A stretch of 50,938 bases of DNA from Bacteroidaceae bacterium. Its GTDB lineage: Bacteria > Bacteroidota > Bacteroidia > Bacteroidales > Bacteroidaceae. This document shows, in pieces, positions 1-50,938 of the stretch. Each line of letters starts with the position of its first letter. Within the stretch, counting starts at the first letter, position 1. The notes beneath the pieces are model-generated. The model had not been told where the DNA came from, did not search any database, and worked only from the letters and a program-made list of their open reading frames with translations. The translations under genes were made by a program, and so were the position numbers. The stretch spans positions 1-50,938 of the forward strand of contig JAKSIZ010000012.1 of the NCBI GenBank assembly GCA_024398515.1, in the 5' to 3' direction.

Positions 1-968
1 ATGACGTTACGTCCATGAAGTCGGCTGGTATCTGCATTGCGTAATAGCCCCATCCCGGCTCTGGTGATTCGGAGTCTTCGTGGTTGGTGTGTGCTTCAAA
101 GAGTTTATAATCGCCTGTTGACTTCATTACGAGCAGTGAATAATCAATGGCTGGTTTCCAACGTTCCTTGTCGTTGGTTGGGTATGCGAGCAATGCCTTC
201 AGTTTGTCATTGCTTATACCAGAATAGAAATCTTTTCCCTCCATACCATTGTGCAACGGTGATGCGGCATCAAGATATACTCGGGAAAGGAATGCCTGGC
301 ACGTGCCTTCACTTACTCGTCCGTTGTTGCTGCCCGATGTGCGAGGGCGAAGTATATTCTCCTGCAAAACATTTTCTACCTCCGAGGTTATATACTTAAT
401 GCAATCCTCGTAGGTGTCACGTATTGATTTAATCGCATCATCTGCAGTATAGATGGTGTCGCCAAGGAGTGGCACACCACCGTAATGGCGTACTAATACG
501 TAGTAATACCATGCTCTGAGGAAGCGGCACTCTGCCTTGTACTGCCTCTTTGTGCCCTCGAACATAGGCGTTTTGTCGATGAGACTCAGAAACTTGTTGC
601 ATCTGCGGATGTTTGTGTAGCATCTGCTCCATGCATCATCCGTCACAATCACTGGGTTGACAGTGCCTGTGGCGAATGCCATACCCGTGGTAATAGTAGA
701 TGACTGGCGGAACTCGGCTTCATCGCACGCTACCTGAAGTCCTCCATTGGAGTTCATGGCGTTGTGTCCGCCAAAGCGGTCTCCATCGGTGTCGAAACCA
801 ATGTCTGCGTAAATCTGGGTAAGGAACCCAGATGCATACGTACTGTCGGCAAAAACGATGTCTTCGTTTAAGTCGTTCGTAATCGTCTGGTCAAGATAAC
901 TGCTGTCGCATGCAACAAGCAGCATCGCAATCACTGACGTACAAAAAAAGATCTTTTTTGCGTTCATA
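1..968 (-). CDS. SusD-like outer-membrane lipoprotein, C-terminal part cut by window edge
   Basis: The reading frame is open from an ATG at 968 down to base 1, giving 322 codons with no stop, so the C-terminus lies outside the window. The N-terminus is a lipoprotein signal with lipobox LVAC, predicting an acylated Cys at about residue 20. SusD-family features follow: a helical region with WSRCYTNIRRCNKFL, the AECRFLRAWYYYVLVRHYGGVPLL segment typical of the TPR-like core (shown here only as a landmark), and AFLSRVYLDAASPLHNG. SusD proteins cap a SusC TonB-dependent channel on the cell surface and bind oligosaccharides. No susC lies immediately 5' of it, which is unusual: upstream are a 259-bp gap with a palindrome array and then the 3' end of a GH78 gene. 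The family call is firm; the substrate is unknown. Confidence 0.9.
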
Positions 969-1097
969 ATTTGTTATTTTAAATACTAAATATATTTATA
1001 TTTTCTTTCTTATATCTCTGCTCGTTCCCTATAATGAGTGAACTGCCATCATCTATCATCCGTTTTCCTTTTCAGGAACGACCTTTATACTTGGGGG

Positions 1098-1160
1098 AAA
1101 ACTGCTACAGTTTTCAAGTCAAAACTGCTACAGTTTCCGATCCAAAACTGCTACAGTTTT
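1098..1160. repeat. Tandem palindrome array, family 1, three copies
   Basis: Three copies of AAAACTGCTACAGTTTT sit at 1098-1114, 1121-1137 (last base changed to C) and 1144-1160. Each is a 7-bp inverted repeat around a 3-nt centre, and the period is exactly 23 bp with 6-bp spacers. The array lies in the 259-bp gap between the susD-like start and the GH78 stop. Read on the minus strand, it is preceded by CGACGTTAATA and followed by GTATAAAGGTCGT. Both flanks recur, with variation, at the arrays near 20.3 kb and 38.0 kb. Function is unknown. The rest of the 969-1227 gap shows nothing else. Confidence 0.85.
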
Positions 1161-1227
1161 TTTTCAGGTATTAACGTCGTTTCGTCGTATGTCACTATTC
1201 ACTCCACCTTGGGGGAGCAGGAATGGA

Positions 1228-3858
1228 CTACAATTTATATGTTCCGCTACCATAGTCTTTCCCATTTATTGTTGCGGTGCATCCGAATGGTATTTCTACC
1301 GTTATCTCTCCTCGGCGTACTTCTACGCGTATTGTTCCGTAGGGCGTTTGCTTTTCGGCTTTCACCCAATCCACACCGTCAGGTATCTGTGGTTTGATGG
1401 TAAAATGCCTGTATGCTGGTGAATCTTCGTCGGGTACGATGCCTGCCAAACCTTGATAGAACCATGTGCCGATGCCGTTGTAGCAATTATGGATACGTGA
1501 GCGCGAACGGTCCCATGACTCCCATGTGGTAGTCGCATGGTTGTCTATCATGTATAGATAGCCTGGATAATCGCGTTGCTTCAATATGCTGTACATTAGT
1601 TGCGACTCGTTGTTGCGTGTAGCCCATTCGGTATATATGGGCACCCCTACAAGTCCTACGGCTATGTGGTTGCCGTATTTTGTTGCGGATAGGTCTTCGA
1701 GTTTCCTGCACACCTTATTATATATGTCGGCGGATGGGATTACACCTGCGTTCATTGCATACGACATGTCTAATGGTGATGCAGTAGCGTATGTACTGTC
1801 GGAGGCGTTGTAGAACGTTGCGTGTATCTTCTCATTGAGTTTCTGTCTCCACGATGCATACTTGTCGGCATCGTCATACTTGCCTAAGCACTTTGCAATG
1901 TTAGTCATAGAGTGCAGACAGTCGCTCACAAAGCAGTTGCTTACAAGGCTGACGGAGCGTTCATCACTGGCATTAACGCTTGTCGGTGTGAGCCAATCGC
2001 CAAGAAACCATACGCGGTTGCGAGTATCAGGCCAACGTTGCAGCAAACCATCAACCGAGTATTTTGCCACATATTCCAACCATCGCTGCATATTATCGTA
2101 ATGACGGGTAATCATTCTTGTATCGCCATAGTTAATGTATGCCCTCCACGATGCTTGGATAATAAATCCGCACCAATATGGTCCGCCGCCTCCACCACCT
2201 GCTGGTGCTACGTGAGGCATACCACCATCCTCGTCTTGGGCATCGTTCCAAGCGTTTAACCAGTTGTAGTATGTGCTTGAAGCATCCTGCAAGGTTTGCA
2301 AGGTCATTGTCGAAGAGTTGCCGTCGCCACCATATCCCATTCGCTCAAGGTGAGGGCAATCAACCATGTAACCACTGAAGGTGAGGCAACGAACGGTGCG
2401 TTTTATCATATCGTGAATAGAGTTCAGGTCGGTGTCGGAGCATTCAAATGATGATATGTCGTTTTGGTTTGCAGCAATTTGTAGTGCTTCAATGGTTGAT
2501 GTGTCGGGCTTCTTATCAAGTCCGCTGATTGCTATGTAGCGGAAAGCATGATGGTTAAAGCGGTTACAAAACACGTTTGGGTTTGTGGCTGAGGCAATAA
2601 GAACATCCTTTTCGCCTGTATATTGCAACGAGTCGGCATAGTCGTCGGCATATCTTATGACCACTTCCTTGCCGTCATTCAGACTGCCAAAGTCTGCCGA
2701 TAGCCATCCAGTGATGTTCTCTCCGAAGTCAATCATCCACTCTCCACCGCCTAATCTGCGGATGGATTGAGGCTTTAGTCTCCTTGTTATGGTATTTCCT
2801 ACAAACATCTGTGGTGTGGATTTCGTTATCGTTATCGTTTTCGTTATCGTTATCACAGGCGCATCGCCTACACGGTTGAGGTTGGGCATACCCTTTCGTG
2901 CATCTATCTGTTCGCCTCCGAACTGCAAAGGCATCCATGTGCCAATGTCGTTGAGGTAACCTATGCCGTCGGAATTGCAGTGCCATGTGTTATCTGTGGA
3001 AGTGATGCAACGCACAGTGCCGTCGGGTGCAATCTCGTCGAGTTCTGCTCGCACTACCGGTGTGTCCGTGGCATTATGGAAAAGTACTTGTTTGTACCAG
3101 CCCTTGCCTAACCAGATGGCTACGATATTGGTGCCATTGTGCAGATGATGCGTCAGGTCGTAGCTCACGATGAGCGAACGTTTGTCGAGCTGCGACACTG
3201 CAGGTGCAAGTACCTGGCTGCCCACCTTCATGCCATTGACATACAATTCATGATACCCCAGCGAATTAATATGAATCACGTATTTGCCTTTTACTTTGTC
3301 GAGAGTGATTTGTTTTGTCAAGACTGGAGTAGTGTTTTGCCGATTATCGGTAGTGATATATTCGCCTTTGAATTGGTTCCCAACTTCAGTCAAAGAATTG
3401 TTATCGTTATCGTTTATCCCTATACCAAAACGGTGTATCGCGCTCCATCGGGAACAGGCACCGTATCTGTTCCATGTTCTTACTCGCCAATAGTAGATGT
3501 GACGTTCATGGAGAGGTTGTCCGCCATACGAAACCATCACCGACTCATGGCTCATCACTCTACCCGACTTCCAGATATCGGCATTCCCACGTTGCAGTAG
3601 TTTTCGTGTTGTGGCTATCTCTATCTCGTATGCCGTCTGGGCATCGTTATGGCAGTTTGAGTGGTTAGTCCAGCTGAGATGAGGGCAGGTATTGTCGATG
3701 GCAATCGGCTCGTGAAGGTTTTCACAAAGCAGATTGTCAACAGTAAGGGCAGAAATCGAGTGGTCTGTAGAGGTGATATTCACCGTTTTACCATCACACG
3801 GAAGCCACATCATCACACAGAGTAAAAATGCTAAAGACCCCAAACACCTATAACCCAT
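1228..3858 (-). CDS. GH78 alpha-L-rhamnosidase, secreted
   Basis: This is an 876-aa protein with an N-terminal signal peptide (about residues 1-23). N-terminal beta-sandwich domains include PHLSW and the YYWRVRTWN segment, and an (alpha/alpha)6 barrel follows. The GH78 catalytic signature is present: DCPHLERMGYGGD places D500, E505 and D512 at the spacing known from characterised enzymes. A later WESWD supplies the probable catalytic base E780. The C-terminal beta domain carries IKPQIPDGVDWVKA. The enzyme hydrolyses terminal alpha-L-rhamnose, probably in the periplasm or at the surface. Two stretches of GATAAC-type hexamer repeat lie inside the gene, encoding ITITKTITITK (about residues 335-345) and INDNDNN (about 145-153), both at likely domain linkers. 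The start codon also lies at the edge of such a tract. It ends 259 bp before the susD-like gene and probably shares transcription with the GH2 gene upstream. Confidence 0.92.
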   Translation of the reverse strand: MGYRCLGSLAFLLCVMMWLPCDGKTVNITSTDHSISALTVDNLLCENLHEPIAIDNTCPHLSWTNHSNCHNDAQTAYEIEIATTRKLLQRGNADIWKSGRVMSHESVMVSYGGQPLHERHIYYWRVRTWNRYGACSRWSAIHRFGIGINDNDNNSLTEVGNQFKGEYITTDNRQNTTPVLTKQITLDKVKGKYVIHINSLGYHELYVNGMKVGSQVLAPAVSQLDKRSLIVSYDLTHHLHNGTNIVAIWLGKGWYKQVLFHNATDTPVVRAELDEIAPDGTVRCITSTDNTWHCNSDGIGYLNDIGTWMPLQFGGEQIDARKGMPNLNRVGDAPVITITKTITITKSTPQMFVGNTITRRLKPQSIRRLGGGEWMIDFGENITGWLSADFGSLNDGKEVVIRYADDYADSLQYTGEKDVLIASATNPNVFCNRFNHHAFRYIAISGLDKKPDTSTIEALQIAANQNDISSFECSDTDLNSIHDMIKRTVRCLTFSGYMVDCPHLERMGYGGDGNSSTMTLQTLQDASSTYYNWLNAWNDAQDEDGGMPHVAPAGGGGGGPYWCGFIIQASWRAYINYGDTRMITRHYDNMQRWLEYVAKYSVDGLLQRWPDTRNRVWFLGDWLTPTSVNASDERSVSLVSNCFVSDCLHSMTNIAKCLGKYDDADKYASWRQKLNEKIHATFYNASDSTYATASPLDMSYAMNAGVIPSADIYNKVCRKLEDLSATKYGNHIAVGLVGVPIYTEWATRNNESQLMYSILKQRDYPGYLYMIDNHATTTWESWDRSRSRIHNCYNGIGTWFYQGLAGIVPDEDSPAYRHFTIKPQIPDGVDWVKAEKQTPYGTIRVEVRRGEITVEIPFGCTATINGKDYGSGTYKL
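2824..2854 (-). repeat. GATAAC hexamer tract inside GH78 gene (first)
   Basis: Five hexamer units (CGTTAT on the plus strand, one changed to CGTTTT) run in frame through the coding region and encode alternating Ile-Thr with Lys. The same hexamer occurs at 3400 and 3869. Confidence 0.85.
3400..3424 (-). repeat. GATAAC hexamer tract inside GH78 gene (second)
   Basis: A 25-bp stretch here is identical to 3893-3917 in the GH78/GH2 intergenic tract. It is read in a different codon phase from the 2824 tract, giving Asn-Asp repeats instead of Ile-Thr. Confidence 0.85.
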
Positions 3859-3868
3859 AACCGTAATT

Positions 3869-3920
3869 GTTATCGTAACTGTTATCGTTATCGTTATCGT
3901 TATCGTTTATCCCTATAACC
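3869..3920. repeat. GATAAC hexamer tract at the GH2/GH78 junction
   Basis: Six GTTATC-type units (one is GTAACT) followed by a TTTATCCCTATAACC tail fill the 41-bp gap between the two genes. The tract also forms the last codons and stop of the GH2 gene. Confidence 0.85.
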
Positions 3921-6575
3921 TTTCACCGCGACATATTCTTTTTTGCCATATTGCTTGACAAGGACATTGAATTTCTTTGGCTGCACGGTTGACGCCGTTT
4001 CAACTTCGACGATGCGTTCCTCGCCTGGCATGAGAGTGATATATCCGTCGCTCATGATGGTAGGAAGAATACGCTCGCCTGTTTTTGCATCAACAAGACG
4101 AATACGGTTGGCAAACGACACGTTGGCAGTTGGGTTTTTCATCGTCAGCCGATAGTGACGATCGCTCACCTTGGCTATGCTGCACACGAGTTTTGTCTGT
4201 GGCATGGCATTGAGCGCACGGTAGTCGTATTCTTTCTTTTGGTTAGTCCAATAGAAGTTGGTATCTTTCGTTACGCCCCCTATCATGAGTTTCATTCTAA
4301 TGAACAGCATATCGCCTGTGTAAGACTTAGGCATGTCGAGCATAAAGACTTCGGCGACGTTGCTTGCCTCAACATTGATGCCTGACTTTGTCTGATGGGC
4401 AATGCGGTTGCCGCGGAGGTCGAATATCTCGGTCTCAACAGTGGCATTTTCTATGCATGATGATGTGGTGTTTATGACTTTTACACTATTCGTAAGGCAG
4501 TTCCACTGCACATGCTGCGGTGTGCATGCCTCCTTTGCTCCCCAGTAGCAGCCAGTAAGGTCGTAATAGTAGTCGTAGGTTTGCCATACGAAAGAAGGAT
4601 AGGCAGGGTGGCTCATCCATATAAGGAGAGCAGAAGCGTCGCGCCACATCTTGTCGTTCCATGCCTCATACATACCCTTCATGTCCTCGATATTGATGAG
4701 CTGAGCCTTTTCGCAGAACTCCTCAAGGTTGCTGCACTCGCCATAACGGTCGTTGACGGAGTGAACATAGTCGATAGGACCGCCGTTCCAAGCCTCCTTG
4801 CCAAAGAAATGTTTGTTATAGACCGTATTATCGGAATCCTTCAGTGCTTCGTCAGAAGGCAAAGGCCACTGCTGTTCAGTAGGTATGAAGAGTTTTGTAC
4901 TTTCGTATGTCGGGAATGTTGCCATGCCTATCTCCGAGCGGCAACCATATCCATAATCATTGCCGTAAGGATAGGCAGGGGTGTTAAAGGCGAGGTTGCT
5001 CCATGAACCTTCAAAGTGATGCTTTGGCGTCATGTCTTTCCACCATCCGGAACCAGACTTCGCCTCCTGATTGGAGCATGAGGTATAAAGGCGGTCGTTG
5101 GCATCCTCCTCCATTACGATGAGACGGAGAGCCTTGTCAATATCGTCGGCAGGACGTGTCTCATTGGCACCGCACCAGAGTGCTATGCAGGCATGATTGC
5201 GCAGACGGCGCACCTTGTCGCGTGCATTTGCCTTGAACTCGTCGTGGTCAACCACGTCATTGTAAGCTACATAAAGCCAGAAATCGTTCCATACCATGAT
5301 GCCATAGCGGTCACAGTAGTCGTAGAACTCATCGTCGGTGACGCAACCTGTCCAGAGGCGTATCATGTTATAGTTCATTTCTTTATGCAAACGAATCTTT
5401 GGTTCATATTCATTTCCATGGCAACGCAGGAGGTATTCGGACATGCCCCAGTTGCCACCTTTTGCGAATACACGCTGACCATTTATAATGAACTGCAGTA
5501 CAGGTCTGCCTACACGGTTGTTTTCGATGCGGTACTCGTACTTGCGGATGCCAAAGTCAATTGAGCGTGAGTCAGTGACAATGCCATCAACAAGCGTTTC
5601 CACCTTGCAATTATAGAGGAATGGTTCGCCATATCCGTTAGGCCACCATAGCCGTGGATTTTTGATTCTGAGTTGCTGACAGTCGTACGGTGTAAGGATT
5701 ACGTGCTCCGTTTTCCCTGCTTCCACTGTTAAACTCTTTTCGCATTGTATATTGCCAGGAGTAATGGTACAGCGCAGGGTGATGTCTTTTTTAGCAGTGG
5801 CGCAGTTCTTTATTTCGGACGAGAGGGTTATCTCAGCCCTATCCTTTGAAGGGAGACTGCTACGCACCCATGGGTCGATAATAACAGCTTCGCCAGTTAC
5901 AGCCACATAGCAACGACCCGGAATACCATTCAGACGACCAGGGATGTATGGCATCCAGTCCCATCCCGCACCTGCAAGATAACTTGGTGAACATGCCACT
6001 CCGTATGGACCTTTGTCAGTGCGTGTCTTTTTTTGATCGGCATCGTAGATAAGGACAGACACCGTCTGCGCCTTGCCTGGCTGGTAATAGTCGGTCACGT
6101 CAAAGCGAGAGCGCATCATGTGACCTTTGACGTCGCGTGACGACTCTTCTGTTCCAGATACTTTATGTCCGTTGAACCAGAAGTCGGCATAGCGGTTAGT
6201 ATTGTCAAAGCACAGCCAAACGTGCTGTCCTGGCTTAACTTCTGTAGGAAGAGTGAACTCCGTACGATACCAGAAAGGACCATTGTATTTTGTTTCGTCC
6301 ACCTTATATATATTGTCAGCGTATTCTGGACAAGGCTCTTTGCCTGCCTCTACGTATGATGTGAATACGACTCCTGGCACCACGCCTTTGACTGACGTCC
6401 TGGGCATAGCGAAGCCTGTTTGTGAAATCTGTGCACCATTGCTGCCGACTTCTGACTGTCGTGCAAGTTGCCAATTAGCCAAACCATCCTCTGAACTGAG
6501 AGAATATTCAGCGCGTTGTGCAAAACAAACGGATGCACAACACATTAGAATAGTAAAAAACAAAGTATGTTTCAT
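3900..6575 (-). CDS. GH2 beta-mannosidase-like exoglycosidase, secreted
   Basis: This is an 891-aa protein with a signal peptide ending near CFAQ (about residue 20). The GH2 layout is complete: an N-terminal jelly-roll (FWYRTEF, DNTNRYADFWFNG), an immunoglobulin-like domain, a TIM barrel and C-terminal beta domains. LWWPNGYGEP is the usual GH2 landmark. The acid/base is E472 in WCGANETRP and the nucleophile is E548 in RSEIGM. The sequence resembles the branch that holds beta-mannosidases and exo-beta-glucosaminidases; the exact substrate cannot be read. It is a close paralogue of the plus-strand gene at 13335 but lacks the CBM32-like insertion. The last codons and stop lie in a GATAAC repeat tract. 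It is spaced 36 bp from the GH92 gene, suggesting one transcript. Confidence 0.88.
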   Translation of the reverse strand: MKHTLFFTILMCCASVCFAQRAEYSLSSEDGLANWQLARQSEVGSNGAQISQTGFAMPRTSVKGVVPGVVFTSYVEAGKEPCPEYADNIYKVDETKYNGPFWYRTEFTLPTEVKPGQHVWLCFDNTNRYADFWFNGHKVSGTEESSRDVKGHMMRSRFDVTDYYQPGKAQTVSVLIYDADQKKTRTDKGPYGVACSPSYLAGAGWDWMPYIPGRLNGIPGRCYVAVTGEAVIIDPWVRSSLPSKDRAEITLSSEIKNCATAKKDITLRCTITPGNIQCEKSLTVEAGKTEHVILTPYDCQQLRIKNPRLWWPNGYGEPFLYNCKVETLVDGIVTDSRSIDFGIRKYEYRIENNRVGRPVLQFIINGQRVFAKGGNWGMSEYLLRCHGNEYEPKIRLHKEMNYNMIRLWTGCVTDDEFYDYCDRYGIMVWNDFWLYVAYNDVVDHDEFKANARDKVRRLRNHACIALWCGANETRPADDIDKALRLIVMEEDANDRLYTSCSNQEAKSGSGWWKDMTPKHHFEGSWSNLAFNTPAYPYGNDYGYGCRSEIGMATFPTYESTKLFIPTEQQWPLPSDEALKDSDNTVYNKHFFGKEAWNGGPIDYVHSVNDRYGECSNLEEFCEKAQLINIEDMKGMYEAWNDKMWRDASALLIWMSHPAYPSFVWQTYDYYYDLTGCYWGAKEACTPQHVQWNCLTNSVKVINTTSSCIENATVETEIFDLRGNRIAHQTKSGINVEASNVAEVFMLDMPKSYTGDMLFIRMKLMIGGVTKDTNFYWTNQKKEYDYRALNAMPQTKLVCSIAKVSDRHYRLTMKNPTANVSFANRIRLVDAKTGERILPTIMSDGYITLMPGEERIVEVETASTVQPKKFNVLVKQYGKKEYVAVKGYRDKR

Positions 6576-6611
6576 ATCGTATTGAATTTAATTCCATCTA
6601 ACCATAAAACC

Positions 6612-8906
6612 TCAAAATTCCTTTTTTCCCATTACAAGTTGAAGTTCGCCCCCAGCAATTATCTCTGAAAAGTCGAGCCAAAAACGTTTCAGGGGTTTTC
6701 CGTTAAGCGTCATGCTTTGGATGTAAACATTCTCATCGTTATTGTTTTCAGCAATAATAGTGAATGATTTTCCTGTAGCAGGCAATTGAATAGTAATGCG
6801 GTCGAAGACAGGGGATGTTATTTCAGTGCGTGTTTCGCCAGGACAATATGGATGCAGCCCTATTGCAGACAGAATATACCACGCCGACATTTGTCCTACG
6901 TCCTCGTTACCCTTTAGTCCCGCTACCTTATTCTCGTATGCTTTTTTGCAGATGAATCGTGTCCAATACTGCGTAAGCCAATGTGCATCAAGCCTGTTGA
7001 AGAGATATGGTACGCCGTGTACAGGTTCGTTAGCGTGATTGTAATAAAGGTTCCAGAACATGTCCTCGGGAGTTTTCTTGAACATCCGCTGTAGGTCGTC
7101 AAGTACTTTTTTCTTGCCTCCCATCAACTTTACCATGCCTGGCACATCGTGTGGCACGAACCATCCTTGCTGCAGAGGATTGCACTCCATTGTGCCGTAC
7201 CATTCCTTCAGCCGACCTTCCTTTGGCCATTCCATCCAAGAACCATCCTCGTTACGAGGGCGGAACCATGAGTGTTCTTTATCCCAGATGTTTCGGTATG
7301 CTTGACTTTTCTTGTAGAATTCGCGCTGTGTTGCCTTGTCACCAAGCATTTCGGCAAGCCTTCCTACACACCAATCTGCGTATGCATATTCAAGGGTATG
7401 GGATATGGACATACCTCCTGCAGTGTAGCCATATTTGTCGTTCCCGAACTCTGCAGAGGAGTTTTTGCAGTATTCAAGGGCAAGCATAGCATCGAAATTG
7501 CGTATATTCTTGGCGTAGGCATCAGCAATAACTGAAAGGGCAGGATTGCCAAACATACATCCAGAATACGCATTCATAAGTTCCCAGCGTTCGTAATACT
7601 TGCGTCCACTTTGCGTAGCAAGTGTTGTGAGAGAATTGATAAGGTCGCCTACGAGCGCAGGATTAATAATTGTCTGCAGCGGCATTTGCGATCGGAATAC
7701 GTCCCAGCCTGAGAAAATGGTCCGCTTCGTAAATGTGCCGTCACTCATATAGACTTTTTGGTCACCGCCTACATATCGACCATCCACATCCTGATGAATG
7801 CGTGGGTCTATCATGGTATGATACATGGCAGTATAGAATATCGTCTTTTCGTCATCAGAACCACCCTCAACCTGAATGCGTGCAAGTTCTTTGTCCCATG
7901 AATCGCAGGCACGACGGTGGGCATCGTCAAAAGTTACGCCTTCAGCTTCTGCGTTGTAATTCTTGCGAGCGCCCTCCACATCACAATAGGAAATGCCAAC
8001 CTTCAGCAATACTTGTTCTCCTTCCACGGCATCAAACTCCGTAAAGAAACCGACGTGTTTGCCAAGAGCATGACGAGCGTTGCGTTCAACTTTGGCATCT
8101 GCGATGCGCTTCTGGTACTCGTTGCTTATAACATCGTCAAGATGCCGCGATTGTCCTTCAGGAATGTCTGCCGACCATAACGCCCAATCTTTCATCGGCT
8201 TGCTCAATGTGGCATGGAAAAATATCTTGTAATCAGCATGTCCGAGACCATCTCCCCAACCACCTCCATCAGGAGTGCAGTGTAGCCATCCTTCGAAAGT
8301 GTGGTCATCGATAATGTTGATTTCCTCCGTATCAGCCGTACCGCCGACGCGTCGGGCAAGGTCTATCTGTATTCTTGACTGATCATTCTGAGGAAACGTG
8401 AATCGCATGAAGCCACAATGCGTCGTGGCAGTGCATTCTGTGCGGATGTTATAGTTTGTCAATGTAACTGCATAATATCCTGCACATGCTGTTTCCGTTT
8501 CCTTATTATATAATGAGCGATAGCCTTTCTGTGAACCATCCTCACGCCCCATAGTCAGTTGCAGAGGTCCATTGGTAGGCATGACGGTGAAGTTCCCGAG
8601 GTCGCCATTCCATCCAATCCCACTCATCTGGGTAAGGCAGAAACCTTCGATGGTCTTCATGTGGTCACTGTAGCCTGAGCCATTGTCGCCTCCAGTTATT
8701 GTCTGAGGACTTACTTGTACCATTCCGAATGGCGTTGCGGCACCAGGAAACGTCTTGCCAAGTCCATGATATGCTCCGGCTATCTCTACGTCGGTGCTTG
8801 CTCCTATCATTGGATTGACATAAGTGTTGAGTTTTCTGCTACCAGCAAACATTGATGTTGGCAGGAAAGACAGCAACGCAATAGATATTAAGAATTTATT
8901 TTTCAT
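6612..8906 (-). CDS. GH92 calcium-dependent alpha-mannosidase, secreted
   Basis: This is a 764-aa protein with a signal peptide ending near MFAG. The N-terminus has the GH92 hallmark NPMIGA and FPGAATPFGMVQ, then GSGYSDH and FCLTQMSGIG. The C-terminal (alpha/alpha)6 domain contains ANEPVHGVPYLF, where E627 is the likely general acid, and GNEDVGQMSAWY, where E668/D669 form the region expected to hold the base. GH92 enzymes remove alpha-1,2-, 1,3-, 1,4- or 1,6-linked mannose by inversion with Ca2+; the linkage cannot be told here. It is usual length for the family. It lies between the GH38-like fusion gene (60-bp gap) and a GH2 beta-mannosidase-like gene, which together suggest stepwise trimming of a mannose-rich glycan. 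Confidence 0.93.
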   Translation of the reverse strand: MKNKFLISIALLSFLPTSMFAGSRKLNTYVNPMIGASTDVEIAGAYHGLGKTFPGAATPFGMVQVSPQTITGGDNGSGYSDHMKTIEGFCLTQMSGIGWNGDLGNFTVMPTNGPLQLTMGREDGSQKGYRSLYNKETETACAGYYAVTLTNYNIRTECTATTHCGFMRFTFPQNDQSRIQIDLARRVGGTADTEEINIIDDHTFEGWLHCTPDGGGWGDGLGHADYKIFFHATLSKPMKDWALWSADIPEGQSRHLDDVISNEYQKRIADAKVERNARHALGKHVGFFTEFDAVEGEQVLLKVGISYCDVEGARKNYNAEAEGVTFDDAHRRACDSWDKELARIQVEGGSDDEKTIFYTAMYHTMIDPRIHQDVDGRYVGGDQKVYMSDGTFTKRTIFSGWDVFRSQMPLQTIINPALVGDLINSLTTLATQSGRKYYERWELMNAYSGCMFGNPALSVIADAYAKNIRNFDAMLALEYCKNSSAEFGNDKYGYTAGGMSISHTLEYAYADWCVGRLAEMLGDKATQREFYKKSQAYRNIWDKEHSWFRPRNEDGSWMEWPKEGRLKEWYGTMECNPLQQGWFVPHDVPGMVKLMGGKKKVLDDLQRMFKKTPEDMFWNLYYNHANEPVHGVPYLFNRLDAHWLTQYWTRFICKKAYENKVAGLKGNEDVGQMSAWYILSAIGLHPYCPGETRTEITSPVFDRITIQLPATGKSFTIIAENNNDENVYIQSMTLNGKPLKRFWLDFSEIIAGGELQLVMGKKEF

Positions 8907-8966
8907 ATATATAAACTAAAAAAAAGCATTCGCGCCAAACCTATCGCGAGATATAACCATACACCA

Positions 8967-11900
8967 TCAGCCATCAACCATTAACCAGTATGTATTTACG
9001 GCAAATCGGGGCATGGATACCTTGGCTGTAACCACTCCATCCCTAACGTTTACTGGTATTTCATTAAGCACATTACCAAGCAAATCAACATGCTGCATTC
9101 TCACTACGTTTGAAGGCAGTATGATGCTCTGTACAGAACTGTCTCCTTCGAAGTTGAAAAGTCTTAATGTCAATTTCTTGTCGCCTTCATTTATAAAGGC
9201 TGAAAGTGAGTATCCAGTGCCTTCGAGTGATAGGAAAGAGTGTTGCTCCGTATTGTCCATTGCTATCCTCGTGGCACGTTGCGATGTATTTAGCATGTCG
9301 TTGTGGAGCTGGATATGTGACTCATTCCATGTTCCTTTGTGAGGCATCAAGTGATAGGTGATTGTCGTAGGCTGATTGACAGTATAGTCGCGTCCCCATA
9401 GGCCTGGGCCACTGTATTGTACTGTCAGAGCAAGTGGGTAATCCTTTCCGTAAGAGTAGCTTGTAGTATGATCAGTGAAGAGTGCCATGCTTTTGCTATT
9501 AGTTCCCTCCAAATCTATCCAATTCAGCACCAGATTATGCTTTATGCTATCCCATCTATTGTAGAATGTATTGTCAAGTTGGCTTTCGCAGACGTCGAAC
9601 GGAGCATCCTTGACAATTGAACCAGATTCGATGCTGGTTGGGAAAAACACGCTCAACATATATCTTGTATCGTAATAGCTGACGTGCTGTGGGCCATTGT
9701 CGCCACGTTTTTTCTTCGCATTCTTGAAAGCATAGTCGCCTATTGCTTCGTTGTGTTTCCAATCTACCGTCAATGTTACCTTTATCTTTGGGTCGTCTTC
9801 AGTCAAAGTAATGGTCTTTGTGAATGGAACTCCAGCTATCTCTCCATTAAGTTCGATGCTCTTCACAAGACTGTTATCCTGAAGCACATTCACTGATGCG
9901 GGCGTTTCTGTTGACGAGTGGAAGGTATTGTCAGACTTGAAGTATCCATGTAGTTCTCCGAAAGAATAATTGCCTTTGTTATCAACATACTCGGTTCGTC
10001 CGTCTTTAATAATCAGGCTTGACACTGTTCCACCTTTCTTCAAATCAAACTGAATGCGAAACATTTTGTTTTCAACCGTACAGATGTTCTTTTTTACAGT
10101 GATACCATGCGTTGTTTTTGCGTATGCCACATCCTTGTCTTTTATTTTTATGCTACCAAAAGCTGGCAAGTCAACAGCAAAAACTTTACCATTCTCGTTG
10201 AATACCTGTCGGCGTGAATATGGCAATGTGTTCAGAATCAACCAGCCCGACCGATTATCATCCTCCATTAGGATTGGTGACTCCCAGGGAACAAGACTTG
10301 CTTTTTCTACCTCTTCCTTCGCTATTCTGATGGAAGCTGCTGTCCAAAGGTTGACATTGTCAGCCCAAGTCCCGTATTGATTGAGATTGTTGTAAGGTAC
10401 AATCCAGCAGTCGTGATGCTCTGACAGTAGTAATGTGCGCCATGCCTCGTTCATATTCTTCAGACTTTCGCCATTAGTAAGTTGCGGGAATGCTTTTGGC
10501 AAAGATAGATTCTCAATCACCATGCATTTTTCAGCATCGACGAGGTAGTTCTCAGTCTTGCGCACTGCTTGGGCAAGCTTCTGCATTACTTGTGTACCCC
10601 ACATCAGTCCAGGACATACATCTTCCTGCGACATTCTGTAGTCTGGCTTGTGTGCTGAAGCGGCAAACTTCTCGAAATAATCGCTCCACAGTATATACTG
10701 TGTACCATTTTGCTTATCGCCATAGCCTATCCAAGGACCGTTCTTCCATCCTGCGTCTTGATAAGTCATTGCTACAGGGTTCTGTATCCCTGCCTGACTG
10801 CATGACTTCCAATAGCGTTCACTGTTTCCCCATCCCGCTGTCTGCCATACGGAATTCGGTTCCAATGTCTCGCAGTCATAACGTGGTACGGCAATCATAT
10901 ATGTTCCGTCTGGTCCGATAAGATTCACAAACTGTCCTCCGAAGTTCCTTGCATAGCCACCCCAACAAGTATTAGGGCATTTCAGTGTCATGTACTTAAA
11001 GCCTAATTGCGGCAAGAGTGTCGGCAAGCACGATGTGTAGCATGGCTCCTCACAAGCGTATGTCTGTATTCTTACATCGGGAAAATGTTCACGTGTCTTT
11101 GCTATCCCCATTTGGAACTGACGTATTATGCTTTCGCCTTCAACGCAATAAAGGTATGATTGTGCATAACTTGGGTTGGTATATTCCACCTGACTACTGC
11201 CTGCTATGCTCTTGAACAGACGATAGGCTTCTGGAGTACGTACCTGTACCGTATCCCACGTCTCTGGCTCTATCTCCAATCCCATGCTCCATGCTGGATG
11301 TTGTTTCAGTTGGTCATATAGAAACTGCGTATATGTCATAATTGGGTAATGCCCATACACACCTCCGTGGTATCCATCGACGAAATACCGCTGTGCATTT
11401 GTACTGAATGGCATCAATGACAGGAAAATCAAGAGCCCCCCCCTTACAGTTCTCCTAAGGGGTATGGCTTGGGTATTTTTGGTTTCTTCCTTGGGGCGCT
11501 GTGAGATGCTTTTAAGGCTTCTTGCACCACTACGCAGAAGCAATGCCAAGGCAATGAAAACGTGTGGCAACAGTATCTGAGGAGTGAACGGTGCGACACA
11601 AAGATATACAACTATGAGTGCACTGTACAGCATTAATCCCATACGCATATATTTTGGCTTTTTCCTGAAGAGCAACACAACGAGCAGCGGCAACGGATTC
11701 ATTATCAATATGTGCCAACTGTCGTGAACGCCTTGCAAGTGTGACATCGTATTGAAATACAAGGAAACAATGCCTGCCACAGTTTGTACAGCAAGCAAAA
11801 CTATGTCGAAGTAAACGACGACCTTCCTTGCTACTCCTTTGACATGCACTACCGTTATGACTAAACTGACAATCAGCAGTGCCAAGAATGCTATGAATGG

Positions 11901-12713
11901 AGTTACAGGGGCAGGGACAATCTCGGTGTGTTCATTGCTAATCTGCACTGGTGCACCATCAAATATAGGGCGTACTTCCCCCGTACTGTCATTGACCAAT
12001 CTGGCATCTCCCCACACATCAGTTATAATAAATGGTGCAAGTCTTGTATAAACCTCGCTTACATCTTCGCCCTCTGCTCCAAATATGGTCAGCCAGAAGA
12101 ACCTATACCATGGGTATGCTGCAAAAATATATTTCACAAACGTGCGATTGTCGCCTGTCATCACGGGGTCGAGTTTGCCATACTCTATACTCTCTCCAAT
12201 GAGCGATTGCTCTATAAAGTAGGCACACATGGCTGAACAATTCGTCTTCAGAAAGTCGTATTTCCAGTGTGAATTGCCGTGAGCATCCTCGTCAAGGCTC
12301 TGCCACAACAACCTCTTTTCTTCAAGGGTTAGGTTCAGTTTATACTCCATCACTCCACGGTGGGTTTCCTTGTATTCTTCCAGGAAGTCGTCTGTAAACA
12401 TAGGCACAAATGTCCCTTCGCCAGTACCATCAAAGAATCTGAACTTATTTTCGAGCGTATTGCTAAAACTATATGTGAAGCAATAGTCCATGTCGTGCGA
12501 CGGGCACTGCATCCTGATGGCACAGTGACCGCAACAGCCATATATATCGTTGCTCGGTTCGGCTATTATAAGGCTGGCAAACACGTCAGTGACAAGCCCG
12601 CCTCCTTCGTTTGCCACACTGTCAACGCCTTCCTCTTGGGCGCACAGTTGCAATGGTGCAAGCAAAAAACAGGTAACAAACAACGAAGCAATTTTAAGTG
12701 TAAAACATTTCAT
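8967..12713 (-). CDS. DUF4105/Lnb-like membrane domain fused to GH38-like alpha-mannosidase
   Basis: This is one open frame of about 1248 aa; the frame stays open to 12743, but a TAACTTTG promoter box at 12729-12736 favours the ATG at 12713. A signal peptide (ending LCAQ) is followed by a DUF4105-like domain (GCCGHCAIRM, TNCS), then about five membrane segments (roughly residues 270-395). After a short basic linker comes a second signal-peptide-like stretch (LLIFLSLMPFSTNAQ, about 425-440). A GH38-like alpha-mannosidase follows, with GYHGGVYGHYP (H449), CEEPCYTSCLP, CPNTCWGGY and C-terminal beta domains. The internal signal peptide says two genes have become one. The joint contains a run of eight G in the coding strand and a GC hairpin. 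The GH38 assignment is by eye; canonical zinc-site residues are not obvious. Confidence 0.7.
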   Translation of the reverse strand: MKCFTLKIASLFVTCFLLAPLQLCAQEEGVDSVANEGGGLVTDVFASLIIAEPSNDIYGCCGHCAIRMQCPSHDMDYCFTYSFSNTLENKFRFFDGTGEGTFVPMFTDDFLEEYKETHRGVMEYKLNLTLEEKRLLWQSLDEDAHGNSHWKYDFLKTNCSAMCAYFIEQSLIGESIEYGKLDPVMTGDNRTFVKYIFAAYPWYRFFWLTIFGAEGEDVSEVYTRLAPFIITDVWGDARLVNDSTGEVRPIFDGAPVQISNEHTEIVPAPVTPFIAFLALLIVSLVITVVHVKGVARKVVVYFDIVLLAVQTVAGIVSLYFNTMSHLQGVHDSWHILIMNPLPLLVVLLFRKKPKYMRMGLMLYSALIVVYLCVAPFTPQILLPHVFIALALLLRSGARSLKSISQRPKEETKNTQAIPLRRTVRGGLLIFLSLMPFSTNAQRYFVDGYHGGVYGHYPIMTYTQFLYDQLKQHPAWSMGLEIEPETWDTVQVRTPEAYRLFKSIAGSSQVEYTNPSYAQSYLYCVEGESIIRQFQMGIAKTREHFPDVRIQTYACEEPCYTSCLPTLLPQLGFKYMTLKCPNTCWGGYARNFGGQFVNLIGPDGTYMIAVPRYDCETLEPNSVWQTAGWGNSERYWKSCSQAGIQNPVAMTYQDAGWKNGPWIGYGDKQNGTQYILWSDYFEKFAASAHKPDYRMSQEDVCPGLMWGTQVMQKLAQAVRKTENYLVDAEKCMVIENLSLPKAFPQLTNGESLKNMNEAWRTLLLSEHHDCWIVPYNNLNQYGTWADNVNLWTAASIRIAKEEVEKASLVPWESPILMEDDNRSGWLILNTLPYSRRQVFNENGKVFAVDLPAFGSIKIKDKDVAYAKTTHGITVKKNICTVENKMFRIQFDLKKGGTVSSLIIKDGRTEYVDNKGNYSFGELHGYFKSDNTFHSSTETPASVNVLQDNSLVKSIELNGEIAGVPFTKTITLTEDDPKIKVTLTVDWKHNEAIGDYAFKNAKKKRGDNGPQHVSYYDTRYMLSVFFPTSIESGSIVKDAPFDVCESQLDNTFYNRWDSIKHNLVLNWIDLEGTNSKSMALFTDHTTSYSYGKDYPLALTVQYSGPGLWGRDYTVNQPTTITYHLMPHKGTWNESHIQLHNDMLNTSQRATRIAMDNTEQHSFLSLEGTGYSLSAFINEGDKKLTLRLFNFEGDSSVQSIILPSNVVRMQHVDLLGNVLNEIPVNVRDGVVTAKVSMPRFAVNTYWLMVDG
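11436..11462. other. C8/G8 homopolymer and GC hairpin at the gene-fusion joint
   Basis: Eight C (plus strand) at 11436-11443 overlap an inverted repeat, CCCCTTA / TAAGGGG (11440-11446 and 11456-11462, 9-nt loop). It lies in frame between the membrane part and the internal signal peptide. With seven G in the coding strand the frame would reach TGA at once. A similar GC hairpin is intergenic at 37907. Confidence 0.75.
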
Positions 12714-12728
12714 ATCTAAAAATTTCGG

Positions 12729-12736
12729 CAAAGTTA
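12729..12736 (-). promoter_or_regulatory. Bacteroidetes -7 box for the fusion gene
   Basis: TAACTTTG on the minus strand matches TAnnTTTG exactly. It lies 16 bp before the ATG at 12713, so the leader would be very short. A -33 TTTG is not clear. Confidence 0.55.
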
Positions 12737-12885
12737 CAAACAAATATCAATAAGAAAAGTAAAATTTGAACCAACAAATATTAAAAACGAACCATACTAT
12801 GCCGTTTTTATACCTTTTGCCCAGAATAGTTACAAAAACCCGTCGATTACATCCTTGCAGAAACAGATAAAATGATAACCGCTAA

Positions 12886-12956
12886 GCCTCAAAACTGCAT
12901 AACCTCATAACCTATAACCTTAAAACCATATATCTTTAAAACCTCAAAACCTTACC
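12886..12956. repeat. A/C-rich low-complexity tract (AACCTCATAACC-like)
   Basis: Irregular repeats of ATAACC, AAAACC and CCTCAAAACC fill this part of the divergent intergenic region. Similar tracts occur at 6600-6615, 8950-8990, 3843-3862 and 16357-16428. Apart from this tract, the 13029 array and a promoter box, the 590 bp of 12744-13334 show no gene. Confidence 0.5.
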
Positions 12957-13028
12957 TTCCCTCCTTTTCAATCAATCTTTCGAGGTTCGTTCGATTGGGT
13001 TTCTCAAGTTGAACGCTTAAATCCTCCA

Positions 13029-13091
13029 AACATTGTAGCAATGTTGAGTCGAACATTGCAGCAATGTTGGGTCAAACATTGCAGCAATGTT
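13029..13091. repeat. Tandem palindrome array, family 2, three copies
   Basis: Copies lie at 13029-13045 (AACATTGTAGCAATGTT), 13052-13068 and 13075-13091 (both AACATTGCAGCAATGTT). Arms are 7 bp, centres 3 nt, spacers 6 bp and the period 23 bp, the same geometry as family 1 but with different arms. The array sits between the divergent fusion gene and GH2 gene. The left flank (GTTGAACG...CCTCCA) resembles the one at 27730-27747. Confidence 0.85.
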
Positions 13092-13301
13092 TTTTCAAGG
13101 GTTCCTTTATAATTTACATTTTTGAACGTTTAAGTATTGAAAAGAATTGCCTCAAACGACCAAATACATAATCTCATCAAATCACTAATAGCCCAAACTT
13201 AAAAATGTAAAAATCAAACAAAAGCATATCAATTTTAGGACAGGGTTCGATTTTAATATTTTATTGAAAATGATTTATAGATGTTTATTTATAATATTTT
13301 A

Positions 13302-13309
13302 TACCTTCG
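13302..13309 (+). promoter_or_regulatory. Probable -7 box for the CBM32-bearing GH2 gene
   Basis: TACCTTCG is close to TAnnTTTG. Transcription would begin downstream of the ATG at 13281, so the coding start is probably 13335. No good -33 is visible. Confidence 0.4.
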
Positions 13310-13334
13310 CACAATAAATTTTTTTATATTTTTT

Positions 13335-16300
13335 ATGAATAGTATGAGATTCATTTCATTCCTGTTTGCCGGGACACTGGTGTCTTCCACGACATTGGGA
13401 CAGAATTTAGTGGTAAACTTAGACAGTAAACATACTTCTTGGCAGGTCGTCCCTCAGGCTGATGTGCCCCATGACGTGGGAGACAAGGTGTCGGCCGTAG
13501 GCTATAGGCTTAAGGATGCAATAGAAGGTGCAGTGCCTGGCACGGTGTTTACTGCTTACGTAAATGCTGACAAAGAGAAAGACCCGAACTATGGCACAAA
13601 CATTCTTGAAGCCGATGAGGCGTTTTACAATCGCCCTTTCTGGTATAGGACAGAGTTTCAACTTGAGAAGCGCAAGGCAGGAGAACGAGTGTGGCTATGC
13701 CTTGACAATACCAACCGCTATGCAGACGTATGGGTAAACGGGCGCAAAGTGTCGGGGACAAAAAACTCAAAACGCGACATCAACGGACACATGATCCGGT
13801 CACGTTTTGATATCACTGACATTGTAACAAAGAAAGGCAGGAATGCCATAGCCGTGCTGATATATGATGCTGATCAGAAAAAAAACCGCAATGAGAAAGG
13901 CGATTTTGCCAATGCATGCAGTCCGACATACCTATCGGCAGCTGGGTGGGACTGGATGCCGTACGTGCCAGGAAGGATGGCAGGAATAACCGGCAATGTC
14001 CGCATAGAGATAACAGGAAGCGTAAGCATAAGGAATACGTGGGTACGCACCGAACTGCCAACACTCTCACATGCCGACCTGAGCGTTCAGACTACCTTGC
14101 ACAATACTACAGGCAGCACGAAGAGCGTGATGCTTAACGGTATCATCCAACCTGGGAACATCTCGTTCTCCAAGAAGATAACAATGAGCGGAATCGACAC
14201 GACAATTACCGTCACGCCCGACGACTGCCCACAACTCTCGATAGACAACCCTCGCCTATGGTGGCCTAACGGATATGGAGAGCAGAATCTATATACCTGC
14301 ACACTCAAGGCAGATAATGATGACGTGCGCAGGATTTCGTTCGGAATAAAACGCTATGAGTATGCCTATATATATAATAAGGTGTTGCAGCCTGTGCTTT
14401 ACTTCTATATCAATGGAAGAAGACTGATGTTGAAGGGTGGCTCTTGGGGAATGGCAGAATATATGCAACGCTGTGACTCGGCAGAGTACGACAAGAAGAT
14501 ACGCTTGCATAAGGATATGAACTACAATATGATTAGGTGCTGGACAGGATGCGTCACCGACGATGCCTTCTATGAAGCATGCGACCGCTATGGCATAATG
14601 GTATGGGACGATTTCTGGCTGCATTCCGGTGAAGGGCATCCTACGGAAATAGAAGCGTTTAAGGCAAATGCCCTCGACAAAGTGCTGCGACTACGCAATC
14701 ACCCTTGCATCGCATTATGGTGCGGTGCCAATGAGTCAAGGCCATTGAAGGAGATTGATGACTTTCTGCGTCAGACAGTGGCAAAGGAGGACGGACGTCT
14801 TTACAAATCAAGTTCTAATCAGGACGGACTTTCAGGCAGCAGTCCATGGACAAACCGTCCACCTCGTTTCCACTTTGAGACATCATTGGGAGGACTTATA
14901 CTGCTCAATCCACCTTATCCATACGGCATCGACTACGGCTACGGCTGCCGATCGGAGATAGGAATGGCAACAATGCCAAACTATGAAAGCGTAAAGCTGT
15001 TCATACCCGAGGAAGACCAATGGCCTTTGCCTGAAGACAAGGTGCTGTCGGAATTCAACGACAACGTATGGAACCATCACTTCTACGGTGCCCGTGGAGG
15101 CAACGCCGGACCGATGTACTATAGGGACTGTATCTACGACAGGTATGGAACTCCAAACTCATTGCAGGAGTTCTGCGACAAGGCACAGTATGTCAACCTC
15201 GAAGACATGAAAGGCATTTACGAGGCATGGAACGACAAAATGGGCAATGACGCATCAGGTGCACTGATATGGATGAGCATGTCGGCTTTCCCATCATGTG
15301 TGTGGCAGACCTTCGACTACTATTATGACACGACAGGATCTTATTATGCAGCCAAGAAAGCATGTGAACCGCGTCACATACAGTGGAACGTGGTTACAGA
15401 TGCCATAAAGGTTGTAAATGCTACGAACGAGGACATGAACCACGTAAAGGCTGTGGCATCGGTATATGATTTCAATGGCAACGAGATAAAAGCCTTGCAT
15501 AAGGAAAAAGATGTCTCTCTGCGTGCCGCCGATGTTACCGAGGCATTTCGCCTTGACTTCCCTCGCCATAACGTAGCGTTAGGTTGTAAGGCAGTGGCTT
15601 CATCGGCTACAGAGCGTTTCCCAGCCACATTCGTAACTGACGGTCTCATGAACACCCGATGGGAAAGCGAATACAGCGACCCTCAATGGATAATGATAGA
15701 ACTTGGACAAGTGCGCAACATTGAGACGATAAGAATCCTGTGGGAAAGTGCTTACTCCAGAAAATATGAGATACAGACTTCCAATGATGCTGAAACGTGG
15801 CACACAGCTTACAGCAACGACAATGGTAAGGGCGGTACGGACATAATAAAAATAAATCCAACTACAGCACGCTTCCTGCGCATAACGGGAAAAAGTCGCA
15901 GTACTTGGTTTGGACATTCCATACATGAGATTGAAGTATTCGAGCCTAAGACCACTGACGAGAACCCTATACAGTTCATCAAACTTGAACTTAAAGATTC
16001 GGAAGGCAAGCTCATCAGCGATAACTTCTATTGGCGCAATAGCGACATAGAACTTGACTACAAATTGCTCGCCACGCTTCCTGAAGCTGACATCACAGCT
16101 ACGGTAATAAGCACCGATATAGCCACAGGCACAGCTAAGATTATCGTTGAGAACCATTCCACTACTGTGGCATTCGGCAACCGCCTTCGCCTCGTTGTAC
16201 CTGAGACACAGGAACGAATCTTGCCTACCACGATGACGGACAACTATTTCACACTTTTGCCTATGGAAAAGAAAACAATATGCATAGAAGCACCTGCGGA

Positions 16301-16373
16301 ATCCTTATCCAAAGGTGCCGCATTACTGCTTAAACAGTATCTGTACAAAGAAAAAATGGTTTTAAGGTTTTAG
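13335..16373 (+). CDS. GH2 beta-mannosidase-like enzyme with inserted CBM32/F5-8C domain
   Basis: The product is about 1012 aa from the ATG at 13335, followed by a signal peptide ending TLGQ; an ATG at 13281 lies before a probable promoter box. GH2 domains run in the usual order, with LWWPNGYGEQ, acid/base E467 in WCGANESRP and nucleophile E541 in RSEIGM. It is very similar to the minus-strand GH2 gene at 3900, except that about residues 745-873 form a discoidin-type module (TDGLMNTRWESEY, QWIMIELGQ, ARFLRITGKS, HEIEVFEP) placed inside the C-terminal beta domain. Flanking sequence (EAFRLDF before, NFYWRN after) resumes the paralogue's alignment. CBM32 modules usually bind galactose, GlcNAc or related sugars, so the insert may add glycan targeting. 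The last codons merge into a GGTTTTAAGG low-complexity tract. Confidence 0.87.
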   Translation: MNSMRFISFLFAGTLVSSTTLGQNLVVNLDSKHTSWQVVPQADVPHDVGDKVSAVGYRLKDAIEGAVPGTVFTAYVNADKEKDPNYGTNILEADEAFYNRPFWYRTEFQLEKRKAGERVWLCLDNTNRYADVWVNGRKVSGTKNSKRDINGHMIRSRFDITDIVTKKGRNAIAVLIYDADQKKNRNEKGDFANACSPTYLSAAGWDWMPYVPGRMAGITGNVRIEITGSVSIRNTWVRTELPTLSHADLSVQTTLHNTTGSTKSVMLNGIIQPGNISFSKKITMSGIDTTITVTPDDCPQLSIDNPRLWWPNGYGEQNLYTCTLKADNDDVRRISFGIKRYEYAYIYNKVLQPVLYFYINGRRLMLKGGSWGMAEYMQRCDSAEYDKKIRLHKDMNYNMIRCWTGCVTDDAFYEACDRYGIMVWDDFWLHSGEGHPTEIEAFKANALDKVLRLRNHPCIALWCGANESRPLKEIDDFLRQTVAKEDGRLYKSSSNQDGLSGSSPWTNRPPRFHFETSLGGLILLNPPYPYGIDYGYGCRSEIGMATMPNYESVKLFIPEEDQWPLPEDKVLSEFNDNVWNHHFYGARGGNAGPMYYRDCIYDRYGTPNSLQEFCDKAQYVNLEDMKGIYEAWNDKMGNDASGALIWMSMSAFPSCVWQTFDYYYDTTGSYYAAKKACEPRHIQWNVVTDAIKVVNATNEDMNHVKAVASVYDFNGNEIKALHKEKDVSLRAADVTEAFRLDFPRHNVALGCKAVASSATERFPATFVTDGLMNTRWESEYSDPQWIMIELGQVRNIETIRILWESAYSRKYEIQTSNDAETWHTAYSNDNGKGGTDIIKINPTTARFLRITGKSRSTWFGHSIHEIEVFEPKTTDENPIQFIKLELKDSEGKLISDNFYWRNSDIELDYKLLATLPEADITATVISTDIATGTAKIIVENHSTTVAFGNRLRLVVPETQERILPTTMTDNYFTLLPMEKKTICIEAPAESLSKGAALLLKQYLYKEKMVLRF

Positions 16374-16473
16374 GTAGGCTTTGAGGTCTTGGGCAACCTA
16401 AACCCCATAACCTAAAACCAACAACCATATAATATAAATTTCATTCAAATAACTTCAAAAACCTAAAAATTTT

Positions 16474-19080
16474 ATGAAAAATTCCAAACTATTCAAGAAC
16501 AGGTGGCTCATCCTTGTTGCAATCACCATGGTTTTTGCATCATGCTACCGCATTGGTAAGATTTATTCTCCTAAGACTGTAGATCCAAACAAAGTCTATT
16601 CGGCTCGTATCCTCGTAGTCAACGACAACAACAGTGACCCACAGACTGGATACTCAATGTTCGCCGTATGCGTTCCTTCAAACTGGACTGTCTCAGTAAA
16701 GGAAGGTGCACTCAAGCAGTATGGCAAGGCTGGTGCAATGATCGATGGCAAATGGGACGTAAATGCACAACTCGATATGGTCTATAGCCCTAACTACTCA
16801 CACGTATGTAACGAAGCATTCCCACGCGTAGGATATGAGTGGGTAGGATTCCGCACAAAGAACATCTATCGTCGCAGTCTCAAACCAGAGAACGGCGGTT
16901 GTGACTCCATCGCCATCGACTTTGACGTGCTCAACAACGGTGTGGCTGGCGACTACGAAATCGACTATATCGTAGGCAACATTGAATCGAACGACGAAAA
17001 TCCTGACGCCGTGGAAGCATGGACAGGCAATCCACTTAACTCAGACTTCTTCACCACTGCTACTTTCGGAACCGAAGGTACGGACTTCAAGAAGGTATAT
17101 GCCGACGGCCACTCTATCGTAACAGTAAAGGAAGGCGGTACTCCTACCTACATCACTCCTAAGGTAACCGTCTCAAAGAACAGCATTGAGGCTGGCGAAA
17201 GCATCGACATTGCATACGAGAACCTTGCAAAGAACAATTGCATACAGATTTTCAAGAACAATTCACTCGTACCAATGGCATGCTCCATTATTGTTACAGC
17301 CGACACCGACGAACGTTTCTATAGCAATGTGACAACAATCGAAGGACTCGAACCTGGTGTTTATCATGTACGTCCGGTTGCTGCTGACGGTACTCCTATC
17401 TTCGAAGAAACAGTATTCACCGTAGGCAACTATGCCGCTGTGGAAGCTCCTCTCGGACAAGTGATGGTAATGGGTGCCCCTGGACTCATGGCTCCGGAGA
17501 TTCTCGTAAACGATGGCACAGCATTCCAGAAGTCTGCCTTACTTAACGCAAACCTTTATTCCGATTCTCCTGCTCTCGTTGAATGGCAATTGAACAAGGT
17601 CATCGCTGCTAAGCCACAGGCTCTCCTCGTGATAGGCGACCTCACAAAGGGTGGCGACCTCGTAAGTCATCAGTTGCTCGCTGACAAACTCCAGGCTGTT
17701 TCTGCTGCTGGCATCAACGTATGCGTAGTACCAGGCGCAGTTGACATTGCTAACCCATCAGCAGCTATCTATGACGGCGACAACACCATTCCTACACAGA
17801 ACATCACTGCCGATCAGTTTGTATCTCTCTACGCTAACTACGGATTTAACAATGCTGTATCCCGCGATGAAAACACTCTGTCGTACATGACTTATCTGAA
17901 CAGCAACATTGCCCTGCTCGCCATCGACGGATGCGAATACAGGGAATACGCTGACTCGCTGATGAAGAGCGGACACATCAACGAAGCTACATTCAACTGG
18001 ATTAAGACAGCATGCGGTAACGCTATCGCTACAGGACGCAAGGTTATCGCTATCTCGTCACACATCATTGCTGCTCCATTCAACGGCTTTGCCACTCTCG
18101 GCAACATAATGAACAACAACGACGGACTCAGTCTTGCAGCATTCACAGGCGGTGCAACAGAACAAGAACCTAAGTACGCTATCGACAATGCTGAGGTACA
18201 GGCTCTCCTCGCACAGTGTGGTGTAACAGCAGTATTCACTGCCGGCACTAATGCTACCGACATCCAGTGTATCAGCGTAGGTCAGGATAGCACGTTCTAT
18301 CAGGTAAACACAGGCTTTGCAACTGCCTACGAATGTCCACTGCGCACCGTTTCATTCCAAAACGAAGGCATATACATCACAACAGATTTCGTCAAGGACT
18401 TCGCTGCTCCTGAAGGAACGACATTCGAAGAATATGCATATTACCGCACAATCAACGAACTGCCAAAAGCCGTAGAAGCTGCCATCATCGACTACTGGCC
18501 ACAAATCCAGAAATTCCTTACCGAAAGATTTACATTTGAAATTGACGAGACTCAGGAAATTGAATTCCTCCGCGACAAGAATATGCTCTTCCATCTCCCA
18601 GAGACTGGCGAAGAACTGGCAAACAACATCAACAGAACCATCATCCCTACACTGATTAAGGTAATCACGCTCAATGCTCAGGGCAACGAGGACAAGACCA
18701 TGGGACAGCAGGTCGTTGATGAGTTCCATGCAGGCATAAACGCACTCTTCGAATGTCTCGTGGCTCCTGACTACCTCTTCCTCAAGGACTTCATCGTACA
18801 GAGTGTAAAGGATGGCTTCGCAGAAGCAGGACTTGACGTTGACGCACTCATCGACAGCGTTGTAGGAAGTATCGTATTCAACTATGTAGGCAAGGACAGC
18901 AGCAACGTAACCAACGACCTCTACGCCTTCGCTCCATACTCAAATGTTACAACCGGTATCAGAAGCATCAGCAATACGACCCCTGCTTCTGCCTCAGTTT
19001 ACAACATACAGGGGCAGCGCGTAAGCAACAGCTACAAGGGCATCGTTATCCGCAATGCAAAGAAATATATCGTACAGTAA
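16474..19080 (+). CDS. Lipoprotein with degenerate (probably inactive) metallophosphoesterase domain
   Basis: This is an 868-aa protein with lipobox FASC (Cys at about 24), followed by beta-rich N-terminal domains (about 40-320). A calcineurin-type phosphoesterase fold follows (about 328-620). Its landmarks can be aligned to active Bacteroidetes homologues, but the metal ligands are changed. The SDPH motif reads GAPG (334-337), GNHD reads GAVD (421-424), the His pair reads SH (529-530), and GHFHA reads AGTNA (590-594). Only GDL with D389 is kept. Overall fold landmarks (YANYGF, ALLAIDGCEY) remain, so this is probably a binding or scaffold protein. The C-terminus ends with a short motif (VYNIQGQRV...) common in secreted Prevotella proteins. 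It sits 100 bp after the GH2 gene on the same strand. Its ligand is unknown. Confidence 0.75.
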   Translation: MKNSKLFKNRWLILVAITMVFASCYRIGKIYSPKTVDPNKVYSARILVVNDNNSDPQTGYSMFAVCVPSNWTVSVKEGALKQYGKAGAMIDGKWDVNAQLDMVYSPNYSHVCNEAFPRVGYEWVGFRTKNIYRRSLKPENGGCDSIAIDFDVLNNGVAGDYEIDYIVGNIESNDENPDAVEAWTGNPLNSDFFTTATFGTEGTDFKKVYADGHSIVTVKEGGTPTYITPKVTVSKNSIEAGESIDIAYENLAKNNCIQIFKNNSLVPMACSIIVTADTDERFYSNVTTIEGLEPGVYHVRPVAADGTPIFEETVFTVGNYAAVEAPLGQVMVMGAPGLMAPEILVNDGTAFQKSALLNANLYSDSPALVEWQLNKVIAAKPQALLVIGDLTKGGDLVSHQLLADKLQAVSAAGINVCVVPGAVDIANPSAAIYDGDNTIPTQNITADQFVSLYANYGFNNAVSRDENTLSYMTYLNSNIALLAIDGCEYREYADSLMKSGHINEATFNWIKTACGNAIATGRKVIAISSHIIAAPFNGFATLGNIMNNNDGLSLAAFTGGATEQEPKYAIDNAEVQALLAQCGVTAVFTAGTNATDIQCISVGQDSTFYQVNTGFATAYECPLRTVSFQNEGIYITTDFVKDFAAPEGTTFEEYAYYRTINELPKAVEAAIIDYWPQIQKFLTERFTFEIDETQEIEFLRDKNMLFHLPETGEELANNINRTIIPTLIKVITLNAQGNEDKTMGQQVVDEFHAGINALFECLVAPDYLFLKDFIVQSVKDGFAEAGLDVDALIDSVVGSIVFNYVGKDSSNVTNDLYAFAPYSNVTTGIRSISNTTPASASVYNIQGQRVSNSYKGIVIRNAKKYIVQ

Positions 19081-19154
19081 AGATCGTTGCGGGATAATTC
19101 GTTACCAGCGACAAGCCTTATACCCATAAAAAACGACAATGGCGTGTCAAAATG

Positions 19155-19201
19155 TGTGAAGTGACCCCCGAAAAGTCGGACGTTAAATTAACGCGTTAAT
19201 T
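19155..19201. other. Possible IS3-family end remnant and perfect 16-bp palindrome
   Basis: TGACCCCCGAAAAGTCGGAC (19162-19181) resembles the terminal repeats of some IS3-group elements, recalled from memory. No transposase or matching second end was found nearby. Directly after it, AATTAACGCGTTAATT (19186-19201) is a perfect palindrome. The 252-bp gap 19081-19332 otherwise holds only a terminator. Confidence 0.3.
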
Positions 19202-19224
19202 ATTAAATTCCCCCCTTAGAGTAG

Positions 19225-19249
19225 TGAGCTCGGCATTGTGTCGGGCTCA
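19225..19249 (+). terminator. Intrinsic terminator after the phosphoesterase-like gene
   Basis: TGAGCTCG and CGGGCTCA pair (8 bp with one G-T) around a 9-nt loop, followed by TTCCTTTTAATC. It may serve both converging genes. Confidence 0.6.
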
Positions 19250-19332
19250 TTCCTTTTAATCTCAGTTTTATTCTTTTCGTATTTTTACCGGCGCATAACA
19301 GTCTAATGAACGACTTGAATTTATGTTAATCA

Positions 19333-20180
19333 TTATTTCTTAATAAACTTCACCTTGTCAGGAATATAGAGTATCACCTTCTTGCCACCTTTGGTTACCT
19401 CTACGGCTGGGCAGTCGGTGCAAGGTGTGCCCATTTCGCCAAGGATTTCCTGATATGTGGATATTGAATAGGTGACGGCGTTCAAACCCTCTATACCGAG
19501 TGCTTCCATTTGTTCGATGTTTGTGGATGCCTCTATGCGCTGGCAGAAGTTAAGGGCAAGGTTGCCGATGTAGTTAATGGAATAGTATGAACCCAAAGCC
19601 GCGATGATGGCATTCTTGGCGTTGGTCTTGGCTTCATCGAGTGTCGGGTTTGTGACGAATTTTGTAAAACCGCCCCAAGCATTTTGTTGATAAGTTTCGA
19701 GGCTGCTCCCTGAATGGTCGGCAGCGTGACCTGATAATTGGTGAACTCTTTCCAGCCTGTGGTATGTGTGTAAGAATAGTAACTCTCGGCATTGTCGGGA
19801 ATAAATATGCTGATGCTCTTGTCAACTTCGCTGAAGGCATCGGCGTTGGCTACGGCAGGTGCTGTCGTGGCATTGCAGTGGATGGCGCTGAGATTGGTGC
19901 AATTCGCCAGAGCCTTGGATTCGATCTGCTTGAGGCTCGCAGGCATGTTGATGACGGTGAGTGCAGTGAAGTGATAGAGCGCGCCTATGCCTAAAGTCGT
20001 GATGTCGGTAGGCAGGGTGTATTCGCCAGTGATTGTCGTTCTGTCATATTTGTATGTTATCTCATGATTGATGCCAGAGTTGCCTGAAAGTGCATTCCTG
20101 TTGCTCCAGTCAACGATATTCATGATCACAGTACCAACGTCGGCCATAATGTCGGAAATTAAACTTATCGCCGACGCCAT
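19333..20180 (-). pseudogene. BspA-like leucine-rich-repeat protein, frameshifted remnant
   Basis: The 5' frame from 20180 encodes LRR_5-type sequence (TLGIGALYHFTALTVINMPASL, given as a landmark) and the BspA-like segment VDKSISIFIPDNAESYY up to GWKEF. The homology then switches frame at a CCC (GGG in sense) at 19708-19710, probably a one-base loss. In the new frame it continues as SLETYQQNAWGGFTKF and a C-terminal region ending GGKKVILYIPDKVKFIKK with stop at 19333. No signal peptide is found in frame before the ATG, so the N-terminus is probably also lost. BspA-like proteins are surface adhesins. Upstream, 20181-20488 holds only a palindrome array. Confidence 0.7.
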
Positions 20181-20321
20181 CGCAAACCTTCTTCGCCCAG
20201 CACAAATGATGACTAATACAACTGGGGTTTTCGTTTTTCACGCTCTCTTTGACTGACTCGATATTGAGTTTGTCTTGACGCGAACACTTGACTTTTATGA
20301 AACGTGCTTAATACTCGGAAA

Positions 20322-20361
20322 AAAACTGCTACAGTTTTGGATCGAAAACTGTAGCAGTTTT
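20322..20361. repeat. Tandem palindrome array, family 1, two copies
   Basis: AAAACTGCTACAGTTTT (20322-20338) and its reverse complement AAAACTGTAGCAGTTTT (20345-20361) are spaced at 23 bp. The right flank GGTATAAAGGTCGTC and a following AGCGTTCATGTCA match the 38.0-kb copy with few changes. The rest of the 308-bp gap shows no gene. Confidence 0.85.
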
Positions 20362-20488
20362 CCGTCGGGTATAAAGGTCGTCATCAAAAAGTATAGCGTT
20401 CATGTCACGAACGCCAACTAATCAGGTACCCCCAAACGATACAAGCAAGGAGGCAAAAGAGCAATAAAAAAGACTATATTCTGCCGCA

Positions 20489-21229
20489 TCAGATTGTCAT
20501 TGCAATATGCATCATATTGGCAGCGACGATGCCGGCAGTTTCGGTGCGCAGACGGCTCTCGCCGAGCGAGACAGAGAGGAACTTATTGTCGATGGCATGT
20601 TGAACCTCGTCGATAGAGAAGTCGCCTTCCGGACCTATCATGATGCACAGGGTATCGTCTGTCGCTCTCGCAGGGCATCCATCAGTCACTCCAAGGAGAG
20701 AAAGGAAGTTTTTCTTGGGGATTTCGTCATAGCAATGGGCTATGTACTTATGGGTATATGATGCAGACGGTACGAACTTCCTGAAGTCGGTCATAGGAAC
20801 AAGCTTTGGCATCCATGCCTTTCGGCTTTGCTTTACGGCAGAGATACAGATTTTCTCTATGCGCTGCATCTTTATTTCGCGGCGTTCTGAGAATCGGCAA
20901 TTAAGGAAGACTATTTCGTCAACGCCTATCTCAACGGCTTTTTCTACGAACCATTCCGTGCGGTCCATCATCTTAGTCGGAGCAATGGCAACGCAGATGT
21001 GCCCTCGCCACGGTCGCTGCTGTGGCATGGTTTCAATGATACGATAGCAGCATTTATGGTTTGTAGCCAACGAGACTTCGGCACGGTAGAAGTTGCCTAT
21101 GCCGTCCATGAGGTGCAATTCATCGCCTTCCGTGAGGCGCAACACGCGAAGTGCGTGCTGAGTCTCATCGTCGGGAAGTGTGTCGTCAGTGCCTGCATTG
21201 GGCACATAGAAGTAATGAATCTCTTTCAA
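20489..21229 (-). CDS. rsmE: 16S rRNA (uracil-1498-N3)-methyltransferase RsmE
   Basis: This 246-aa SPOUT-class methyltransferase uses S-adenosylmethionine to methylate U1498 of 16S rRNA in the cytoplasm. The N-terminal PUA-like domain has EIHYFYVPN and HALRVLRL. The C-terminal knotted domain has IGPEGDFS and LGESRLRTETAG, the SAM-binding signatures. The start codon is TTG (21227-21229); no ATG is available that keeps the conserved N-terminus, so TTG is favoured. A TATGTTTG box 43 bp upstream fits a leader of about 36 nt. It is a housekeeping gene, not linked functionally to its neighbours. Confidence 0.95.
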   Translation of the reverse strand: MKEIHYFYVPNAGTDDTLPDDETQHALRVLRLTEGDELHLMDGIGNFYRAEVSLATNHKCCYRIIETMPQQRPWRGHICVAIAPTKMMDRTEWFVEKAVEIGVDEIVFLNCRFSERREIKMQRIEKICISAVKQSRKAWMPKLVPMTDFRKFVPSASYTHKYIAHCYDEIPKKNFLSLLGVTDGCPARATDDTLCIMIGPEGDFSIDEVQHAIDNKFLSVSLGESRLRTETAGIVAANMMHIAMTI

Positions 21230-21271
21230 TGATATTGAAATTCAAGTTTCTCAAGTTAAAAATTCATTGCG

Positions 21272-21279
21272 CAAACATA
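21272..21279 (-). promoter_or_regulatory. -7 box for rsmE
   Basis: TATGTTTG on the minus strand matches TAnnTTTG. Its upstream region overlaps the left arm of the structured element beginning at 21284. Confidence 0.5.
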
Positions 21280-21283
21280 TAAT

Positions 21284-21623
21284 AACAACAATGTTCAACA
21301 ATGTATCGGTATTGCTGCATATAGTCTTTGCCCATATCTTTTTCTTGCAAACAGGTTTGCAGACAAAAGCTATGGTCAAATCCTATGAGAACTGTCGTTC
21401 TCTGCCATGCAGCAAAACATGCTCGAACAATATTCTTCCTTACAAATAAGACATTGTTAAGACATTGTTGAAACATTTTTATGAAAGATATACATGCCTT
21501 GCGCATGTATGCTGGCATGGAATAGCAAGATTGCAAGAACTTGTTCTTGGCAAGATTGATATTCCATGACGGCAGATTATCGAAGATAATATCTTTCATA
21601 AAACGGTTATTGTTGTTTTTTTT
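21284..21623 (+). other. Highly self-complementary element; candidate structured RNA or MITE
   Basis: Nested inverted repeats cover most of the 451-bp gap between rsmE and the transporter. An outer stem pairs CAACAATGT (21286) with ACATTGTTG (21462) and AACAATGT (21297) with ACATTGTT (21451). Inside it, TTGCTGCAT (21312) pairs with ATGCAGCAA (21407). Within that loop there is a long hairpin 21332-21375 (CCATA, CTTTT, TGCAAAC with their complements) and GAGAAC-TGTC-GTTCTC (21387-21402). A second unit is closed by TATGAAAGATAT (21480) and ATATCTTTCATA (21589). It holds hairpins ACATGC/GCATGT, CATGGAATA/TATTCCATG (with CAAGAAC-TT-GTTCTTG inside) and ATTATC-GAA-GATAAT. Eight T follow at 21616-21623. 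A plus-strand RNA ending at the T-run is one reading; a mobile miniature element is another. Confidence 0.4.
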
Positions 21624-21680
21624 CTTAGTGAACATGCGTTATCGCGAAGCGCTTTGCTTGCAAAGAAAGTTGAATAGCAA

Positions 21681-22949
21681 TTACTCGGCTTCCTTCTTAT
21701 ATTTAAACAGGAAGAAGAAGAGGACTGCAACAACAAGTGCGTAGGCAGAGAAGATTGTCCAGCATGTTGTCCAGTCGCCAACCTTGTACATCACGCCGTT
21801 GATAAGTTCGTCGTGAGTGTAGGCATTGACTACTTCGCCTGCTACAAGAAGTCCTATTGATGCGCCGAGACCGTTTGTCATGAGCATGAATAAGCCCTGA
21901 GCGCTTGAACGGATATCGGCACCTGTGGTCTGATCAACGAAGAGGAAACCCGAGACATTAAAGAAATCGAACGCTACACCATAAACAATCATGGAAAGCA
22001 CAAGCAGCAATACGCCTGGGAATCCTGGGTCGCCGATGGCAAAGAAGCCGAAGCGCAGCATCCAGGCAAACATTGCGATGAGCATTACAACCTTTATTCC
22101 AAATCGTTTCATAAAGAAAGGAATGAGAAGGATACAGAGCGTTTCGCTCAACTGAGAGAGTGAAATCAGCGTGTTTGCATGCTGAACTCCAAAGGTGTCA
22201 GCGAATTCCGGATTGGCTCCGAACGATGAAATGTAAGGGTTTGCATAGCTGTTTGTCACTTGCAATGCGGCTCCGAGAAGCATTGAGAAGATAAAGAATA
22301 TAGCCATCTTCCTCTCCCTGAACAGGGCAAAAGCCTTCAATCCAAGTGCTTCCATAAGTGACTTGTTCTCCCCATTCTTCTTGATTGGGCACTTTGGCAT
22401 TGCGAGTGCATAGATTGCCATGACTATACTTATTACGCCCGAAACGGCAAACTGGTCAGGTTTAGCCTGCAATCCGCACCAGTCAACGGCAAGCATACTT
22501 ACGATAAAGCCGACAGTTCCGAACACACGGATAGGTGGGAAGTCCTTGACTGTGTCCATTCCTGCCTTTTCAAGTGCGTTGAACGCGACGGAATTAGTAA
22601 GTGCAATCGTCGGCATAAAGAATGCTACGCTAATGGTGTAGAGGGTGAAGAGCGTGGAAAAAGACACGTTGCCGGCATTCATATAGCAATATACACATGC
22701 GGCACACATGAATACGCCGCCAATAAACTGGCAGAGCGAAAGCACTTTTTGTGCAGGAATCCACTTATCGGCAACGATACCCATCAATGCAGGCATGAAG
22801 ATGCAGACAAATCCTTGCACGGAATAGAAGTAAGCAATAACGTTACCGAGGTTGATGCTTACGAGGTAAGAACCCATTGAGATGAGATATGCACCCCAAA
22901 TGGCAAACTCAAGAAAGTTTAGAACTGATAATTTAATCTTTAGATTCAT
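21681..22949 (-). CDS. NupG-like nucleoside:H+ symporter (MFS)
   Basis: This is a 422-aa integral inner-membrane protein with about 12 hydrophobic segments. The N-terminus LNFLEFAIWGAYLISMGSYL and the loop ADKWIPAQKVL are typical of the nucleoside:H+ symporter (NHS) family that includes NupG and XapB. Other landmarks are PPIRVFGTVGFI and FVDQTTGADIRSSAQGLF. It would import nucleosides using the proton gradient; which nucleosides cannot be read. It starts 24 bp after the tamB-like stop, so the two are probably co-transcribed. The C-terminus is Lys/Glu-rich and short, as expected. Confidence 0.85.
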   Translation of the reverse strand: MNLKIKLSVLNFLEFAIWGAYLISMGSYLVSINLGNVIAYFYSVQGFVCIFMPALMGIVADKWIPAQKVLSLCQFIGGVFMCAACVYCYMNAGNVSFSTLFTLYTISVAFFMPTIALTNSVAFNALEKAGMDTVKDFPPIRVFGTVGFIVSMLAVDWCGLQAKPDQFAVSGVISIVMAIYALAMPKCPIKKNGENKSLMEALGLKAFALFRERKMAIFFIFSMLLGAALQVTNSYANPYISSFGANPEFADTFGVQHANTLISLSQLSETLCILLIPFFMKRFGIKVVMLIAMFAWMLRFGFFAIGDPGFPGVLLLVLSMIVYGVAFDFFNVSGFLFVDQTTGADIRSSAQGLFMLMTNGLGASIGLLVAGEVVNAYTHDELINGVMYKVGDWTTCWTIFSAYALVVAVLFFFLFKYKKEAE

Positions 22950-22973
22950 AGCTGTTTTTGTTTTTTGAAATTA

Positions 22974-25900
22974 TTACTTATTTTTATTTGATGACCTACG
23001 TCGCGTGAATAAATCCTTGATGCCAGAGAAGTCTTTCTTCATCAGAAGTCCGATTCCTTGCGTATTGAGTGATGTTTTTGTAAAGTATCGCTCATTGGCT
23101 TGATTGTATGCCCTAACGCTGAGATTACCGCTTGGCAGAAGCAGATATTGCAGTTCAAAGTCGCCGATGAACGATGTGTTTGCTGTCTTTACATTGTCGC
23201 GATAACCAAACTGACCGTTGAAGAGGAGTCGGTTGTTGAGCATTCGTCCGCTGACAGTACCTTCATACTGTGCATTATTCCAGCCTTCATCGCCAGTATA
23301 TATGTTTGCTCCGATGTTCCAGTTCTTGTTGTTCATGAACTGCCCGAGCATGTTGTTAAGCTGTGAACTGAGTGTTCCCGACAGCAGACTTTGCATTGCG
23401 AGTGAAGTTTGGTCGCGGTTGCTTTCCACTTGCATGGCATTGTTTGTCGTCTTTGAATAGAAACGTCCGATGCCGAGAAGATATACCACCTGCTGGTTCA
23501 TGTCCTCTTCCGAGTCAATAAGACTGCGAATCATCTGCTTTTCGTCGGAATTAACCGTCGGCATATCAAGGTCAAAGTTCACGATTGGAGCGAAAGGAGT
23601 GCCAGTGATGTTCATTAGGCAGTTCACACGAATAGTGTTGTTTGTGAAGGAATTTCCTATTGCCAGGTCGGAAAGCGACACACCTGAAACCATATATGAA
23701 GCCTGAAGGTTCATCACGGCATCGTATGGATCGCCGACAAATTGTATTGTTCCACCATCCTGGAAAGCAAAATCCTTGTGGATTACATCTTGTATGGTGA
23801 CGCCATAATTGCCATTTGTAACATTATACAAGCCATAGAGTCCGAACTTTCCTTTATTATAATAGTTTGCCTTGAGCACACCATTTCCGTAAAGCGTGAT
23901 GTAGTCGTTGCTCTTTGAATCCATCAGGACACGGATTTGAGCGTCTGGCGTGAGGTTGATGTTGAAGTCGCAATAAAGATTTGTACGTATGTCCTTGTCT
24001 TCTTCAACGGTTATTTGTTTCAACTGTGGGAAGCGACCGCTTTGATTTCTTTTGCTCTTATCACGGAAAGTGATGAAGTTCTGCGTGTTCAGATAGTTCT
24101 GCACCACCGCATTATATGTGAATGTCGAACCTTGCAGAGGCGTAACATCACCACTGATATTCACTTGTCCACTTATACCACGCATTGTAACATCACCACG
24201 AGCATACACTGTTCCATAGAAAGTATCATCGCCGAAAGTCTTCGTTTCATACGCAAGGAGTTTGTCGGTCTTTATGCCAAGGTCAAAGGTCAGACGCGTC
24301 AAATGCTTGTGATGCACGCCTCCACTGACGTATGCCACATTACCATCCCTGTCGTATGCTTTGACGTTTTTGAAAAGAATATCGTCAGGAACGAAATAAA
24401 TACTGTCGCCTCGTACCTCATAATCTGTGTGCAAAGGATGGACACGCAGCCTTGCATTTGGCGACATTGCACCAACGAGTTGTATTGTGCTGAGCGGTCC
24501 TACGACACGAAGATGCCCACTTCCTCGCCCCACAGTACTGTCCATAATTCCGCCGATGAACGATTGAAGGAACTCAAGATTCACATTCCTCGGCTCAAGT
24601 CCAAGGTCAATGCAGTTGCGAGTAGGCGAAACAAAACCGTCAATCTTTATTGTTCCGTCCTGTTTGTCATGTGCAAAAGCATCAATATCTATCTGCTGTT
24701 CTTCCTGATTCCAAACAACCTTTGCATCCAGTACACCCATGTCTCCGTTCTGGAACTTGAAGTTATTCACCACGATATCGGCGTATGCATCAGGTTTTCC
24801 AAGCACTGATTTAAGCGAAGCCTTGCCTGAAGCGTAGCCGGAAAACTTCACAGAATGGAAATTTACTGCATTCAGGATATACTCAACGTTCACATCTTTC
24901 AGGTCAACCAACAATGAATCTTTGTCATTTTCAGATGCCACTCCTTCGATTTTGAGGTATTGGTCGCCGTGATACAACACGAAATCCTGCACGGCAATTT
25001 GCTTGTCAGCCCATTCTACGACGCTTGGCATGACATTCCACACCGTGTCGTTGAACACCATTTCAGACTTTAGAAGCCCCACTTTCGCCGCTGCCATTCC
25101 ACTTTTATCGCGGAAAAACTTTGTCTCGGCATCAATTGTTCCGCTAAACATTGTGCTGAAAGGATTGTCCCAACTAACCTTTGTGTCGAGTTTATTGTCG
25201 GCAGCCTCAGCATCCACCTTTATATTATAATGCTCGCCATCATCAATCATCTTCGTGACAAACACGTTGCAAACCAGTTTATCATTAGGTGTGGAAATCA
25301 TCACCTCACCATCCTTGTATTCGCTTTCGTCGTACTTAAACCTCGGCATGAATACGTCAATGTTCATTTTGCCAGCGTAATCATCTACCATTCCGTTCAC
25401 ATTTAACGGCTGAGAAAGTTCGAGAGGAATGCTGACAAACTTGCTCAACACGTCCATACTCTTCAATGAAAAGTCGAATGAATACCTGTTTTTACTGTTG
25501 TCATTGATGCTTGGCAATCCTGGAATTGAAGGCAGTCGCGACTTGACAGCAAACACAATATCGTCCATCAACGACGACAATGCGAACTGTCCTTTAATGT
25601 CAGCCTCGGCAAAATCGCTGTTAAGAATCACTTCGCGTGAGCCATCAACATTGGTTGCCTGAACGTTCAAATGATTAACAACAGTCGTATTTTCTGCCGA
25701 TTTCATCGAGAAATTTCTTATGTCAACACTGCCTATGAGATTGTCGATTGTGCTTCCTGAAAGGTCGGCATCAACGTCAGCATCGAAGAAAGTGTTGGCA
25801 AAATCTTTTATCAATCCCATTGCATTCGGGTTAACATGAGCCAAATGCCCAGTTGCCTTGACACTTTTCGTCCCTTCGCCCAACGTTGATTGCAGCGCAA

Positions 25901-27362
25901 TATCTGCCTTGCAGTTCGGATTATCAAGCGCAAGAGTGCCGTCAACCATGCCATTTGCAAACTTTCCTTTAAGGCTGATATCCCTGTAAGCAACGCCTTT
26001 ATACGCAAAAGACTTCACCAATCCCGTCATGTCCAAGGCTGCGAAGTCGGTATTTCCACTTGCAGAAACGTCAGCCACGAGCATTCCAAAATCGTTTTCT
26101 CCCGTTAATTTCTTCAGGTCAAGACCGTCAGTAATCATCGAAACGTCGAATTTTCTGCCTGTAACCGAACCATTAAGTTTCGCATTACCTATGGATGTGC
26201 GGAGGTTTCCGTCGAATAAAATGTTGTCAGGATTAGGGTTAAGGAAGCCAGAATAGGCTATATCACCGAGGTTACTGATGGCTTTCACCTCCTTCTTCAA
26301 CAGCCGTTTCAGTACAAAGTCAATGGTTTCTTTATCTACCTTCAACGCATTTATCTCGTTTCCACGCGCATCAAGTTGCACTCCACCATCGTCAGAATCT
26401 ATCTTCACGGCATCAATCTTGAAGTCCGTCCCCGCTCCACTCACGTCTGCAACAAGCGTCAAACCCTTGTCGATGCCCTTTATCACTGGCACGAACTCCT
26501 CAAAGTCTGTCGTCGAAAGATGCGATTTACCTACGTGAATGTCGTATTTTCCCGACTTGGTATTATAGTTTGCACTGCCTACATTAAGCGTCGATGCAGG
26601 CAACTTCAGCGTAAAATCCGTCACATTCAACGCTCCGGATTGCATGGCATACAGCATTTCGGCAGAGAGATTCTCTATTGTTTTCGACTTAATCCCCAGC
26701 TTTTTGCTGCCGGCTTCAAGCGTAAAACCGTCAACCTTGGCGTGAAGACTGTCGTCGGTCAAGTGCTCAAGTGCCATCAAAGCATTGAATTTATGGGCTG
26801 AGACATCGAAATCAACATCGCGAAACGCCACATTGCTATTCTTAATTTTTACGCGACGAATAGCCAAATCCAACGGTGTATGCGTCGTATCTGTCGATTG
26901 GAATGCGTCGATAACAAACTGGAAATTGAATGGTTCCTCCCTTGTGTCGCGGTAGATGTTGACTGATGTGTCGTAGAGTTCAACGTTGTCGATAACGATT
27001 TTGCCCTCTCTGATAAGCGGCATCAGCTCAATCTTTGCCGCCAATCGTGATGCCTGGAGCAACGATTTGTCTTGTTGGTCGAGCAAAACCACGTCGTCAA
27101 CAACGGCAGTGTTAGGCAATCCGAGTCGTATCTTGCCTATGCTTACCTCCGTATTCAACTTCTCTGCCAGTGCATCGGCAACCTTTGTGCCAAGGAAAGT
27201 CTGCACCGCACCAACGTGAGGCAACACAATAAGCATTGCGGCAACAACCACCACAATGCCCACAATCGTGGTTAGTATGTATTTTACGGTCTTTATATTC
27301 CTTATATTATAATTCCTCTGCAAAGTTAGTGCAAATCGAAGACAATACAAAATAAAAGTCAA
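22974..27362 (-). CDS. tamB: TamB-like translocation/assembly module protein (start uncertain)
   Basis: The frame is 1462 codons. An N-terminal membrane anchor (KYILTTIVGIVVVVAAMLIVL) precedes AsmA-like sequence (LGTKVADALAEKLNTEVSIG), a very long repetitive beta-rich middle, and a C-terminal TamB domain (DUF490; GGTIQFVGDPYDAVMNLQASY as landmark, then NIGANIYTGDEGWN). TamB proteins bridge the inner and outer membranes and take part in outer-membrane assembly and lipid transport. The frame opens with TTG at 27362, but a perfect promoter (TTTG at 27348, TAACTTTG at 27321-27328) lies inside that extension. The real start is therefore probably near 27296 or later, where no ATG exists before the membrane segment; ATA, ATT or GTG are the choices. 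The upstream region is tandemly duplicated. Confidence 0.85.
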   Translation of the reverse strand: MTFILYCLRFALTLQRNYNIRNIKTVKYILTTIVGIVVVVAAMLIVLPHVGAVQTFLGTKVADALAEKLNTEVSIGKIRLGLPNTAVVDDVVLLDQQDKSLLQASRLAAKIELMPLIREGKIVIDNVELYDTSVNIYRDTREEPFNFQFVIDAFQSTDTTHTPLDLAIRRVKIKNSNVAFRDVDFDVSAHKFNALMALEHLTDDSLHAKVDGFTLEAGSKKLGIKSKTIENLSAEMLYAMQSGALNVTDFTLKLPASTLNVGSANYNTKSGKYDIHVGKSHLSTTDFEEFVPVIKGIDKGLTLVADVSGAGTDFKIDAVKIDSDDGGVQLDARGNEINALKVDKETIDFVLKRLLKKEVKAISNLGDIAYSGFLNPNPDNILFDGNLRTSIGNAKLNGSVTGRKFDVSMITDGLDLKKLTGENDFGMLVADVSASGNTDFAALDMTGLVKSFAYKGVAYRDISLKGKFANGMVDGTLALDNPNCKADIALQSTLGEGTKSVKATGHLAHVNPNAMGLIKDFANTFFDADVDADLSGSTIDNLIGSVDIRNFSMKSAENTTVVNHLNVQATNVDGSREVILNSDFAEADIKGQFALSSLMDDIVFAVKSRLPSIPGLPSINDNSKNRYSFDFSLKSMDVLSKFVSIPLELSQPLNVNGMVDDYAGKMNIDVFMPRFKYDESEYKDGEVMISTPNDKLVCNVFVTKMIDDGEHYNIKVDAEAADNKLDTKVSWDNPFSTMFSGTIDAETKFFRDKSGMAAAKVGLLKSEMVFNDTVWNVMPSVVEWADKQIAVQDFVLYHGDQYLKIEGVASENDKDSLLVDLKDVNVEYILNAVNFHSVKFSGYASGKASLKSVLGKPDAYADIVVNNFKFQNGDMGVLDAKVVWNQEEQQIDIDAFAHDKQDGTIKIDGFVSPTRNCIDLGLEPRNVNLEFLQSFIGGIMDSTVGRGSGHLRVVGPLSTIQLVGAMSPNARLRVHPLHTDYEVRGDSIYFVPDDILFKNVKAYDRDGNVAYVSGGVHHKHLTRLTFDLGIKTDKLLAYETKTFGDDTFYGTVYARGDVTMRGISGQVNISGDVTPLQGSTFTYNAVVQNYLNTQNFITFRDKSKRNQSGRFPQLKQITVEEDKDIRTNLYCDFNINLTPDAQIRVLMDSKSNDYITLYGNGVLKANYYNKGKFGLYGLYNVTNGNYGVTIQDVIHKDFAFQDGGTIQFVGDPYDAVMNLQASYMVSGVSLSDLAIGNSFTNNTIRVNCLMNITGTPFAPIVNFDLDMPTVNSDEKQMIRSLIDSEEDMNQQVVYLLGIGRFYSKTTNNAMQVESNRDQTSLAMQSLLSGTLSSQLNNMLGQFMNNKNWNIGANIYTGDEGWNNAQYEGTVSGRMLNNRLLFNGQFGYRDNVKTANTSFIGDFELQYLLLPSGNLSVRAYNQANERYFTKTSLNTQGIGLLMKKDFSGIKDLFTRRRSSNKNK
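27321..27351 (-). promoter_or_regulatory. Consensus Bacteroidetes promoter of the tamB-like gene
   Basis: On the minus strand, TTTG (27348-27351), 19 bp and TAACTTTG (27321-27328) match TTTG-N19-TAnnTTTG exactly. Confidence 0.75.
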
Positions 27363-27503
27363 AGAATTTTATTTTTTTATTGTTGAGATGCAGCCTAACT
27401 TCGACGAAGTCAACGTTTGCAAATCGAAGACAATACAAAATAAAAGTCGAAGAATTTTATTTATTATCGTTAAGATCAGGCTATATTCGACATAGTCAAC
27501 GTT
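27330..27503. repeat. 88-bp tandem duplication upstream of tamB
   Basis: Unit 1 is 27330-27417 (88 bp) and unit 2 is 27418-27503 (86 bp). Their first 45 bp differ at one position; the rest is more diverged but both end GTCAACGTT. Only unit 1 is joined to a TAACTTTG box, so the second promoter is broken or has been lost. Confidence 0.8.
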
Positions 27504-27567
27504 TAGAACGAATGATAAACACAAGCAATAACAATATTTTAATAATATCATATAAACAATCATCGGC

Positions 27568-27622
27568 TACACCTTATTAAAAACGCGCACGGGTGCGGAC
27601 GCGCAAAATATCAACTCTTTTG
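27568..27622. repeat. GC-rich dispersed repeat of about 55 bp, copy 1
   Basis: TACACCTTATTAAAA, then a CGCGCACGGGTGCGGACGCG core (GCAC/GTGC hairpin), then ATATCAACTCTTT. Copy 2 lies at 42394. The surrounding gap 27504-28095 holds this, a palindrome array and a promoter; no gene was seen. Confidence 0.7.
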
Positions 27623-27747
27623 GTGAAGAAAGTCTCACTCTTTAACAAAGATTAACCTAAAATGTTCGCTTTTTTTGGCTGAGAACACGCTTTGCATTCA
27701 GGGAGTCGGGCGTCATGGATTTTGAGGTTGAACGGTCAACCCTGCCA

Positions 27748-27810
27748 AACATTGCTACAATGTTGACTCCAACATTGCTGCAATGTTGGTGCGAACATTG
27801 CTGCAATGTT
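27748..27810. repeat. Tandem palindrome array, family 2, three copies
   Basis: Copies at 27748-27764 (AACATTGCTACAATGTT), 27771-27787 and 27794-27810 (AACATTGCTGCAATGTT) have period 23 bp and 6-bp spacers. It lies in the divergent gap between tamB and the secreted dockerin protein. Confidence 0.85.
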
Positions 27811-28010
27811 AGTACACAGTATATGCGTCGATTTTATGATCGAAAAGCGTCGTTTTGAGCAATTCAAACGTTCATTCCTGATAAGGAGAAAAGACGAGTT
27901 AACATTTTCACACATTTGCAACACAAATTAAGTTAAGTTAAAATCATGCCTTTCAATCGTCAGTCCGACATAAACCTAAATCAAAAAAAAAGAAATAATA
28001 AGGAAATAAT

Positions 28011-28041
28011 TTTGTACTATGAGTAGAATTTTATAAATTTG
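28011..28041 (+). promoter_or_regulatory. Consensus promoter of the arabinose operon
   Basis: TTTG (28011-28014), a 19-bp spacer and TAAATTTG (28034-28041) match the Bacteroidetes consensus exactly. The leader before the ATG at 28096 would be about 48 nt. Confidence 0.75.
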
Positions 28042-28095
28042 TAGCGTGAAATGTATATATTATTTTTATAAATATTAATTAAAACCTAAATCAAA

Positions 28096-30780
28096 ATGAA
28101 AAAAACATTATCTTTAATCGCATTCTTGCTAATCGCAATTAGCAGCTATGCGGGGGATGCACTGTACAAGACATTGACATTCCCAGACGGAAATCAAAAA
28201 TCTATTGGTAGTTACACAGACACGTGGGATGCTATTTGCGAAGACTTCACATGGACTTTGCAAAACTTCAACAACAACAAAAATGTTTGGGCTTTCGTGA
28301 AGTGCGGAAGGAAAAACACTGCATCGGTAGCCAACATATCAACTGGGCAAGTGTCTGAAGTCATCTCAAAATTCGTGGTGACTATTGACGATGTTACCGC
28401 TTCAAAGGTAAATGCTACCTATCTTGAAGTTGCATCAGATGCAGCGTTTACCGCTGACGTACAAAAGACATCAATCACTATTGCCAAAGGCGAAATGACT
28501 TATGCAGTTGAAAATCCAAAAGCCAATCAGTACTATCGACTGGTTTACGACTGCGCCGGAGGCTCTGCAAACGGATTGGTAGTGATATCAAAAGTCGAGA
28601 TGTACAAGTTTGATTCCAGCACATTGAGCGAACCATTGTTCTCGCCAGTAGGAGGAAATTATTACGATCCACAAAACATAACAATAACTTCGCCACAGGG
28701 AGCAGACGTATATTACTCATTTGACAATGCAGATTTCTCAAAATATACATCACCTATTGCATTGACAAACGGCGACCAGAAGACTATCTACGCTTACGCT
28801 GACAACGGAACAATGAAGAGTGGCGTGAAGGCAAGCGAATACTTTATTGCAAAGAAATACGCAAATCTTGAAGAATTGCTGAAAGAAACTCCAACAGAAA
28901 AAGGCTATCCTGTCATTGTAAATATCGATGGCGAAGAGATTGCTTCGTTCTATGGAGGTACAGATTACAGAAATGGAGTGTATGTCACACGTCAGGCAAA
29001 CGGCAAGAATTTCGAGCTTTATTGCAAAGATGCGCCTATGACATGGAATGTAGGTGACAAGCTTTATGGCACAGCAATGGGTATTTACCAAGACTATAAT
29101 GGTCAATGGGAGATAAGCCTTTTGAGTTGGGACGGCATTACAAATGGTGAAGTAGCAGTTCAGGCACCAGTGATTTCGTTCGACGAAGCATCGAAGACAG
29201 TCACCATTACCGACCCATCGGGCAACAACAACTCTATATTCTACACTCTTGACGGCACGAATCCTGACGACAGCAAGCAGTTCTATGAGGCACCATTCAC
29301 TATAAATGCAACAACTACAGTAAAGGCTATTTGCTATGACGACCTTGACCAGACAAGTGCAATAACCACAAAAGTATGCTCAGTAGCAGGCGAAGCACTG
29401 AAGACTTGTGCCGACCTCATAGCAAACTGTACGACAACCGAGGGCGTGAATATCACTTTCGAGTTCACTGATTTGCTCGTGACTTCAGCAAGCGGACAGT
29501 ATGTTTTCGTAAAGGACAACACAGCTCCATTCCTTTTCTTCAAGAACTCTTCATACAAGAGAGGCGACAAACTCACAGGTTCTGTAAGCGGAAAGCTCTA
29601 TATCTACAACGGAGTGAAGGAACTTGCAGTAAACGATTGGAACAATGTAACGGTTGCAAGTTCGGGCAATGAAGTAACACCTGAGAAGGTTGCAGTAACC
29701 GATGTTACCCCTGCAAAACAAAACACATACATCCGAATAGAAGGACTTAAGTACACAAAAGTAGATGGCCAGTACTACTATTTCACTGATGGCACAAACG
29801 AACTTACTGTATATGACAAGTTCAAATTGATGAGTGGCGTTGCTATTTCGGAGAGCAACACATACAACATCAATGGTGTGGCAACAGTCTATAAGGAAAC
29901 TCCACAAGTCTATGTATTCGATGTAAAGGACGTAGAGGTTATTTCCACAAAGGCTGACCCACAGACAACAATAGAAAAAACAGAGCTCAAGGCACTCTTG
30001 GCAGAAGAGAAAGTCAACATTAAATATGAGACAAAGAGCGATGCAAGGTTGTTCTGGGCATCAACAAATCCAAATGTTGCAACTGTTGAGGATGGAGTCG
30101 TTACACTTTTAGGCACAGGTTTCACAGAAATCACGCTTGAAACAGAAGAAAACGAAACATATCAGGCAAGCAAAGCAACAATGAAACTGTATGTATTCTC
30201 AGGTGCTGACGCAACAGAAAACAATCCATACGACGCAGGAGATGTACAAGCTGCAATGCTTTATGAGAAGGCCGACACTATTGCCAACGTATGGGTTAAG
30301 GGTTACTTAGTAGGATTTGCTAACGGTTCACTTGGCAAGGCAGTGTTTGGCACAGAAGGTGCAGTATTAACAAACATCCTTATTGCAAAGAATCCAAATG
30401 AGACTGACGTAAACAATTGCATCCCTGTTGCATTGGAAACAAAGCCAGCAGCAGCAAAGACAATTCGCGAAGAACTCAACCTCGTGGATCATCCAGAGAA
30501 CCTTGGCAAGGAGATTATACTCAACGGAAGCATTATTGCTTATTTCAGCGTACCAGGCATGAAGAGCCTCAAGGCATATAAGTTTGCAGAAGGTGGCAAG
30601 AAGGGTGACGCTGATGAAGATGGCGATGTAACAGTTTCAGACATCACAACAATCGCTTCATACATACTCGGAAACAATCCACAGCCATTCAACTTTAACA
30701 ATGCAGACGTTGACGGCGACAGCATAATAACTGTTACTGACATCACAGGAACAGCAAGCATAATACTTGGAACGAATTAA
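28096..30780 (+). CDS. Secreted multidomain protein with C-terminal dockerin
   Basis: This is an 894-aa protein with a signal peptide ending SSYAG. After an N-terminal beta domain, two chitobiase-C-terminal-like repeats appear (EPLFSPVGGNYYDPQ, about 175; ISFDEASKTVTITDP, about 360; each with an IFYTLDG-type core). OB-fold-like segments follow, then a Big-type domain (WASTNPNVATVEDGVVTL, about 650). Next is a DUF6359-like domain (NPYDAGDVQAAML, VWVKGYLVGFA). Residues 837-894 form a dockerin with two calcium loops, GDADEDGDVTVSDIT and DVDGDSIITVTDI. No catalytic domain was recognised. It leads the arabinose operon, with galM only 26 bp after, so a role in binding or displaying arabinose-containing glycan is inferred. 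No cohesin was seen in the window. Confidence 0.75.
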   Translation: MKKTLSLIAFLLIAISSYAGDALYKTLTFPDGNQKSIGSYTDTWDAICEDFTWTLQNFNNNKNVWAFVKCGRKNTASVANISTGQVSEVISKFVVTIDDVTASKVNATYLEVASDAAFTADVQKTSITIAKGEMTYAVENPKANQYYRLVYDCAGGSANGLVVISKVEMYKFDSSTLSEPLFSPVGGNYYDPQNITITSPQGADVYYSFDNADFSKYTSPIALTNGDQKTIYAYADNGTMKSGVKASEYFIAKKYANLEELLKETPTEKGYPVIVNIDGEEIASFYGGTDYRNGVYVTRQANGKNFELYCKDAPMTWNVGDKLYGTAMGIYQDYNGQWEISLLSWDGITNGEVAVQAPVISFDEASKTVTITDPSGNNNSIFYTLDGTNPDDSKQFYEAPFTINATTTVKAICYDDLDQTSAITTKVCSVAGEALKTCADLIANCTTTEGVNITFEFTDLLVTSASGQYVFVKDNTAPFLFFKNSSYKRGDKLTGSVSGKLYIYNGVKELAVNDWNNVTVASSGNEVTPEKVAVTDVTPAKQNTYIRIEGLKYTKVDGQYYYFTDGTNELTVYDKFKLMSGVAISESNTYNINGVATVYKETPQVYVFDVKDVEVISTKADPQTTIEKTELKALLAEEKVNIKYETKSDARLFWASTNPNVATVEDGVVTLLGTGFTEITLETEENETYQASKATMKLYVFSGADATENNPYDAGDVQAAMLYEKADTIANVWVKGYLVGFANGSLGKAVFGTEGAVLTNILIAKNPNETDVNNCIPVALETKPAAAKTIREELNLVDHPENLGKEIILNGSIIAYFSVPGMKSLKAYKFAEGGKKGDADEDGDVTVSDITTIASYILGNNPQPFNFNNADVDGDSIITVTDITGTASIILGTN

Positions 30781-30806
30781 ACTTAAAACATAAATTTATA
30801 TAGATT

Positions 30807-32009
30807 ATGAAGAATTTATCAAAAGTTGTTCTCGGAATGGGAATTGTGGCAGCAATGATTACAAGCTGCCAAAGCAGCAAAGTCGAAAGTCCTTTACAGC
30901 TTGATGCTGCAAAGTATGACACAGTAGTGAACGAGAAGCCAGTCAAACTCTTCACAATGAAGAACGACAACGGCATGGAAGTGTCAATCACAAACTTTGG
31001 TGGCCGTATCGTACAGATTATTGTTCCTGACAAGGACGGTAACATGCAGGATGTTGTATTAGGCTACGACAACATTGAGCAGTATGTTGACACTGCAAAG
31101 TTTGGTGGCAGCGACTTCGGTGCAGCAATAGGTCGCTATGCAAACCGCATCAACAAAGGTCAGATAACTATTGACGGCAAGATGATACAGTTGCCAACAA
31201 ACAACTACGGACACTGCTTGCACGGTGGTCCACAGGGATGGCAATATCAAGTATATGACGGCAAGAAGGAAAATGATTCGACTATCACGATGACTATCGT
31301 ATCACCTGACGGCGACGCAAACTTCCCTGGCGAAGTAACTGCAAAGGTCACTTATACACTTACTGCAGACAATGCCATTGACATTCAGTATGAAGCAAAG
31401 ACAACTGCTGCTACATACATCAACATGACAAACCACAGCTATTTCAACCTCAACGGCGATGCAAACCAGAGCATTGAGAACTGTATGCTTTACATCAATG
31501 CAGAATACATGACTCCAGTTGACAGCACATTCATGACAACAGGCGAGACGAAAAAGGTTGAAGGTACTCCATTCGATTTCCGCACAGCAAAGGAAATCGG
31601 TCAGGACATAAATGCTGACGACGAGCAGATAAAGTTTGGTATGGGTTACGACCACAACTGGTGTCTTAATTCATACGCTAACGGCAGTGGCGATGACCGC
31701 GTTATAGCAGCAACACTTTGGTCTCCGGTAACAGGTATTCGCCTTGATGTCTATACAAACGAGCCAGGTATTCAGGTCTATACAGGCAACTTCCTCGACG
31801 GAACAGCAAAGGGCAAGTATGGTAAGACATACAATAAGCGTGCTGCTATCTGCCTCGAAACACAGAAGTATCCTGACACTCCAAACAAGGGAGCATGGCC
31901 TACAGCACTGCTGACACCAGACCAGACTTACTTCAGCCACTGCGTATTCAAGTTCTCGGCTGAACAAGAATTGAAAGTAGATAACTCTGACACAATCGTT
32001 GCAGAGTAA
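30807..32009 (+). CDS. galM: Lipoprotein aldose 1-epimerase (mutarotase)
   Basis: This is a 400-aa protein with lipobox ITSC (Cys at about 25), so it is anchored outside the cytoplasm, unlike E. coli GalM. Family landmarks are NFGGRIVQI, GAAIGRYANRI, HGGPQGW, MTNHSYFNLNG (active-site His), YDHNWCL and FLDGT. It interconverts alpha and beta anomers of an aldose, here most likely L-arabinose released at the surface, easing transport. It is in the arabinose operon, 26 bp after the dockerin protein and 34 bp before the symporter. Confidence 0.9.
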   Translation: MKNLSKVVLGMGIVAAMITSCQSSKVESPLQLDAAKYDTVVNEKPVKLFTMKNDNGMEVSITNFGGRIVQIIVPDKDGNMQDVVLGYDNIEQYVDTAKFGGSDFGAAIGRYANRINKGQITIDGKMIQLPTNNYGHCLHGGPQGWQYQVYDGKKENDSTITMTIVSPDGDANFPGEVTAKVTYTLTADNAIDIQYEAKTTAATYINMTNHSYFNLNGDANQSIENCMLYINAEYMTPVDSTFMTTGETKKVEGTPFDFRTAKEIGQDINADDEQIKFGMGYDHNWCLNSYANGSGDDRVIAATLWSPVTGIRLDVYTNEPGIQVYTGNFLDGTAKGKYGKTYNKRAAICLETQKYPDTPNKGAWPTALLTPDQTYFSHCVFKFSAEQELKVDNSDTIVAE

Positions 32010-32043
32010 ATGTTTGAATGGAAATTAAAAGAAAAATAATAAC

Positions 32044-33984
32044 ATGGGAATTTTAGAAGCATTAAAAAACAATGGCTTTGCAACCATTGACTATGTAGTT
32101 GTAATATTCTACATCATCTTACTCGTAGGTTTAGGATTATTCCTTTCAAGAGGAAAGAAAGGACAGGAGAAGTCATCAAACGATTACTTCCTTGCTGGTA
32201 ACACATTGACATGGTGGGCAGTTGGTGCATCACTCATCGCAGCCAACATTTCAGCTGAACAGTTTATCGGAATGTCAGGTTCGGCATTCGCTTCAGGTAT
32301 CGCTATCGCAGCATACGAACTTATGGCTGCAGCAACATTGCTGGTTGTAGGAAAGTTCCTTTTGCCACTGATGATTGAAAGAAAGATCTTCACCATTCCT
32401 CAGTTCCTTAGCGACCGCTACAACTGGGGTGTTGGTTTGTCGTTCTCAATCTTCTGGTTGTTCCTCTATGTATTCATCAACCTTACATCCGTAGCATGGC
32501 TCGGTGCATTGGCTATCAAGCAAATCCTTGGTTTGCCAACTGTAATGGGTGTTATGATGGGAATGCAAGTTGACTACACATTGCTCATAATTATCCTCGC
32601 CCTCTTCGTCATTGCAGGTATCTATTCTATCTATGGCGGTTTGGCTTCTGTAGCATGGACAGACGTAATGCAGGTAACATTCCTCGTAGGTGGTGGTCTT
32701 ATCACTGCTTACTTTGCTCTCGACGTAATTGCTGACAAGATGGACCTTGCAGGTGGTGCACTTGGTGCATTGGGACACATTGGTCAATGGTTCGGACAAC
32801 AAGCCGGCGACCATCACTTCAACCTTGTTGTAACAAGGAATGAAGGATTGTTCCCTAACATTACCGACGACCCATATTTCACTCTTCCAGGTATTGCCCT
32901 TGTTGTAGGTGCAATGTGGTTGACAAACACTGGTTACTGGGGATTCAACCAGTATATTATCCAGAAAGGTCTTGCTGCAAAATCTTTGTCAGAGGCAAAG
33001 AAGGGTATGATCTTCGCAGCATTCCTTAAAATTTTGATTCCATTCATCGTATGTATCCCTGGTGTTTGTGCATTCTATATTATGAATTCACCAGAGTGCG
33101 TTGACCTTAAGGCTACACTTGCAGGTTCTATTGACCGTTCAGATGACGCATATCCATACCTCATCCGCAACTTCACACCAATCTTCGTGAAGGGACTTTC
33201 GTTCGCAGCTCTCGCAGCAGCAGTAATTTCTTCACTCGCTTCAATGTTCAACTCAACTTCTACTATCTTCACAATGGATATCTACAAGAAGTTCCTGAAC
33301 AAGAATGCAAGCGAAAAGAAACTTGTAGGCGTTGGTCGTCTTACATCACTTATTGCTCTCATCATAGCTCTTATTGCTGTATATCCTATCATGGGTGGTG
33401 CTGACCAGGCATTCCAGATTATTCAGGAATACTCAGGCTTCGTATATCCAGGTATCGTAGTTATCTTTGGTCTTGGACTTTTGTGGAAGCGTGCTTCTGG
33501 TACTGCAGCAGTTGTTGCAGCAATCGGTACATTCGCATTCTCAATTCTGTTCAAGTTCTTGTTGCCAGACGTACCATTCCTCATCCGCATGGGCTATGTA
33601 TTCTTCTGCCTCGTTATCCTCTTCGTCACTCTTTCTCTTACAAGCAAGAAGACTGTCAAGGCAGATACATTGGACGAAGGCCAGATTGCAATGCAGTTGA
33701 AGTATTCAAAGATATTCTTTGTACTCGCTATCATCTGCTATGCAGTAGGTATTGTTGGAGTTATCGAGCCATCAATGCGTGCTTTGGGATTTGAATCAAT
33801 CTTCTTCCTCGCAACAGTATTCCTCGTACTCTCAATCTACTTGCGCTCAAATGCAAAGGACAAAGTACAGGATCCAAAGTGTGTTGCTATCGATCTCGAC
33901 ATATTCAAGACCGACAAGGCATTCAACATTGGTGCAATTGGAGTAATCGCAATCCTTGCTGTTCTCTATATCTGGTTGTGGTAA
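32044..33984 (+). CDS. Sodium/solute symporter (SSS family), probable L-arabinose importer
   Basis: This is a 646-aa inner-membrane protein with about 14 transmembrane segments. SSS hallmarks include YFLAGNTLTWWAVGASLIAANISAEQ (landmark), GMSGSAF, the sodium-site region SSLASMFNSTSTIFTMD and YSIYGGLASVAWTD. It is similar in type to SGLT-like sugar transporters. Position between galM and araD suggests L-arabinose as substrate; this is inference from context. A strong hairpin lies directly after the stop codon. Confidence 0.88.
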   Translation: MGILEALKNNGFATIDYVVVIFYIILLVGLGLFLSRGKKGQEKSSNDYFLAGNTLTWWAVGASLIAANISAEQFIGMSGSAFASGIAIAAYELMAAATLLVVGKFLLPLMIERKIFTIPQFLSDRYNWGVGLSFSIFWLFLYVFINLTSVAWLGALAIKQILGLPTVMGVMMGMQVDYTLLIIILALFVIAGIYSIYGGLASVAWTDVMQVTFLVGGGLITAYFALDVIADKMDLAGGALGALGHIGQWFGQQAGDHHFNLVVTRNEGLFPNITDDPYFTLPGIALVVGAMWLTNTGYWGFNQYIIQKGLAAKSLSEAKKGMIFAAFLKILIPFIVCIPGVCAFYIMNSPECVDLKATLAGSIDRSDDAYPYLIRNFTPIFVKGLSFAALAAAVISSLASMFNSTSTIFTMDIYKKFLNKNASEKKLVGVGRLTSLIALIIALIAVYPIMGGADQAFQIIQEYSGFVYPGIVVIFGLGLLWKRASGTAAVVAAIGTFAFSILFKFLLPDVPFLIRMGYVFFCLVILFVTLSLTSKKTVKADTLDEGQIAMQLKYSKIFFVLAIICYAVGIVGVIEPSMRALGFESIFFLATVFLVLSIYLRSNAKDKVQDPKCVAIDLDIFKTDKAFNIGAIGVIAILAVLYIWLW

Positions 33985-33991
33985 TACAAAA

Positions 33992-34028
33992 AAAGTTTGC
34001 CTACCGCGAATGTTGGTAGGCAAACTTT
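33992..34028 (+). terminator. Strong hairpin between symporter and araD
   Basis: A perfect 14-bp stem (AAAGTTTGCCTACC and its complement) with a 9-nt loop is followed by AATTC rather than a T-run. It may act as a terminator, attenuator or RNA stabiliser that sets different levels for the genes on each side. Confidence 0.6.
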
Positions 34029-34052
34029 AATTCTTATAAAAGGTAATCATCT

Positions 34053-34745
34053 ATGTTAGAAGAACTGAAAGAAAAAGTCTTTCGTGCCAATCTTGATTTG
34101 GTTAAGCATAACCTCGTAATCTTTACATGGGGAAATGTTTCTGGTATTGACCGTGAGAAAGGACTTGTTGTAATTAAACCTTCAGGTGTCAGCTACGATG
34201 AAATGAAGGTTACAGACATGGTTGTTGTTGATTTGGAAACCGGAAAAGTTGTTGAAGGCGACTTGAACCCTTCATCCGACACACCGACACACCTTATATT
34301 ATATAAGGAGTTCCCGAATATCGGCGGAGTTGTCCACACTCATTCCACATACGCTACCGCATGGGCACAAGCAGGTCTGGACATTAAGAACATCGGTACG
34401 ACACATGCAGACTATTTCCATGACGAAATACCATGTACAAAAGATATGGTGGAAAGTCAAATGGCTGAATACGAAAAGGAGACTGGAGTTGTGATTGTAG
34501 ATCGTTTCAAAAATCTAAATTACGTCCACAATCCTGGAGTGTTGGTTAAGAATCATGGTCCGTTCTCATGGGGCAAAGACCCTGCAGAAGCTGTTTATCA
34601 TGCTGTAGTTATGGAGCAATGTGCAAAGATGGCTTACATCTCATACACATTAAATCCTCAAACTACAATGAATCCACTTCTCGTTGAGAAACACTTTAGC
34701 CGCAAACATGGACCAAATGCTTATTACGGCCAAAAGAAAAAATAA
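34053..34745 (+). CDS. araD: L-ribulose-5-phosphate 4-epimerase
   Basis: This is a 230-aa class II aldolase-family protein, the usual length for AraD. Zinc ligands are H95 and H97 in [11 protein letters not shown] and H168 in [18 protein letters not shown] and [10 protein letters not shown] match the substrate-binding loops. It converts L-ribulose-5-phosphate to D-xylulose-5-phosphate in the cytoplasm. It starts 24 bp after the hairpin and is followed 21 bp later by araA. Confidence 0.95.
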
Positions 34746-34766
34746 CAATTAAAATTAGAATCGAAT

Positions 34767-36299
34767 ATGTTTGAAAATTTAGAACTTTGGTGGGTTACAG
34801 GTGCCCAGTTGTTATATGGTGGTGATGCAGTCGTTCAGGTTGACGGTCACTCAAAAGAAATGGTTGAAGGTCTCAATGCTGGTGGCCTTATTCCAATAAA
34901 AGTAGTTTACAAAGGCACAGCCAATTCTTCAAATGAAGTTGAAGAAATCATGAAGGCTGCCAACAACGACGAAAAGTGTGTCGGTATCATTACATGGATG
35001 CACACCTTCTCACCTGCAAAGATGTGGATCAAGGGACTTCAAGCACTGAAGAAACCCTTACTCCACTTCCACACTCAATACAATGCCGAAATCCCTTGGG
35101 ACACAATGGACATGGACTTCATGAACCTCAACCAAAGTGCTCACGGAGATATTGAGTTCGGACACATCTGCACACGTATGCGAGTACCTCGTAAGGTTGT
35201 TGTCGGCTATTGGAAGAGCGAAGAGGCACAGAAGAAGATTGCCGTTTGGGCACGTGTCGCTGCTGGCGTTGCCGATGCTCATAATGTTCGTTGCCTTATG
35301 TTTGGCATGAACATGAACAATGTTGCCGTAACAGATGGCGACCGTGTAGAATTTGAGCAACGTCTTGGTTACCACGTTGACTACTACCCAGTTTCTTCAC
35401 TTATGGATTACTTCAAGAAGGTAACTGACGCTGAAGTTGATGCCCTCGTTGAAGAGTACAAGAAAGAATATACAATCAAGATTGACGAATCAGGCGAAGA
35501 GGTTTATTGGCAGAAAGTAAAGAACGCAGCAAAGGCTGAAATAGCCTTGCGTCGCGTACTCAAGGACGAAGGTGCAACTGCATTTACAACAAACTTCGAC
35601 GACCTTGGCGATGCTGACATTGACGACGCGAACTTCGTTGGTTTCGACCAGATACCAGGTCTTGCTTCACAACGCCTCATGGCTGAAGGAATCGGCTTTG
35701 GTGCTGAGGGCGACTGGAAGACTGCTTGCCTCTATCGTACTCTTTGGATTATGAACCAAGGCCTTGCAAAGGGCTGTTCTTTCCTTGAGGACTATACCCT
35801 TAACTTTGCAGCTGATTGCACATCAAGCCTTCAGAGCCACATGCTTGAGGTTTGTCCTCTTATCGCAAGCGACAAGCCAAAGCTCGAAGTTCACTTCCTC
35901 GGCATCGGCATCCGCAAGCAGCAGACCGCACGTCTTGTATTCACATCAAAGACAGGCAAAGGCATCAAGGCAACTGTTGTTGACCTTGGCAATCGTTTCC
36001 GTCTCATCACAAGTGAAGTAGAATGTATTGAACCAAAGCCAATGCCTAAGCTTCCTGTTGCTTCAGCTCTTTGGATTCCACAGCCAACATTTGAGATTGG
36101 TGCCGGTGCATGGATACTTGCAGGTGGTACTCATCACAGTGCATTCTCGTACGACATCACTGCCGAATACTGGGAAGACTTTGCTGAAATGCTCGGCATA
36201 GAATACATCCAAATCAACAAGAACACTACGACTTCTGAATTTAAGAAGGAGTTGAGGATGAATGAAGTTTATTATATGTTGAACAAATCTCTTCAGTAA
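34767..36299 (+). CDS. araA: L-arabinose isomerase
   Basis: The 510-aa product matches AraA in length (about 500). Landmarks are [10 protein letters not shown] at the N-terminus, [36 protein letters not shown] (catalytic Glu region), HMLEVCP and GGTHHSAFS (metal and catalytic His). It isomerises L-arabinose to L-ribulose using a divalent metal, often Mn2+, in the cytoplasm. The gene ends 2 bp before the kinase gene. Confidence 0.96.
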
Positions 36300-36301
36300 T
36301 C

Positions 36302-37897
36302 ATGGGATCAAACGCTAAATCAATCATCGAATCAGGAAAAGCCGTTCTCGGAATAGAGTTTGGTTCAACGAGAATCAAGGCAGTTCTTATCGACGAGGAG
36401 AACAAGCCAATAGCCCAAGGCAGCCATACATGGGAAAACCAATTGGTTGATGGCCTTTGGACTTACAGCATCGATGCAATTTGGAATGGCGTACAGGATT
36501 GCTATTCTGACCTTCGTGCCGACGTTAAGAAACAATACGGCACAGAGATTACATCGCTTGCAGCTATAGGCATCAGTGCAATGATGCACGGCTATATGGC
36601 TTTCAATGACAAGGAAGAAATCCTCGTACCGTTCCGCACGTGGAGAAACACCAACACAGGTAAAGCCGCTGCCGAGCTGTCAGAGCTGTTCGTATTCAAC
36701 GTACCACTTCGTTGGAGCATCTCTCATCTCTATCAGTGCATCCTCGAGGATATGGAACACGTAAAGGAAATCACATTCCTCACGACACTCGCTGGCTATA
36801 TTCACTGGCAATTGACGGGCGAAAAAGTTCTTGGCATTGGCGATGCTTCGGGTATGCTTCCTATTGACAGCACAACGAAGGACTACGCTGCCGACATGGT
36901 TGACAAGTTCAACAAGTTGATTGCTCCAAAGGGATACAACTGGACATTGCTCGATATTCTGCCAAAGGTTCTATGTGCAGGCGAGGCAGCAGGATGCCTT
37001 ACAGACAAGGGCGCAAAGCTGCTCGACGTCTCTGGTAACCTCAAGGCTGGCATTCCTCTTTGCCCACCAGAAGGCGACGCAGGCACTGGAATGGTTGCTA
37101 CCAACGCTGTAAAGCAGCGCACAGGTAACGTTTCGGCTGGCACATCGTCGTTCTCAATGCTCGTTCTTGAGAAGGAACTGACAAAGCCTTACGAGGTTAT
37201 CGACATGGTGACAACGCCTGACGGAAGTCCGGTTGCTATGGTTCATTGCAACAACTGCACTTCCGACCTCAACGCATGGGTTAATATCTTCAAGGAATAT
37301 CAGGAATTGCTTGGCGTTCCGGTTGACATGAACGAGGTGTATGGCAAGCTTTACAACCACGCACTCGAAGGCGATGCAGACTGCGGAGGACTTATCTCAT
37401 ACAACTATGTATCAGGTGAACCTGTCACAGGTTTGGCTGAAGGCAGACCTCTGTTTGTTCGCTCGGCAAACGACAAGTTCAATCTTGCTAACTTCATGCG
37501 TGCAAACCTTTATGCTTCTGTTGGTGTATTGAAGATTGGCAACGACATTCTGCTCAAGGAAGAACAGGTAAAGGTTGACAGGATTACAGGTCATGGCGGA
37601 TTGTTCAAGACCAAGGGCGTAGGTCAGCGTGTACTTGCTGCTGCAATCAATTCTCCAATCTCTGTCATGGAGACAGCCGGCGAAGGTGGTGCCTGGGGCA
37701 TTGCTCTCCTTGCTGCATACCTTATATATAATAATGGTGCGAACCTTGCAGATTTCCTCGAAGCAAAGGTATTTGCCGGAGACAAGGGCATAGAAATTGC
37801 TCCAACTCCAGAGGACGTGGAAGGTTTCAACGCTTATATTGAGAACTACAAGGCAGGTTTGGCAATCGAACAGGCAGCTGTCGTAGCAAAGAAATGA
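36302..37897 (+). CDS. araB: FGGY-family L-ribulokinase
   Basis: This is a 531-aa FGGY sugar kinase. The N-terminus has [16 protein letters not shown], the first phosphate-binding loop, and the C-terminal half has [10 protein letters not shown] and [15 protein letters not shown]. It resembles the kinase type Bacteroidetes use as ribulokinase, often annotated as xylulokinase, rather than E. coli AraB. Its place directly after araA and in the same operon as araD makes L-ribulose the likely substrate, giving L-ribulose-5-phosphate from ATP. The family is firm; the substrate is inferred from context. Confidence 0.85.
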
Positions 37898-37906
37898 GAT
37901 GTTTGT

Positions 37907-37932
37907 CCCCCCTCACATCCTACTGAGGGGGG
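37907..37932. terminator. GC hairpin after the ribulokinase gene
   Basis: CCCCCCTCA and TGAGGGGGG form a 9-bp stem with an 8-nt loop. No T-run follows, so termination is uncertain. It resembles the hairpin inside the fusion gene at 11440. Confidence 0.5.
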
Positions 37933-38022
37933 AACAACTTACGCAAGAGTAAAGCAAGATGGCATTGGTTTCTGCGAGGTATGAACGTTAGGCATTCTCG
38001 ACACGACGTTAATAACCCCAAA

Positions 38023-38085
38023 AAAACTGTAGCAGTTTTGACTTGAAAACTGTAGCAGTTTTGCATCGAAAACTGTAGCAGTTTT
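38023..38085. repeat. Tandem palindrome array, family 1, three copies
   Basis: AAAACTGTAGCAGTTTT occurs at 38023-38039, 38046-38062 and 38069-38085, exactly 23 bp apart. It is preceded by CGACGTTAATAACC and followed by TATAAAGGTCGTCCGAAAAG. It lies 120 bp before the GH51 start. No consensus promoter was seen in 37898-38205. Confidence 0.88.
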
Positions 38086-38205
38086 CCTGCAACTATAAAG
38101 GTCGTCCGAAAAGAGCTAAGCGTTGAAGTCATAATCGACAACCAAACGACCATCCCTGCAAACATCAAACGACAAAAGCAAATATTAAGCAAATTAATAG
38201 AAATT

Positions 38206-39765
38206 ATGAAAAAAACATTAATCATTGCAGTCTTATTGACTATCAGTTGCGGAAGTTTTGCAAAGACCACTGCAACAATTAAAGCAAATGAAGGCAAGGA
38301 CAAGATCAACCGAGAGATTTACGGACAATTTGCCGAACATCTCGGAAGTTGTATCTATGGCGGACTTTGGGTTGGTGAGGACTCACCTATTCCAAACATC
38401 AATGGCTATAGGAAAGACGTGTTCGAGGCATTGAAGAACCTTCAGGTCCCTGTACTGCGTTGGCCAGGTGGTTGCTTTGCCGACCAGTATCACTGGAAGG
38501 ATGGTATCGGTCCTCGTGACAAGCGTCCTTCACTGCGCAACAATAACTGGGGCGGTACGATGGAAGACAATTCCTTCGGTACCCACGAATTTCTTAACCT
38601 CTGCGAAATGCTCGGATGCGAGGCTTACATCAGCGGAAACGTTGGAAGCGGAAGCGTTGAGGAACTCTCACAATGGATTGAATACATGACTTGCGAACAA
38701 GGTACGCCAATGGCAAACCTTCGTAAGGCAAATGGTCGCGATAAGGCATGGAAGGTAAAATACCTCGGTATAGGCAATGAGGCATGGGGCTGCGGTGGCA
38801 ACATGCGTTCAGAATACTATGCCGACATCTATCGCAAGTATGCAACTTATTGCCACAGTTACCCATACAACAGGCTTGTAAAGGTTGCAAGTGGCGCAAG
38901 TGACTATGATTATGATTGGACAAAGGTGATGATGGATCGTATTGGTCACCAGGCAAATGGCCTTTCACTCCACTATTATACAGTGACAGGATGGAGCGGA
39001 AGTAAAGGCAGTGCAACAAAATTTGACAATGACCAATACTATTGGACAATGGGTAAGTGCCTCGAAATCGAAGACGTTATCAAGAAACATTGTGCTATAA
39101 TGGACGAAAAAGACCCACACAAACGTATAGCACTTATGGTCGATGAGTGGGGAACATGGTGGGATGAAGAGCCAGGAACAGTGCGAGGACATCTCTATCA
39201 GCAGAACTCAATGCGCGACGCAATGGTTGCTGCATTGTCATTGAATGTGTTCCATCGTCATACTGACCGCGTCAAGATGGCAAACATTGCACAGGTTGTA
39301 AACGTACTTCAGTCAATGATTCTCACAAACGACAAGGGTCAGATGGTGCTCACTCCTACATATTATGTGTTTGAGATGTACAAGGATTTCCAGGAAGCAA
39401 CATATCTTCCAATGGATGTAACTACCGAGAACATCATGGTTCGTGGCGACAATCACAGCAACAATCAGCAGCGCAGTGTGCCTACAATAAGTACATCTGC
39501 AGCAAAGAAAGCCGACGGTAGCATTGTCCTTTCACTTTCAAACGTAAGCCTCGACAAGGCAGAAGAAGTTGAAGTTAGCCTCGATGGCGCGAACGCAAAG
39601 ACTGTCAGTGGTAGGATTCTTTCAAGCAAAAACATCACGGATTTCAATGATTTTAACAATCCAGAACTAATAAAACCAGCCGCATTCAAGGATGCAAAGC
39701 TCTCAAAAAACGTTCTTAAAGTTAAAATCCCAGCAAAGAGTATAGTAGTATTAAACATCAAATAA
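38206..39765 (+). CDS. GH51 alpha-L-arabinofuranosidase, secreted
   Basis: This is a 519-aa protein with a signal peptide ending GSFAK. GH51 landmarks are EIYGQFAEHLG, VPVLRWPGGCFAD, the acid/base E192 in GIGNEAWG and the nucleophile E314 in VDEWGTWW. A C-terminal beta domain follows. It removes terminal alpha-L-arabinofuranose from arabinan or arabinoxylan fragments, probably in the periplasm. It is separated from araB by 308 bp with a palindrome array and hairpin, so it may have its own control, and it is 6 bp from the transketolase gene. Confidence 0.94.
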   Translation: MKKTLIIAVLLTISCGSFAKTTATIKANEGKDKINREIYGQFAEHLGSCIYGGLWVGEDSPIPNINGYRKDVFEALKNLQVPVLRWPGGCFADQYHWKDGIGPRDKRPSLRNNNWGGTMEDNSFGTHEFLNLCEMLGCEAYISGNVGSGSVEELSQWIEYMTCEQGTPMANLRKANGRDKAWKVKYLGIGNEAWGCGGNMRSEYYADIYRKYATYCHSYPYNRLVKVASGASDYDYDWTKVMMDRIGHQANGLSLHYYTVTGWSGSKGSATKFDNDQYYWTMGKCLEIEDVIKKHCAIMDEKDPHKRIALMVDEWGTWWDEEPGTVRGHLYQQNSMRDAMVAALSLNVFHRHTDRVKMANIAQVVNVLQSMILTNDKGQMVLTPTYYVFEMYKDFQEATYLPMDVTTENIMVRGDNHSNNQQRSVPTISTSAAKKADGSIVLSLSNVSLDKAEEVEVSLDGANAKTVSGRILSSKNITDFNDFNNPELIKPAAFKDAKLSKNVLKVKIPAKSIVVLNIK

Positions 39766-39771
39766 ATAGAC

Positions 39772-41793
39772 ATGAACGACATTAAAGTTTTGAATCAAGC
39801 AGCGGATAACATTCGTATTCTCGCTGCAGCAATGGTAGAAAAAGCAAAGAGTGGTCACCCAGGTGGTGCTATGGGTGGCGCTGATTTCATTAATGTACTC
39901 TATTCTGAGTACCTGAACTACGACCCTGAGAACCCTGCATGGGAAGCACGCGACCGCTTCTTCCTCGACCCAGGTCACATGGCTCCGATGCTTTATGCAC
40001 AGTTATGCCTCTCAGGTAAGTTCACACTCGACGAACTCGCAAACCTTCGTCAGTGGGGCTCTCCTACAACAGGTCACCCAGAATTCAACATTGCCCGTGG
40101 CATTGAGAACACCTCTGGTCCTCTTGGTCAGGGGCACACATACGCTGTAGGAGCAGCCATAGCAGCCAAGTTCCTTGCTGCTCACACAGGCAATCCTTCT
40201 TTCAAGAAGGAGACAATTTATGCCTACATCTCTGATGGTGGCGTTGAAGAAGAGATTTCACAGGGCGCAGGTCGCATTGCAGGAATACTCGGACTCGACA
40301 ATCTCGTAATGTTCTACGACTCTAACGACATCCAACTTTCAACAGAAGTAAAGGTCGTTATGCAGGAGAATACTGCCGCAAAGTATAAAGCTTGGGGTTG
40401 GGAAGTAAAGGAAATAAATGGGAATGATGCCCAGCAGGTACGCGAGGCAATAGAATGGGCAAAGGCAGTTCAAGGTAAACCTGCCCTCATTATAGGAAAG
40501 TGTATCATGGGTAAGGGTGCACGTAAGGAGGATGGTTCTTCATACGAAGCAAACTGCAAGACTCATGGTGCTCCTCTCGGTGGCGGTAACTTCACAAAGA
40601 CTATAGAGAACCTTGGCGGCAATCCTGACAATCCATTCCAGATATTCGACGATGTCAAGGCTCTCTACGCAAAGCGTGCTGAGGAACTGAAAGCAATTTG
40701 TACTGATCGCTATGCAGAAGAGAAGGCATGGGCTGATGCAAATCCAGACAAGGCTGCACAGCAGACTGAATGGTTCAGCGGCAAGGCTCCAAAGGTAGAT
40801 TGGTCAAAGGTTCAGCAGAAGGACAACGATGCAACACGTAGCGCATCGGCAGCTGTTCTCTCACAACTCGCACAGCAAGTTCCTAACATGATTTGCGCAT
40901 CTGCCGACCTCTCTAACTCTGATAAGACAGATGGTTTCCTCAAGCAGACTACATCATTTGCAGCTAATGACTTCAGCGGTGCTTTCTTCCAGGCTGGTGT
41001 TGCTGAAATCACTATGGCATGTTGCTGCATTGGTATGGCTCTCCATGGTGGTGTCATCCCTGCATGTGGTACTTTCTTTGTATTCTCTGACTATATGAAA
41101 CCAGCTGTTCGTATGGCTGCTATCATGCAACTTCCTGTAAAGTTCATTTGGACTCACGATGCATTCCGCGTTGGTGAAGACGGTCCTACACATGAACCTG
41201 TTGAGCAGGAAGCACAGATTCGTCTTATGGAAAAACTCCAGAACCATAGCGGCAAGAACTCTATGCTCGTTCTTCGTCCTGCTGATGCTCAGGAAACAAC
41301 CGTTTGCTGGCAGATGGCAATGGAGAACACAGAGACTCCAACAGCTCTCATCTTCTCTCGTCAAGGCATTGCAAACCTTCCTGCCGGCAATGATTACAGT
41401 CAGGCAAAGAAGGGTGCATACGTTGTTGCAGGCAGCGACGAGAACCCAGATGTAGTGCTCGTAGCATCTGGTTCTGAAGTTAGCACACTTGCTGCAGGTG
41501 CTGAACTCCTCCGCAAGGATGGCATCAAGTGCCGCATTGTTAGTGCACCATCTGAAGGTCTGTTCCGCAATCAGCCAGCTGGATATCAGAGCGAAGTTCT
41601 CCCTGCTGGCGTTAAGCGTTTCGGCATGACTGCCGGTCTGCCTGTAACACTCGAAGGACTTGTTCCTGCATGTTGCGGCAAGATTTGGGGTATGCGTAGT
41701 TTCGGTTTCTCTGCACCATACAAGGTACTCGACGAGAAACTCGGCTACACTGGCGAAAACGTTTACAACCAAGTTAAGGAATTATTATCATAA
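39772..41793 (+). CDS. tkt: Transketolase
   Basis: This is a 673-aa full-length transketolase. Landmarks are KSGHPGGAMGGADF at the N-terminus, TTGHPEF, SGPLGQGHTYAVG, the thiamine-diphosphate region SDGGVEEEISQGAG with FYDSNDIQL, and in the second half HDAFRVGEDGPTHEPVEQ. It transfers two-carbon units between pentose and hexose phosphates in the cytoplasm and here takes D-xylulose-5-phosphate made from arabinose. It begins 6 bp after the GH51 stop. A terminator follows, separating it from rpiB. Confidence 0.95.
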   Translation: MNDIKVLNQAADNIRILAAAMVEKAKSGHPGGAMGGADFINVLYSEYLNYDPENPAWEARDRFFLDPGHMAPMLYAQLCLSGKFTLDELANLRQWGSPTTGHPEFNIARGIENTSGPLGQGHTYAVGAAIAAKFLAAHTGNPSFKKETIYAYISDGGVEEEISQGAGRIAGILGLDNLVMFYDSNDIQLSTEVKVVMQENTAAKYKAWGWEVKEINGNDAQQVREAIEWAKAVQGKPALIIGKCIMGKGARKEDGSSYEANCKTHGAPLGGGNFTKTIENLGGNPDNPFQIFDDVKALYAKRAEELKAICTDRYAEEKAWADANPDKAAQQTEWFSGKAPKVDWSKVQQKDNDATRSASAAVLSQLAQQVPNMICASADLSNSDKTDGFLKQTTSFAANDFSGAFFQAGVAEITMACCCIGMALHGGVIPACGTFFVFSDYMKPAVRMAAIMQLPVKFIWTHDAFRVGEDGPTHEPVEQEAQIRLMEKLQNHSGKNSMLVLRPADAQETTVCWQMAMENTETPTALIFSRQGIANLPAGNDYSQAKKGAYVVAGSDENPDVVLVASGSEVSTLAAGAELLRKDGIKCRIVSAPSEGLFRNQPAGYQSEVLPAGVKRFGMTAGLPVTLEGLVPACCGKIWGMRSFGFSAPYKVLDEKLGYTGENVYNQVKELLS

Positions 41794-41803
41794 CCATTAT
41801 GTG

Positions 41804-41840
41804 CAAAGAGACTGCTTAATATCGTGGTCTCTTTGTGTTT
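41804..41840 (+). terminator. Intrinsic terminator after transketolase
   Basis: CAAAGAGAC and GTCTCTTTG (9 bp) enclose a 14-nt loop and are followed by TGTTTTTTTT, a standard intrinsic terminator. Confidence 0.8.
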
Positions 41841-41872
41841 TTTTGCACATGGATAATAACCGCACAACCATT

Positions 41873-42313
41873 ATGGATATAAAGACTATAGGCATCGCAT
41901 CAGACCACGCGGCGTTTCCGCTCAAGCAATTCGTAAAGTCGTACCTCGAAGAGAAAGGCCTCACCTATAAGGACTATGGCACCTACACCGAGGACAGCTG
42001 CAACTATGCAGAGTTCGGTCATCGTCTTGCAGAAGGCATCGAACAAGGCGAGGTTGAAATAGGCATAGCCATGTGTGGCAGTGGTGAAGGCATATCTATG
42101 ACACTCAACAAACATCAGAGCATACGAGCCGGTTTGGCATGGATACCAGAGATCGCTCACCTTATACGTCAGCACAACAATGCCAACGTTCTTGTAATGC
42201 CAGGCCGTTTCATTGACAACGATATGGCACGCCGCATCATGGACGAATACCTCTCTACCCCATTCGAAGGTGGACGCCATCAACAGCGCATCGACGCAAT
42301 TCCAGTAAAGTAA
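41873..42313 (+). CDS. rpiB: Ribose-5-phosphate isomerase B
   Basis: The product is 146 aa from the ATG at 41873; the frame is open much further upstream but that part overlaps tkt and the terminator. An ATG at 41849 is possible but adds residues not typical of the family. Landmarks are GIASDHAAFPLK, C68 in MCGSGEGIS (the catalytic base), NKHQSIRAGL and NVLVMPGRFI. It interconverts ribose-5-phosphate and ribulose-5-phosphate in the cytoplasm, completing the pentose set with transketolase. A terminator lies on each side. Confidence 0.94.
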   Translation: MDIKTIGIASDHAAFPLKQFVKSYLEEKGLTYKDYGTYTEDSCNYAEFGHRLAEGIEQGEVEIGIAMCGSGEGISMTLNKHQSIRAGLAWIPEIAHLIRQHNNANVLVMPGRFIDNDMARRIMDEYLSTPFEGGRHQQRIDAIPVK

Positions 42314-42338
42314 TACAACTCTACTTCACTTCAAATTC

Positions 42339-42369
42339 GTCGCAAAACTCTTCCAAAGTTTTGCGACGG
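42339..42369 (+). terminator. Hairpin after rpiB
   Basis: CGTCGCAAAACT and AGTTTTGCGACG form a perfect 12-bp stem with a 7-nt loop, followed by GATTGTTTTCTG. Confidence 0.7.
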
Positions 42370-42393
42370 ATTGTTTTCTGTGTCACTGCAAGT

Positions 42394-42450
42394 ACACCTT
42401 AATAAATTTGCGTGCGCGTGCGTTCGCGCATACAAAGTATCAACTTTTTA
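42394..42450. repeat. GC-rich dispersed repeat of about 55 bp, copy 2
   Basis: TACACCTTAATAAATTT, then GCGTGCGCGTGCGTTCGCGC, then ATACAAAGTATCAACTTTTT. It shares layout and much sequence with 27568-27622. It lies 277 bp before the SusCD operon. No gene was seen in 42314-42726. Confidence 0.7.
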
Positions 42451-42618
42451 ACATTCTGTCAGTTCTTCTTCATTCTTCACTTTAGGCATCATATCTTTGA
42501 GGGTTGTTCAAGTAGTCCAAAATTGTGACTACGTTATTACATGAAAAAACAATGATAATAAAGTAAATATCTGTTCATTTTTTACATAATTACATTAGTT
42601 GGTTCGATTTTTACATTA

Positions 42619-42669
42619 TTTTGCACATATTTTATAACAAGAGTGCAATGACTTTTTGTAATTTTGCAC
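42619..42669 (+). promoter_or_regulatory. Repeated TTTTGCAC motifs and -7 box upstream of the SusCD operon
   Basis: TTTTGCAC occurs at 42619-42626 and 42662-42669, with an inverted GTGCAA at 42643-42648 between them. TAATTTTG (42659-42666) matches the -7 consensus. No clear -33 was found. The motifs may bind a regulator. Confidence 0.4.
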
Positions 42670-42726
42670 TTGAAATATTATATTTTCAAAAAAACATAAA
42701 AACATTCAAACATTAATTACAAAAAA

Positions 42727-44115
42727 ATGAAGAACAAAAAACTAAAGACACTTTGGCTCATGAGCAGTTTGGCAAGTCTTGTGTTCATAATGTTCTCTTG
42801 CAGCAGCGATAGCGAAGAAGTGAGCACATTTGACCCGAGCAAGCCTATTGGTTGTGAGTCGTTCTATCCAACTGGCGGACCTATTTCTACAAAGGTTATT
42901 CTGAAGGGTTCCAACTTTGGATCAGACAAAAAGGCCGTCCGCGTCTTTTTCAATGCAAAGGAAGCACCTGTGATTAATGTAAACCAAGACCATATATTGG
43001 TTCTTGCTCCACGTCTCCCAGGTGAGAACGTGAAGATAAAGGTTTGCATAGGTGAGAAAGAGTCAACGTTTGACGGAGAGTTCGATTATCAGATTCAGAC
43101 CAATGTCAGCACAATCTGCGGTGGCGATGCAAGTGCACAGACCAACCCGGGTGCTATCGAGAATCTTTCTGAGGTGCAGTTTAACTCAAGTCTCAACGGT
43201 GGTATATGCGTTGATAAGGCTGGCAATATCTATTTCGAGATTGACAGTCACAACAACAGTTTCCTCCGTTACGTCGCAAATCCTGAGTCAGGCCAGCTTG
43301 TGCTGATTGAGGAGCTTGGCATTTTCCTGACAACCCCGATAGTTGTTTATGATGATGTCAACGACCGCGTATATCACATGCAAACAAACATTGGTAACAA
43401 TGAGTATTGGTACTATGACCCGAGCAACAACTTTGCACAGCTTGGCAAGGCTAACGTGACATACGATGATACTAAATACCTTGTAGATGGTATGGGCATC
43501 TGGGGAGCACGTCGTGCTGCCGCAATGTGCCCTGCTGACGGTAAGTTCTATTCAAGAGTGCTTGGTGGCGATTTCTACAGCTTTGACCCAGTTACAGCCA
43601 CAGGTAACCGTTTGACGCTTGTATATAACAAGGCAAACGGCCAGCAAGAAGGTTCACCTATTGACACGAAGGATGGAGAAACGTTCGGTATGGTGTTCGA
43701 CAAAAACAATCCTACGATTCTTTACTACACCAATACAAGTCAGAACTGCATCTACCAGTTGGACGTAGCCACTTGCAAGATAAGTATACTGACAGGTCGT
43801 GCATCCATGACAGGAGCAGGTCATCTTGACGGAACGCTCGCACAGGCTCAGTTTAACGACCCTCACGGAATGGTAAAGGACAGCGAAGGCAATCTTTACG
43901 TCTGCGACTCGGGTAACCATTGCATACGCAAAATAAATCTCTCAACAGGTTACGTGTCAACAGTAGCAGGCTTGCCTCAACAGCCAGGTTACGTTAATGG
44001 TACAAATGAAGTGGCAAAGTTCAATAGACCAATCGGAATCTGCATTGACAAGGATGATATTATCTATATTGGCGACTGTGACAACCATGCTATCCGCCGT
44101 TTAGCTATAGAATAA
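42727..44115 (+). CDS. IPT/TIG and NHL-repeat surface lipoprotein
   Basis: This is a 462-aa protein with lipobox FSCS (Cys at about 25). An IPT/TIG immunoglobulin-like domain (about 40-120; PTGGPISTKVILKGSNFG) is followed by a six-bladed-propeller type region with NHL repeats (LDGTLAQAQFNDPHGMV, LYVCDSGNHCIRKI, FNRPIGICIDKD, IYIGDCDNHAIRRL). Proteins of this layout accompany SusC/SusD pairs and are thought to bind glycan at the surface. It is the first gene of the operon, 44 bp before susC. Ligand unknown. Confidence 0.82.
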   Translation: MKNKKLKTLWLMSSLASLVFIMFSCSSDSEEVSTFDPSKPIGCESFYPTGGPISTKVILKGSNFGSDKKAVRVFFNAKEAPVINVNQDHILVLAPRLPGENVKIKVCIGEKESTFDGEFDYQIQTNVSTICGGDASAQTNPGAIENLSEVQFNSSLNGGICVDKAGNIYFEIDSHNNSFLRYVANPESGQLVLIEELGIFLTTPIVVYDDVNDRVYHMQTNIGNNEYWYYDPSNNFAQLGKANVTYDDTKYLVDGMGIWGARRAAAMCPADGKFYSRVLGGDFYSFDPVTATGNRLTLVYNKANGQQEGSPIDTKDGETFGMVFDKNNPTILYYTNTSQNCIYQLDVATCKISILTGRASMTGAGHLDGTLAQAQFNDPHGMVKDSEGNLYVCDSGNHCIRKINLSTGYVSTVAGLPQQPGYVNGTNEVAKFNRPIGICIDKDDIIYIGDCDNHAIRRLAIE

Positions 44116-44159
44116 TTAATATGCAGCCAATCGTAATTAATCTAAACAAATTATTGTAA

Positions 44160-47100
44160 ATGAAAAAATATCTTTCACTTATATTCATGCTTGTGCTGAC
44201 TATGCAGTCGGCATTCGCACAGGAAGAGAAATCGTTTACAGCCAAGGGTATGGTAGTAGATGCCAACAACGAACCAATTGTCGGTGCCACTGTAGTGATA
44301 CAAGACAAGCCTGGTGTAGGTACCGTTACCGACCTTGACGGTAATTTCTCCGTAAAAGTTAAAATGTATGACAATCTCATGGTTTCATACATCGGTTTTG
44401 AACAAGCACTATACCGTATTACAAAAGAGGATGAGAGTATTAAGATTGTCCTTAAAGAAAAGGGTATTGATGTAGATGAAGTAGTGGTTGTCGGTATGGG
44501 TTCGCAACGTAAAGTCAGTGTTGCTGGTGCCATCACGACTATTAATCCAACAGAGTTGGAAAAGCCTGCCACAAATATCGTTAACACTCTCGCAGGACGC
44601 GTAGCAGGCGTTATCGGAGTTCAAAGCAGTGGCGAACCAGGAAAGAACATTTCAGAGTTCTGGGTACGTGGTATTGGTACATTCGGTGCTAATAGCTCTG
44701 CACTCGTTCTCATTGACGGACTTGAGGGTGACCTTAGCCAAGTAGAGGCAGCCGACGTAGAGAGTTTCTCTGTGCTGAAGGACGCATCTGCCACTGCAGT
44801 ATATGGTAACCGTGGTGCCAATGGCGTTATTATAGTAACTACAAAGCGTGGTCTTGAGCAGAAGCTTCGCATTACTGCACGTGCAAACTATACTTTATCT
44901 CATCTGAAGCGCGTTCCGGAATACCTTGATGCTACACGCTATGCAGAACTTGCCAACGAGGCTGCAGTGCAATCCTCAATGCCACCTGTATATAGTGACG
45001 TTGAAATGGATATCCTACGTTATAACCTTGACCCAGACCTTTACCCAAATGTGGATTGGCAGGACGAACTCTTGCACAAGAATTCTTTCCAACAGACATA
45101 TTATGTAAGTGCTCAGGGTGGTGGTTCGATTGCCCGTTATTTTGCATCCCTTGGCATGTCGGATGAATCTTCTGCATACAAGATGGCAGGCGACAGCCCA
45201 TATAAGAATGGTGTAGGTTACAAAACTTACAACTTCCGCATGAACTTGGATATTAATCTTACAAAGAGTACAAAGATATACCTTGGTGGAACGAGTTATG
45301 TGTCAGTCAACGACCGTCCAAGTATGGGTAGTGGCTTCAGCTCCATCAGCATGACCGACTGGATATGGTCTTCACAGGCAAAGACAACGCCTGTAATGTA
45401 TCCACTCAGATATTCAAACGGCTATCTCCCTGCAACTAACGATGGAGATGAAATCTCTCCTTACGTATTGTTGAATTACACAGGTACCACCCGTCAGCAG
45501 AACTATCGCAACATGATAACAATCGCTGTTGATCAGGATCTGTCAATGATTACAAAGGGACTTCGTGCAAAGATTCAGGGATCATTCGATAGTCAGTCTA
45601 TGTTTGGTGAAAGCCGCTTCAAGATGCCAGCACTCTATATGGCAACTGGCCGCAATTCAGCAGGTGACCTTATCTTGTCCAACCGTGTTATTTCAAAGAG
45701 CGTAGGCTATGACAGTTCATCGTGGACGTGGCGCAAGTGGTATTTCGATGCAAATGTAAACTATGACCGCAAGTTCGACGAGCATAGTATAGGTGCTTTG
45801 CTCTTCTATTACTGTCAGGACACAAGTGAGTCTGGCGCATCTACCAGTATGAATGCTATTCCAAAACGTTACCAATCACTTTCTGGCCGTATAAACTATG
45901 GTTTCAGGGATACATATTTCATTGACGCGAACTTCGGTCTCACAGGTTCCGAGAACTTCCAGCCTGGTCGGCAATATGGTTTCTTCCCATCTGCAGCCAT
46001 TGCTTGGATTCCAACACAATATGAATTTGTTCAGAAGTCTTTACCATGGCTCTCATTCTTAAAGTTGCGTGCATCATACGGTATTGTAGGTAATGACCAG
46101 ATTGCTTCAACACGTTTCCCTTACATCACTCTCATTAATGAGAGCGCCGGAACTACCACATGGGGCGGCGTAGGCATCCTCAACGAAAGTCAGGTAGGTG
46201 CCGACAATCTTGTTTGGGAAAAAGCGAAGAAGTTCGACGTAGGTATGGACCTTCACCTCTTTAATGATAAATTCACGGTAACTCTCGATTACTTCCTTGA
46301 CCGTCGTGATGCTATCTTCCAGCAGCGTACACAAGTTCCGTCATACGTAGGTCTTACAAGCATGCCTTATGGCAACGTCGGCAGCATGAAGAGTTGGGGT
46401 GGTGATGGTAACTTTGAATTTTTCCAGAAATTCGGAAAGGACTTCTTTCTTACTCTTCGTGGCAACTTCACATTGTCAAAGAACAAGATACTTAATTGGG
46501 AAGAAGCACGTCAGCCATATCCTTACCTTGAGAAGAACGGTTTTGCCAACAATGTACAGCGCGGCTTCATAGCACTTGGATTGTTTGAATCACAGCAAGA
46601 AATTGATATGAGCCCTTCACAGTTTGGTACTGTTCTCCCTGGTGACATAAAGTACAAGGATGTCAATGGCGACGGCGTTATCAACGACGACGATAAAGTG
46701 CCTCTCTTTGCGTATTCTGGTATTCCTCAATTCATGTATGGGCTTGGATTCTCTGCTGAATACAAAGGCTTTACCCTTAATGTATTGTTCAAGGGCACAG
46801 GGCATAACTATTTCCTTTACGGTGGTGGCAACGGAGATAACTTCGATGGTTACATGCCATTCAACAGAGGCTATCAAGGCAACGTGCTTGCTATTGCATA
46901 CGACCAGAATAATCGTTGGACATCAGCAGAGTACTCAGGAGACCCTTCAACCGAAAATCCTAATGCACGTTTCCCACGCCTACACTATGGAAATAGTGCC
47001 AACAACACTAAACCATCAACATTCTGGAAAGGCGATGCACGCTACTTGCGTCTTCAGGAAGTTAGTTTGAACTATAGGCTGAAAGCGCCTTTCATTACCA

Positions 47101-47255
47101 ACATAGGCATGCAGTCTATTGATATCCAACTTTTGTGTGAAAATCTCGGTGTTTGGGATTCTGTCAAGATATATGATCCAGAGCAGGCCACATCATGCGG
47201 TCGTGCATATCCTCTAACAGGACGCTATACATTGCAATTGCAACTTAACTTCTAA
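44160..47255 (+). CDS. SusC/RagA-family TonB-dependent outer-membrane transporter
   Basis: This is a 1031-aa protein with a signal peptide ending SAFAQ. An N-terminal carboxypeptidase-D-like domain (KGMVVDANNEPIVGATVVI) is followed by a plug (VVVVGMGSQRKVSVAGAI, VRGIGTFG, LIDGLEGDLSQ, SVLKDASATAVYGNRGANGV) and a 22-strand barrel ending in a C-terminal aromatic residue (LQLNF). It imports oligosaccharides using TonB energy, with the SusD protein 22 bp downstream as its lid. The substrate is not readable. No frame disruption was seen. Confidence 0.96.
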   Translation: MKKYLSLIFMLVLTMQSAFAQEEKSFTAKGMVVDANNEPIVGATVVIQDKPGVGTVTDLDGNFSVKVKMYDNLMVSYIGFEQALYRITKEDESIKIVLKEKGIDVDEVVVVGMGSQRKVSVAGAITTINPTELEKPATNIVNTLAGRVAGVIGVQSSGEPGKNISEFWVRGIGTFGANSSALVLIDGLEGDLSQVEAADVESFSVLKDASATAVYGNRGANGVIIVTTKRGLEQKLRITARANYTLSHLKRVPEYLDATRYAELANEAAVQSSMPPVYSDVEMDILRYNLDPDLYPNVDWQDELLHKNSFQQTYYVSAQGGGSIARYFASLGMSDESSAYKMAGDSPYKNGVGYKTYNFRMNLDINLTKSTKIYLGGTSYVSVNDRPSMGSGFSSISMTDWIWSSQAKTTPVMYPLRYSNGYLPATNDGDEISPYVLLNYTGTTRQQNYRNMITIAVDQDLSMITKGLRAKIQGSFDSQSMFGESRFKMPALYMATGRNSAGDLILSNRVISKSVGYDSSSWTWRKWYFDANVNYDRKFDEHSIGALLFYYCQDTSESGASTSMNAIPKRYQSLSGRINYGFRDTYFIDANFGLTGSENFQPGRQYGFFPSAAIAWIPTQYEFVQKSLPWLSFLKLRASYGIVGNDQIASTRFPYITLINESAGTTTWGGVGILNESQVGADNLVWEKAKKFDVGMDLHLFNDKFTVTLDYFLDRRDAIFQQRTQVPSYVGLTSMPYGNVGSMKSWGGDGNFEFFQKFGKDFFLTLRGNFTLSKNKILNWEEARQPYPYLEKNGFANNVQRGFIALGLFESQQEIDMSPSQFGTVLPGDIKYKDVNGDGVINDDDKVPLFAYSGIPQFMYGLGFSAEYKGFTLNVLFKGTGHNYFLYGGGNGDNFDGYMPFNRGYQGNVLAIAYDQNNRWTSAEYSGDPSTENPNARFPRLHYGNSANNTKPSTFWKGDARYLRLQEVSLNYRLKAPFITNIGMQSIDIQLLCENLGVWDSVKIYDPEQATSCGRAYPLTGRYTLQLQLNF

Positions 47256-47277
47256 TATAAAAGAAAGGAATAAAAAT

Positions 47278-49281
47278 ATGAAAAAGATATTATTGTTTTC
47301 TTCATTAATGGCAATGATGCTTGGAATGGGCAGTTGCGGTGATTACTTGAACGTTGACGACTATTTTTCAGATACTTTCCGCGAAGATTCCATTTTTGCC
47401 AACAAATACAATATTACACGCTACTATAATGGAGCCGTAACTCTTCTGCCTAAAGAAGGAGGTCTCTGGCACTATGGCAGCACACCTGGACTTACAGGCA
47501 GTGACGAAGCTGTATCGTGCGGAACATGGAATGGAGGTTTTCTCGACATACAGTATTCTGGTACAATGCTGACTACAAACCAAGTTACTGCATCATCAAT
47601 GGCAGGTTGGACATGGGATTTTAACGTTTGGGAACCATGTTATAAGATTGTACGCAAATGTAACATTTTGCTCTCAAACATCAGTGCAGTGCCTGATATG
47701 AACAGTATAGAAAAGATGCAGTTCCGTTGTCAGGTGCGTTTCCTCCGTGCATACGCTTATTACTGGATTCTCCGTAATCAGGGACCTGTTGTCATTCTTG
47801 GCGATGAGGTACTCAGTAGCAACGAGGACACAGAGTATTACTCACATTCAAGAAACACTATGGATGAGTGCGTTGAGTATATCTGCACAGAATTAACCGA
47901 TGCGGCTGAATATATGCCGGAAGAACATAATCAGAATGAGTTATATGCTCCTACAAAGGGGGCTGCACTTGCTCTTGCAGCACGCATCCGCCTGACAGCA
48001 GCATCTCCATTATATAATGGTGGAGCAGCCGCACGCCGTTATTTCAGCGACTTCAAGCGTAAGTCGGATGGTGAATACTACGTTTCTCAGACATACGATG
48101 AACGCAAATGGGCAGTTGCAGCTGCTGCAGCCAAGAAAGTGATAGACATGAATCGCTACGATCTCTATACTGTGCCTGCAGACCAATATACTGTGGAACT
48201 TCCTGCAAACGTACCATCAGCAGAATACCCTGATGGTGCCGGTGGCATTGATCCATTCCGTTCATATTCCGAGCAGTTTACAGGTGAAGCGGTAGCTATG
48301 ACAAATCCTGAACTCATTTGGGGAACTACAGATGGCGTGAACGACCAATTGGCTAATCACTTCCCTATGACTCTTGGCGGATGGGGCGCAATGAGCGTGC
48401 CACAGCGCATGGTTGACTATTTCTACATGGTTGACGGTCGGGACATCAAGAATGCAAGTGCTGAATATCCATACAACAATCGTCCTTATGACAACACTTG
48501 TATTACTCAAACTGACAAGACTTTGTCAAAGAACTATGTCCTCAAGGGTGGCACGTATGCAGCTTACGATAATCGTGAGCCACGCTTCTACGCAAATATC
48601 GGTTTCTCAAGCCGTCTTTGGACAATGTCTTCCACAAATGTTACAGGTAAGCATGATATCCAGGTAACCTATTTCCGCGGTGGCAATAATGGTCCTCAAC
48701 TTTCTACGAACAACGTTTATTGCACTACTGGATACGTTTGTACCAAATATGTTCATCCTACAGATGCATTGTCAGGCGAGAGTTCACGTACAATCTCAAA
48801 GGTACTCCCTCTTATACGCTATGCAGAAGTGCTTCTCACATACGCCGAGGCACTTAACCACCTTACAAAAGAATGGGATATTGACGGCATCAAGGTTAGC
48901 CGCAATACAGATGAGATTAAGAGCGCATTCAACCGCATACGCTATCGTGCAGGGCTACCTGGCGTTAGCGATGAGGAACTTGCCGATGTCGAGACATTCG
49001 ACCAGATTATTCAGCGTGAACGTGCAATAGAACTGTTCCATGAAGGTCATCGCTTCTACGACATACGCCGTTGGGGTATTATTGACCAACTAGAGAAAGA
49101 GCCTCTCACAGGTCTCAATGTCAATCTCGGTGAATGGAGTGGCTTCTATCAGCCATGCGTCATCCAGCACTCAACCATTCGCGAGCGTGTATGGAAAGAC
49201 AAAATGATCCTCCTTCCTCTTAGCCTCAATGAGGTGCGAAAAGCTCCAACACTCGACCAGAACCCAGGTTGGGAAAAGTAG
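47278..49281 (+). CDS. SusD/RagB-family lipoprotein
   Basis: This is a 667-aa protein with lipobox MGSC (Cys at about 20). Landmarks are VRFLRAYAYYWILRNQGPVVIL, ALAARIRLTAASPLYNGG and, near the C-terminus, LPLIRYAEVLLTYAEALNHL, RERAIELFHEGHRFYDIRRW and LPLSLNEVRKAPTLDQNPGW (all typical of SusD). It is rather long for the family. It partners the preceding SusC. Confidence 0.95.
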   Translation: MKKILLFSSLMAMMLGMGSCGDYLNVDDYFSDTFREDSIFANKYNITRYYNGAVTLLPKEGGLWHYGSTPGLTGSDEAVSCGTWNGGFLDIQYSGTMLTTNQVTASSMAGWTWDFNVWEPCYKIVRKCNILLSNISAVPDMNSIEKMQFRCQVRFLRAYAYYWILRNQGPVVILGDEVLSSNEDTEYYSHSRNTMDECVEYICTELTDAAEYMPEEHNQNELYAPTKGAALALAARIRLTAASPLYNGGAAARRYFSDFKRKSDGEYYVSQTYDERKWAVAAAAAKKVIDMNRYDLYTVPADQYTVELPANVPSAEYPDGAGGIDPFRSYSEQFTGEAVAMTNPELIWGTTDGVNDQLANHFPMTLGGWGAMSVPQRMVDYFYMVDGRDIKNASAEYPYNNRPYDNTCITQTDKTLSKNYVLKGGTYAAYDNREPRFYANIGFSSRLWTMSSTNVTGKHDIQVTYFRGGNNGPQLSTNNVYCTTGYVCTKYVHPTDALSGESSRTISKVLPLIRYAEVLLTYAEALNHLTKEWDIDGIKVSRNTDEIKSAFNRIRYRAGLPGVSDEELADVETFDQIIQRERAIELFHEGHRFYDIRRWGIIDQLEKEPLTGLNVNLGEWSGFYQPCVIQHSTIRERVWKDKMILLPLSLNEVRKAPTLDQNPGWEK

Positions 49282-49310
49282 TATAATATTATTAAGGTAT
49301 ATAGAATACA

Positions 49311-50315
49311 ATGAAAATAAAGAATATCATAAACAGTTGCTGGCTAACTGCTGTTGGCATTATGACATTGGCAGCCTTTACTTCTTGCGAAACTAAGTTC
49401 TATGACGAAGAGCAGTATCGCAAAGAAGTATATATCGTCAGCGGTGATGAAAATATCTTCGGGCAGGAATATGCTTTCGGAAAAGAGTCTGTAGGCTACA
49501 TATCCATATATGTTGGTGGCACCACTGCCATTGAGGAAGATGTAGATGTTGAACTTGAACTTTATCCACAAGCCTTACGCTCCTACAATCAGCGCATATA
49601 TGGTGAGAACTACGCCAACTATGTACAGCAACTTGACCCAGAGAATTATGTAATAGAGAACTGGAAGGTAACCATTTCCAAAGGCAATTCGAAACCATAC
49701 GTAATGTTGCCTATCAAAGTGAATGTTTCTAACCTTATTGATGGCGAGGAGTATTATATTCCGCTCCGCATCAAATCTGTTTCCAACTACATGATTTCAC
49801 CTACACGTCGTGTGGTTCTCTTCCGCATATACGTGAAGAATGACTATGCCACATCGAAGTCCAGCAGTTATTATAGCATGGCTGGTTTAGAGCAGATATA
49901 TTCAGAGTCAAATGGTTCATTCATAGCCGATGCCCCAGGCATAGGCATGAACTCGACTAAGCTGCTCAAACCTTCAGGTGAGACTTCTGTACGTATGATG
50001 CCAGGTGCTTTGGTAAGTGCGAATGCCATCGATGAACGTAACAAGAACATCGTTCTTACTGTTCATCCTGATGAGATTATTGATGTTCCGGTTCTTAACG
50101 AGGGCCAACCAACAGGCGAGTACCTCAAACGCCAGAAGGTAACTATCGAAAGTTGGGATTACTCAAGCAGTTCTATAGTTGTTGGTGATGTTGAAGGCGA
50201 GCAAAGTTATTATGACGCAGAAACCAAGACCTTTACTATTAACTATCGTTACAGACTCTCAACCGAGAAGAAGTGGCATTTTATGTATGAAGTATTATCA
50301 CCTTTGAAACAATAA
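49311..50315 (+). CDS. DUF1735/DUF4361-like surface glycan-binding lipoprotein
   Basis: This is a 334-aa protein with lipobox TSC (Cys at about 26). The N-terminal half resembles DUF1735 (KEVYIVSGDENIFGQEYAF, then MLPIKVNVSNL, EEYYIPLRI). The C-terminal half resembles DUF4361 (DYSSSSIVVGDVEGEQSYY, FTINYRYRL). It occupies the SusE-like position directly after SusD, so a surface glycan-binding role is likely. The domain calls are from memory and by eye. Confidence 0.7.
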   Translation: MKIKNIINSCWLTAVGIMTLAAFTSCETKFYDEEQYRKEVYIVSGDENIFGQEYAFGKESVGYISIYVGGTTAIEEDVDVELELYPQALRSYNQRIYGENYANYVQQLDPENYVIENWKVTISKGNSKPYVMLPIKVNVSNLIDGEEYYIPLRIKSVSNYMISPTRRVVLFRIYVKNDYATSKSSSYYSMAGLEQIYSESNGSFIADAPGIGMNSTKLLKPSGETSVRMMPGALVSANAIDERNKNIVLTVHPDEIIDVPVLNEGQPTGEYLKRQKVTIESWDYSSSSIVVGDVEGEQSYYDAETKTFTINYRYRLSTEKKWHFMYEVLSPLKQ

Positions 50316-50327
50316 AAGAGTGAAGTT

Positions 50328-50849
50328 ATGAAGAAGAAACATATAAACATTATATTCGGCCTCTCATTATTGGCTGCATCATTTACTGCATGTAACGACT
50401 ATGACACTACTGCCATAGACTATGAGGCACCTGAGATTGATGAAGAAGTAGAGCCTACGCCTCCTTCTGTTGACCCTTCATGGGGACTTAAAGTCGTGTC
50501 CAACAATGGTCAGTTCGATAAGCGCGTATTTGTATATGAAGATAAATTGTACAATGCCATGTTCTCTACAACAGCGGGATGGACAGGTGGTGACATCGTC
50601 TTTTCATATCGTATGCCTGACAACAGAGTTGTGTGGGGAGCAAGAGACAGCTTCTTTGGTGTAGTGGATGCAGAGACACGTGCGCGTCAGGCAAATGCAA
50701 ACACAGTGCGTACTACTCTGCTTATCCAGTCTGGAGACATCAATAGCCCAAAGCCAGGCGACTTATTTGCTTTGAATGAGCTTGTTCAGACCGACGACCC
50801 AACGGCGAAAACATATTATAACAGTAATTTTCGGGCATTTTTCGCTTGA
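50328..50849 (+). CDS. Lipoprotein with DUF5005-like N-terminus, abruptly truncated
   Basis: This is a 173-aa frame with lipobox TAC (Cys at about 22). An acidic proline-rich linker (EVEPTPPSVDPSWG) leads to DUF5005/DUF4185-like propeller sequence (GGDIVFSYRMPDNRVVWGARDSFFG). Such proteins are normally several hundred residues long. Here homology stops after TYYNSN and the frame ends FRAFFA plus stop, followed by A-rich sequence without coding character up to the window end. This could be a real truncation, a frameshift or an assembly-end artefact. It is the fifth gene of the SusCD operon, 12 bp after the previous one. Confidence 0.55.
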   Translation: MKKKHINIIFGLSLLAASFTACNDYDTTAIDYEAPEIDEEVEPTPPSVDPSWGLKVVSNNGQFDKRVFVYEDKLYNAMFSTTAGWTGGDIVFSYRMPDNRVVWGARDSFFGVVDAETRARQANANTVRTTLLIQSGDINSPKPGDLFALNELVQTDDPTAKTYYNSNFRAFFA

Positions 50850-50938
50850 AATCCAATGAAAAAAAAAAAACAAAAAAATACATATAAAAGACAAATTATC
50901 ATTACAGAGATACATCAATATCCCAAACCATAAAGAGT

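Follow-up and report, generated by a model that had tools for sequence, protein, structure and literature searches.

Palindrome arrays in the window

The window, by which we mean the whole 50,938-bp stretch analysed here (contig C4 in the assembly of a Bacteroidaceae bacterium), carries five arrays of short palindromes that start at positions 1098, 13029, 20322, 27748 and 38023. All five had been described in a preceding sequence-only reading, and their geometry of 7-bp arms, 3-nt centres and 6-bp spacers at an exact 23-bp period was confirmed, as was the count of two or three palindromes in each, with the added detail that the array at 20322 has two units and the array at 1098 contains one imperfect palindrome. 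The arrays belong to family A (arm AAAACTG) or family B (arm AACATTG), and none of the features given below is assigned to a strand. Two-unit patterns with up to two mismatches matched the window five times for A and four times for B, versus 0.00 expected matches (100 shuffles each).

The array at 1098..1160 is a family A core of three palindromes, AAAACTG-CTA-CAGTTTT, at 23-bp period, of which the middle unit ends in CAGTTTC (one mismatch), with the spacers CAAGTC and CGATCC. Together with about 70 bp of degenerate flank per side, the whole element extends approximately over 1028..1230; its ends are not sharp, and this rough extent touches the stop of the gene at 1228-3858. The family B core at 13029..13091 (approximate whole element 12959..13161) has divergent genes on either side and consists of three perfect palindromes, AACATTG-NNN-CAATGTT, with the centres TAG, CAG, and CAG; its left flank GTTGAACGCTTAAATCC is near the family consensus and its right flank is degenerate. 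Only two palindromes form the family A core at 20322..20361 (approximate whole element 20252..20431), with the centres CTA and TAG and the spacer GGATCG; the right flank GGGTATAAAGGTCGTC fits the A consensus and the left flank is similar to it. The family B core at 27748..27810 (approximate whole element 27678..27880, left flank GGTTGAACGGTCAACC) has three perfect palindromes and lies between divergent genes for a TamB-like and a dockerin-containing protein. Three perfect palindromes also make up the family A core at 38023..38085 (approximate whole element 37953..38155), which lies in a 308-bp gap between the genes for an araB-like kinase and an alpha-L-arabinofuranosidase (abfA). Whole-element extents were derived from family-level flank conservation and periodicity at lag 22. 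Besides glycan genes, the neighbours of the window arrays encode TamB, an RNA methyltransferase, and an LRR protein. A strong terminator-like hairpin (CCCCCCTCA...TGAGGGGGG) is located at 37907-37932, right after the araB-like gene in the arabinose gene cluster.

Number and families of the arrays in the genome

The assembly has 2,652,605 bases on 90 unordered contigs and is 88% complete. Adjacent palindrome pairs with up to three mismatches were found 151 times for A, 144 times for B, 52 times for a third family, C (arm AACATTC), and 107 times for a fourth family, D (AAAGTTGTACAACTTT), whose palindromes have a centre of 2 nt and repeat every 22 bp. The reversed patterns gave 0 pairs for each of the four families in the whole genome. 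A chance origin of the arrays was ruled out by the shuffles in the window and these controls in the genome. The two sequence families recognized in the sequence-only reading hold for the window and grow to four genome-wide, and its concern that the period might vary freely or that the five arrays might be the only cases was dispelled by the A and B pair counts. At two pairs per triple, the pair counts, rather than individual elements, give about 227 elements genome-wide, i.e., one per 11.7 kb.

A sample of 792 kb (30% of the genome) on nine contigs, namely the window and eight contigs from the lists of A and B matches, was read closely. It contains 61 arrays of families A, B, and C (26 AAA, 26 BBB, 7 CCC, one AA, and one BB) and 12 D arrays, the latter recovered by a scan for triples. 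The period was 23 bp in all 61 A/B/C arrays and differed in D (22 bp). Exactly three palindromes were present in 71 of the 73 arrays: sharp units numbered three in 59 of 61 A/B/C arrays and in 12 of 12 D arrays (the D scan sought triples only), and two in the remaining two arrays. No mixed-family array was found among the 61 A/B/C arrays, and none had more than three units. Four isolated palindromes occurred in the 792 kb; three were left out, and one (C12:62), which is followed by an A-type flank, was counted. Four contigs start within 0.5 kb of an array (C15:114, C28:290, C45:430) or of this single A palindrome (C12:62), so the repeats may have broken the assembly.

Family D was discovered in element-free stretches by running a profile of the flanks alone, with the core ignored, over the contigs. 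Eleven new hits were viewed, of which six held AAAGTTGTACAACTTT triples with period 22 and had scores of 11.3-43.4, among the best of the new hits; the other five (C12 11971, C5 10890, C23 3605, C4 8555, C1 79628) scored 7.4-12.2 and contained no array. One D array (C1 124370) lies in one of three long gaps, one (C12 97840) in the middle of a 17-kb gap, and four (C12 151205, C5 5409, C5 31608, C2 19302) in element-free contig ends. A further D array, C23 54208, lies in the second long gap, at a site where the flank profile score was low. Two weak, A/T-rich hits of the D scan (C23 95851 and C4 944) were not counted.

Anatomy of the elements

Read outward, the flanks follow a common consensus on both sides of the core (roughly TGtccGAGTTAAgCGtTCAACcT..gAAA..CaAaCG.tCGA for B and tTT.CgAgTATaA.G.TCGTcc...aAAAgc..aaCG.TCg for A), which makes the middle palindrome the centre of an overall dyad; in some copies, a B core is bordered on one side by a flank of A type. 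Self-identity of the flanks peaked at lag 22 in all families (z 6.6, 6.6, 4.2, and 2.9 for A, B, C, and D, respectively), and lag 22 was unremarkable 105-190 bp outward (z -1.3 to 0.5); degenerate outer units run outward at this 22-bp period for about 70-90 bp. Mean information per 23-bp block of the B flank falls outward from 0.94 to 0.43, 0.33, 0.14, and 0.08 bits, and A and C fall likewise. Given the lag-22 periodicity and the outward fall in information, the most fitting description of the element is an outwardly decaying 22-bp array, roughly 190-220 bp long, with three sharp central units. Flank conservation and the lag-22 data thus make the 63-bp cores of the window the middle of 190-220 bp elements.

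B triples were perfect across all 42 arm positions in 26 of 26 cases, and their neighbouring flanks differ widely. A triples were perfect in 8 of 26, with most changes in the middle unit, and C triples in 0 of 7, with changes mostly at the outermost arm base as judged by eye; the A arm substitutions inspected affect one side of the palindrome only. Strong selection or homogenisation acts on the core, and the perfect B cores amid varied flanks, together with the one-sided arm changes, favour sequence recognition over simple hairpin formation. The flanks were no better matched within a copy than between copies, the closest to an excess being the second block of A (P 0.08). The idea that the two flanks pair with each other, whether as RNA or as single strands, was rejected because no significant within-copy excess was found and the inner flank of B matches worse within copies. 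The centres of the outer palindromes are complementary in 7 of 7 family C arrays; family A has 12 complementary and 14 identical pairs, and family B has 7 complementary, 11 identical, and 8 others. As RNA, the cores of the five window arrays fold more stably than their shuffled versions (z -3.8 to -8.2), as is expected since repeated palindromes must fold.

D elements are often lopsided (e.g., C1:124370 and C5:5409): one flank is of the common GAGTTAAGCGTTCGTCC type, and the opposite flank contains a conserved inverted repeat resembling CACCCCCAACAGAACAT-CTGTAGAGGGG. At C1:84046, a different hairpin (CCAGCCGCGGAGGGCTGG) is located between the core and the right flank and was apparently inserted into the element.

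Gene context and orientation

Sixty-three of the 73 arrays overlap no ORF call. Six lie inside ORF calls of 104-135 codons, which we think are spurious, and four overlap an ORF end, with two of these ORFs being long (826 and 683 codons); none of the 73 lies inside an ORF call of more than 135 codons. The 55 A/B/C arrays in called gaps are distributed over 34 tandem, 11 divergent, and 10 convergent gaps, which is close to the overall composition of gaps measuring 120 bp or more (95 tandem, 45 divergent, 32 convergent). D arrays were found in 5 tandem, 4 divergent, and 2 convergent gaps, and one at a contig end. Where a B element has a single T-rich side, this is the right-hand side in all 4 forward-tandem and all 6 reverse-tandem gaps, so B orientation is independent of the direction of transcription. 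A context like that of all gaps and a B orientation independent of the genes point to a role at the level of DNA rather than of transcripts. A directional terminator was rejected for B because its orientation is unrelated to gene direction. Elements in tandem gaps are closer to the stop of the upstream gene in 29 of 37 cases, which could reflect a 3'-end role.

Spacing along the chromosome

The main finding, absent from the sequence-only reading, is that the elements are regularly spaced at about 10 kb. With all four families combined, the 74 elements (73 arrays and the single palindrome) in 792 kb define 65 intervals with a mean of 10.1 kb, a median of 9.35 kb, a coefficient of variation (CV) of 0.38, and a minimum of 4120 bp; this sample represents 30% of the genome, on contigs picked from those in the match lists. 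Intervals shorter than 4 kb numbered 0, versus 17-21 expected under three null models (uniform placement, placement in intergenic gaps of at least 60 bp, and placement in intergenic gaps of at least 150 bp; 4000 simulations each). Mean CVs of the null models were 0.81-0.92, and the observed spacing values were reached in 0 of 4000 simulations per model. Without the single palindrome C12:62, the remaining 64 intervals have a mean of 10.1 kb, a CV of 0.39, and a minimum of 4120 bp.

Families A, B, and C alone give 52 intervals with a mean of 11.0 kb, a CV of 0.50, and a minimum of 4.7 kb, including three gaps of 27-31 kb; adding D lowered the CV from 0.50 to 0.38. All 12 D arrays are at least 4120 bp from any A/B/C element, a position shared by 46-53% of free intergenic sites, and draws from three pools of free sites matched this in 0, 1, and 2 of 20,000 cases (P 0, 5e-5, and 1e-4). 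One gap of 28.0 kb (C12) is still without an element after the addition of D; by eye, it holds large secreted or SusC/SusD-like genes and no array.

The minimum distance between A/B/C neighbours was 4706 bp for unlike families and 5078 bp for like families, and 20 neighbour pairs were of like family versus 20.6 from shuffling, i.e., the order of families is random. Because the families follow one another at random and neighbours of different families are kept apart just like those of one family, all behave as a single set. The exclusion zone of about 4 kb does not depend on family in this 30% of the genome, and the agent that enforces the spacing ignores the core sequence or reads all four alike. 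Deletion between like repeats was ruled out as a cause of the spacing, as unlike neighbours are equally excluded. The alternating order A B A B A along the window was likewise dismissed as chance, since family order is random in the 792 kb.

Related genomes

Exact A arms were found in 0 of 59 relatives and exact D arms in 0 of 397 other genomes of the genus. The A and B patterns had 0 matches in the genome_contigs collection, and the exact pair patterns of A, B, C, and D had 0 matches in viral contigs, two collections from which the own genome may be left out; a phage origin was rejected on the viral-contig result. At about 67-81% DNA identity in matched genes, the relatives are too diverged for an insertion point to be located. 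Of 14 relatives that share the araB-abfA gene pair, 11 have 23-110 bp between the two genes, compared with 308 bp in the window, a difference that is consistent with an element of 190-220 bp. Eight of these 11 short gaps were read: none contains an array, and seven contain, by eye, a single terminator-like hairpin, which sits at the same spot as the hairpin after araB in the window and differs from it in sequence. The gaps of the remaining three relatives measure 333 bp in G082, which has its own 22-bp palindromes there, 924 bp in G016, where ~41-bp palindromic repeats are found, and 1303 bp in G019, apparently with another open frame. G016 has long intergenic arrays of ~41-bp units (L153:7260-7500 and 12310-13050), many units having a GC-rich palindrome; several palindrome sequences follow each other within one array, and the second array fills the araB-abfA gap.

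A sample of 60 stretches from 53 genomes (1.05 Mb) was scanned for comparable arrays. A looser scan for triple palindromes yielded 15 arrays in 14 of the 60 stretches (13 of 53 genomes), and three block shuffles yielded 0. By eye, about ten of these arrays were judged convincing, and those in L071, L119, L120, and L135 look like low-complexity sequence. A strict scan of the 1.05 Mb for near-identical exact arms at periods up to 60 gave 52 rows at six loci and nothing in the first 268 kb. Tandem arrays of the relatives had units of 20 bp (n = 6), 21 bp (n = 21), and 22 bp (n = 18), with 19 bp (n = 1), 23 bp (n = 0), and 24 bp (n = 5) being rarer; units of 20-22 bp thus stand out among those of at least 19 bp, and shorter units of 7-15 bp are still more numerous. 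Arrays with 20-24 bp units are intergenic in 39 of 50 cases under a simple ORF mask. The relative G034 has GTCCCA-N5-TGGGAC three times at 22 bp (L151:10948-11008) and CGCAGGTGAGACACCTGCG twice at 32 bp (L151:16300-16350).

Spacing was calculated in two relatives. G006 carries 22-bp arrays of AAACCTATGGTTTTGA with 54 forward and 73 reverse matches (up to one mismatch; control 0). In 397 kb, its 20 arrays with at least two matched units define 16 intervals with a mean of 17.9 kb, a CV of 0.32, and a minimum of 8.8 kb; one further array changes this to 17 intervals, 17.3 kb, 0.35, and 8.1 kb (P 5e-5 for the CV and 1e-4 for the minimum versus uniform placement). These statistics leave out other 22-bp palindrome-like or tandem arrays, of which some lie about 0.3-3 kb (C98:84583, C30:42274, C88:15833) and others a long way (C27:29515, C88:59017) from the main family; given the nearby ones, exclusion in G006 holds within one family only. 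In 120 kb of G028, at least two families of 22-bp palindrome arrays occur, one having about three units (3 of 3 sites) and another about four (4 of 4 sites). When a third type is included, the seven intervals have a minimum of 7.8 kb (P 0.008) and a CV of 0.54 (P 0.09), a weakly significant spacing that leaves out other 19-24 bp arrays, some of them close by (31193 beside 32349). From these sequence comparisons, the architecture appears to recur in the genus, with exact arm sequences that are species-private as far as searched.

Interpretation of the arrays

We propose that the arrays are one chromosome-wide set of about 227 mostly intergenic elements that serve as protein platforms bounding segments of about 10 kb, a reading to which we give roughly an even chance. 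The regular spacing, the indifference to gene direction, and the shared exclusion suggest a chromosome-structural role. With palindromes about two helical turns apart, the geometry suits three dimers side by side, and each core would hold three dimers of a putative sequence-specific protein, with a paralogous protein or a variant for each of the families A-D. The complexes would act as regularly placed boundaries or anchors that cut the chromosome into ~10-kb segments, as nucleoid or supercoil domain sites, and rapid co-evolution of site and protein could explain the species-private arms. Sites for a family of DNA-binding proteins, one of the two suggestions of the sequence-only reading, is still the best reading and has been strengthened by families C and D and by the other species, with a binder that is putative. 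HTH_ParB, the sole candidate family searched, had 0 matches in the 88%-complete genome. All 19 relatives searched have at least one match, and three of them (G001, G006, and G041) have a second, weak one; of the relatives with convincing arrays, this search covered G006 and G007.

The other suggestion, two small mobile elements, has lost ground, as conservation fades from the centre without a sharp end and unlike families keep their distance. A small non-autonomous element of REP- or MITE-like type, whose spread is limited by target immunity or selection so that an exclusion zone results, would agree with arm sequences private to the species (0 of 59 relatives have A, and 0 of 397 other genomes of the genus have D), with a flank shared by both sides to give an overall dyad, with A-type and B-type flanks swapped between families in some copies, and with araB-abfA gaps of 23-110 bp in 11 of 14 relatives that lack an array in the eight read. 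In Porphyromonas gingivalis, 23-nt repeats sit within a MITE according to the cited part of PMC4596501. We nevertheless regard this origin as unlikely: conservation peaks centrally, the reverse of a transposon end, B cores stay perfect amid widely diverged flanks, and unlike families exclude each other. The only match to a Y1 transposase, the sole transposase family searched, is a fragment with a stop beside another repeat family, and the arrays spare ORF calls of more than 135 codons (0 of 73; six lie in calls of 104-135 codons, and four overlap an ORF end).

Transcription could instead be the level of action, by a terminator, an RNA processing hairpin, or a protein roadblock insulating transcription units, for which phage stoperators offer a comparison. 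The position near the upstream stop in 29 of 37 tandem gaps, the folding of window-core RNA (z -3.8 to -8.2), and the complementary outer centres in 7 of 7 family C arrays are compatible with such elements, which we consider improbable because divergent gaps are not avoided (11 of 55 for A/B/C, 4 of 11 for D), B orientation is independent of gene direction, A and B show no preference for complementary outer centres, the window has no Rfam match at gathering scores, and a terminator role alone predicts no hard minimum spacing. Sites for nucleoid occlusion or membrane anchoring, Noc- or SlmA-like with another protein, would likewise be palindromes spread over the chromosome, and the spacer-centred TTTC-N4-GAAA of A and D has what we take to be a likeness to parS/Noc-site skeletons, one that may merely reflect the arm ends. 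Such sites appear very improbable to us, given a number of about 227 versus about 70 Noc sites in B. subtilis in the cited part of PMC4331003, and given 0 HTH_ParB matches in the incomplete genome and mostly one per relative.

Chromosome-wide platforms at discrete sites about 10 kb apart would make the domain idea testable, since such sites can be catalogued, relocated, removed, or turned into bait. The four families here and the different ones in sister species would form a system for studying co-change of a binding protein and hundreds of its sites, and punctuation every ~10,000 bases may be a so far unrecognised way to divide a chromosome. A more speculative extension, which we hold tentatively and think rather doubtful, is that the genus keeps a metric punctuation of the chromosome: roughly regular intergenic arrays built of palindromic two-turn units in interchangeable, species-private codes, with fast-evolving paralogous readers, the sharpest units at the centre, and older, decayed units pushed outward as in centromeric satellites.

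Comparison with known systems

Porphyromonas gingivalis presumably belongs to the same order as the present organism, if the genus assigned in the sequence-only reading is right. The operators OR and OL of phage lambda share this geometry, each comprising three dyad sites of 17 bp that are about 6-7 bp apart, but they are two loci in a phage and not a chromosome-wide set. No account of the present elements was found in the open-licence literature among the matches listed. Of the published repeats found, BrickBuilt and the 22-, 23-, and 41-nt repeats of P. gingivalis come closest and may be distantly related: in the part of the source cited, they are likewise intergenic, with a unit of about 23 nt, and species-limited (PMC4596501), and the 41-nt repeats are matched by the ~41-bp units in G016 of the present genus. 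BrickBuilt has 19 copies of 1 to 22.8 units each, with a leader and a tail that have IS5-like terminal repeats, and the string 'palindrom' occurs 0 times in the main text (PMC4596501). The present set differs in its ~227 copies, 71 triples among 73 arrays, four families, and regular spacing, and it does not show the variable number of 23-nt units that is the hallmark of BrickBuilt, nearly all arrays having three sharp units. Sharp terminal inverted repeats with the outermost part most conserved, the hallmark of MITEs, are also lacking, as information falls outward. The element is absent from the same gap in relatives, which at about 67-81% identity in matched genes are too diverged for an insertion point to be located.

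Sites of Noc and SlmA are similarly palindromic and scattered along the chromosome for a division-related function (for Noc, the cited part of PMC4331003). The present elements are more numerous, occur in threes, and have several alternative sequences in one genome, and the HTH_ParB search found no Noc-type protein in the incomplete assembly. REP and BIME repeats resemble them, in the sources as far as cited, as many extragenic palindromes per genome with species-specific subfamilies. One BIME impedes supercoil diffusion, and BIMEs have been proposed as domain barriers in the cited part of PMC6907758; by analogy, BIMEs would be the nearest counterpart for a chromosome-structural role. Fixed triples at 23 bp (22 bp in D) and regular spacing set the present elements apart, as does the absence of the constant REP tag, a GTAG or CGTC tetranucleotide at one palindrome end outside the stem (PMC3733652, in part). 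By eye, A has GTAG only across the centre, B centres vary (CAG, TAG, GAG, and others), and C and D have no fixed tag at the stem end. No intact RAYT gene flanked by these repeats was found in the 88%-complete assembly; CGTC-type REP repeats seem to be without a dedicated transposase in the passages cited (PMC3733652). At C18:22396-22599, a Y1_Tnp fragment with an internal stop adjoins repeats of the CGCCCTGTAAGGGC type rather than the palindromes described here. This fragment and the CGCCCTGTAAGGGC repeats (L063:1370-1830, on C18) are probably a decayed REP/RAYT system that is unrelated to the triple palindromes.
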